A stretch of DNA of 39,894 nucleotides from Rhizobiales bacterium Ga0077556 (lineage in GTDB: Bacteria; Pseudomonadota; Alphaproteobacteria; Rhizobiales; Phreatobacteraceae): assembly GCA_001464235.1 (NCBI GenBank), contig LNFH01000323.1, positions 1 to 39,894 on the forward strand, written 5' to 3'. The translations under genes and the position numbers were made by a program. Of this stretch, positions 1 through 39,894 are shown piece after piece; position 1 is the first letter of the stretch; the number at the start of each line of letters is the position of its first letter. The notes under the pieces were generated by a model. It made no database searches. It saw nothing but the letters and a program-made list of their open reading frames with translations, and had not been told where the DNA came from.

Positions 1-377
1 TCGCCTCGGTGTCCAGCGATCCCGTCATCATCCTGATGATGATCAACGTCTTCCTGCTCATCATCGGCATCTTCATGGAGCCGCTGCCGGCGCTCTTTAT
101 CCTGATCCCGGTCCTGGTGCCGGTGGTGCAGGCGGTCGGCATCGACCTCGTCCATTTCGGCCTGGTCATGGTGTTCAATCTCTGCATCGGGCTGATCACG
201 CCACCAGTCGGCATCCTCCTCTACATCTGCGCCAACTTCGCCGGCGTGAAGCTGGAGGAGGAGAGCCGCGAACTCGGCCCCTTCCTCGCCGCGAGCCTCG
301 TCGTCCTCGCCATCATCTCCTTCTTCCCATCGACGGTCCTTTGGCTGCCGCGGGTGCTCGTCGGCTACACGGGGTGA
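1..377 (+). CDS. TRAP transporter large permease (DctM-like), C-terminal end only
   Basis: This is the last ~124 residues of the large membrane subunit of a TRAP transporter, a sodium- or proton-driven importer of organic acids that works with a periplasmic binding protein. The visible part has three hydrophobic stretches and the DctM C-terminal pattern: a LIIGIFMEPLPALFILIPVL helix, a loop with FGLVMVFNLCIGLITPPVG, and a last helix ending in WLPRVLVGY. The GxxTPPVG segment is typical of the family. The reading frame is open from base 3, so the start lies outside the window. It ends 4 bases before the dehydrogenase at 382, which suggests that the two are co-transcribed and that the dehydrogenase acts on the imported substrate (inference). 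The substrate cannot be told. Confidence 0.9.
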   Translation, partial: ASVSSDPVIILMMINVFLLIIGIFMEPLPALFILIPVLVPVVQAVGIDLVHFGLVMVFNLCIGLITPPVGILLYICANFAGVKLEEESRELGPFLAASLVVLAIISFFPSTVLWLPRVLVGYTG

Positions 378-381
378 CACC

Positions 382-1179
382 ATGAGCAATGCGCGACTCG
401 CAGACCGCGTCGCCCTCGTCTTCGGCGCCGGATCCGTCGGCCCCGGCTGGGGCAACGGCAAGGCCTCGGCGGTCGCCTATGCCCGCGCCGGCGCGAAGGT
501 CGTCTGCGTCGACATCAACCGCTCGGCGGCGGAGGAGACGGTCGGCATCATCCGCGGCGAGGGCGGCACGGCGGAGGCGCTCGCCTGCGACGTGACCAAG
601 CTCCTGGAGGTGGAGGACGTGGTGGCCCGCACCGGCGCGCTCTTCGGCCCCGTCGACATCCTCCACAACAATGTCGGCCACGCGAAGATGGGCGGCCCGC
701 CGGACCTTTCCGAGGAGGAGTGGCGTCGCGAGATGGACCTCAACGTCACCGGCATGTTCCTCGCCTGCAAGGTGGTGATCCCGACCATGCAGGCACGCGG
801 CCGGGGCGTCATCACCAACATCTCGTCCTCGGCCGGCATTCGCTATGTCGGATATCCCTACACGAGCTACTACGCGGCCAAGGGCGCGGTGAACCAGTTC
901 ACGGTGGGCGTGGCGCTGCAATATGCCCGCGACGGTATCCGCTGCAACGCCATCCTGCCGGGCCTGATGGACACACCGCTGATCTACCAGCAGATTTCGG
1001 TCCAGTACGCATCGCCCGACGAGATGGTGAAGGCCCGCCACGAGGCGACGCCGATGGGTCGCATGGGCACCGGCTGGGACGTCGCCAACGCCGCCGTCTT
1101 CCTCGCCAGCGACGAGGCCAGCTACATCAACGCGGTCTGCCTGCCGGTGGACGGCGGCTTTACCGCCCGCTGCGCCTGA
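382..1179 (+). CDS. SDR family NAD(P)-dependent oxidoreductase
   Basis: Classical short-chain dehydrogenase of 265 residues, close to the usual ~250. Visible features are an N-terminal nucleotide-binding loop (GAGSVGPGWGNG, longer than the plain TGxxxGIG), the acidic VCVDIN at the end of the second strand (suggesting NAD rather than NADP), an NNVG motif in place of NNAG, a catalytic Ser in NISSSAG and YYAAK for the Tyr/Lys pair. The C-terminal VCLPVDGGF is the usual family ending. It follows the TRAP permease by 4 bases, so it probably belongs to that uptake/catabolic operon. The substrate is unknown. A role in reducing beta-ketoacyl groups for the nearby lipid genes is possible but has no direct support. 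Confidence 0.85.
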   Translation: MSNARLADRVALVFGAGSVGPGWGNGKASAVAYARAGAKVVCVDINRSAAEETVGIIRGEGGTAEALACDVTKLLEVEDVVARTGALFGPVDILHNNVGHAKMGGPPDLSEEEWRREMDLNVTGMFLACKVVIPTMQARGRGVITNISSSAGIRYVGYPYTSYYAAKGAVNQFTVGVALQYARDGIRCNAILPGLMDTPLIYQQISVQYASPDEMVKARHEATPMGRMGTGWDVANAAVFLASDEASYINAVCLPVDGGFTARCA

Positions 1180-1257
1180 GCCTTCGCCGCCGGCGAGGGG
1201 GTGCGCACGCCGCCTGGGCGGGGTAAGGAGCCCTCAGCGTCCGCGAGGAGAGCCGCC

Positions 1258-2076
1258 ATGGCAGGGTCGAAAGTCGTTCTGGTCACCGGAGCCTCCTCCG
1301 GCATCGGCCGCGCCACGGCCGAGCACCTCGCCGCCCGCGGCCACCGGGTCGTCGGCACCAGCCGCCGCGAGAGCCCCGGCGCCGCGCCCTGGACCTGGGC
1401 GGTGCTCGACGTCACGGACGATGCCTCCGTCGCCGCCTGTGTCGCCGGCGTTCTCGCCTCCCACGGTCGCATCGACGCGGTGGTGAACAATGCCGGCCTC
1501 GTCATGTCAGGCGCGATCGAGGACACCTCGCTCGACGAGGCGCGTCTCAGCTTCGAGACCAATCTCTTCGGTGCCATGCGCCTCGCGCGCGCCGTCCTTC
1601 CGGGCATGCGTGCCCAGGGATCGGGCACCATCGTCAACATGGGCTCCCTCGCCGGGCGGGTGGGCATGCCCTTCCAGGGGATCTACTCCGCCAGCAAGTT
1701 CGCGCTCGAAGGCCTGACCGAGGCGCTGGCCCAGGAGGTCGCCGCCTTCGGCGTCACCGTGGCGCTGGTCGCGCCCGGCGACACCGCGACGCCGGTGGTC
1801 GACAACCGCGTGCGGACGGCCGGGTCGCGCGATCCGGCCTCGCCCTATGCCGCGGCCTGCGCCCGCGTCGTCGCCATGTACGAGCGGGACGAGCGGGCCG
1901 GCGCGCCCGCGGCGGGGGTCGCCGCCCTCGTCGCGGCCATCGTCGAGGACCGGAGGCGCGGCCCCCGCCACGTGGTCGGACCCTTCGCGCAGCGTGTCAT
2001 GGTGGCGTCGCGCGGCGTGGTCCCCGGCGGCATTTTCCAGTGGGGGATGTCACGTTATTTTGGTCTCGGGAGATGA
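1258..2076 (+). CDS. SDR family oxidoreductase, candidate ketoreductase
   Basis: Short-chain dehydrogenase of 272 residues starting at ATG 1258, chosen because GAGGAG lies just upstream and the TGASSGIG cofactor loop follows about ten residues in; a longer reading frame from 1201 would add an unlikely Arg/Pro-rich leader. Motifs: VTGASSGIG near residue 10, VVNNAG, catalytic Ser in NMGSLAG, YSASK for Tyr/Lys. The basic TSRR after strand 2 favours NADP(H), so a reductase role is plausible. It sits 79 bases after the previous dehydrogenase and 219 bases before serine palmitoyltransferase, on the same strand. The position makes it one candidate for a 3-ketosphinganine or 3-ketoacyl-ACP reductase, since no other classical KR-type SDR accompanies the ACP/ketoacyl synthase operon. 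This is inference from context only. Confidence 0.85.
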   Translation: MAGSKVVLVTGASSGIGRATAEHLAARGHRVVGTSRRESPGAAPWTWAVLDVTDDASVAACVAGVLASHGRIDAVVNNAGLVMSGAIEDTSLDEARLSFETNLFGAMRLARAVLPGMRAQGSGTIVNMGSLAGRVGMPFQGIYSASKFALEGLTEALAQEVAAFGVTVALVAPGDTATPVVDNRVRTAGSRDPASPYAAACARVVAMYERDERAGAPAAGVAALVAAIVEDRRRGPRHVVGPFAQRVMVASRGVVPGGIFQWGMSRYFGLGR

Positions 2077-2214
2077 TCTGTCGGGATGCGTGATCGGCGG
2101 CGCCGCAGCGCGGCACGGGGCGTCCGCCTAAAATTCTGAAGCGACAGGCGAATTCATTGTTTCTGATCGTTGCTCCCGGGCGGCTGAAAGGCGGGTCCCT
2201 TCTTGGCCCGAGGC

Positions 2215-2243
2215 TTGCTCGCGACCGCCAAGCCCACTATAGC
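2215..2243 (+). promoter_or_regulatory. Candidate sigma-70 type promoter of the serine palmitoyltransferase gene
   Basis: TTGCTC at 2215-2220 and TATAGC at 2238-2243 are separated by exactly 17 bases, inside the 219-base gap upstream of the coding start at 2296. This predicts a transcript start near 2250 and a ~45-base leader. The surrounding sequence is less GC-rich than the genes. It is seen by eye only; no transcript data. Confidence 0.45.
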
Positions 2244-2295
2244 GACTGAACCGCCTCTTTGACGGTTCGGTGACCCTTGAAAGCAAAGCTGTTCC

Positions 2296-3549
2296 ATGTC
2301 CGATAGTACGGTGCATCCCGAAGGCGGATCGCAAACGGTGGCCGCGACCGCCCAACTCACCGGGATCCTGCGCCGCGTCGCATCGCTCGGCGATATTCTC
2401 GAACGGTCCGTCGGCGATGCCACCCACCCCCTGAAGATCCAGATCGACCGTTTCGACAGCCCGGTCCGTGCCGTGATCGAGGGCAGGCCCACTACGCTGT
2501 TCGGCACCAACAGCTATCTCGGCCTCAATTTCGACCCGCGCTGCATCGCCGCCGCCGAGACCGCCCTGAGGACCTGGGGCACCGGCTCCACCGCCTCGCG
2601 CGTCGCCAGCGGCAACCAGGCCGGCCACGCCGAGCTCGAGCGCACCATCGCCGCCTATTACGGCCGGCCGGACGCCATCGTCTTCTCGACCGGCTTCATG
2701 GCCAATCTCGGCTCCATCGGCGGCCTCGCCGCCGAGGGCGACCTCATCCTCTACGATGCCTTCTGCCACGCCAGCATCATCGATGCCTGCCGGGCCAGCG
2801 GCGCCACCTTCAAGTCCTTCCGCCACAACGACCCGGCCGATCTCGACCGCATGCTGACGGAAGCCACCGTGCCGCCCTCGCGCACCCTCGTCGTTCTCGA
2901 GGGCCTCTATTCGGTCTGGGGCGACCTCGGCGCGGTCAAGGACCTCGCCACCGTCGCCAAGAAGCACGGCGCGCTGGTGCTGGTGGACGAGGCGCACGGC
3001 CTCGGCCTCTACGGCGCCACCGGCCGCGGCGTCACCGAGGCCCAGGGCGCCGAGCATCTGGTCGATGCCGTCGTCGGCACCTTCTCCAAGTCGGTCGGCG
3101 TCATCGGCGGCTATTGCGTCACCAGCCACCCGGCCCTGAAGGCGCTGCGCTTCCTCGCCCGGTCCTACCTCTACACGGCCTCGCTGCCGCCGGCGGTCGT
3201 CGCCTCGGCCCGCACGGCCATCGGCATCATCGCCGGCGAGCCGGAGCGGCGCGCCGACCTCTGGCGCAAGGCCGAGCGCTTCTGCGCCGGCGTGGAGGCC
3301 CTCGGCTATTCCATGTGCGCGGCCCCCGGTCCCGTCGGCGCCATCAAGATGCGCGGCCTCGTCCAGGGTCTCGGCTTCTGGCGCGAGCTGCTCGAGCGCG
3401 GCATCTACGTCAACATCCTCGTGCCGCCGGCGACCCCGAGCGGCGAGGTTCTGCTGCGCTACTCGGTCTCGGCCGCCCACACCGACGCCGACATCGACCA
3501 GTTCCTCGCCATTCTGGGCGACCTGTCGCAGATGGCGCAGACCGCCTGA
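2296..3549 (+). CDS. spt: Serine palmitoyltransferase (bacterial, soluble, homodimeric type)
   Basis: Pyridoxal-phosphate enzyme that condenses L-serine with an acyl thioester to give 3-ketosphinganine, the first committed step of sphingolipid synthesis, in the cytoplasm. The 417 residues match the alpha-oxoamine synthase family. GTFSKSVG places the Schiff-base lysine at residue 265 and DEAHG places Asp231/His234, the same numbers as in Sphingomonas SPT; the FSKSVG..GGYC context is SPT-like rather than AONS- or KBL-like (those usually read FGKALG). His158 in DAFCHAS is the expected ring-stacking histidine. No membrane segment is seen. It ends 7 bases from the convergent dehydratase gene. An operon for a carrier protein and ketoacyl synthase faces it, which fits known alphaproteobacterial SPTs that lie next to an unusual acyl carrier protein. 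Confidence 0.93.
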   Translation: MSDSTVHPEGGSQTVAATAQLTGILRRVASLGDILERSVGDATHPLKIQIDRFDSPVRAVIEGRPTTLFGTNSYLGLNFDPRCIAAAETALRTWGTGSTASRVASGNQAGHAELERTIAAYYGRPDAIVFSTGFMANLGSIGGLAAEGDLILYDAFCHASIIDACRASGATFKSFRHNDPADLDRMLTEATVPPSRTLVVLEGLYSVWGDLGAVKDLATVAKKHGALVLVDEAHGLGLYGATGRGVTEAQGAEHLVDAVVGTFSKSVGVIGGYCVTSHPALKALRFLARSYLYTASLPPAVVASARTAIGIIAGEPERRADLWRKAERFCAGVEALGYSMCAAPGPVGAIKMRGLVQGLGFWRELLERGIYVNILVPPATPSGEVLLRYSVSAAHTDADIDQFLAILGDLSQMAQTA

Positions 3550-3556
3550 TCCCGGC

Positions 3557-3970
3557 TCACAGCAGGACGACGGCTTCCGCCAGCGCCGCCGCCTTGCCGT
3601 CGGGACCCTTGATGAAGATGCGCAGGGTCGCGCGGGCGCGCCCCTCCGCATGGTCCGCCCGCACCACCCGCGCCGATACCGTCACCGCCGTGCCCACCGC
3701 CACCGGCATGGCGAAGCGGCTGGAGAGCTTGGCGCAGGTGCCCTGCGGCAGCCATTCGGCGAGCGCCGTGTCCGCCAGCCCCATCAGGAGCATGCCCTGC
3801 ACGATGGCGCCGGGCAGGCCGACCTCCCGGGCCGCCGCCTCGTCCACATGGATCGGATTGTCGTCGCCGGAGGCCGCCGCGTAGCGCCGCACCATGGCCA
3901 TGTCGACGGCCGGAAAGTGCCGGTCGGGCAGCACGGTGCCGAAGGGCAGGGGATGGTCCGCGGCGGTCAC
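3557..3970 (-). CDS. MaoC-like hotdog (R)-hydroxyacyl dehydratase, catalytic half
   Basis: 137-residue single-hotdog protein. The hydratase-2 motif is clear: Asp and His in GDDNPIHVDEAAAR, followed by GLPGAIVQGM. Such enzymes remove water from 3-hydroxyacyl thioesters. I chose GTG 3970, whose last two bases form the upstream gene's stop in a GTGA overlap, because the domain needs the FGTVLPDRHF lead-in; the next Met codon would cut into the fold. It is the last gene of the operon ACP - ketoacyl synthase - half-dehydratase - this gene. With the preceding protein it resembles the split HadA/HadB arrangement of mycobacteria, where one subunit carries the catalytic residues. Predicted role: the dehydratase step in a dedicated acyl-ACP elongation cycle for sphingolipid chains (inference). 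Confidence 0.8.
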   Translation of the reverse strand: MTAADHPLPFGTVLPDRHFPAVDMAMVRRYAAASGDDNPIHVDEAAAREVGLPGAIVQGMLLMGLADTALAEWLPQGTCAKLSSRFAMPVAVGTAVTVSARVVRADHAEGRARATLRIFIKGPDGKAAALAEAVVLL

Positions 3971-4338
3971 GGCACCAGCCTCAGGACGGCGTGGAGGCGC
4001 GCCACGGGCACGTCCGCATCGCTGACCGTGGCGTCGAGGGAGAGATGGATCTCGTCCGTGCGCCGTACCTCGAACGCCAGCGACAGCGGCCGGTCGAGGG
4101 GAAGGTCGGCCGTCGCCTCCACCGTCTGCAGCTCGTGGACGGGAAGAGAGCCCGGCCGGTCGGCGGCGAGCTCGCGCACGCAATCGACCACCTCGGGCCG
4201 GGTCAGCCAGCGGATCGGATAGGTGGTCGGCGTGCGTCCGCTGGCGGCGAGCCCGAGGCTGTCCGCGAAGGCCGCGACGTCGGCGGCCGTGGCGACCACG
4301 GTGAGGGTGGCCTGGCGGGTCGCGCCGACGAGGCTCAC
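3967..4338 (-). CDS. Probable non-catalytic MaoC/hotdog partner subunit
   Basis: A 123-residue protein that I recognise only loosely. The middle (YPIRWLTRPEV...LPVHELQTVEATADLPLDRPL) looks like the N-terminal half of double-hotdog dehydratases, which lacks the Asp/His pair. It starts at GTG 4338 overlapping the ketoacyl synthase stop, and its own stop overlaps the start of the MaoC-like gene at 3970, so the three are translationally coupled. The likeliest role is a structural partner of the catalytic half, as HadA is for HadB, holding the acyl chain (inference). It could instead be a small thioesterase-like or unrelated hotdog protein. A predicted complex of the two products would test this. 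Confidence 0.6.
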   Translation of the reverse strand: MSLVGATRQATLTVVATAADVAAFADSLGLAASGRTPTTYPIRWLTRPEVVDCVRELAADRPGSLPVHELQTVEATADLPLDRPLSLAFEVRRTDEIHLSLDATVSDADVPVARLHAVLRLVP

Positions 4339-5529
4339 GCCGCCCGGCCGATGGCCAGCGAGGCGTTGATGCCGCCGAAGGCGAAGGAATTGGTCAGCGC
4401 CACGTCGAAGGCGTGCTTGCGTCCGACATTGGCGACGCAGTCGATCGGGCAGGCCGGGTCCGCCTCCAGGAAGTTGATGGTGGGGGGCACGAAACCCTCC
4501 TCCAGCGCCCGGATGGTGACCACCGCCTCGATGGCGCCGGCGGCGCCCAGCGTGTGCCCGTGGATCGGCTTGGTGGAGCTGACCGGCAGGGTGCCGAGCC
4601 GCTCGCCGAAGACGCGGCCGAGGGCCTCGCTCTCGGTGGAATCGTTGAGGATCGTCGCCGTGCCGTGGGCATTGACGTAGCCGACCGCCTCCGGCGCGAG
4701 ACCGGCATCGGCCAGCGCCAGCGCCATGGCCTCGGCCGCGCCGCCGACGTCCGGCTTCAGCATGTCCTTGGCGTCGCTGGTGGTGCCGTAGCCGAGGATG
4801 CGGCCGCGGATGCGGGCGCCGCGCGCCGCGGCGACCTCCTCGGCCTCCCTCGCCGAGCAGAAGGCCGTTGCGCCCGCGCGAGAAGGGCCGGCAGAGCTGC
4901 GGCGACAGCACGCGCAGCATCTCCCAGGCCTTCATGCCGCCCGGCGTGATGATGGCCTCGGCGCCGACGACGATGGCCCGGTCCGTCAGGCCCGCGCGGA
5001 CCATGTGGAAGGCGATGCCGAGCGCCTGGGCGGAGGAGGCGCAGGCGCTGGACACCACGAAGGTGGTGCCCGTGCAGCCGTAGACGAGGCCGACATTGGA
5101 GGCAGAGGCGCTGATCATCGCCCGCGGCACGGTCAGCGGGTCGGGCCGCTTCTGCGTCAGCGCCATGTTGCGCGAGGCAGCCTCGATGGTGCCGAGGCTG
5201 GCGATGCCCGTGCCGACGATCACCGAGGTGCGGGGGCCGAGCGGCAGGGCCTCGGCGAGGCCGGCATCCTTCACCGCCTCTTCGGCCGCGATCAGCGCCA
5301 TCAGCGTGACCTGGTCGAAGAACGAGGTCTTCAGATGCGGGAAGAAGCGCTCGAGGTCGAAGTCCTGGACCTGGGCGGCGATGCGCAGGTTGTTGCCGAA
5401 CTCGTAGTCCAGCACTATCTGCTTGACGCCCGACACGCCCGCCGCCGCCGCGCTCCAGAGGGCCTCGACCCCCTGGCCGGCAGTGGTGAGCGCACCGAGA
5501 CCGGTGACGACGACGGAGCGGGACGTCAC
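4335..5529 (-). pseudogene. Beta-ketoacyl-ACP synthase II (FabF-like), frameshifted with an apparent short deletion
   Basis: Condensing enzyme that elongates acyl-ACP with malonyl-ACP. The first ~230 residues read from GTG 5529 and carry the nucleophile Cys163 in VVSSACASS. The rest, from about 4850 to 4335, is in another frame and carries both histidines (GYVNAHGTAT and TKPIHGHTLGAAGA). The break falls at the GLLLGEG motif near 4850-4880. Aligned to FabF, the stretch AGxLVL is missing between GEG and EAEEVAAARG, so about 20 bases appear lost (20 mod 3 = 2, matching the frame change). All other family motifs are intact, so loss is recent or an assembly artefact. It starts 2 bases after the ACP stop and overlaps the next gene, consistent with one operon. 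Confidence 0.85.
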
Positions 5530-5531
5530 GA

Positions 5532-5810
5532 TCAGGCCTGCTGCGCTTTCTGGATATGCTCCTTGAGCACGGCGATGAGGCCGCCGACGTCCTTCACCTG
5601 TGCCAGGCTTTCGTCCATCGGCACGTAGACCTGAAACTTCTCCTCGATGGCGGCGAGGATCATCATGTAGTCGACGCTGGCGATGTTCAGCGATTCGAGC
5701 GTCGTGTCCGGCCCAACGCCGTTCAGATCGACCATGCCTTCCTTCGCGATGACCTCGACGAGGTCGCGCGTCAGCTGGTCGTCCCCGAAAGCGGATGCGG
5801 TATCGGTCAT
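5532..5810 (-). CDS. Acyl carrier protein, unusual phosphopantetheine site
   Basis: 92-residue acidic helical protein of the ACP family. The canonical DSL site reads A-S-V here (NIASVDY; Ser45 is the expected phosphopantetheine attachment site, with Ala replacing Asp and Val replacing Leu). The flanks still align with AcpP: TTLESLN before and AAIEEKF after. It starts at ATG 5810 and is the first gene of the minus-strand operon ACP - ketoacyl synthase - two hotdog proteins, opposite serine palmitoyltransferase. Alphaproteobacterial serine palmitoyltransferases are known to sit beside atypical ACPs, which suggests that this carrier delivers the acyl chain to SPT or receives it from a dedicated elongation cycle (inference). 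The altered site could make it a poor substrate for general fatty acid enzymes. Confidence 0.88.
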   Translation of the reverse strand: MTDTASAFGDDQLTRDLVEVIAKEGMVDLNGVGPDTTLESLNIASVDYMMILAAIEEKFQVYVPMDESLAQVKDVGGLIAVLKEHIQKAQQA

Positions 5811-6033
5811 TCCGTGGCCTTCTTGTTTCTTCTCGACGTCGTCCGGTTCTGACACCGTCACGCTAGGCGCTGCGCGCGCGCAAGCCAAGGGGTGCTCGGC
5901 TCGTGCGCCCGCGTCCCGTGCGACGCTCAGTGCCTTCCTAACCTCTTATTTCCGTCCTATCTAGCACCCAGTTGCACCGGAGGTGGCCCTTGGGCCCCTT
6001 CGGTCGCGAAACAATGCGTTGACGAGGGTTCCC

Positions 6034-6642
6034 ATGACGTTGTCCCGCCGAGGTCTGATCGCCGCAGCCGGCCTGCTGGTGCCCGCGAGCCCGTCCCTCG
6101 CACAGGATCGCCTGCCGCCGGTGAGCATCCGGCGCTCGGAACTGACGGTGTCGCGCTCGCTCGCCGTCGCCCGTCCCGACCTGCCGGTCCCCTCCGACAG
6201 CGGCATGCTCTTCTATGTCCAGCACGCCATCAACAGGAATGTTCTGGTCTATGCCGCCCGCCAGCGGCCGGACGGCGGCCTCGACCCGCAGGCGCCCGTG
6301 GAGGTCTTCTGGCGCCGTTACGACGACGATAACGGCCGGCGGCGCGAACTCTCCTTCTTCGAGCGCGTCTTCGCCTTCGGCGTCAGCGCCCAGCCGGTGG
6401 CCCCGTCCCGCTATTCGGCCCGCATCGCCGGGTACCGCGAGCGTGACGCCACGATCGACGTCGGCGCCGACGGCAAGCCGCGGGCGCTGATGACCTCCGG
6501 CCAGCGCACCTTCCGCATCGTCTATGCCTATGCCCAGGCCGAGGACCGTCGCTTCATCCCGAAGATCCACCACATCGACATCCACGGCATCGACATCGCC
6601 AGCGGCGAGGCGGTGCGCGAGCGCGTCCGCCTCGACATGTGA
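6034..6642 (+). CDS. DUF4833-like exported protein of unknown function
   Basis: 202 residues from ATG 6034, with GACGAGGG about 8 bases upstream; earlier in-frame codons would spoil the signal peptide. The N-terminus (SRRGLIAAAGLLV ... SLAQ) is a short signal with a twin-Arg look and a cleavage site near residue 24. The body has SGMLFYVQHAINRNVLVYAA, VEVFWRRYDDD, ELSFFERVFAFGV and IHHIDIHGID, which I recognise as the pattern of DUF4833. No catalytic motif is obvious. By my recollection, to be checked, a DUF4833 gene lies among the inositol-lipid genes of Bacteroides, which would make its presence here meaningful. It runs convergently to the GT32 gene with a 4-base gap. Possible roles: lipid binding or an accessory of inositol sphingolipid synthesis (inference). 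Confidence 0.7.
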   Translation: MTLSRRGLIAAAGLLVPASPSLAQDRLPPVSIRRSELTVSRSLAVARPDLPVPSDSGMLFYVQHAINRNVLVYAARQRPDGGLDPQAPVEVFWRRYDDDNGRRRELSFFERVFAFGVSAQPVAPSRYSARIAGYRERDATIDVGADGKPRALMTSGQRTFRIVYAYAQAEDRRFIPKIHHIDIHGIDIASGEAVRERVRLDM

Positions 6643-6646
6643 GGCC

Positions 6647-7414
6647 TCAGCGCCCGCCGGCGCCCCAGCCGAAATCGTGCCAGAGCCCGCGTGGGAACGG
6701 GTTCGGCAGGCGGTTGCGCTCGATCAGGCGGCGCAGGAGGGGCGGGCGCTCCCCCGTCTTCCAGCTGCCGAGGAAATGGTGGCGGCAGAGAATGCGCCGG
6801 CCGAGCAGCGGCAAGTCGGCGTAGAGGTCCGGCGGCACCCAGCCGATCTGGTGCAGCACGTCGACGTCCGCGGGACGGGCGGCGTAGAAGAACCGGGTCA
6901 GCGCCTTCGGTCCGGTCGCATCCTCGATGTCGCGGCGCTCCGTCACCGGCCGTTCCGACAGGCGGCGGACCATCTCCGCGGCGAAGGCGGCGAGGAACGG
7001 ATGGCCGGCCGGCCCCGCGAAGATGCAGTTGGCGATCTGGAACGGCTGGTCGTAGCCGAGCTCGCGCTGGCGGATGCCCGTCACCTGCGCCTCGATGCCG
7101 AAGACCGCCCGGTCCCCCGCCAGCACCGGCCCGAGCGGCGCCATGCACTCCATGTCCATGTCGGCGTAGATGCCGCCCTCGGCGAGCACCACGAGCACGC
7201 GGAACAGGTCGGCCTTCTGCACCGGGAAGCGGATGCCCTCGTAGGTCGCCGCATAGGCCGGGAACCGCTCCGCGACGAAGCGGTCCATGGCCGCGTCGTC
7301 GTAGAAGCGCAGGGTGATCGCCGGATTGTGGCGCACGAAGCTCTGCTGGAAGGCGGCGAGATCGGCGGGCAGCTCGGCCGATTTCCAGGTCTGGTGGAGG
7401 ACGAGGGGGATCAC
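6647..7414 (-). CDS. GT32-type glycosyltransferase (Och1/Sur1-like DXD sugar transferase)
   Basis: 255 residues starting at GTG 7414, overlapping the LptG-like stop as GTGA. The N-terminus IPLVLHQTWKS and the middle KADLFRVLVVLAEGGIYADMDMECM are the hallmarks of the DXD-containing glycosyltransferase sugar-binding family (PF04488); DMD is the metal/nucleotide-sugar site. The family includes yeast Och1 and Sur1/Csh1; the latter mannosylates inositol phosphorylceramide, and many bacterial members build capsules or O-antigens. Placed at the end of an LptF-LptG operon within an inositol-sphingolipid island, the attractive reading is transfer of a hexose to the inositol head group (inference). No signal peptide; probably cytoplasmic or peripheral. 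The acceptor and sugar cannot be told from sequence. Confidence 0.85.
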   Translation of the reverse strand: MIPLVLHQTWKSAELPADLAAFQQSFVRHNPAITLRFYDDAAMDRFVAERFPAYAATYEGIRFPVQKADLFRVLVVLAEGGIYADMDMECMAPLGPVLAGDRAVFGIEAQVTGIRQRELGYDQPFQIANCIFAGPAGHPFLAAFAAEMVRRLSERPVTERRDIEDATGPKALTRFFYAARPADVDVLHQIGWVPPDLYADLPLLGRRILCRHHFLGSWKTGERPPLLRRLIERNRLPNPFPRGLWHDFGWGAGGR

Positions 7415-8610
7415 GAAGGCTCCGGACGCGACAGCACGGTGGGCGAGGGGCCGCCTCGCCCGGCCCGCTCGATGCGCGCCATCAGGCCGAGGCCGGTGGC
7501 GATCATCGCCAGCGGCATGAACCACGCCGCGAACAGGGGAGGCAACTGCCCGTATTCGCCGAGCCAGACGACGACGTTGTTGGTCACGTAGAGGAAATAG
7601 CCGGCGAGCCCGATCAGGATCATCGGCTTGAACAGGGTGCGCTGGGCGAGGAGCGTCATGGCCAGCGCCGAGGCCATCAGCATCATGCCGAGCGGCAGCA
7701 CCGCCTGGGCGATCCTGACGTGCCACCAGGCCCGGTAGGAGGGCTCCTGGACCCCCGGCAGGCTCGCCAGGGCCGCCAGCGTCCCCTGCGGGAGATAGCG
7801 CGCGTCGATGCCGAGATTGGCGAGCCAGAGAGGCTGCAGCGGCAGGGCGATGCGCTCCTCGGCAAAGCGCCGGACCTCGCCGACCCCCGCAGCCTCGCCG
7901 GTCGGCGCGATCCAGCGGCTGCCGTCCCGGAAGACCCAGATCCCCGGCGCATCGCCCGGCGAGGCGCTGGCGGCCGAGACGCGGCCGGTCAGCCGTCCGC
8001 CCTCCGACAGTTCGAACAGCTGCACGTCGACCAGCGTCCGGTTGCGGAAGTCGACCCGCGCCTGGACCATGTGGTTGGCGAGCACGATCCAGCGCCGCTC
8101 GTCCGGCTTCAGCCGCCGGTCGAAGCGCTCGCCGTAGCTGCCGAGGCGGCTCTCGATCTGCACGGCGACGGCGGCCGGGCGCAGAAACGTCAGCGCCGCC
8201 ACCTGCAGCGCCCCGAACGCCGCTCCGAGGAGGAGGAGCGGCATCAGCGCCTGCAATGGCGAACGCCCGCCGTTCCACACGACGATGCGCTCCCGCGACT
8301 GCGTCAGCGTGATCTCCGACCAGAACAGGCCCATGAAACAGGCGAGCGGCAGCAGGTTGCCGATGACGTCGCAGATGCGCAGCAAGAGGTACCAGCCCAT
8401 CAGCAGGGCGACGCTCGCGGCGCCCCCGCCGGCCGCGGCGACGATCCGCTCGGCGCGCGAGGCGAGGTCGAGCGTCAGGGCGACGATCAGGAGGGCGGCC
8501 GCCACCGTCCCGACATGGCTCGCATGGGCGAGCGTCAGCGTGCGGGTGAAGGTGCCGAAGGGCACGAGGCCGAAGCGCCGGCCGGCCGGGGGAGCGGGAG
8601 CGTCTGTCAC
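7411..8610 (-). CDS. LptG-like permease (YjgP/YjgQ family)
   Basis: 399 residues from GTG 8610, overlapping the upstream LptF-like stop (GTGA). Membrane segments lie at both ends (FTRTLTLAHASHVGTVAAALLIVALTLDL in two parts, WYLLLRICDVIGNLLPLACF, later VLPLGMMLMASALAMTLL, ILIGLAGYFLYVTNNVVVW and a last helix), with a periplasmic beta-jellyroll domain between them (~130-290). That is the LptF/LptG plan of six helices and one periplasmic domain. In the LPS exporter this subunit pairs with LptF and the ATPase LptB to extract lipid from the inner membrane. Its operon (LptF-like, this, GT32) and the nearby LptB-like gene suggest a set specialised for a sphingolipid rather than LPS (inference). Caulobacter also has Lpt-type permeases linked to sphingolipid genes. 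Confidence 0.85.
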   Translation of the reverse strand: MTDAPAPPAGRRFGLVPFGTFTRTLTLAHASHVGTVAAALLIVALTLDLASRAERIVAAAGGGAASVALLMGWYLLLRICDVIGNLLPLACFMGLFWSEITLTQSRERIVVWNGGRSPLQALMPLLLLGAAFGALQVAALTFLRPAAVAVQIESRLGSYGERFDRRLKPDERRWIVLANHMVQARVDFRNRTLVDVQLFELSEGGRLTGRVSAASASPGDAPGIWVFRDGSRWIAPTGEAAGVGEVRRFAEERIALPLQPLWLANLGIDARYLPQGTLAALASLPGVQEPSYRAWWHVRIAQAVLPLGMMLMASALAMTLLAQRTLFKPMILIGLAGYFLYVTNNVVVWLGEYGQLPPLFAAWFMPLAMIATGLGLMARIERAGRGGPSPTVLSRPEPS

Positions 8611-9821
8611 GAGCGGCTGAGCCCCGGTCGCGCAATGGCCGAGGAACGCAGCGCCACGGCGGCGACGAGCCCGACGCCGATGGCGAGGCCGCCGGTGGCG
8701 ACGAGGCCCAGCACGGGCCACAGGCCGGCCGCCAGGATCCCCGTGAGCACGGATGTGCCGGCGATCTCCATCGTCATCAGCCCGGCGCAGGCGAGGGGCA
8801 GCACGAAGGCCTGGTTGGCCCGCGTCGTGAACGACAGCGCCAGCAGGGCGATGAGCGGCGCGATGAGGCAGAGGAGGCTGCGCCCGATGCGCTTGGCGAG
8901 CTCCAGCCTCTCGCCGGTGCGCGCGAAGGCGCCGGTGAAGAGCTCCGGCAGGGTCAGTTCCGCGATGTTCCGCCCCCGCGGATCGAAGGGCACCACGTCG
9001 TTGAAGACGAGGCTCTGCTGGGTGGCCGTGCCGCGCAGCGAGGATGTGGGCGCGACGGGCCGCTGCTGCGCGGTGGTCGCGCCCGCAGCCGGCGCCGGGA
9101 AGTCGTCCACGGCGAAGTCGTAGAGGTGGAGGGCGACGCGCCCGTCGATGTCGGGGCCGATCAGGCGGGTGCCGTTGGCGACCACCACCCGCTCGCCGCC
9201 CGCCTCGGTCGGCTGGCGCACGAAGAGGCGCGGCGTCGGCATCCCGTCCGAGCGCGGCATCACCGCGACCGTGCCGATCCGCGTTTCGAACAGTCGGTTG
9301 GCGGTGACCGTGCCGCCGGTGAGCGCGTGGTACTGCGCCGAGAACATCACCAGCCGGAAGGCATAGCGCGACAGGGGATCGACGAATCCGCCGACGGCGA
9401 GGGCCGCGATCTGCGCCCAGATGCCGATGCGGATGACGAGCCGGATGAGGCCGTGCGGCGGGATGCCGAGGCTCGACAGCATCAGGAACTCGCGGTCCTC
9501 GCGCAGGCCGAGCGCCACGCGGTAGACGGCGATGAGAATGGCGGTGGGCAGGGCGAGTTCGAACACCTGCGGCAGCATGGTCGCCATCATGGCGACCGTC
9601 TTGGAAAGCGGAGCGCGGATCTTCAGCACCTCCTCCAAGAGGCCGGAGATGAGCTGCTCGGCGACGAAGATGCTCTCGATGAGCAGCAGCACGAGGGCCA
9701 CCTGCACCGTGACGTCGCGCATGATGCGGTGGGCCTGCTGGCTGGGGAAGCGCCGCGCCCGTCCGCCGAGATCGAGTTGCGAGACGAGCCGCCTTTTCAG
9801 GGCGAAGAGGCTTCTCACCAC
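8607..9821 (-). CDS. LptF-like permease (YjgP/YjgQ family)
   Basis: 404 residues, first gene of the operon toward the GT32 gene. The start is GTG 9821 (a second GTG follows at 9818), with AGGG about nine bases upstream; no ATG is available. N-terminal helices include VALVLLLIESIFVAEQLISG and a coupling-helix region ALGLREDREFLMLSSLGIPP, where the acidic/Arg-rich REDRE stretch matches the site that contacts LptB. A periplasmic domain follows (~150-300), then three C-terminal helices. Expected function: inner-membrane half of an ABC lipid extractor. The promoter must lie in the 97 bases shared with the divergent ceramide synthase gene, which ties lipid synthesis to export. An LptA, LptC or LptD partner is not in the window. 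Confidence 0.86.
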   Translation of the reverse strand: MVRSLFALKRRLVSQLDLGGRARRFPSQQAHRIMRDVTVQVALVLLLIESIFVAEQLISGLLEEVLKIRAPLSKTVAMMATMLPQVFELALPTAILIAVYRVALGLREDREFLMLSSLGIPPHGLIRLVIRIGIWAQIAALAVGGFVDPLSRYAFRLVMFSAQYHALTGGTVTANRLFETRIGTVAVMPRSDGMPTPRLFVRQPTEAGGERVVVANGTRLIGPDIDGRVALHLYDFAVDDFPAPAAGATTAQQRPVAPTSSLRGTATQQSLVFNDVVPFDPRGRNIAELTLPELFTGAFARTGERLELAKRIGRSLLCLIAPLIALLALSFTTRANQAFVLPLACAGLMTMEIAGTSVLTGILAAGLWPVLGLVATGGLAIGVGLVAAVALRSSAIARPGLSRS

Positions 9822-9918
9822 GGGCGACGCCCTGCGCTGGCTTCAGCCGTCGCCGCGGTGTAGAGAGCCCGCAGGCTGAACGGCAGCGGCCTCCCGCGCC
9901 CATCGGGGACGAATTCGG

Positions 9919-11055
9919 TTGCAGATTGCTGAAGCACGGTCACGGCGCGATTTTAGACGCTTCGTCCGCATCCCGCGACAACTCTATTCGGGCATGCCCG
10001 GATTTCAGCCGCCGCTGGATCTGGAACGGACGCTTCTGCTCGACCCGCGCGTCGCCCCCTTCTTCACCCACGGCGAGGCCGCCTTCTTCATCGCCAGCGA
10101 CGACGACGGCCGGCCGCTCGGGCGCATCTCGGCCCAGTTCGACCGGCTGACCCCGGCCGGGCGCACCGCCACAGGTCATTTCGGCTGCCTCGACGCGGTG
10201 GACGATCCCGCCGTGGTCGCCGGCCTCGTCGCGGCCGCCCGCGCCTGGCACGCGGCGCGCGGCCGGCACCGCATCGAGGGGCCCTTCACCTATTCCATCA
10301 ACGAGGAAGTCGGCGTCCAGGTCGAGGGCCAGTACCGGGGCGACATGGTGCTCATGCCCTGGCATCCGCCCTATCTCGGCGCCCATGTGGAGGCGGCGGG
10401 TCTCGTGCCGGTGAAGGACCTCCTCGCCTATTCCGTGCCCATCGAGCAGGGCGCCCGCTGGCGCGGCCGGCGCTTCGCCGAGCTCCCCGAGGGCAGCCGC
10501 ATCACCGTCCGCAAGCTCCGGCTCCGCGACCTCGCCGGCGAAGCCGCCATCATGACCGACCTCTTCAATGCCTCCTGGCGCGACAACTGGGGCTTCATCC
10601 CGCTCGCGGCGGCCGAGCTGACGACGCTGCTCCGGGTGATCCGGCCGATCCTGCGCGCCGACCACGCCGTCTTCCTCGAGCATGAGGGGCGCCCCGCCGC
10701 CTTCGCCTTCATCATGCCCAACGGCTACGAGCTCTTCCGCGGCTTCGGGGGCCGCCTCCTGCCGTTCAACTGGGCGCGGATCGCCTGGCGCATCCTGACC
10801 CATCGCTTCGCCTCCAAGCGCGTCACCCTGCTCGGCGTCCGGACCGACCTGCGCGACACCATTCTCGGCGCACGGCTGCCGATCGTCGCCATCGCGCGCC
10901 TCATCGCCGCCAATCCACAGCCGGCGGAGATCGAGATGAGCTGGATTCTTGACGACAATGTGCGTATGCGCCGTATCATCGAAGGCGCGGGCGGGACGGT
11001 GTCCAAGCGCTATCGGGTCTATGCGGACCCGGTGACGGAAGGTGAGGGGCCATGA
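9919..11055 (+). CDS. GNAT-fold acyltransferase, probable bacterial ceramide synthase
   Basis: 378 residues of the large GNAT-like family (YghO-type) to which the Caulobacter ceramide synthase belongs. The opening RRDFRRFVRIPRQLYSGMPGFQPPLDLERTLLLD (given here only as the family signature in residues 9-42) and HGEAAFFIA...GRISAQ are characteristic, as are a PFTYSINEEVGVQVEG segment and FNASWRDNWGF. It acylates the amino group of 3-ketosphinganine or sphinganine (family knowledge plus context). The start is unusual: the only good candidate is TTG 9919 with GGGGA nine bases upstream, since the first in-frame ATG would delete the conserved N-terminus. Its last four bases (ATGA) overlap the PgpA-like gene, indicating tight coupling. 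Divergent from the LptF-like gene. Confidence 0.82.
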   Translation: MQIAEARSRRDFRRFVRIPRQLYSGMPGFQPPLDLERTLLLDPRVAPFFTHGEAAFFIASDDDGRPLGRISAQFDRLTPAGRTATGHFGCLDAVDDPAVVAGLVAAARAWHAARGRHRIEGPFTYSINEEVGVQVEGQYRGDMVLMPWHPPYLGAHVEAAGLVPVKDLLAYSVPIEQGARWRGRRFAELPEGSRITVRKLRLRDLAGEAAIMTDLFNASWRDNWGFIPLAAAELTTLLRVIRPILRADHAVFLEHEGRPAAFAFIMPNGYELFRGFGGRLLPFNWARIAWRILTHRFASKRVTLLGVRTDLRDTILGARLPIVAIARLIAANPQPAEIEMSWILDDNVRMRRIIEGAGGTVSKRYRVYADPVTEGEGP

Positions 11056-11561
11056 GCACGGCAGACGGTACGGGCGTCCTCGCCCCGGTGGACGCCGCCT
11101 TCATGGTGAGCCACCCCGCGTCCCTGCTGGCCCTGGTGGGCGGCGCCGGCCTCTTTCCCTACGGCCCCGGCACCCTCGGCGCCCTCGTCGGCATCCCGCT
11201 TGGCCTCGCTCTCCAGGCAGCATCCCCCGCCGTCGCCATCGCCGTCATCGCCGCCGCCTTCGCCATCGGGGTCTGGGCCTGCGGCGTCACCGCCGTCCGG
11301 TCGGGGCTCCACGACCATCCCGCCATCGTCTTCGACGAGACCTGGGCCATGGCCGCCGTCGTGGCCTTCTCGCCGCCGGGCCTGCGGGCGGTGATCGTCG
11401 GCTTCGTCGCGTTCCGCCTGTTCGACATCCTCAAGCCCTGGCCCATCGGCCATATCGACGAGAACGTCGCCGAGGGCTTCGGCATCATGCTGGACGACGC
11501 GGTGGCGGGCGTCTTCGCCCTGGCTCTCGTGTTCGGCCTGTCGCGGCTCGGCTGGCTCTAG
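11052..11561 (+). CDS. PgpA-family phosphatase, candidate phosphatidylinositol-phosphate phosphatase
   Basis: 169 residues with four hydrophobic segments and the PgpA pattern: FPYGPGTLGALVGIPLG near residue 38, an Asp/Glu site in FDETWAM, FRLFDILKPWPI, and EGFGIMLDDAVAG near the end. Ordinary PgpA removes phosphate from phosphatidylglycerol phosphate. Its start overlaps the stop of the ceramide synthase gene (ATGA), so it is probably not the housekeeping enzyme. In Bacteroides a PgpA-like protein is reported as the phosphatase for phosphatidylinositol phosphate (my recollection), and the inositol synthase and CDP-alcohol transferase found here would supply exactly that substrate. The assignment to phosphatidylinositol phosphate is therefore inference from context; the family call is secure. 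Confidence 0.85.
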   Translation: MSTADGTGVLAPVDAAFMVSHPASLLALVGGAGLFPYGPGTLGALVGIPLGLALQAASPAVAIAVIAAAFAIGVWACGVTAVRSGLHDHPAIVFDETWAMAAVVAFSPPGLRAVIVGFVAFRLFDILKPWPIGHIDENVAEGFGIMLDDAVAGVFALALVFGLSRLGWL

Positions 11562-11565
11562 CGGC

Positions 11566-11646
11566 TCAGACGCCTGCGATCACCCGCATGGTGAGCAGGC
11601 CGCAGGCGAGGGCGATGGCGATACCCAGTCCATCGAAAATCTGCAT
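11566..11646 (-). CDS. Possible 26-residue membrane peptide
   Basis: ATG 11646 opens a short frame ending at 11566 (MQIFDGLGIAIALACGLLTM then six more residues). It forms one clean hydrophobic helix with a charged end and lies in the otherwise empty gap after the PgpA-like gene. The Shine-Dalgarno is weak (GCGGGG). Many small inner-membrane proteins look like this, but chance is also possible for an 81-base frame. No function is suggested. Confidence 0.3.
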   Translation of the reverse strand: MQIFDGLGIAIALACGLLTMRVIAGV

Positions 11647-11712
11647 ACGCGTAACCCCGCTCGAACGGTGTGAAACGTAAAGCAACATGATGAATGAACC
11701 GTGTCGCAAGAA

Positions 11713-11732
11713 CGGCCGCTTCGTTGCGGCCG
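11713..11732. terminator. Hairpin in the gap between PgpA-like and LptB-like genes
   Basis: A perfect 7-bp stem CGGCCGC/GCGGCCG with loop TTCGTT lies between the convergent PgpA-like (+) and LptB-like (-) genes. It could end transcription from either side. It has no U-run, so it is at best a weak or Rho-assisted terminator. Confidence 0.4.
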
Positions 11733-11791
11733 CGTGTCGGTGACGCGGCAGGATCGGGGATCGCGGCCCCTGTTGCCGGGATGCGACAGGC

Positions 11792-12508
<717 letters not shown>

Positions 12509-12560
12509 GGCGCCGGCCCCAGGGCACGGGCGCGCCGCCGGGAGGTCGCCGCAGCGGCCC

Positions 12561-13640
12561 TCAGCGCTCGCCCTCGATGAAGGCGATGGTGAGGTCGCGC
12601 GCCTCCGGGTCGGTGTACTGCTTGGGCGGCGACTTCATGAAGTAGCTCGACGGCCCGCCGATCGGTCCGCCCTGTTTGCGGTCGAGGGCGATGCGGCAGC
12701 AGCGCACGGCGTCGATGACCACGCCCGCGGAATTGGGCGAGTCCCAGACCTCGAGCTTCAGCTCCATGTTCAGCGGCACGCCGCCGAAACCGGTCCCCTC
12801 GATGCGGATATAGGCCATCTTCCGGTCGTCGAGGAAGGGCACGAAGTCGCTCGGGCCGATATGGATGTTGTCGGCGTCGATCGGCACGTCGATCTGGCTG
12901 GAGACGGCCTGGGTCTTCGACTTCTTCTTCGACGACAGGCGCTCGCGCTCCAGCATGTTGAGGAAGTCGGTGTTGCCGCCGAAATTGAGCTGGTAGGTCC
13001 GCTCGATCTTGACGCCGCGGTCCTCGTAGAGGCGGGCGAGCACGCGGTGGACGATGGTGGCGCCGACCTGGCTCTTGATGTCGTCGCCGACGATCGGCAG
13101 GCCCTTGTCGGCGAAGCGCTTCGCCCACTCGGGATTGGAGGCGATGAACACCGGCACGCAGTTGATGAAGCCGCAGCCGGCCTCCAGCGCGCGCTCGGCA
13201 TAGAACTCGCAGGCCTTCTGCGACCCGACCGGCAGGTAGCAGATGATGACCTCGGCGCGGGCCGCCTTCAGCACCGCCGTCACGTCGGCCGGTGCCTCCT
13301 TCGATTCGGTCACCACGCCGACCAGGTGCTTGCCGACGCCGTCGAGGGTCGGGCCGCGCTGCACCGTCACGCCGGTGGGCGGCACCTTGGCGAACTGGAT
13401 GGTGTTGTTTGGCTTGGCGAGGATGGCGTCGGCCACGTCCTGGCCGACCTTGCGGCTGTCGATGTCGAAGGCCGCCACGATCTCCACGTCGCGGATATGG
13501 TAGGGGCCGACCTCGACGTTCATCAGGCCCGGGATCGACTCACCGGGCTTGGCGTCCTTGTAGTAGTGCAGACCCTGAACGAACGAGGCGGCGCAATTGC
13601 CCACGCCGACGATGGCAACACGAATGGCAGACCGTGACAC
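12561..13640 (-). CDS. ino1: Myo-inositol-1-phosphate synthase (inositol-3-phosphate synthase)
   Basis: NAD-dependent isomerase turning glucose-6-phosphate into inositol phosphate, the entry to all inositol lipids. The 359 residues fit the short bacterial/archaeal form (~360, against >500 in eukaryotes). Key parts: [16 protein letters not shown] near the N-terminus (NAD site), [37 protein letters not shown] and the [12 protein letters not shown] region. The start is GTG 13640: GGAGA six bases upstream supports it, and the frame upstream has no plausible lead. It is followed by the LptB-like gene. In bacteria this enzyme is common in actinomycetes and in sphingolipid-making Bacteroidetes but unusual in alphaproteobacteria, so its presence inside a sphingolipid island is a strong clue to an inositol head group. 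Confidence 0.93.
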
Positions 13641-13689
13641 GAAACATCTCCAGGCGCTCGGGCCGAAGACCACCGGCTGCGCGCGGCTC

Positions 13690-13718
13690 CTTATACTGCA
13701 TTGTTCCCCCATTTGAAG
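13690..13718 (-). promoter_or_regulatory. Weak candidate promoter of the inositol-phosphate synthase gene
   Basis: Read on the minus strand, CTTCAA (13718-13713) and TATAAG (13695-13690) are 17 bases apart and would give a leader of about 43 bases before GTG 13640. The -35 box is a poor match. The 88-base gap is shared with the divergent gene at 13729. Confidence 0.3.
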
Positions 13719-13728
13719 TGCTTCCGTC

Positions 13729-14694
13729 ATGATCGTGACAGGCGCCGCCGGCCTTCTCGGTAACACCGTGTTGCGGGCCGCCGCGGCGCGGGGTCTGGAG
13801 CCCACCGCCTGGCTGCGCGGCAGGGCGGGCGAGAGGACGCTCGCCGGGCTCGACCTCCCGGTCGTCTTCGCCGATCTCGCCGTCGATCCCCTGGAGAAGC
13901 ATCTCGAAAACGCGGGAATCGTCGTGCATTGCGCCGCCAGGGTGGAGATCGGCAGCACCGGGGCCGAGGCCTCCCGCCGCGACAACGTGCTGGCGACGGC
14001 GCGGCTCGCGAGCGCCTGCCGTGCAGTCGGCGCACTTCTGATCCACATCTCGACCGTCGACACGCTGGCCTGGGGAACACGGGAGGCGCCGGGCGACGAG
14101 ACGCCCGCCGCACCCCATCCACGTGATACCACTTACGCCGCCACCAAGCGGCTCGCCGAGGCGGCGGTGCTCGCCGAGATGGAGCGGGGACTCGCCGCGA
14201 CCATCGTCCACCCCGGCTTCCTCCTCGGCCCCTGGGACTGGAAACCCTCCTCCGGGCGCATGCTGCTCGCCGCCGTGCGCGGGCCCGTCGGCATCGCCCC
14301 GCCGGGGGGCAACGATTTCTGCCACGCCGGCGCCGTCGCCGAGGCCATCCTGACGCTCGCCGACCGGCCGCCGCCCTCTCGGCGCTACGTCCTGTCGGGC
14401 GAGGCGCTGACCTATGCCGAGGCCTTCCGTCAGATGCGGCGGGCGGCGGGACGCCCGCCTCGCGTCGTCGAGGCGCCGGAGGCGCTGGTACGCGCCGCCG
14501 GGTGGGCCGGCGATCTCTGGGGACGGATCAGCGGCCGCGAGCCGGCCCTCAACGGCGCCGCGGCGGAGGTTGCCTGCGCGCCGCACCACTTTTCCTCCGC
14601 CCGGGCCATCGCGGAGATCGGCTACCGGCCCCGCCCCGCCATCGAGGCCATGCGCGAGGCGTGGACATGGTTCGTCCAACGCGGCTATGCGTGA
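13729..14694 (+). CDS. Extended SDR (NAD-dependent epimerase type), candidate ceramide reductase
   Basis: 321-residue extended short-chain dehydrogenase. It has the TGAAGLLG cofactor motif from residue 4, [14 protein letters not shown] and YAATK carrying the Tyr/Lys pair, then [10 protein letters not shown] and a substrate domain ending with [14 protein letters not shown]. In Caulobacter the ceramide reductase CerR is an epimerase-like extended SDR encoded with spt and the ceramide synthase, so this is the best local candidate for reducing the 3-keto group of the sphingoid base (inference). It could instead modify a nucleotide sugar or sterol-like substrate. It starts at ATG 13729, divergent from the inositol-phosphate synthase, and is followed 36 bases later by a glycosyltransferase. 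Confidence 0.8.
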
Positions 14695-14730
14695 CCGCCC
14701 GCCGCCCAGCCCCTCGATGAGAGCCGCCCC

Positions 14731-15821
14731 GTGAAGATCGCACTCGTCAGCGACTGGTTCGTGCCGCGCCTCGGCGGCATCGAGCTGCAGATGCGCGATC
14801 TCGCCCTGGCGCTGCGCGAGCGCGGCCACGAGGTCCGCGTCATCTGCGGTGTCCCAGGCGAGGCGCAGGTCGACGGCATCCCGGTCGAGCGCCTGCCCGG
14901 CCCGCGGCTGCCCGGTTTCGGCATCGCCTTCACGCCGGCGGTCTTTGCGGCGCTCAGGGCCGCCATCGACGCTGGGGGGGACGAGGTCGTCCACGTCCAT
15001 TGCGGCAACGTCGCGCCCATCGCCCACCACGCCGTGCAGCACTGCATCCACCGCGGCATTCCGGCCGTCGCCACCTTCCACTCGGTGCTGAAATATTACG
15101 ACCTGCCGCTGATGGCGCTGAACGCGCTGCATGGCTATGCCCGCTCCGCGGTCCGCTTCTCCGCGGTCTCGACGGTGGCCGGCGCGGCCTTGCGCCCGCT
15201 TCTGGGCGACCGGGCGGTCACCGCCATTCCCAACGGCATCGACCTCGCCTGGTGGCGCCGGCCGGGCGACTTCGCTTCGAGTTCGTCTCGGTGACGCGGC
15301 TGCAGAAGCGCAAGCGGGCGCGCTGGCTGGTCAAGGCCTTCGCCGCGGCGGTGGCGCACCTGCCCCCCGACGCGGCGCGGCTGACGGTGGTCGGAGACGG
15401 CGACGAGATGGCCGCCATCGCCGCCATCATCCGCCGGGCCGGCATGGAGGACCGGACCGTCCTCGCCGGCCGCGAGACGCGCGAGGCGATCCGCGACCGT
15501 CTCCATCGCGCCGACGTCTTCCTGCTGGCGTCCCGGCTGGAGGCCTTCGGCATCGCCGCCCTCGAGGCGCGCGCCGCCGGCCTGCCGGTCGTCACCATGG
15601 CGCAGTCGGGGGCCCGCGACTTCCTCCGGGACGGCGAGGACGCCATCCTCGCGGCGGACGATCGCGAACTGACGGACGCCATCCGCCGGCTGGTCGAGGA
15701 TCCCTCGCTCCGCGGGCGGCTCGTCGCGGCGGCCGCCCTGCCGCCGGCCGGCGTCGACTGGCGCGACGTCGCCCCGCTCTACGAGGCGGAATATCAGGCG
15801 GCGCGGGCCGCGGTCGCCTAG
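14731..15821 (+). pseudogene. GT4-family glycosyltransferase, single frameshift
   Basis: Retaining GT-B glycosyltransferase of about 363 residues if repaired. The N-half reads from GTG 14731: VSDWFVPRLGGIELQMRDLALAL is the GT4 opening, with HVHCGNVAPIAHH, VATFHSVLKYY and IPNGID. After about 15270 the frame must shift by one base (total 1091 bases, one short of a multiple of three) to continue with FVSVTRLQKRKRARWLVKAF, the donor-site Glu region SRLEAFGIAALEARAAGLPVV and the C-terminal helix. The break lies at a G/C-rich stretch (CCGGGCGAC), where a miscalled base is easily imagined. PimA, which mannosylates phosphatidylinositol, is in this family, so an inositol-lipid role is possible but not shown. 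Its stop overlaps the convergent flippase gene in CTAG. Confidence 0.82.
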
Positions 15822-16816
15822 GGCTGGTCGAGCCGGCGCTGGCCCTTGTCGTCCTGGGGCAACGCCCAGCCGAGATAGGCGAGGCTCACCAGCGAGGCGA
15901 CGAAGAGCACGCCGTGGTGGATCAGCGCCGCTGCGGTCGCCAGCGGCAGCGGCACGCCGAGATACTGGTAGCAGAGGATGACGGTCGCCTCGAACACGCC
16001 GAGATGGCCGGGCGAGACCGGCGCCATGGTGGCGAGGTCGAGGGCCGCCACCACCAGCACCGCCGCGGCGACCGAGGGCTCGATGCCCACCGCCACCTGC
16101 ACGGTCATCACCATCAGCACCTCCGCCGCGGTCTTGGCGAAGGTCAGCAGCACCACGGCTGTGCCCAGCACCGGCTTGCGCAGCGGCTCGAGATTGTCGA
16201 CGAAATCGGCGACGTGGCCGACCAGCCGGGCCGGGCGTGCCGAAAGGCCGATGCCGAGGCGGCGCAGCCGGTTGCCGCCATGGGCGGCGACGAGCAGGGC
16301 AAGCGTGAACACCGCCATGATGCCCGACAGGGCGAGGAGGCCGGAGCGCAGCCAGTCCGGCACCGGCACCAGCAGCGCGGCGAGGGCCAGCGTCGCCACC
16401 TTGCCGATGCCGGTGACGAGCTGGTCGACCGTGTAGAGCGAGGCGGCGGCGGAGGCCGGCAGGCGCCCGCGCACGATCAGAAAGCCGACGGAGGCGACGA
16501 CGCCCGTCATCGGCAGCGAGGTGTTGGCGGCCCCGCTCAGCGCCGTCACCTGCGCCATGCGGGCGAAGCTCGGCCGGTGCGCCTTCGGCGCCAGCAGCTG
16601 CCACTGCAGGATCCAGAACGGCCAGCCCGCCAGCGAGACGAAGACCGCGAGGAGCGCCCAGTGCCATTTCGCGCCGGCGAGGGCGGCGATGACGTCGGCC
16701 CAGGGCAGGGCATAGGCGGCGATGCCGGTGAAGAGGGCCAGCACGCACCAGCCGAGGATCCACCACAGGCGGCGCGAGGGCGGCGCGGCGGCGTCCGTGG
16801 CGGCGGGCACGCTCAT
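15818..16816 (-). CDS. UPF0104/LPG_synthase_TM membrane protein, putative lipid flippase
   Basis: 332 residues with about eight hydrophobic helices, and the family marks SLPMTGVVASVGFLIVRG, LYTVDQLVTGIGKVATL and the conserved MAPVSPGHLGVFEATVILCYQYLGV segment. The family covers the flippase part of MprF and many proteins near glycolipid glycosyltransferases, thought to move or anchor lipids across the inner membrane. It starts at ATG 16816, overlapping the deacetylase stop (ATGA), so both come from one transcript. It also shares CTAG with the convergent glycosyltransferase. Context suggests translocation of a sphingolipid intermediate (inference); the substrate is unknown. Confidence 0.8.
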   Translation of the reverse strand: MSVPAATDAAAPPSRRLWWILGWCVLALFTGIAAYALPWADVIAALAGAKWHWALLAVFVSLAGWPFWILQWQLLAPKAHRPSFARMAQVTALSGAANTSLPMTGVVASVGFLIVRGRLPASAAASLYTVDQLVTGIGKVATLALAALLVPVPDWLRSGLLALSGIMAVFTLALLVAAHGGNRLRRLGIGLSARPARLVGHVADFVDNLEPLRKPVLGTAVVLLTFAKTAAEVLMVMTVQVAVGIEPSVAAAVLVVAALDLATMAPVSPGHLGVFEATVILCYQYLGVPLPLATAAALIHHGVLFVASLVSLAYLGWALPQDDKGQRRLDQP

Positions 16817-17553
16817 GCCGCTATCCCCTTCGCCTGCGCGCCCATGTCCCGCATGGTCATGAAGGTGGCGCCGCGGCCCTTGAAATAGCCGATCACCGAG
16901 GCGAGTGCGTCGAGCGCCGGCTGGCCCGTGCGGAAGCGGCAGTCGTAGCGCAGGTTCGAGGAGCGGAAGTCGACGAACTCCCAGGGGTGGACGAAGAGCA
17001 CGACGGGATCGGGCAGCCGGCCGAGGAAATATTCGCGCAGAAGCTTGGGGATGCGCAGCGCGCTCGATGTGATGGAGGCGGGAATGCGCACGAGCCCCGG
17101 CGCGTTCTCCTCGCCGGGAACGTCCTTCTTGTAGCGCGCCTGCGAGGAATCGAGGGCGAAACCCTCGTCCTGGAGCAGGTCGAGATAATGGCCGGGAAAA
17201 CGCAGATAGGGGGCGCGGAACGAGGTGATCTCGCCGAACTCGCGCAGCCGCCGTGTCGAGTCCTGGATTTCCCAGCGGGCGCTGTCCTTCGACATCCAGT
17301 CGAAGCGCTGGTGGGTGACGCCGTGGCAGGCGAGTTCGTGGCCACCGTCGACCACGGCCCGGACGGCGGCGGGGTGGAGCCTGGCCGTCTCGCCGGTGGT
17401 GAACCAGGTGACCGGCACGGCCTCGCGGGCGAAGAGGTCCAGGAGGCGCGGCGCGCCCTCCGTCACTCCCCGCCACGTCCACAGGAACGGCGGGCAGTCC
17501 GGTTCCATGTCGACGGTGAGCGCGACGCGCAGCGGCGGGACGAGAGCGGCCAT
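16813..17553 (-). CDS. NodB-type polysaccharide deacetylase family protein
   Basis: 246 residues. An acidic motif VDMEPD lies near residue 15 and the metal-binding GHELACHGVTHQRFD near residue 90; TSFRAPYLRFPGHYL continues the NodB fold. The family removes N-acetyl groups from sugars such as GlcNAc. No signal peptide is seen, so the enzyme would be cytosolic, before lipid export. It is first in a two-gene operon with the flippase-like gene. Within this island it could deacetylate an amino sugar on a glycosphingolipid, as happens in eukaryotic GPI and plant GIPC pathways by other enzyme families (inference). It could equally serve a cell-surface polysaccharide. Confidence 0.8.
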   Translation of the reverse strand: MAALVPPLRVALTVDMEPDCPPFLWTWRGVTEGAPRLLDLFAREAVPVTWFTTGETARLHPAAVRAVVDGGHELACHGVTHQRFDWMSKDSARWEIQDSTRRLREFGEITSFRAPYLRFPGHYLDLLQDEGFALDSSQARYKKDVPGEENAPGLVRIPASITSSALRIPKLLREYFLGRLPDPVVLFVHPWEFVDFRSSNLRYDCRFRTGQPALDALASVIGYFKGRGATFMTMRDMGAQAKGIAA

Positions 17554-17665
17554 GGCCGCGCTCTTAGAGCATTTCGCAGGCGAGGGGGAGAGGCCCTCGC
17601 CTGCACGACGGCCGACCGGGTCTACGACGGACGGCCGACGCTGTTCCGCGGCGCGGGTCCCGCCC

Positions 17666-18376
17666 TCAGAGGAGCGTCACCTTGCCGGTGGCGAGGTCGT
17701 AGACGCCGCCGGCCACCGTCAGCTTCTTCTCCGCCACCAGCCCGGCGAGGACCGGCGTCGAGGTCTTCAGCTTCTCGACGTTGAGGCGGACATTGGCCGC
17801 GATGGTGGCCGCCAGCATGTCGGCCGGCTTCCCGGCGTCGGCGGCGTGCACCGCCGGCTTGATCGCGTCGATGAGCTGCGGCAGGTGCCCCGGCAGCTGC
17901 GTGTTGTTGCGCACCACGTCGATGGCCGCGGCGATGGCGCCGCAGCTCGTGTGGCCGAGCACGAGGATGAGCTGCGAGCGCAGCACCGCCGCGCCGAATT
18001 CGAGGCTGGCCAGCCCGTCCTGGTTGACGAAATTGCCGGCGACGCGGACGACGAAGAGGTCGCCCGCTCCCTGGTCGAAAGCGAGCTCGGGGGCGACGCG
18101 CGAATCGGCGCAGCTGACGATCGAGGCGAAGGGGTGCTGCGAGCGCGACAGCGCCGCCCTCCGGGCCGAGAAGTCGCGCTGGTCCGGCGCATTGGCGACA
18201 TAGCGGGCATTGCCGTCCATCAGCCGCTTCAGCGCCTCCTCACCGCTCACGGACGCGGCGGGCTGGGCGATGGCGGGACGGGGCAGGGCAAGGCCCCCGG
18301 CGAGGGCGAGGCCCGCACCCGCCTTCAGGAAGGTGCGGCGGGACGAGGAGGCGGGGAAGGCACACGAGTCGCACAT
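17666..18376 (-). CDS. Beta-carbonic anhydrase, Tat-exported
   Basis: Zinc enzyme interconverting CO2 and bicarbonate. Zinc ligands are plain: Cys and Asp in VSCADSRV, His and Cys in LGHTSCGA. 236 residues from ATG 18376. The start is chosen because MCDSC is followed by the twin-arginine signal SSRRTFLKAGAGLALAGGLAL and an AQPAAS cleavage region; the longer frame from 18457 would put 27 extra residues ahead of the Tat motif. Export to the periplasm is therefore likely, as for several proteobacterial beta class enzymes. It stands alone between the deacetylase and a glycosyltransferase and has no evident link to lipid synthesis. The family assignment is firm. Confidence 0.92.
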   Translation of the reverse strand: MCDSCAFPASSSRRTFLKAGAGLALAGGLALPRPAIAQPAASVSGEEALKRLMDGNARYVANAPDQRDFSARRAALSRSQHPFASIVSCADSRVAPELAFDQGAGDLFVVRVAGNFVNQDGLASLEFGAAVLRSQLILVLGHTSCGAIAAAIDVVRNNTQLPGHLPQLIDAIKPAVHAADAGKPADMLAATIAANVRLNVEKLKTSTPVLAGLVAEKKLTVAGGVYDLATGKVTLL

Positions 18377-18666
18377 GGGGGGCGGTCTCCGGCTGGGGGC
18401 GCGGGACGGGCCGCCGGGACTGCCCGGGGGTGATGTCCTGCACGTGACGCCCGCCATGGTTGAGCAGTCCGCCCGTCGTTTCCAGTCGTTTGACGCCCCG
18501 CGTCCCGCCGAATGCTTGGAAGCGTGAACGTCGTTTCAACGCTTTCATGCGGATCATCGCGAGAATTCGCTGAAAATAGTCTCCCGATGTGGAGGTCTAT
18601 TGCGGGGAGGGGCGGAAAGCGGCGCGGCCGAGCTCCGGGTCGCCCGATAACCTTGCCGTTATGGTG

Positions 18667-19539
18667 CTACCACCAGTCCCGGAAGGCGGCGATGGCATCG
18701 AGGTCGTTGGTGCCGGAGCTGTTCGGCCCGAAGGTGAGGGCGGCGAGGTTCGACGCTTCCGTCTCGATCGGCAGGCCGCGGCCGGGAATGACGAGGCGCG
18801 GCACGCCGCGTTTCGCCAGGTGGCCGGCGAACCACACGTCGTCGACGAAGCGGATGCCGGGCGCATGGTCCGAGAAGTCGTGGACGGCCGCGTCGAAGGC
18901 GCCGGGCGGCACGAGATAGCCCCAGGTGCCGAGCAGGATGTCCACCGGTTCCGGTTCGGCGAGGGCGGTGGCGAAGATGTGCGGGAAGCGCTTGGGATGG
19001 GCGCCCTGCACGATGCGCCAGCCGCGCCAGCCGATGGCGGCGCCCGGCAGGCGGCGGTGCCAGGCGAGCATCTGCTCGAGGAAATCGGCGGGATAGATGA
19101 CGTCGTCGTCGACGACGATGATCGCCGCATCGGGTTCGGTGAGCAGCGCCGGCAGCAGCTTGGTGGCCGGTCCCTCGTCGGTGGTGTCGAGCACGTCGAC
19201 CCCTGGAAAGGGCGGGTCGAGCCGCGGATAGGGCTTGCCGGAGCGCCGCGACACCTCGGGGCGGGCGAGAATGATGCGGTCCGCCGCCACCGTCTGGTCG
19301 AGGAGGCTGCGGAACACCGGGGTGAGCCTGTCCATGCGCTCCGGTACGGTCGTCAGCGTCACGACGAGCCGCTCCGGCCGTGGCGGGGAGGGGGGGCGCG
19401 CGGGGGGAGAGCCCTGCATCAATTTGCGTGCCCGGGCATGATCCTGATAGAGCCTAGCCGGCGTCATGCGCCGGAAGCGCATCAGCGCGTTGCGGATCAT
19501 CATGGCCGGAAGGCCGGGGCGGTCCGGAAAGTGGGGCAC
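18667..19539 (-). CDS. GT-A fold glycosyltransferase with a VDDD motif
   Basis: 290 residues. The LTTVPERMDRLTPVFRSLLDQT opening and IIVVDDDVIYPADFLEQML show a GT-A nucleotide-sugar fold with an Asp triad. Further motifs are GTWGYLVPPGAF and FVDDVWFAGHLAKRGVPRLV. I know similar proteins as unassigned bacterial glycosyltransferases; the VDDD-xxxP pattern also recalls GT64 exostosin-type enzymes, some of which act on plant inositol phosphorylceramides, but I cannot claim homology. Start GTG 19539 has GGAG and GAGG upstream; ATG 19503 would be the alternative and removes 12 residues. It is divergent from the CDP-alcohol transferase and probably shares its promoter region. Confidence 0.75.
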   Translation of the reverse strand: MPHFPDRPGLPAMMIRNALMRFRRMTPARLYQDHARARKLMQGSPPARPPSPPRPERLVVTLTTVPERMDRLTPVFRSLLDQTVAADRIILARPEVSRRSGKPYPRLDPPFPGVDVLDTTDEGPATKLLPALLTEPDAAIIVVDDDVIYPADFLEQMLAWHRRLPGAAIGWRGWRIVQGAHPKRFPHIFATALAEPEPVDILLGTWGYLVPPGAFDAAVHDFSDHAPGIRFVDDVWFAGHLAKRGVPRLVIPGRGLPIETEASNLAALTFGPNSSGTNDLDAIAAFRDWW

Positions 19540-19612
19540 ATCTCGGCCTCGGCTCCTTTCGGGGTGAGGACGGGCTCATAGCACCGCACGCGGCAAACGG
19601 GGAGCCGGGTTG

Positions 19613-20311
19613 ATGTCGGAAAGCTGGGTCTCGCGGCTTCTCGCGAGCCTTGAACGGGGCGCCTCCCTGCAGGACGTCGCCCGCAGTGCGTCCTTCGCCG
19701 GAACGCTGGCGAAGGTGGCCTCCGTGCTGGCGCGCACCGGCGTCACGCCCAACACGCTGACGCTGCTGTCGCTGTTGCCGGCGCTGGTCTCCGGCGTGCT
19801 CGCCGCTTACGGCGCCTTCGGCTGGGCGACGCTCCTGCTTCTGCTCTCCGGCGTCTTCGACATGCTGGACGGGCCGCTCGCCCGTTCCACAGGCACGGTG
19901 AGCCGCTATGGCGCGCTGCTCGATTCCACCGTTGACCGCCTCACCGACGCCGCCCCGCTGCTCGGTCTCACCGTCTTCTACACCACGTCCGGTTGGATGG
20001 CGGTGGTCCCCGCCTTCACCCTGCTCGCCGCCTACACCGTCTCCTACGTGCGGGCGCGCTGCGAGGGCCTCAAGGTGCAGCTGCCGCCGCTGTGGATGCG
20101 CCGCGGCGACCGCATGGTGCTGATCGCGGTCGCCCTGCTCCTCGGCGTCGTCTCGCCGGCCATCACGCTCGGCGGCATCGGCCTCGTCGGCGTCCTCAGC
20201 CTCCTCGCCGCCGCCGACGCTCTGCGCGTCGCGCGCAACGTCATCGACGCCCGGGTGCCGGAGGTGCGCGCCGTGGCGGATGCACCGGCCGGCCGCGACA
20301 ACGCCGCCTGA
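19613..20311 (+). CDS. CDP-alcohol phosphatidyltransferase, candidate phosphatidylinositol-phosphate synthase
   Basis: 232 residues, about five hydrophobic helices, with the complete CDP-alcohol signature: D-ML-DG-PL-AR, then eight residues, G-ALL-D-STV-D. The signature lies in residues ~83-112. The following YVRARCEG resembles the phosphatidylinositol-phosphate synthases of actinomycetes, which join CDP-diacylglycerol and inositol phosphate in the inner membrane. A second enzyme type for this reaction is not in the window, and the inositol-phosphate synthase 6 kb away supplies the substrate, so this assignment is preferred over glycerol-phosphate transfer (inference). Start ATG 19613 is used; a TTG codon directly upstream is less likely. 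The downstream PAP2-like gene begins 8 bases after the stop. Confidence 0.84.
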   Translation: MSESWVSRLLASLERGASLQDVARSASFAGTLAKVASVLARTGVTPNTLTLLSLLPALVSGVLAAYGAFGWATLLLLLSGVFDMLDGPLARSTGTVSRYGALLDSTVDRLTDAAPLLGLTVFYTTSGWMAVVPAFTLLAAYTVSYVRARCEGLKVQLPPLWMRRGDRMVLIAVALLLGVVSPAITLGGIGLVGVLSLLAAADALRVARNVIDARVPEVRAVADAPAGRDNAA

Positions 20312-20319
20312 GACCTCCC

Positions 20320-21246
20320 ATGATCGACACCGCCCGGACGCGCCTGACGGACCTGTGGGGCCGCTGGTGGCTGGCGCCGCTGGCGCCGACCCTCTACGCC
20401 CTCGCCATGATCCCCGCCGGGCAGTTGCGGCCCGAGCACATCCTCATCGCCGGCCTCGTCCTCGGCCTCGGCCTCTTCAACCGCACGACCCAGCGCATCA
20501 CCGCCGCGCTCTATCCCGGCGTCCTCGTCGCCATCGCCTCGGATGCCATGCGCTTCGTCGTGCCGATCTTCGTCACCCCGGAGCGCGTCCATGCCTGCGA
20601 CCTCCGCGCCCTCGAGCTGAAGCTCTTCGCGGTGGCGCCGGACGTGACGCCCGGCGACTGGCTGCAGCAGCACACCGCGCCCTTCTGGGACGTCTTCTTC
20701 GCCGTCCCCTACGCCGCCTTCCTCTATGTCGTGCCGGTCTATGCGCTCTACCTCTTCGTCCGCGACCGGGAGCGCATGGCGCTCTATCTCTGGGCCTTCG
20801 CCATCGCCCACGCCATCGGCTTCGCCATGTGGCTGATCGTGCCGGCGGCGCCGCCCTGGTACGTGCGGATGAACGGCTGTCTCGTCGACGTGAAGGCCGC
20901 CGCCAACGCCGCCGGCCTCCTGCGTGTCGACGACCTCTTCGGCATGACCTATTTCCGGCAGTTCTACGCCCGCGCCGCCAATGCCTTCGGCGCCATGCCC
21001 TCCATGCACGTCGCCTTCCCGCTGATCGGCCTCTTCGCCGCCATCGGCCGCGCCACCTGGCGCACCTGGCCGCTGCACCTCTTCTACGCGACGGCCATGT
21101 TCATCGGCAGCGTCTATCTCGACCACCACTGGATCCTCGACGGGATCGCCGGCGCCTTCGTGGCCCTGGCCGCCGTCTGGATCGCCGCGCGTCTCCTCGG
21201 CCTGCCCTGGCCCTGGCCGCCGCGGGCGGACAAGGCGGCCCCCTGA
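20320..21246 (+). CDS. PAP2-superfamily membrane enzyme, candidate inositol phosphorylceramide synthase (Aur1-like)
   Basis: 308 residues with about eight membrane segments. Two PAP2 motifs are visible: GAMPSMHVAFPLIG near residue 225 and YLDHHWILDGIAGAF near residue 267, giving His, His and Asp for the phosphotransfer triad. The first motif's SMH resembles the SLH of fungal Aur1, which moves inositol phosphate from phosphatidylinositol to ceramide. The first PAP2 motif found in phosphatases (KxxxxxxRP) is not evident, again as in Aur1. It follows the CDP-alcohol transferase by 8 bases, so the two act in one operon, making phosphatidylinositol and then inositol phosphorylceramide (inference supported by ceramide and inositol genes nearby). 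A plain lipid phosphatase is the main alternative. Confidence 0.8.
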   Translation: MIDTARTRLTDLWGRWWLAPLAPTLYALAMIPAGQLRPEHILIAGLVLGLGLFNRTTQRITAALYPGVLVAIASDAMRFVVPIFVTPERVHACDLRALELKLFAVAPDVTPGDWLQQHTAPFWDVFFAVPYAAFLYVVPVYALYLFVRDRERMALYLWAFAIAHAIGFAMWLIVPAAPPWYVRMNGCLVDVKAAANAAGLLRVDDLFGMTYFRQFYARAANAFGAMPSMHVAFPLIGLFAAIGRATWRTWPLHLFYATAMFIGSVYLDHHWILDGIAGAFVALAAVWIAARLLGLPWPWPPRADKAAP

Positions 21247-21253
21247 AACGCGA

Positions 21254-21277
21254 ACGGCCCGGGTCGCCCCGGGCCGT
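21254..21277. terminator. Strong hairpin between convergent genes
   Basis: A perfect 10-bp stem (ACGGCCCGGG/CCCGGGCCGT) with loop TCGC fills the 54-base gap between the PAP2-like gene and the convergent protease gene. Its position suits a bidirectional terminator. No U-run follows. Confidence 0.6.
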
Positions 21278-21300
21278 CGTCACCGCGCGATGGTGGCGGC

Positions 21301-23520
21301 TTACTCGAGGCAGTCCAGCGGCACCACCGACTGGTCCGAGTTCTGCAGGATGTCGCTGGTGGGCAGCGTGGCGCTCGATTCGCCCTCGGCCGGCGTCACG
21401 TTGTTGGCGGCGAGGAAGGTGCGCACGAGATCGAGCTTGATGCCGAAGTTGATGTTCTGCGCGGTGCGCTCGCCGGAGATCTTGTCGATCTGCGAGACCA
21501 CCACGCCGACCACCAGGCCCGCGGCGTCGAGCACCGGCCCGCCGGAATTGCCGGGCTGGGTCGGCGCCGTGTACTGGAACCGGCTCTGGTCGCCGAGCGC
21601 TCCGCGCAGGCCCGAGACGATGCCCTCGGTGACGTTGACGCCGCCGAGCTGCGAGCGGGCGGGATAGCCCACCAGCACGACCTTCTCGCCGCCCCGGACG
21701 TTGACGCCGCCGCCGTTGCGCAGCCGCAGCGGGGCCGAGGTGGCATTCTCCTGCACCAGCACGGCGAGGTCGGCGCCCTCGTCGGCGCCGATCAGGCGCA
21801 GCGGCACGCGCTGGCCGCCCGGCCGGGCGATGGCCACCGTGGCGCAGCCGTCGATGACGTGGTGGTTGGTCAGGATGTGGCCGGTCTCGTTGATGTAGAA
21901 GCCGGTGCCGGTGGAAGCGACCTGGCCGGGACGGCCGGCGCGGCCGATCGCCATCTCGGGCGTCGCGCAGAGGTCCTGGTCCCGCTTCTCCATGGACTGG
22001 CCGCCCTCGTAGACCACCTTCAGGTCCCAGCGGCAGCCGCCCTCGGTCGGCAGGCGGAGCTCGAGGCGGAAGCGGCGCGGCATCAGTTCCGAGCCGAGAC
22101 GGTCGTCGCCCCAGTGGGTGTCGGTCACCGGCGTCAGGTAGACCTCGCGCACGTCGCCGCGGCCGTTGTTGGTGAAGACGACGCGCCGGCCGTTCTCCGG
22201 CCCGCCGCCGTCGACGCGGAAGGCGTTGGCGCCGCCGAAGGCGATCTCCTGGCGCTGGCAGAGGTTCTGCCGCATGCGCCGCTCCTCGCGTCCGCCCTGG
22301 TAGACGATGCGCAGGTCGTAGTTGCACTGGTCGTCACGCTCGACGCGGGCGGTGAAACGGGCGCCCGGCGGAATGCGGACCTCCGGGTTCAGCATGTCGT
22401 CGCCCCAGGACGAGACCTTGGACGAGGAGATGAACAGCGATTCGATCGGCCGGTCGCCCTCGTTGATGACGACGATCTGCGAGATGGAGGGCTGGGCGGC
22501 GCGGGTCGTCGGCCGCTGCTTGCGGTCGCCGCGGCCGGTGGCCAGGGCGGGACCGGAGACGACGAATTCGGATGATTCGCACAGGTTGACCGCGTTGCGG
22601 ACCTCCTCGCGGTCGTTGTCGAACCGCACCTTCACGTCGTACTCGCAGCCGCGCCGCGGCATGGTGACCTGGAAGGTGCCGCGCGCGGCGATGGTCTCGC
22701 TGCCGAGGCGGTCCTCGCCCCAGGCGCTGGTGCCGCGCGGGCGCACGTAGAGATACTGGATCGGGATCGCGCCGCGGTTCTGCACCACGAAGGCCAGCGG
22801 CTCGCCGGCCGGCTGTTCCGGCCGCTCCTGGCCGCCCTCGCGGCGGGCCTGCGGCTGGCCCTCCGCCTCCGTCCCGAAGACCACCTCGCGGCTGGTGCAG
22901 AGGTTGCGGCCCGACAGGGTGCGGTCGCCCGCGCCGTCGAAGGTCGCCACCACGTCATAGGTGCAGCCGGCGCCGCGCCGGAAGCGGCCGGTGAAGCTCT
23001 GGCCGTTCTCGAGCACCGTCGCGCCGAGCACGTCCTCGCTCTCGTTGCCGCCGGGCGCCACCAGCTTGAGCACCTGCAGGGTCGATCCCGAGCGGTTGCG
23101 CACGACATAGAGCGCCACCGGGCCCTGGCGCTGCAGGTCGGTGTTGGACGTCTGGGTGCGGCCGTTCAGCGCCACCTCGGGGCGGGCGCACAGGTCGAGG
23201 CCGAACCGCGTCTCCTCGCGGCCGTTCTCGTAGATCGCCCTGAGGTCGTGGCGGCACTGGTCGCCCTCGATGGTGAAGGTGTGGGAGCGGTTGCGCGCCA
23301 CCGTGTCGTTGCCGAGCCGGTCCTCGCCCCAGGACGTTTCGCCCACCGGCGTCACGAACAGATACTGGAGGGTGGCGCTGGCGCGGTTCTGGATCGTCAC
23401 CTCCGTCGAGGCCGGGGCCTGCTGGCGCCGACGCTGGGCCTCGGCATCGGGAGCCTGCAGCAGCATCAGGCAGGCGGCGGCGAGCGCGAGCGGCGCTGGG
23501 TGGCGGGTGAGCAGCGACAT
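21301..23520 (-). CDS. Exported trypsin-like serine protease with five tandem Cys-paired repeats
   Basis: 739 residues with a signal peptide (residues 1-28, ending ...APDAEA). Residues ~41-119, 135-216, 252-331, 348-429 and 445-526 are five copies of a ~80-residue unit. Most copies carry WGEDRLG or a variant, then a Cys before YD or WD, and a final LC-x3-E. Two cysteines per copy suggest one disulfide each. The C-terminal 535-715 is a trypsin/HtrA-like domain with His554 in TNHHVIDG, Asp584 in GADLAVL and Ser659 in PGNSGGPV. Such a protein would act in the periplasm or outside. The repeat seems a protein- or surface-binding module; I know no name for it. The repeats differ from each other by many substitutions, so the expansion is old. 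There is no PDZ domain. Confidence 0.85.
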   Translation of the reverse strand: MSLLTRHPAPLALAAACLMLLQAPDAEAQRRRQQAPASTEVTIQNRASATLQYLFVTPVGETSWGEDRLGNDTVARNRSHTFTIEGDQCRHDLRAIYENGREETRFGLDLCARPEVALNGRTQTSNTDLQRQGPVALYVVRNRSGSTLQVLKLVAPGGNESEDVLGATVLENGQSFTGRFRRGAGCTYDVVATFDGAGDRTLSGRNLCTSREVVFGTEAEGQPQARREGGQERPEQPAGEPLAFVVQNRGAIPIQYLYVRPRGTSAWGEDRLGSETIAARGTFQVTMPRRGCEYDVKVRFDNDREEVRNAVNLCESSEFVVSGPALATGRGDRKQRPTTRAAQPSISQIVVINEGDRPIESLFISSSKVSSWGDDMLNPEVRIPPGARFTARVERDDQCNYDLRIVYQGGREERRMRQNLCQRQEIAFGGANAFRVDGGGPENGRRVVFTNNGRGDVREVYLTPVTDTHWGDDRLGSELMPRRFRLELRLPTEGGCRWDLKVVYEGGQSMEKRDQDLCATPEMAIGRAGRPGQVASTGTGFYINETGHILTNHHVIDGCATVAIARPGGQRVPLRLIGADEGADLAVLVQENATSAPLRLRNGGGVNVRGGEKVVLVGYPARSQLGGVNVTEGIVSGLRGALGDQSRFQYTAPTQPGNSGGPVLDAAGLVVGVVVSQIDKISGERTAQNINFGIKLDLVRTFLAANNVTPAEGESSATLPTSDILQNSDQSVVPLDCLE

Positions 23521-23679
23521 CGACGGCTTTCCTCAGGTCTCGCAGCCCGCGGAGGCAGGCGATGGTCAGCCTATAGCCGGGGGCGGTTTCCGCAAGTTTT
23601 CGCGCGGACGTGGCTTTGTCGTGGCAGCCCGCCCGCGCCGCAATACCGCTGAAACGTTGCAGCCCCCGGCAGCGCCGCC

Positions 23680-24921
23680 TCAGCCCATGAGGTGACGGGC
23701 CACCGCCATCCAGGCGGGCAGCGAGATAGGGTCGTTGGCGACGTTGCCGGCCGCCGGATGGGAGGCGTAGCGGGCGATCACCATCTCCGCGGTGGGGTCG
23801 ATGTAGAGCGCCTGACCGTAGACGCCGCGGGCCATGTAGGCGCCGTGGGCGTTGTGGCTCACCCACCACTGGTTCCGGTACGACCAGCCGGGCAGGGTGG
23901 CATAGCCCGCCGGCGCGAACTTCGCGGGATCGCCGCCGCGGGCGATGTCGTCGGCGACGCTCGCCGGGAAGATCTGCCGGCCGTTGAAGGTGCCGCGGTT
24001 GCGCATCACCTCGCCGAAGCGGGCGAGATCGCGGGTCGTGGTGTTGAGCCCGCCGCCGCCGCTTTCGATGCCGAGACGGTCGACGTGGTAATAGGCATCC
24101 TCCTCCGCGCCCATCGGCTGCCAGATGCGGGTCGACAGGAGTTCGCTCAGCGACAGGCCGCTGGCCCGGCGCAGGATCCAGGCGAGGACGTCGGTGTTGA
24201 CGGTCTTGTAGGCGAAGACCCGGCCGTGCTCGCCCTGCTTGCCGACGGTCGTGAGGTAGTCCAGCAGCGACAATTGCGGAACGCCCGGCAGCGGCGGGGC
24301 CATGCCGTTGGCCCGCCGGAGCGCCCAGACGTCGGACTTCGGATCCGTGTAGATTTCCGAATAGGCGAGGCCGGTGGTCATATCCATGACCTCCGCGACG
24401 CTCGCATCGCCGAAGGCGCTGGCGGCGAGTTCGGGGACGTAGTGCGTCACCGGCGCCGCCGGATCGACGAGGCCGTCGGCGACGAGCATGCCGGCGAGCG
24501 TGCCGGTGAAGGACTTGGTCACCGACATGCCGATATGCGGCTGGTGGGGTTTCAGCGCCCCGAAATAGCGCTCGTAGACGAGCTTGCCCCGGTGCAGCAC
24601 CACGATCCCGTCAGCATAGGTCTGGGCGAGGGCCTCGGCGAAGCTGATCGTCTGGCCGCCCATGGTCGTCACCGCCACGGCGTCGAGGTCCACCTCGTCC
24701 CGCGGCAGGGCGGAGGCGGGGCCCTGCCCGCGCCACACGTTCACCGTCGGCACGATCTGCCGAACGTTGCTCCACGACCAGCGCAACTGGGGGAAGGACC
24801 GGAACGAGCCGTCGGCATAGGTGACGGCCTTGTCGGCCGGCGGCGGAAAGCCGGTCATCCATCCCAGCGCCACGGGATCGCTCGCGGCGGCGTCGGGAAT
24901 GTCGGTCTTCGCGTCGGTCAT
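23680..24921 (-). CDS. Serine hydrolase (beta-lactamase class C / EstB-like family)
   Basis: 413 residues. The nucleophile motif SVTK (in GMSVTKSFTGTLAGML) is S-x-x-K, and AYKTVNTDVLAW carries the second-motif Tyr. GGGGLNTTTRDLARFGEVM is the usual later element. The family includes class C beta-lactamases, esterases and 6-aminohexanoate-dimer hydrolases; the last (NylB-like) is suggested by the LSLLDYLTTVGK and GGGLNTT layout, but substrate specificity is not readable. Start ATG 24921 is preferred because the longer frame adds ~85 residues of low-complexity sequence. No signal peptide, so probably cytoplasmic. It is divergent from the amidohydrolase/ABC cassette and could belong to the same catabolic pathway (inference). 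Confidence 0.85.
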   Translation of the reverse strand: MTDAKTDIPDAAASDPVALGWMTGFPPPADKAVTYADGSFRSFPQLRWSWSNVRQIVPTVNVWRGQGPASALPRDEVDLDAVAVTTMGGQTISFAEALAQTYADGIVVLHRGKLVYERYFGALKPHQPHIGMSVTKSFTGTLAGMLVADGLVDPAAPVTHYVPELAASAFGDASVAEVMDMTTGLAYSEIYTDPKSDVWALRRANGMAPPLPGVPQLSLLDYLTTVGKQGEHGRVFAYKTVNTDVLAWILRRASGLSLSELLSTRIWQPMGAEEDAYYHVDRLGIESGGGGLNTTTRDLARFGEVMRNRGTFNGRQIFPASVADDIARGGDPAKFAPAGYATLPGWSYRNQWWVSHNAHGAYMARGVYGQALYIDPTAEMVIARYASHPAAGNVANDPISLPAWMAVARHLMG

Positions 24922-24985
24922 GGACGGGCTCCTGCACGAAGGCGGCCGCACCGCGGCACGCCGGGTCTGAACGGTGGACGAGGCC

Positions 24986-25015
24986 ACGATTCGTACCGCA
25001 TAGCGATACATTCGT
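24986..25015. promoter_or_regulatory. Imperfect dyad, possible operator between divergent genes
   Basis: GTACCGC (24993-24999) and GCGATAC (25003-25009) form an inverted repeat with one mismatch around ATA, and the outer CACGA/TCGTG arms extend the symmetry. The 286-base gap between the hydrolase (-) and amidohydrolase (+) genes is AT-richer than its surroundings. A regulator site for both directions is plausible; the regulator itself is not in the window. Confidence 0.35.
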
Positions 25016-25207
25016 GCCAAAACAGGTTGAAGCCGAAGAAGATTGCTGCTCTTTTTGCGGCCGCGGGCGAAATGAAACTCACCGACCATAACGGCGGCGG
25101 GCAACAAATCCACCCCGCGCAATGGTGAGGTGCCCGGCACCAGCGTGGCTTGCCGATGCAAAAACAGGCATGCCACGATGCTGGGCAGTTTTTAGTCGGG
25201 GGTTTTG

Positions 25208-26845
25208 ATGCCGATCCTGCCCAGGGCGGATGTCGTATTGCGTGGTGGCCGTGTTTTCGTGGCCTATGGCGAGCCGGTGGCGGAGGCGATCGCCCTCTGG
25301 TCCGGCAAGGTCCTGGCGGTCGGTTCCTCCGCTGACATGGAGCCGCTGATCGGCCCCGGGACGAAGATCGTCGAACTGCGCGGCCGCCTCGCGACGCCGG
25401 GCCTGTTCGAGGCCCACGCCCACCTCCTGCCCATGGGCATCTCCATGGCCGAGATCGATGCCCGGCCGCAGAATGCGGACACGCTCGACGCCCTCCTCGG
25501 CCTCATCCGCGACGCCGCCGCGAAGAAGAAGCCCGGCGAGTGGATCCTCGCCCGCGGCTATGACGATTCGAAGCTCGACATCCGCCGCCATCCGCACCGC
25601 ACCGAGCTCGACCTCGCCGCGCCCGACAACCCGGTCTACCTCGTGCGGACCTGCGGCCATCTCGCGGTCGCCAATTCCATGGCGCTGAAGATCGCCGGCG
25701 TGACGACGAAGTCGCCGGTGCCGGCGGGCGGCGCGATCGAGCAGGTCAACGGCGACCTCACCGGCCTGATGGCCGAGAACGGCCGCCAGGCCGTTCAGGC
25801 CGTCCTGCCCGCCTACACCGACGAGGACCATGTCGCCGCCATCGAGCGCGGCGCGCAGTACATGAACACCTTCGGCATCACCTCGACCATGGATGCCGCC
25901 GTCGGCATGCGCTCCGGCTACCGGGAGATCATCTCCTACCGCAATGCCGTCCGCACCGGCCGCCAGCCGATCCGGGTCACCCAGTGCCTTCTCGACATTC
26001 CCGGCGGCATTCTCGGCCGCTGCTGGGAGGAGGGCCTCGTCACCGGCTCCGGCGACGACATGCTCCGCATCGGCCCGGTCAAGATCTTCACCGACGGCTC
26101 GGCCGGCGGAAAGACCGCAGCCATGACCACGCCCTATGCCGGCGAGGAGGAGACCCACGGCATCTACTGCCTCACCGACAAGGAGATGGAAGAGGCGACG
26201 ATGGAGGTCCACGCCAAGGGCTACCAGCTCGCCGTCCACGCCATCGGCGACGGCGCCATCGAGCAGACGCTCGTCGCCATGGAGAAGGCGCTGGCGAAAT
26301 ATCCGGACGCCGACCGCCGCCATCGCATCGAGCACTGCGGCTTCAACACCATGAACCAGATGAAGCGCATGCGCGCCGCCGGCATCGAGCCGGTGCCGCA
26401 GCCGGTCTTCATCTACGATTTCGGCGAGCTCTATCAGCAGGTCATGCCGGACGACCGCCCGGCCACCAGCTATCCGATGAAGACCTGGATCGACATGGGC
26501 TTCCGCCCGGCCGCCTCCACCGATGCGCCGGTCTGCGACGCCAACGTCTGGCCGAACTTCTTCACCATGGTCACCCGCAAGACCCACAAGGGCACGGTCA
26601 TCGGCGCCGGAGACGCGATCTCCATCGAGCGCGCCATCCAGGCCTATACCGAGTTCGGCGCCTACGTGAACAAGTGCGAGGACCATCGCGGCACGCTGAG
26701 GCCGGGCATGGTCGCAGATGTCGCAGTCTTCTCGCGCGACTTGCTCACCGCCTCGCCAGAGGCGATCCTCTCGGACACGCGCTGCGATCTCACCATCCTC
26801 GGCGGCGCCTGCGTCCATGACGCGACCGGCGAGTGGAAGGGCTGA
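25208..26845 (+). CDS. YtcJ-like amidohydrolase family protein
   Basis: 545 residues of the amidohydrolase 3 family. Metal-binding marks: His-x-His in FEAHAHLLP, HAIGDGA, HRIEHCG and the final ASTDAPV with the catalytic Asp. Members hydrolyse amide or formyl bonds of unknown natural substrates and are cytoplasmic. Start ATG 25208 directly follows an in-frame TTG that could be counted but is less likely; GTCGGGGG lies just upstream. It heads a plus-strand set with two dipeptide-type permeases, a binding protein and a second amidohydrolase, so it probably breaks down the imported compound. Its stop is 5 bases from the permease start. Confidence 0.88.
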   Translation: MPILPRADVVLRGGRVFVAYGEPVAEAIALWSGKVLAVGSSADMEPLIGPGTKIVELRGRLATPGLFEAHAHLLPMGISMAEIDARPQNADTLDALLGLIRDAAAKKKPGEWILARGYDDSKLDIRRHPHRTELDLAAPDNPVYLVRTCGHLAVANSMALKIAGVTTKSPVPAGGAIEQVNGDLTGLMAENGRQAVQAVLPAYTDEDHVAAIERGAQYMNTFGITSTMDAAVGMRSGYREIISYRNAVRTGRQPIRVTQCLLDIPGGILGRCWEEGLVTGSGDDMLRIGPVKIFTDGSAGGKTAAMTTPYAGEEETHGIYCLTDKEMEEATMEVHAKGYQLAVHAIGDGAIEQTLVAMEKALAKYPDADRRHRIEHCGFNTMNQMKRMRAAGIEPVPQPVFIYDFGELYQQVMPDDRPATSYPMKTWIDMGFRPAASTDAPVCDANVWPNFFTMVTRKTHKGTVIGAGDAISIERAIQAYTEFGAYVNKCEDHRGTLRPGMVADVAVFSRDLLTASPEAILSDTRCDLTILGGACVHDATGEWKG

Positions 26846-26850
26846 CGGGC

Positions 26851-27792
26851 ATGGGAGTGCACCTCTTACACCGTGCCGTGCTGTCGATCCCGGTGCTCTT
26901 CGGCGTGCTGCTGCTCGGCTTCATGCTGCTGCAGCTCGTGCCCGGCGACGTCGCCCAGGTCATCGCCGGTCCGCAGGCCACCCCCGAGGTCGTCGAGCAG
27001 ATCCGCCGGGATCTCGGCCTCGACCGCTCCCGCGTCATCCAGTTCTTCATCTACATCACCCGCGTGATGCAGGGCGATCTCGGCTACTCGATGATCAACA
27101 ACACGCCCGTCATCAGCGAGCTCGGCGAGGCCATCGGCCCGACCTTCGAGCTGATGATCGGCTCGCTGCTCTTCTCCGTGCCGATCGGCATCGCGCTGGG
27201 CACCGTCGCCGCCGTCAACCGCGGTCGCGCCCTCGACCGCATCATCATCGCCATCTCGGTCTTCGGCGTCTCCATGCCGGTGTTCTTCATCGGCCTGATG
27301 CTGATCATGTATGTCGGCTACCACTGGGAACTCTTGCCCTTCCTCGGCCGCGCCGGCCCGCTCTGGACGCTCGACGGCCTCGCCCATGCGGCGCTCCCCT
27401 CGCTGACCCTCGGCCTCATCTTCATCGGTCCGGTGGCGCGCATGACGCGCACCGCCGCCCTCGAGGTGATGAACGCCGACTATGTCCGCACCGCCCGCGC
27501 CAAGGGCCTCGCCGAGCGCACGGTCATCATCCGCCACGTGCTGCGCAACGCGCTCATCCCCGTCGTCACCCTGATCGGCCTGCAGGCCGGCTACCTGCTC
27601 GGCGGCGCCGTCGTCACCGAGACCATCTTCTCCTGGCCCGGCGTCGGCCGGCTCGCCGTCGGCGCCATCCTGGCGCGCGACTTGCCTCTCGCCCAGGGCT
27701 CCATCCTGATCCTCGCGGTCTCCTTCATCGTGATCAATCTCCTCGTCGACGTTCTCTACGGCATCCTGGACCCCCGGGTGGGCAAGCGATGA
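26851..27792 (+). CDS. ABC transporter permease, DppB/OppB-like
   Basis: 313 residues, inner membrane, about six helices. The typical DppB opening LHRAVLSIPVLFGVLLLGFML is followed by LVPGDVAQV, the permease loop DYVRTARAKGLAERTVIIRHVLRNALIP (residues ~210-237, the EAA motif contacting the ATPase) and SWPGVGRLA. ATG 26851 has GGAAGG ten bases upstream, inside the end of the previous gene; the in-frame GTG 26833 would overlap that gene more. It pairs with the next permease, overlapping it by ATGA. Imports a peptide-like or opine-like compound (family knowledge); the ligand is unknown. Confidence 0.92.
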   Translation: MGVHLLHRAVLSIPVLFGVLLLGFMLLQLVPGDVAQVIAGPQATPEVVEQIRRDLGLDRSRVIQFFIYITRVMQGDLGYSMINNTPVISELGEAIGPTFELMIGSLLFSVPIGIALGTVAAVNRGRALDRIIIAISVFGVSMPVFFIGLMLIMYVGYHWELLPFLGRAGPLWTLDGLAHAALPSLTLGLIFIGPVARMTRTAALEVMNADYVRTARAKGLAERTVIIRHVLRNALIPVVTLIGLQAGYLLGGAVVTETIFSWPGVGRLAVGAILARDLPLAQGSILILAVSFIVINLLVDVLYGILDPRVGKR

Positions 27793-28682
27793 CCGCCGTG
27801 ACCGCCACCGAACCCGCCACGGCCGCCCCGCGCCGCTGGGGCAACATGCGCCGGCTGTTCCGCGACAAGCTCGCCATCACCGCCGCCATCCTCCTGGTGC
27901 TGCTCGTCCTCGCGGCGATCCTCGCCCCGTGGCTGGCGCCGAACGATCCCTACCTGACCAACACCCGCCTGCGCATGCTTCCCCCCGTCTGGGAGGCGCG
28001 CGGCCGCTGGGAGTTCCTGCTCGGCACCGACGGCCTCGGCCGCTGCATGCTCTCGCGCCTGCTCTACGGCCTGCGCGCGACCCTGTTGATGGGCATCATC
28101 GCCACCGTCATCGGCGGCTCGATCGGCCTGCTGCTCGGCCTCTTCGCCGCCTTCTACCGGCGGCTCGACGGGGTCATCATGCACCTGTCGGACATCCTCC
28201 TGTCCTTCCCCGCCATCCTGCTCGGCCTGTCCTTCGCCGCGGTCGTCGGCCCGGGCATGACGGCGGTCGTCATCTCGCTGGCGGTCGCCACCATCCCGAC
28301 CGTCGTGCGCGTCACCCGCGCCTCGGCGCTGGTGGTCATGGGCCAGGACTTCATCGAGGCGGGCCGCTCCATCGGCCTCAACGACCGCACCCTGCTGGTG
28401 CGCTACCTCGCGCTGAACTGCATCTCCTCGGTCTTCGTCTACATGACGCTGCGCTTCGGCCAGGTGATCCTGCTCGGCTCGGCCCTGTCCTTCCTCGGCC
28501 TCGGCGCCCAGCCGCCGGCGGCCGAACTCGGCACCATGGCCTCGGCGGGCCGCAACGAGCTCTTCCTCGCCCCGCACATCGCGGTCATGCCGAGCCTCGT
28601 CATCGTCGTGCTGGTGCTCTGCGCCAACGTCCTCGGCGACGCGCTGCGCGACATGCTCGATCCGCGGCTCAGGCACACCTGA
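27789..28682 (+). CDS. ABC transporter permease, DppC/OppC-like
   Basis: 297 residues with the N-terminal domain of the DppC type (FRDKLAITAAILLVLLVL, then APWLAPNDPY), EFLLGTDGLGR, and the EAA loop ASALVVMGQDFIEAGRSIGLNDRTLLVRYLALN in the second half. Start ATG 27789 overlaps the preceding stop by four bases, so translation is coupled. It forms the membrane channel with the DppB-like protein. The ATP-binding subunits that should complete it are not encoded next to it. Confidence 0.92.
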   Translation: MTAVTATEPATAAPRRWGNMRRLFRDKLAITAAILLVLLVLAAILAPWLAPNDPYLTNTRLRMLPPVWEARGRWEFLLGTDGLGRCMLSRLLYGLRATLLMGIIATVIGGSIGLLLGLFAAFYRRLDGVIMHLSDILLSFPAILLGLSFAAVVGPGMTAVVISLAVATIPTVVRVTRASALVVMGQDFIEAGRSIGLNDRTLLVRYLALNCISSVFVYMTLRFGQVILLGSALSFLGLGAQPPAAELGTMASAGRNELFLAPHIAVMPSLVIVVLVLCANVLGDALRDMLDPRLRHT

Positions 28683-28697
28683 GCGGCACACAACCAA

Positions 28698-28719
28698 CGG
28701 CCCGGATCAACGCGGGCCG
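28698..28719 (+). terminator. Small hairpin ahead of the binding-protein gene
   Basis: CGGCCCG/CGGGCCG form a perfect 7-bp stem with an 8-base loop between the permease and binding-protein genes. Such elements often process or stabilise the mRNA of ABC importers. No U-run, so full termination is unlikely. Confidence 0.35.
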
Positions 28720-28752
28720 GGAGAGAACCCACGTCTTCAGAGGAGTAGGGAC

Positions 28753-30348
28753 ATGAGTATGAAGCGACTTGCATTGCTCGCCGGCGCGATCGCCGGCGGC
28801 CTGGCCATGGCGAGCCCGGCCCTGGCCCAGGCGCAGAACACGCTCACCATCGTGCGCGAGGTCGATTCCGACCGCTACGATCCCCATCGCTCGACTGCCC
28901 GCGCGGCGTCCGAGGTGCTGTTCATGCTCGCCGACACCCTGGTGTCGCTCGACCACGACATGACCTCCATCAAGCCGGGCCTCGCCGAGAGCTGGACCGT
29001 CTCGCCGGACGGCAAGGTCTACACCTTCAAGCTGCGCTCCGACGTGAAGTTCTGCGACGGCAAGGCGATGACCGCCGACGACGTGGTCTATTCGCTGAAG
29101 CGCTGGATCGACCCGGCCACCCGCTCGCCCGTGCGCTGGCGCGCCGGTCCGGTCGAGGACATCGTCGCCAAGGACGCGACGACGGTCGAGTACCGCCTCA
29201 CCGCACCCTTCTCCGAGCTCCTCTACCAACTCACCCAGAGCTTCGCCGTCGTCATCGACAAGGCCAATGTCGACGCCCTCGGCGCCGATTTCGGCGTCCG
29301 CGGCTTCAACGGTACCGGCCCCTATTGCTGGGTCGACTGGCGTCCGCGCAACGACATGCGCCTGCGCCGTCACGACGCCTATCGCTGGGGCCCGCCGATC
29401 TACGAGAACCGCGGCCCGGCGCATATCCAGGAGATCGTCTGGCGCATCGTGCCCGAGGAGAACACCCGCCTCGCCGCCGTGCTGACCGGCCAGAGCCAGG
29501 CCACCCAGTACGTGCCCTATTCGGGCATGGCGCAGATCCGCGCCAACCGGAACCTGCGCATCGTCGACAATCCGGCCGCCTTCTGGACCTATTTCATCGG
29601 GTTCAAGGTGGACAAGGCCGGCGTGGACGACCCCGCCGTGCGCCGCGCCATGGTCATGGCCGTCGACCAGGAGGCCATCTCGCGCGACATCAACTTCGGT
29701 GAGACCGAGCCGGCCTATTCCTACATCCACCAGTCGGCCACCGACTGGAACAAGGCCGTCGATTCGCGCCTGATCCGCACCAACGTCGCCGAGGCCAACC
29801 GCATCCTCGACGAGGCCGGCTGGGTTCGCGGCGCCGACGGCTTCCGCTCCAAGAACGGCGTCCGCCTCTCCCCGCTCGCCTACGGCTTCACCGGGTCGAC
29901 CTGGCAGAAGCTGATGGAGACCGTGCAGGGCGACCTGCGCAAGATCGGCGTCGACCTGCGCATCCAGCTCTTCGACGCGACGGTGGCCTGGGGCAAGCTC
30001 GCCACGCAGGAGTTCGACCTGTTCGGCATGTCCTTCCCCTACATCACCGCCGGTGACGCGCTGAACCTCTACTTCCGCTCGGCCAACGCCCCGACGCCGA
30101 ACCGCATGAACTGGAAGGACGGCGAGACCGACCGCCTGCTGCAGACCGGCATGACCGCCGTCTCCGACGCCGATCGTGCCGCGGCCTATGGCCAGGTGCT
30201 CCAGCAGGTGCACGACGCGGCGGTGTGGATCCCGCTCTACCACGAGCCGATGAAGGTGGCGGCGACCTCGCGCCTCGCCCCGTTCAAGGCCCACAACATC
30301 TACGGCTGCGGCTTCTACAAGGGCCTCGACCTGCGCTTCACGCGCTGA
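28753..30348 (+). CDS. ABC transporter substrate-binding protein, family 5 (dipeptide/oligopeptide type)
   Basis: 531 residues with a clean signal peptide (MKRLALLAGAIAGGLAMA...ALAQA), so the mature protein lies in the periplasm. SBP family 5 marks: DSDRYDPHRST near the N-terminus, LAESWTVSPDGKVYTFKLR, a DDVVYSLKRWIDP segment and VRRAMVMAVDQEAI. It captures the substrate for the two permeases encoded just upstream. A strong Shine-Dalgarno (AGGAGTAGGG) ends four bases before the start. The 70-base gap before it has a 7-bp hairpin, which may help a higher level of the binding protein than of the permeases (inference). Ligand not deducible. Confidence 0.93.
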   Translation: MSMKRLALLAGAIAGGLAMASPALAQAQNTLTIVREVDSDRYDPHRSTARAASEVLFMLADTLVSLDHDMTSIKPGLAESWTVSPDGKVYTFKLRSDVKFCDGKAMTADDVVYSLKRWIDPATRSPVRWRAGPVEDIVAKDATTVEYRLTAPFSELLYQLTQSFAVVIDKANVDALGADFGVRGFNGTGPYCWVDWRPRNDMRLRRHDAYRWGPPIYENRGPAHIQEIVWRIVPEENTRLAAVLTGQSQATQYVPYSGMAQIRANRNLRIVDNPAAFWTYFIGFKVDKAGVDDPAVRRAMVMAVDQEAISRDINFGETEPAYSYIHQSATDWNKAVDSRLIRTNVAEANRILDEAGWVRGADGFRSKNGVRLSPLAYGFTGSTWQKLMETVQGDLRKIGVDLRIQLFDATVAWGKLATQEFDLFGMSFPYITAGDALNLYFRSANAPTPNRMNWKDGETDRLLQTGMTAVSDADRAAAYGQVLQQVHDAAVWIPLYHEPMKVAATSRLAPFKAHNIYGCGFYKGLDLRFTR

Positions 30349-30362
30349 TGTGACGACCTCCG

Positions 30363-30390
30363 CGGCCGGGCGCCCCACGGTGCCCGGCCG
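30363..30390 (+). terminator. Strong hairpin after the binding-protein gene
   Basis: A stem of twelve pairs (one G-T) with a 4-base loop lies 15 bases after the stop of the binding-protein gene and before the amidohydrolase at 30442. It has no T-run. It may act as a partial terminator or as 3' protection of the upstream mRNA. Confidence 0.5.
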
Positions 30391-30441
30391 TGTCCTTCGC
30401 AGCCGCCGGCCGAACCATAAACGTCCCGAGAGAACGCCCCG

Positions 30442-31893
30442 ATGCCCGTCACCCTCATCAGACATGCCGCCTGGGTCGTCGCCTTCGACGGCCGCAAGCA
30501 CACCTACATGCAGGGTGCCGACGTCGCCTTCGAGGACGACAAGATCATCCATGTCGGTCCGGGCTTCGCCGGCAAGGCCGACAAGACCATCGACGGTGCG
30601 GGCATGCTGGTCATGCCGGGCCTCGTCAACGTCCACTCCCATCCCGCCTCCGAGCCCATGGCGAAGGGCTGGAACGACGAGCTCGGCTCGCCGCGGCTCT
30701 ACCAGTCGGCGCTCTACGAGTTCATGCCGCTGTTCCGCGCCGATGCCGGCGGCGCCCCGGACATGGAGGCGATCCCCGCCTCGGCCACGGTGGCCTATTC
30801 CGAACTGCTGCTCTCCGGCGTCACCACCCTCGTCGACATGTCGGTCGCCTGGGACGGTTGGCTCGACACCTTCGCGGCCTCCGGCCTGCGCGGTGTCCTC
30901 TCGCCCATGTACCGCTCGGCCCGCTGGTTCACCAAGAACGGCCACGTCGTCGAATACGAATGGGCCAAGGACGAGGGCATGCCCGCCATGGAGGCGGCGA
31001 TGAAGGTGCTCGAGAGCGCGGCGAAGCACCCGTCGGGCCGCATGTCCGGCATGGTCTCGCCGAGCCAGATCGACACCTGCACCCCCGGCCTCATCAAGGC
31101 GAGCTTCGCCGAGGCGAAGAAGCGCAAGCTGCCCTTCCAGATCCATGCGGCCCAGTCGGTCGTCGAGTTCCACGAGATCACCCGCCGCCACGGCATGACG
31201 CCGGTGGAATGGCTCGGTTCGCTGGGCGTGCTCTCCGACCGCTCGCTGATCGGCCACGGCATCTTCATGGACCACCACACGTCCGCCCACTGGCCGCGCC
31301 GCGACGACCTGCAGGACCTCGTCGACACCGGCACGACGGTCGCCCATTGCCCGACCGTGTTCCAGCGCCGCGGCATCGCGCTGCAGACCTTCGGCGAATA
31401 TGTCCGCCGCGGCGTCAACATGGCCATCGGCACCGACACCTATCCGCACAACATGATCGAGGAGATGCGCCACGTCGCCATCATGTCGCGCGTGGTCGGC
31501 GAAGACGTCTATGACGTGCGCTCCACCGACGTCTTCAACGCGGCGACCCTCGGCGGCGCCAAGGCGCTGGGACGCAAGGACATCGGCCGCCTCGCCGTCG
31601 GCGCCAAGGCCGACATCGTGCTGGTGGACGTCACCCACGCCTCCATGCGGCCGCTGCGCGACCCCGTCCGCTCGATGATCTATTCGGCCGCCGAGCGCGC
31701 CATCCGCACCGTCTTCGTCGACGGGCAGAAGGTGGTCGACGGCGGCAAGGTCCTGACCATGGACCTCGACGCGGCTTCAGAGAAGCTGGAGGCGGCCCAG
31801 CGCCGCGCCGAGGCCGGCGTCAAGGCGCTCGACTGGGCCAAGCGCGATCACATGAAGATCTCGCCGCTGATGTTCCCTCCGGCGAAGGGGTGA
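30442..31893 (+). CDS. Amidohydrolase (ATZ/TRZ, SsnA-like family)
   Basis: 483 residues of the cyclic-imidate/deaminase group. Metal motifs: His-x-His in VNVHSHP, the third His in FQIHAAQSV, a fourth in IGHGIFMDHH and the Asp in GTDTYPHNM. The N- and C-terminal beta segments (VTLIRHAAWVVAF; TLGGAKALGRKDIGRL; ADIVLVDV) fit. Such enzymes deaminate or dechlorinate heterocyclic amines, or open amide rings. Its place behind a peptide-type importer suggests it processes the imported compound together with the YtcJ-like enzyme (inference). ATG 30442 is preceded by CCCGAGAG. Cytoplasmic. The substrate cannot be inferred. Confidence 0.88.
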   Translation: MPVTLIRHAAWVVAFDGRKHTYMQGADVAFEDDKIIHVGPGFAGKADKTIDGAGMLVMPGLVNVHSHPASEPMAKGWNDELGSPRLYQSALYEFMPLFRADAGGAPDMEAIPASATVAYSELLLSGVTTLVDMSVAWDGWLDTFAASGLRGVLSPMYRSARWFTKNGHVVEYEWAKDEGMPAMEAAMKVLESAAKHPSGRMSGMVSPSQIDTCTPGLIKASFAEAKKRKLPFQIHAAQSVVEFHEITRRHGMTPVEWLGSLGVLSDRSLIGHGIFMDHHTSAHWPRRDDLQDLVDTGTTVAHCPTVFQRRGIALQTFGEYVRRGVNMAIGTDTYPHNMIEEMRHVAIMSRVVGEDVYDVRSTDVFNAATLGGAKALGRKDIGRLAVGAKADIVLVDVTHASMRPLRDPVRSMIYSAAERAIRTVFVDGQKVVDGGKVLTMDLDAASEKLEAAQRRAEAGVKALDWAKRDHMKISPLMFPPAKG

Positions 31894-31917
31894 GGTCTGG
31901 TCGGGCCGGCGCCCGCG

Positions 31918-32074
31918 AAGGCCCCACCCGTACCCTCCCCGCTGCGCGGGGAGGGAGACCACGACGTCCCGCACGATCTCGCGCGTCGTGCCTGGCGCAG
32001 CCGTCGCCGAAGGGGCGCGACGCCATAGTCCCCCTCTCCTCGCTTCAGCGAGGGGAGGGTGCGGGTGGGGCCTT
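31918..32074. repeat. Long inverted repeat with inner hairpins, likely dispersed palindromic element
   Basis: The 23-base arm at 31918-31940 and its inverted copy at 32052-32074 agree at 22 of 23 positions. Each arm is followed by a small hairpin (CCCCGCTGCGCGGGG; CCTCGCTTCAGCGAGG). It occupies the 204-base gap between the amidohydrolase and the convergent MetE-like gene and could fold into one long structure. The arm motif resembles palindromic repeats common in intergenic regions of Hyphomicrobiales (recollection). Also a possible bidirectional terminator. Confidence 0.7.
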
Positions 32075-32097
32075 CATAGGGCGATGAGTTAGCCCCC

Positions 32098-33228
32098 TCA
32101 GCCCCACACCTCGCGCGCCACCTCGACGATCATCTCGAGCTTCCGCCACTGCTCGTCCTCGGCGAGCGTGTTGCCCTCCTCCGTCGAGGCGAAGCCGCAC
32201 TGGGGCGACAGGCAGAGCTGCTCGATGGGCGCATATTTCGCAGCCTCGTCGATGCGCCTCTTGATGTCGTCCTTCGCCTCCAGCACGCCGGTCTTCGAGG
32301 TCACGAGGCCGAGCACCACCGCCTTGCCCTTCGGCAGGAAGCGCAGCGGCTCGAAGCCGCCGGCCCGCTCCGTGTCCCACTCCATGAAATAGGCGTCCAC
32401 CGGCATGGCGTTGAACAGGAGGTCGGCGATCGGCTCGTAGCCGCCGGAAGCGACGAAGGTGGAGCGGAAATTGCCGCGGCACAGGTGCATGGTGATGGCG
32501 AGGTCCTTCGGCCGCCCGCCGATGGCCGCCGTGACCATGTCGGCATAGATGCCGCCCTGCTTGTCGGGATCGTCGCCGCGCTCGGCCAGCATCTTCTTCT
32601 GCTCGGGGTCGCAGAGATAGGCGAAGGAGACGTCGTCGAGCTGCAGGTAGCGGCAGCCGGCGTCGTAGAAGGCGTGGACGGCCTTGCGATAGGCCTGGCC
32701 GAGGTCCTCGTAATAGTCGGCCATGTCGGGATAGAGGCCCATGTTGATGAGCTTACGCCCGCCGCGATAGTGCAGCATGGAGGGCGAGGGGATGGTCATC
32801 TTCGCCGTGCGCGTCGTGTTCGCCTTCAGGAACTTGAAGTGCTCGATGAAGGGATGGGTCGAGAAGTCGATCCGGCCGGTGACGCGCGGCGCCTCCGCCT
32901 TGGTCTGCACGCCGGCGAACTGGATGCCCTGGTCGAGCTCCACCCGGCTGACACCGTCCAGCTGCCAGAGGAAGTCGTAGTGCCACCAGGAGCGGCGATA
33001 CTCGCCGTCGGTGATCGCCTGCAGGCCGATCGCCTCCTGCCGTGCGATCAGCTTCTTGATCTCGGCATCCTCCACCGTCCTCAGGCCGAGGGCGTCGAGC
33101 TTGCCGGCGGCATGGTCGGCGCGCGCCGCCTTCAGCGCCTGCGAGCGCAGCAGCGATCCGACCTGGTCGGCGCGATAGGGTCCGGTCTTGCCGGGCAGGA
33201 CGGGGGCGGGCGTGGTCATGGTGGTCAT
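32098..33228 (-). CDS. MetE C-terminal-like methyltransferase family protein
   Basis: 376 residues resembling the cobalamin-independent methionine synthase C-terminal half (YxjG-type). The zinc ligands are present: His and Cys in MHLCRGNF, Glu in FMEWDT, and Cys in PQCGFAS. Further family features are [10 protein letters not shown] at the start, ITDGEYRR and [11 protein letters not shown]. The N-terminal half of MetE is absent, as usual for this group, which may methylate homocysteine from other donors or cleave C-S bonds; the true reaction is unknown. ATG 33228 is used (AGGGAG upstream); ATG 33219 is also possible. It is divergent from the VOC gene. Confidence 0.87.
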
Positions 33229-33359
33229 CGGTCGCGTCTCCCTGGCGGGCCCTCGGCCCGGACCGTCTCGCGGGGGCGGCGGTCTTCTCCCGAGAGGATA
33301 GAGCGGAACGCGTGCCTCTGCCACGGGGGCGCGATCGGAAAGCGCGCGGCGGGCATGGA

Positions 33360-33376
33360 TGCAAGTCCAGCTTGCA
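33360..33376. promoter_or_regulatory. Perfect dyad between divergent MetE-like and VOC genes
   Basis: TGCAAG-TCCAG-CTTGCA is a 17-base perfect inverted repeat in the 246-base divergent gap. A site for a MarR-, GntR- or LysR-type regulator is plausible. No regulator gene lies next to it. Confidence 0.35.
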
Positions 33377-33474
33377 CGGGCTTCCGCCGGCCGCCCCTTG
33401 CCCGCGGCGGCCAACGGGCCGATGTCTGGCGGCAAGGAAGCGCGGCCTCCGCCGCGTCATGCGAGAACCGCGCC

Positions 33475-34425
33475 ATGACCCCCGCTCTCACCGGCATCCA
33501 TCATCTCACCGCCGTCTCGGCCGACGCCCCCGGCAACCACGCCTTCTACACCCGCGTCCTCGGCATGCGCCTCGTCAAGCGCACGGTGAACCAGGACGAC
33601 ACCTCCGCCTATCACCTCTTCTACGGCGACGGCGTCGCCAGCCCGGGTTCCGACATCACCTTCTTCGAATGGCCGGTGGCGCCCGAGCGGCGCGGCACCA
33701 ACGCCATCATCCGCACGGCGCTGCGCGTCTCCGGCGAGGCGACCATCCGCTGGTGGGCAGCCCGCTTCGCCGAGCAGGGCGTGAAGCACGACCAGCCGGT
33801 GGTCCGCGACGGCCGCCTCACCCTCGACTTCGAGGACCCGGAGGGCCAGCGCCTCGCCCTGATCGACGACGGCGGCGCCGGCGAGGCCCATCCCTGGGAC
33901 GCGAGCCCGGTTCCGGCCGAGCACCAGATCCGCGGCCTCGGCCCCATCACCGCCAGCGTCCCCGTGCTGGAGACCACCGACCTCGTGCTCACCCACGTGC
34001 TCGGCATGCGCAAGGTGCGCGACTACACCCTGCCCAGCGCCTCTCCCGTCCATGTCTACGCCATGGGCGAGGGCGGCCCGGCGGCCGAGTATCACGTGGC
34101 GGTCGAGCCGCACCTGCCGCAGGCGCGCCAGGGCGCCGGCTCCGTCCACCACGTCGCCTTCCGCACCCCCGACGAGAAGGAATATGCCGGCTGGATCGAG
34201 CGGCTGAACGGCATGCGCATTCCAAGCTCCGGGGCGGTGGACCGCTACTATTTCCGCAGCCTCTATTTCCGCGAGCCGAACGGCATCCTCTTCGAGATCG
34301 CCACCGACGGCCCGGGGTTCGACGTCGACGAGCCGCTCGCCACCATCGGCGAGAGCCTCGCCCTCCCGCCCTTCCTGGAGCCGAAGCGCGCCGCCATCGA
34401 GCGGGGCCTGAAGCCGCTGAACTGA
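33475..34425 (+). CDS. VOC family protein, ring-cleaving dioxygenase type (MhqO-like)
   Basis: 316 residues with two glyoxalase/VOC domains. Metal ligands fit: His in GIHHLTAVS at the start, His in GSVHHVAF at about residue 223 and Glu in [13 protein letters not shown] near the end. The layout is that of the MhqO/LinE-like extradiol dioxygenases (hydroquinone cleavage) rather than glyoxalase I. The ATG 33475 start fits the domain. It stands alone between divergent MetE-like and lipoprotein genes. Substrate unknown. Confidence 0.87.
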
Positions 34426-34499
34426 CGGCGCCGCGCTTGTCGCGGGCCGGCGGCGGCGCCTAGGATCGCCCCATCGATTCGAGACCCTCGGGGCACTCC

Positions 34500-34844
34500 A
34501 TGATCCGCGCCGGCCTGCTCACCGCCATCGCCGCCCTCGGCCTCGCCGCCTGCCAGTCGACGACGGCCGAGACGCCGGCTCCGCAGCCGGTGGCCTCCTC
34601 GACCCCCACCTACGTGACGCGGCCCGACTTCCGCCTGCCGGAGGGTTCGGGCTGCGCCGGCGACATCGCGCGCTTCCGCGCGGTGATGGACAACGACCTC
34701 GCCACCGGCCATGTCACCCGTGAGGTGCACGGCCGCGTCCTCGCCGATCTGCGCGGGCCGGAAGGCGCCTGCTCGGCCGGCCGCGCCGGCGAGGCGAGCG
34801 CCGGCCTCTCCGCCGTCAAGCGGCGCTACGGCTATCCCGGCTGA
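34500..34844 (+). CDS. Small predicted lipoprotein
   Basis: 114 residues. A signal with lipobox LAAC (Cys18) indicates lipid anchoring in the envelope. The mature part has a Pro/Thr-rich linker and a short domain with two cysteines (GSGCAGDIARFRAVMDND and GACSAGRA). I do not recognise the family. It stands alone, 78 bases before the metallophosphoesterase. Confidence 0.7.
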   Translation: MIRAGLLTAIAALGLAACQSTTAETPAPQPVASSTPTYVTRPDFRLPEGSGCAGDIARFRAVMDNDLATGHVTREVHGRVLADLRGPEGACSAGRAGEASAGLSAVKRRYGYPG

Positions 34845-34922
34845 TCGCCGAAAGGCGATCTTGCGGCCTCCGCGCCGCGGTTGAAGGATGAGCCCGCGGA
34901 TCGCACGATCCGGGAGGCGCCC

Positions 34923-35663
34923 ATGCGCATCGCACTCCTCACCGACATCCACGCCAACCGCGAGGCGCTCGAGGCGACGCTCGCCCATGTGGCGCGCCAG
35001 CAGGTCGGCCGCATCGCCGTGCTCGGGGACATCGTCGGCTACGGCGCCGACCCCGTCGCCTGCACCGAGATCGTGATGGACCTCGCCGCGTCGGGCGCCC
35101 TGGTCCTTCAGGGCAACCACGACGAGGCGGTTGCGCGCGACGATGCCGACATGAACGCCGACGCCCTGGCGGCTATGGCCTGGACCCGTGGCGTGCTCGG
35201 CGAGGCGCATCGCCGTTTCCTGGCAGGCCTGCCGCTCACCGCCCGCGAGGGCGACCTTTTGCTGGTCCATGCGGGGGCCCGCAATCCCGGCCAGTGGCCC
35301 TATGTCATGACGCCGCGGGACGCGGAACTCAGCTTCGGCGCCACCGACGCCCGCCTCATCGTCTGCGGCCACACCCATGTGCCGGCGCTGTTCTCCCTCC
35401 AGCCGAACCGCACCTGCGTCGCCTTCACGCCGGTTGCCGGCTCTCCCGTCCCGCTCGCCGCCCATCGCCGCTGGCACGTGGTGGTCGGCTCGGTGGGCCA
35501 GCCACGCGACGGCATCGCCGCTGCCGCCTATGCCGTGCTTGATCTCGGCCAAGGCGTGCTGGAGCCCCATCGTGTTCCCTATGACCATCCCGCCGCCGCC
35601 GCGAAGATTCGCGCCGCGGGGCTGCCGGATCGGTTGGCGAGCCGCCTCGCCCACGGGAGGTGA
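34923..35663 (+). CDS. Calcineurin-like metallophosphoesterase
   Basis: 246 residues with all metal motifs: Asp-x-His in LTDIHAN, GDIVGYG, GNHDEAV, LLVHAG and CGHTHVP. It belongs to the YfcE/MJ0936-like group of bacterial phosphodiesterases and phosphatases. I chose ATG 34923 because the domain starts at once with MRIALLTDIH; an in-frame codon at 34881 would add 14 residues ahead of it. It is 6 bases upstream of the kinase-USP gene, so both are co-transcribed. It may oppose the kinase or hydrolyse a nucleotide second messenger (inference). Confidence 0.87.
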   Translation: MRIALLTDIHANREALEATLAHVARQQVGRIAVLGDIVGYGADPVACTEIVMDLAASGALVLQGNHDEAVARDDADMNADALAAMAWTRGVLGEAHRRFLAGLPLTAREGDLLLVHAGARNPGQWPYVMTPRDAELSFGATDARLIVCGHTHVPALFSLQPNRTCVAFTPVAGSPVPLAAHRRWHVVVGSVGQPRDGIAAAAYAVLDLGQGVLEPHRVPYDHPAAAAKIRAAGLPDRLASRLAHGR

Positions 35664-35669
35664 CGAGGC

Positions 35670-37061
35670 ATGCGGCCGCCGCGCATCGAGAAGGGCCTTG
35701 TCCTCGACGGCTTCACCCTGGTCGCGCCGCTGAAGCTCGGCGGCATGGCGCAGATCTGGGAGGTGACCCGCGAGGGCGACGATCTCCCCATGGTCATGAA
35801 GATCCCGCTCATCCTCGACGGCGACGACCCCACCATGATCGTCGGCTTCGAGATGGAGCAGATGATCCTGCCCCGGCTCTCCGGCCCGCACGTGCCGCGC
35901 TTCGTCGCGGCCGGCGACTTCGCCCACCAGCCCCACATCGTCATGGAGCGCATCACCGGCGGCTCGCTCTACGAGCGCATGACCGGCGCGCCCTTCGCGG
36001 CGGCTAAGGTCGCTCGGATCGGCCTCGCGGTGGCGCACGCCCTCTGCGACCTGCACCGCCAGGACGTCCTGCATCTCGACGTGAAGCCGGCCAACGTGCT
36101 GTTCCGCGAGGATGGGACGGCCGTCATGGTCGACTTCGGCCTCGCCCGTCATCGCCGCCTGCCCGACCTCCTCGCCGAGGAGTTCCGCCTGCCCATCGGC
36201 ACCGCGCCCTACATGGCTCCCGAGCAGGTGCTGCGGGCCCGCGACGATCCCCGCTCCGACGTCTTCGCCCTCGGCTGCGTCCTCTACGAGATGACGACGG
36301 GTCGCCAGCCCTTCGGTGACCCCCGCGGATCGCGCCGCCTGCGCAAGCGCCTCTGGTGGGATCCCTGGCCGCCACGCGCCCTCCGTCCGGACTGTCCGGA
36401 CTGGCTGCAGGAGATCATCCTGCGCTGCCTCGCCGTCGACCCCGCGGGCCGCTATCCCACCATGGCCCAGCTCGCCTTCGACCTCGCCCATCCCGGCCAG
36501 GTGCGGCTCACCGCCGCCGCCTCGCGGATGAGGCGCGACGGCCGCATCGAGCGGCTGCGGCGCTGGTTCAGGGCCGCCGGCGCCGAGCGGCCGCCGCCGC
36601 CCGCCCTGGACGGGGACACCGCTGCACCCATCGTCCTCGTCGCGGTCGACCTCGCGGCCGACTACTGCGCGGTCGCCGACGCGGTCCGCGCGATGACGGG
36701 GCGCATGCTGACCCTTCTCCCGGGCGCCCGGCTCGCCTGCGTCAACGTCCTCAGGCTCAAGCGGCTCGGCATCGACGACACCACCGACGGCGAGGGCAGG
36801 GCGCTCCACGTCGCCCGCCTGATCCAGCTGCGCGCCTGGGCGGCGCCCCTCGGCCTGCCCGCCGAGGCCATCAGCTTCCACGTGCTGGAGAGCACCGATC
36901 CGGCGGAGGCGATCGTCACCCATGCCCGCGAGAACCATGTCGACCAGGTCATCATGGGCGCCCGCGGCCAGTCCGGCACGCGGCGCTATCTCGGCAGCGT
37001 CTCGGCGCAGGTGACCGCCGAGGCGCCCTGTACGGTGACGGTGGTGCGCGCCGCCGCCTAG
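35670..37061 (+). CDS. Hanks-type Ser/Thr protein kinase fused to a universal stress protein domain
   Basis: 463 residues. The kinase domain is at 13-280: Lys44 in VMKIP, the catalytic HLDVKPANV (Asp137), DFGLARH (155-160) and the APE-type GTAPYMAPEQ. The glycine loop LGGMAQIWEV is recognisable. After an Arg-rich linker comes a universal stress domain (315-460) with the nucleotide motif GARGQSGTRRYLGS. No transmembrane segment, unlike PknB, so a soluble sensor kinase. The USP part may bind ATP and tune activity (inference). It follows the metallophosphoesterase by 6 bases. Its stop overlaps the convergent Nudix gene in CTAG. Confidence 0.9.
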   Translation: MRPPRIEKGLVLDGFTLVAPLKLGGMAQIWEVTREGDDLPMVMKIPLILDGDDPTMIVGFEMEQMILPRLSGPHVPRFVAAGDFAHQPHIVMERITGGSLYERMTGAPFAAAKVARIGLAVAHALCDLHRQDVLHLDVKPANVLFREDGTAVMVDFGLARHRRLPDLLAEEFRLPIGTAPYMAPEQVLRARDDPRSDVFALGCVLYEMTTGRQPFGDPRGSRRLRKRLWWDPWPPRALRPDCPDWLQEIILRCLAVDPAGRYPTMAQLAFDLAHPGQVRLTAAASRMRRDGRIERLRRWFRAAGAERPPPPALDGDTAAPIVLVAVDLAADYCAVADAVRAMTGRMLTLLPGARLACVNVLRLKRLGIDDTTDGEGRALHVARLIQLRAWAAPLGLPAEAISFHVLESTDPAEAIVTHARENHVDQVIMGARGQSGTRRYLGSVSAQVTAEAPCTVTVVRAAA

Positions 37062-37771
37062 GTCGCCGCGCCGCCGGCGAGCCACCATTCGGCATAGGCG
37101 AGCTGGAAGGGCGGCATCAGGTCGGGCCGCAGATCGTCATGGCTGCGGACGATGTGGATGTCCGCCAGTTCCGGCTCCGCCTGGCGTGCGAGCCGGGCGA
37201 GGATGTGGGCCCTGAGATCCTCCGCCAGGCGAGGCGAGCGCACCACCTTGACGAAGGCGGAGCGCTTCTCGTCCTCGTGCAGCCAGAAATCGGGATCGAC
37301 GGTCACCTCGTCCGCCGTCAGCCCCGTTTCCTCCGCGAGTTCGCGCACGACGCTGCCTGCGAGGTCGACCCGGCCGTCGACCACGTCGGAGGGGTCGGGT
37401 GTGCCGCCGGGGAAATAGATCTTGCCGGCATTGGCGGTATGGGCGCCCATGACTCCCATCAGCATCGCGCCATCGGCGCTGGTGAGGCCGGCCAGGGCGA
37501 AGCCGTTGCGGGTCGACCCGTCGGGCTCGCCGTGCCGCATGTAGTGGAGAAACTGCGCAAAGCGCACCTGCCGGTAACGGGCCTCGAAGACCTCGCCCGC
37601 GACGGTCCGCTCGGCGATGACCAGCACCTGTCCGTCGAACAGCGCCGGGTTGGCGGCGCTCGCCGTCCGCCAAGCCGCCTCGATGGCTTCCGCATGGGTT
37701 TCGGCATAGGCCCAGGGCCCGGATTCGACCGTGGCGCGAATGTGGCGGATGCGGCGGAACCGGGACGTCAT
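37058..37771 (-). CDS. Nudix hydrolase
   Basis: 237 residues. The Nudix box is visible with its GGTPDP start and RELAEETGL end, including the catalytic EE. It contains a longer insert than the 23-residue consensus (GGTPDPSDV, then DGRVDLAGSVV). Substrate unknown; CoA- or sugar-nucleotide-type diphosphates are usual. ATG 37771 has GAGGA nine bases upstream and fits the domain; a longer frame reaches ATG 37834. Confidence 0.83.
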   Translation of the reverse strand: MTSRFRRIRHIRATVESGPWAYAETHAEAIEAAWRTASAANPALFDGQVLVIAERTVAGEVFEARYRQVRFAQFLHYMRHGEPDGSTRNGFALAGLTSADGAMLMGVMGAHTANAGKIYFPGGTPDPSDVVDGRVDLAGSVVRELAEETGLTADEVTVDPDFWLHEDEKRSAFVKVVRSPRLAEDLRAHILARLARQAEPELADIHIVRSHDDLRPDLMPPFQLAYAEWWLAGGAAT

Positions 37772-37866
37772 GAAGGCGTTGTCCTCGCGAGATGTCCTGC
37801 GGCGTCGGATAGCCGGCCAGGGGAGAAGGGTCATTGACCCGTCCTTAAGGCTGGTGGAACCGCAGC

Positions 37867-37896
37867 TTGGCAAATCGCACGACGGTCACCTATGGT
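37867..37896 (+). promoter_or_regulatory. Candidate promoter of the glycine-zipper lipoprotein
   Basis: TTGGCA (37867-37872) and TATGGT (37891-37896) with an 18-base spacer stand ahead of the start at 37933. A strong Shine-Dalgarno AGGAGGGA (37919-37926) follows. Good match to a sigma-70 type site; seen by eye. Confidence 0.5.
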
Positions 37897-37932
37897 CCAC
37901 CCCGGGTCGGGGGCCTGCAGGAGGGAATATCC

Positions 37933-38199
37933 ATGTTGAAGAAGCTCACTCTGGTTGGCGCTGCCGCCCTGATGATCGGTGCGTGCACCCCGCGCGAGGA
38001 GCGTGCTGCGGCAGGCGGTGCCATCGGTGCCGGCGCCGGCGCGCTGATCGGCGGCCTCGCCACCGGAACGGGTGGTGGCGCTCTCGCGGGTGCCGCGATC
38101 GGCGGCGTCGCCGGTGCGGTCATCGGCGCGGAAACGACCCCGCGTCGCCGCTGCTACGTCAACCGCTACGGCGAGCGCATCTGCCGCTATCGTCGCTGA
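37933..38199 (+). CDS. Glycine-zipper small lipoprotein
   Basis: 88 residues. The signal peptide ends in a lipobox-like IGAC (Cys18), so anchoring in the outer membrane is likely. A Gly/Ala zipper (AGGAIGAGAGALIGGLATG and following) spans residues ~27-65, then an Arg-rich tail with two cysteines (RRRCYVNRYGERICRYRR). Such proteins are common in alphaproteobacterial envelopes. ATG 37933 follows a perfect Shine-Dalgarno and a good promoter, and a textbook terminator comes after it, so the gene is probably a strongly expressed single unit. Exact function unknown. Confidence 0.85.
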   Translation: MLKKLTLVGAAALMIGACTPREERAAAGGAIGAGAGALIGGLATGTGGGALAGAAIGGVAGAVIGAETTPRRRCYVNRYGERICRYRR

Positions 38200-38222
38200 G
38201 CCACCGGCTCCGACAGACAGAA

Positions 38223-38252
38223 GCCCGCCGGCATCGCGCCGGCGGGTTTTTT
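38223..38252 (+). terminator. Rho-independent terminator of the glycine-zipper gene
   Basis: A 9-bp GC stem CCCGCCGGC/GCCGGCGGG with loop ATCGC, followed by TTTTTT, ends 53 bases after the stop. The best terminator in the window. Confidence 0.9.
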
Positions 38253-38263
38253 CATGCGTCCCG

Positions 38264-39190
38264 TCAGAGGAACAGCCGCCCCTCGGTGAGGATCACGGCG
38301 CCGCCGCCGATCGTCACCGCGCTCACCTGCCCGCCCGCCAGCGTCAGGCCGAGGTGGATGCGGCTCGGCCGTCCCATGTCGAAGCCCTGCTCGATGACCA
38401 CGCCGTGGGTGCCGTCGGCGAGTCCCTCGCGCGCCGCCAGAACGCCGGCAAACGCCGCCGCGGCCGATCCCGTCGCCGGGTCCTCGGCGATGCCGAGGCC
38501 GGGCGCGAACATGCGGGCGTGGAAGCCGGCGTCCGGGTCCACCGTCTCGCGGCTATAGGCGAAGATGGCCGGATGGTCGTCGGCGATGGCCGCGAAGGTC
38601 TCGGCGAACCAGCGCGTATCGACCCGGATGCGCGCCATGGCCTCGCGCGTCTTCACCGGCACGTAGCAGAAGGAGACGGGCGCGCCGAACCGGCTGGGCC
38701 GGTGGCGGTCGAAGCCGATGTCGCGCAGCTCGAGGCCGAGCACGCCGGCGAGCTGCGCCGGATCGGGCGCCGGGCCGAGGTCTGCCGGCATGCGCGGCGC
38801 CGCGAACTGCGCCTCGTATCGGCCCTGCGCGTCACGCGTCACGCGGCATGGCACGGGACCCGCCGTCTCGCCGAGGACGAAGGCGGTCTCATCCCCCGGC
38901 GCGAGGCCGTCGAGCGCGGCCAGGAGCACCGCCGTCCCCACCGTCGGATGCCCGGCGAAGGGCAGCTCCGCGCCGGGCGTGAAGATGCGGATGTCGGCGC
39001 GCCGGCCCGCCGCCGCCTGCGGCAGCACGAAGACCGTCTCCGACAGGTTGAACTCGCCGGCGATCCTCTGCATCGCGGCCGTGTCGAGCCCGCCCGCGTC
39101 GAGCACCACCGCCAGCGGATTGCCGGAGAGCGCCTGGTGGGTGAACACGTCGAGCGTATGGAACCGGCGGGAGGGAGCGGGGGCGGTCAT
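38264..39190 (-). CDS. PhzF family isomerase-like protein
   Basis: 308 residues. Family marks: HTLDVFTHQALSGNPLAVVLD at the N-terminus, the catalytic Glu in EFNLSETVFV (~46), FTPGAELPFAGHPTVGTA and EDPATGSAA in the C-half. The fold is two linked diaminopimelate epimerase-like halves. PhzF itself isomerises dihydro-hydroxyanthranilate in phenazine synthesis, but no other phenazine gene is present, so the substrate differs. ATG 39190 is preferred over the GTG-type start a few codons upstream. It is 8 bases downstream of the pyridoxal kinase gene. Confidence 0.88.
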   Translation of the reverse strand: MTAPAPSRRFHTLDVFTHQALSGNPLAVVLDAGGLDTAAMQRIAGEFNLSETVFVLPQAAAGRRADIRIFTPGAELPFAGHPTVGTAVLLAALDGLAPGDETAFVLGETAGPVPCRVTRDAQGRYEAQFAAPRMPADLGPAPDPAQLAGVLGLELRDIGFDRHRPSRFGAPVSFCYVPVKTREAMARIRVDTRWFAETFAAIADDHPAIFAYSRETVDPDAGFHARMFAPGLGIAEDPATGSAAAAFAGVLAAREGLADGTHGVVIEQGFDMGRPSRIHLGLTLAGGQVSAVTIGGGAVILTEGRLFL

Positions 39191-39198
39191 GGGCGTCC

Positions 39199-39894
39199 TC
39201 AACCGATCTGTTCCGGGGTGAACAGGGTCGTCGGGCTGACGAACTCGTCCTGCGCCTCGACGGTGAGGATCTCGCGCGATTCCGCCGCCTCGGTCCGCTT
39301 CAGGAGGCCGAAGACCGAGGAGGCCGCGCGCGACACCGCGAAGGCCTCGTCGCGGCTGGTGGCGGCATGGACGAAGAACAGCGCGGCGATGGCGTCGCCC
39401 GCGCCGTTGACCGAGACCGACAGCCGCGGGGTGCGCACCCGGAACCGCCCGTTGGGGCCGCAGGCGAGGAGGTCGATGGCGTCCGCCGGCGTATCCTCCG
39501 TCATCAGGCTGGTGACGAGCACCGTGCGCGGACCCGTGGCGCGGACCGCCTCCACCGCCGCGATAGCCTCCGCGATGGTGGTGATTCGCCGCCCCGAGAG
39601 ATATTCGAGCTCGAACTGGTTGGGCGTGATGATGTCGGCGGCCGGCACGGCCTTGTCGCGCATGAACTCGGGGATGCCCGGCCGCACGAAGACGCCGCGC
39701 CCGACGTCGCCGATCACCGGATCGCAGCAGTAGAGCGCATCCGGATTGAGGGCGCGCACGCGCCGGACCGCCGCCACGATGGCGGAGCCGATGTCCGACG
39801 AGCCCATGTAGCCCGACAGCACGCCGTCGCAGCGCCCGAGCACGCCGCGCTCCTCGATGCCTTCCACCAGCTCGTCGATCATCGGGCCGTCATA
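39199..39894 (-). CDS. pdxY: Pyridoxal kinase PdxY-like, N-terminus missing
   Basis: About 231 residues up to the window edge; the start lies outside. Recognisable parts are CDGVLSGYMGS, YCCDPVIGD, ADIITPNQFELEYLSG and the anion-hole/catalytic SVNGAGDAIAALFF with the active Asp. It makes pyridoxal 5'-phosphate from pyridoxal, the cofactor used among others by serine palmitoyltransferase. GAGD is the normal GTGD/GAGD variant. Followed after 8 bases by the PhzF-like gene. Confidence 0.9.
   Translation of the reverse strand, partial: YDGPMIDELVEGIEERGVLGRCDGVLSGYMGSSDIGSAIVAAVRRVRALNPDALYCCDPVIGDVGRGVFVRPGIPEFMRDKAVPAADIITPNQFELEYLSGRRITTIAEAIAAVEAVRATGPRTVLVTSLMTEDTPADAIDLLACGPNGRFRVRTPRLSVSVNGAGDAIAALFFVHAATSRDEAFAVSRAASSVFGLLKRTEAAESREILTVEAQDEFVSPTTLFTPEQIG

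Follow-up and report, generated by a model that had tools for sequence, protein, structure and literature searches.

A GT32 glycosyltransferase gene in a predicted inositol sphingolipid island of Phreatobacter, with alleles that appear to be swapped between species

In yeast, Sur1 and Csh1 are the catalytic subunits of mannosyl-inositol-phosphorylceramide (MIPC) synthase and belong to glycosyltransferase family GT32. Inositol sphingolipids of bacteria are known mainly from Bacteroidota. Serotype conversion of O-antigens is brought about by the exchange of glycosyltransferase genes; to our knowledge, no such exchange has been described for sphingolipids. The inositol-lipid pathway of Bacteroides (locus BT_1522-BT_1526) comprises a myo-inositol-phosphate synthase (MIPS), a phosphatidylinositol-phosphate synthase (PIPS), a PgpA-like protein, and the Aur1-like protein BT_1522 (PMC9246714). 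The sphingolipid cluster of Caulobacter (CC_1168-CC_1152) includes LptC2, LptF2, and LptG2, the last two of which have been proposed as sphingolipid exporters (PMC11324152). In the open-access literature, we found no described case of a bacterial GT32 or of a glycosylated bacterial inositol phosphoceramide. Likewise, no bacterial pathway to glycosylated forms like those of fungi (MIPC) or plants (GIPC) was described in the literature searched.

The window analyzed here is the whole 39,894-nucleotide stretch of a genome of Phreatobacter (Hyphomicrobiales), a soil and water bacterium. An earlier note on this DNA had placed a GT32 gene within an inositol-sphingolipid island, and both the sphingolipid and the inositol-lipid genes were recovered at the family level. 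The island extends from the serine palmitoyltransferase gene (2296) to an Aur1-like gene (21246), with the following gene content.

2296 to 3549, plus strand: serine palmitoyltransferase (SPT); NF047599, 470.9 bits (curated cutoff, 500)
3967 to 5529, minus strand: ketosynthase (KS) region; PF00109
5532 to 5888 (start not fixed), minus strand: acyl carrier protein (ACP); PF00550, 24.5 bits
5983 to 6642, plus strand: DUF4833 protein; PF16117, 86.6 bits; also adjoins PIPS and PgpA in locus L074
6647 to 7414, minus strand: GT32-family glycosyltransferase; 255 amino acids (aa), GTG start, DXD at residues 85 to 87
7411 to 8622, minus strand: LptG-like permease of a second Lpt set; PF03739 (LptF_LptG), 113.8 bits; frame open further upstream, exact start not fixed
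8607 to 9821, minus strand: LptF-like permease of the second Lpt set; PF03739, 51.4 bits
9919 to 11055, plus strand: GNAT-like protein, probable bacterial ceramide synthase by likeness to proteins of other sphingolipid loci
11052 to 11561, plus strand: PgpA-like phosphatase, probable phosphatidylinositol (PI)-phosphate phosphatase; PF04608, 120.9 bits
11792 to 12508, minus strand: LptB-like ABC ATPase; PF00005, 114 bits
12561 to 13655, minus strand: MIPS; TIGR03450, 545.9 bits (cutoff, 638)
13729 to 14694, plus strand: epimerase-family protein, putatively the ceramide reductase CerR; PF01370
14731 to 15821, plus strand: GT4 glycosyltransferase; PF13439
15818 to 16825, minus strand: LPG_synthase_TM membrane protein, possible flippase; PF03706, 102 bits
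16813 to 17553, minus strand: polysaccharide deacetylase; PF01522, 64.6 bits
18667 to 19539, minus strand: weakly GT2-like protein; PF00535, 17.6 bits, below cutoff; also in L074 and L180
19610 to 20311, plus strand: CDP-alcohol phosphotransferase, probable PIPS; PF01066
20320 to 21246, plus strand: Aur1/BT_1522-like PAP2 inositol-phosphotransferase, candidate inositol phosphorylceramide (IPC) synthase; PF14378; NF052609, 136.2 bits (cutoff, 480)

The GT32 open reading frame (ORF) had been called exactly in the earlier note, and its family assignment was borne out by a match to PF04488 (Gly_transf_sug; 39.6 bits; E value, 8.9e-10; curated cutoff, 23 bits), the only one in the window's genome. 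In an alignment of 12 orthologues, the motifs GG-[IF]-Y-A-D-[LM]-D and H-x-x-G-x-W-K were invariant or nearly so, and the DXD within GG-x-Y-x-D-x-D was invariant in all 12. A structure model built on 12 related sequences (mean pLDDT, 78; pTM, 0.82; C-terminal tail unreliable) predicts a GT-A fold resembling that of solved GT32 enzymes. The top Foldseek match of the model was the fungal Och1 structure 9n3s (E value, 2.8e-13; TM, 0.57), and Och1 was also the sole significant sequence match among solved structures in a profile search of the PDB (E value, 7.9e-11). A GG-Y-D-D motif and a C-terminal G-S-W-K motif are common to both proteins, but their identity in the structural alignment was 18%, and the substrates of Och1 are protein N-glycans. 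No membrane segment was apparent in the GT32 protein by hydropathy (maximum 19-residue Kyte-Doolittle mean, 1.25; range across the orthologues, 0.83 to 1.94).

All four Bacteroides inositol-lipid steps (MIPS, PIPS, PgpA, and a BT_1522-like protein) were found in the island in syntenic arrangement at the family level. The PIPS-like protein carries the motif DX2DGX2AR...GX3DX3D and matched NF045883 (98.9 bits) and NF040950 (124 bits), both below the cutoffs. Because the matches of MIPS, PIPS, SPT, and the Aur1-like protein all fell below the curated NCBIfam equivalog cutoffs, we infer the exact substrates of the island enzymes from family membership. The island differs from the Bacteroides locus in adding ceramide synthesis, several glycan enzymes, and an Lpt-like exporter, and in having a DUF4833 protein where Bacteroides has the GtrA protein BT_1524. 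DUF4833 accompanies PIPS and PgpA in two loci and may mark inositol-lipid clusters. With the Caulobacter cluster, the island shares SPT, ACP, acyltransferase, and reductase genes as well as second copies of LptF and LptG; the Caulobacter headgroups, however, are phosphoglycerates, and inositol is not mentioned in the text of that report (PMC11324152). The island LptF/LptG genes are a second pair besides the main pair: each of five relatives has four such genes, two of them in the island. In this respect, the pair is like LptF2/LptG2 of Caulobacter. The ORF at 9919 to 11055 had no Pfam match of its own. Its product was 30 to 41% identical to proteins in the sphingolipid loci L151, L180, and L166, the L180 counterpart matches GNAT (PF00583), and the enzyme is probably a ceramide synthase. 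In two genes, small deletions relative to locus L017 shift the frame (20 bp in the ketosynthase near 4847, minus strand, and 19 bp in GT4 near 15276). GT4 is a single 369-aa ORF in L017, and the ketosynthase frame is whole in kin, judged by spacing in relatives. Since both frames are intact in kin, the deletions may be assembly errors in this fragmented 483-contig genome; that in the ketosynthase may otherwise be recent damage. The 3' end of the ketosynthase region (about 3967 to 4335) may be a separate gene.

The GT32 gene lay in the same island slot, with the same neighbors, in all 11 other Phreatobacter genomes searched (12/12 with the window), so its placement is more than chance. The Aur1-like gene was present in all eight Phreatobacter genomes tested, and none of the other 336 Alphaproteobacteria sampled gave a match of such strength. 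The distance from the GT gene to the Aur1-like gene was about 16 kb in genomes G004 and G011; in G008, where the island is not contiguous in its second half, the Aur1-like gene is about 46 kb away. Translational coupling of GT32 to the LptG-like gene, asserted in the earlier note, holds for the window, where the GTG start and the LptG-like stop share 4 bases (GTGA), and for its nearest kin, but about 20 to 60 bases separate the genes in several relatives.

Beyond the genus, a single-sequence search of a genome contig collection gave no match, and a profile search gave matches. GT32 relatives were found in 26 genomes outside the genus in an order-wide search. Among the surroundings compared (15 of the 26, plus G044 and G026), only those of L071, in the alphaproteobacterial genome G212, contained matches to island genes other than those for SDR and ABC ATPase proteins. 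In L071, MIPS, KS, and ACP lie close to GT32; the adjoining L074 contains PIPS, PgpA, and DUF4833, and SPT and a ceramide-synthase-like gene are found elsewhere in G212 (L166). L071/L074 is a second alphaproteobacterial inositol-lipid locus. By a rough estimate, the chance of one such co-location among about 26 nongenus GT32 genomes is 0.15. As this is not negligible, L071 counts for little by itself, and the loci L180, L151, and L096 weigh more. In L071/L074, genes for an FGGY kinase, a CTP transferase, and Stealth-like and PhyH-like proteins (the last two recognized by eye) are also near PIPS, MIPS, KS, and ACP. A match in L071 to GINT1_N (PF24793), a plant glucosamine-IPC transferase domain, was considered as a second plant-like link and dropped as not specific; the domain was found in 51 of 199 Hyphomicrobiales genomes, none of which was Phreatobacter.

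In the Gemmatimonadota locus L180, the gene order is GNAT-like, GT32, SPT, epimerase, ACP, and KS. No inositol gene was found in the region shown, and the acceptor in L180 may therefore differ. In L151, also of Gemmatimonadota, GT32 shares one base with a PAP2 gene, and a deacetylase gene comes next; LPG_TM, KS, ACP, GT4, and GNAT-like genes are located further on, and the PAP2 protein is ambiguously Aur1-like (24.5 bits). The Gemmatimonadota GT32 genes L178 and L179, 64 to 65% identical to that of L151, had no sphingolipid genes alongside. The two nearest homologues outside the genus were L097 (47% identity) and L096 (46%). GT32 is near PIPS, CTP transferase, and GT4 genes in L096, from a Desulfotignum metagenome-assembled genome, and adjoins a GT2 gene, with no lipid gene, in L097. 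L096 also has an FGGY kinase, as well as a giant ketosynthase protein next to GT32; FGGY kinase and CTP transferase thus accompany PIPS in both L096 and G212. GT32 genes are repeatedly placed with sphingolipid or inositol-lipid genes, but such genes are not constant companions of the family at large. Close relatives were not found exclusively with capsule or O-antigen genes, as they would be if the earlier note's lipid reading were wrong: all orthologues are in the island, and L096 is beside PIPS and GT4.

The history of the GT32 gene differs from that of the island. A tree of nine concatenated neighbors was fully supported, and the GT32 tree conflicted with it (approximately unbiased [AU] test of GT32 against island topologies, P values of 0.007 to 6e-14). 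Forcing sisters together in the GT32 tree was rejected for L018 with L027 (P = 3e-6) and for L019 with L026 (P = 0.007), as was keeping together the window, L017, L022, L024, and L025 (P = 2e-4) or L020, L021, and L023 (P = 7e-6). GT32 identity across allele classes was 46 to 55%, against mostly 80 to 100% for its neighbors. In three expected sister pairs, it was 46, 53, and 54%, and the other island genes compared in the same three pairs were 70 to 100% identical, most of them >85%. The island tree demands at least four changes of GT32 allele class. Among the 21 island genes or gene pieces compared, GT32 is the only swapped one, which is new. Fast uniform evolution of the GT gene was rejected as the cause of its low identity, since the conflict with the island extends to the topology of the tree. 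Sliding pairwise DNA identity in three pairs of relatives (L019/L026, L018/L027, and window/L025) divided the gene as follows.

6735 to 7414, minus strand: approximate exchanged GT segment, codons 1 to about 220 to 227
6647 to 6735, minus strand: conserved 3' end of the GT gene, a RNRLPNPFPRGLWHDFGW-like tail kept across allele classes

DNA identity dropped sharply at the start of the GT gene (about 100 bases earlier in L018/L027 and window/L025) and returned to 84 to 90% at the conserved 3' end. The recovery near codon 220 indicates that the catalytic part is exchanged and the tail is kept. The slot is a case of trans-species polymorphism, the pattern expected for a surface-antigen enzyme. 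An unlikely alternative, which concerns the swapping and not the function, is that the classes are ancient paralogues sorted by differential loss. Two copies in one ancestor would also yield discordant trees, and GT divergence within a class, 0.8 to 2.3 relative to the rest of the island, indicates that the classes are old; between classes, it is up to 33-fold. However, the slot held a single copy in each of the 12 genomes, the boundaries are sharp, with flanks about 90 to 97% identical in two species pairs, and the classes do not diverge at the 3' end, as recombination in shared flanks predicts. In phage and plasmid records, only distant GT32 genes (≤35% identity) were found, and likewise in viral contigs. 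A 94-aa ORF in G008 (L030, 9114 to 9398) resembles the GT32 C-terminal tail and lies between prophage genes (tail and endolysin) and a tRNA-Val gene; it may be what remains of a GT32 allele carried by a phage.

The GT32 enzyme probably glycosylates the headgroup of the inositol phosphosphingolipid that the island around it is predicted to produce; as far as gene sequences and their arrangement can tell, there is good genomic support for a link to sphingolipid headgroup glycosylation. In the pathway that we propose, SPT, KS, ACP, the GNAT-like protein, and the epimerase would make (dihydro)ceramide, and MIPS, PIPS, and PgpA would make phosphatidylinositol, from which the Aur1-like PAP2 enzyme would join phosphoinositol to ceramide. 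GT4, the deacetylase, and the GT2-like protein would build a small glycan. GT32, a predicted soluble GT-A enzyme of a retaining family that uses a nucleotide sugar, would add a variable, probably outer sugar after or beside GT4, and the LptB/LptF/LptG-like set would transport the lipid to the outer membrane. As it has no membrane segment and requires a nucleotide sugar, GT32 should act in the cytoplasm, probably on the cytoplasmic face of the membrane. For PAP2-type enzymes, the usual site of action is the far face. In Caulobacter, the reductase CerR is located in the periplasm (PMC11087976). With GT32 in the cytoplasm and these two on the other side, glycosylation before transfer is plausible: phosphatidylinositol may receive its sugar first, and the entire glycosyl-inositol-phosphate may then be transferred onto ceramide, in contrast to the order in yeast.

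The earlier note had proposed a bacterial counterpart of MIPC synthesis. The GT32 family, the inositol-sphingolipid island, and the recurrence in other lineages uphold that proposal in part, but a specific tie to Sur1/Csh1 over Och1 or GT32 in general did not emerge. A true functional counterpart would transfer mannose from GDP-mannose directly onto the inositol of IPC, giving MIPC. This claim is weaker than that of inositol sphingolipid glycosylation, and we think it has little chance of being correct. The Phreatobacter protein and Sur1/Csh1 belong to the same broad DXD family, the proposed acceptor is likewise an inositol phosphosphingolipid, IPC-type pathway genes are alongside, and the nearest solved fold is that of Och1, a GT32 mannosyltransferase. 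SUR1 itself has been assigned to a GT32 subfamily, separate from that of OCH1, in a 2026 paper (PMC13161914); no Sur1 structure was found in a search of the PDB. However, the likeness is one of broad family alone, and Sur1/Csh1 are membrane anchored, whereas the Phreatobacter enzyme lacks a transmembrane segment. Additionally, GT4, deacetylase, and GT2-like genes share the island, so that GT32 need not add the first sugar, and allele swapping between species is easier to reconcile with a variable sugar at the outside than with a core step that stays fixed.

It is improbable that the enzyme serves LPS, capsule, or exopolysaccharide synthesis and is in the island by chance or owing to its Lpt-like neighbors: GT32 is a generalist family, the majority of the more distant relatives within the order lack island genes in their vicinity, one of the two closest homologues outside the genus (L097) adjoins a GT2 gene, and LPS and capsule genes typically show swapping of this serotype-like kind, but the slot is kept in every Phreatobacter genome examined, no O-antigen or capsule assembly genes were recognized in family scans of the island genes, the island LptF/LptG pair is not the main set, and GT32 is independently linked to SPT and GNAT-like genes in L180.

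For the reading in which GT32 glycosylates an inositol phosphosphingolipid, the swapped alleles suggest that the sugar added is outer and variable, and not a single fixed hexose. Such swapping is unlike the behavior of a fixed core enzyme and, by analogy, resembles the serotype switching of an exported surface sphingolipid. As in O-antigen serotype conversion, one glycosyltransferase slot is exchanged between conserved flanks; the slot, however, is in a sphingolipid island. Tentatively, and with less confidence than in headgroup glycosylation itself, we suggest that a glycosylated inositol phosphosphingolipid may be displayed on the surface through dedicated Lpt-like export, its outer sugar varied between species by exchange of one GT32 gene whose slot is fixed, perhaps with the aid of phages, as a sphingolipid analogue of O-antigen serotype switching, with the sugar perhaps added to phosphatidylinositol in the cytoplasm before transfer. 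The island provides a full set of genes that can be tested in environmental bacteria available in culture. If the single-gene exchange is true, a sphingolipid could face diversifying pressure of the same kind as O-antigens do, and this would provide an indirect, testable sign of its exposure at the cell surface.
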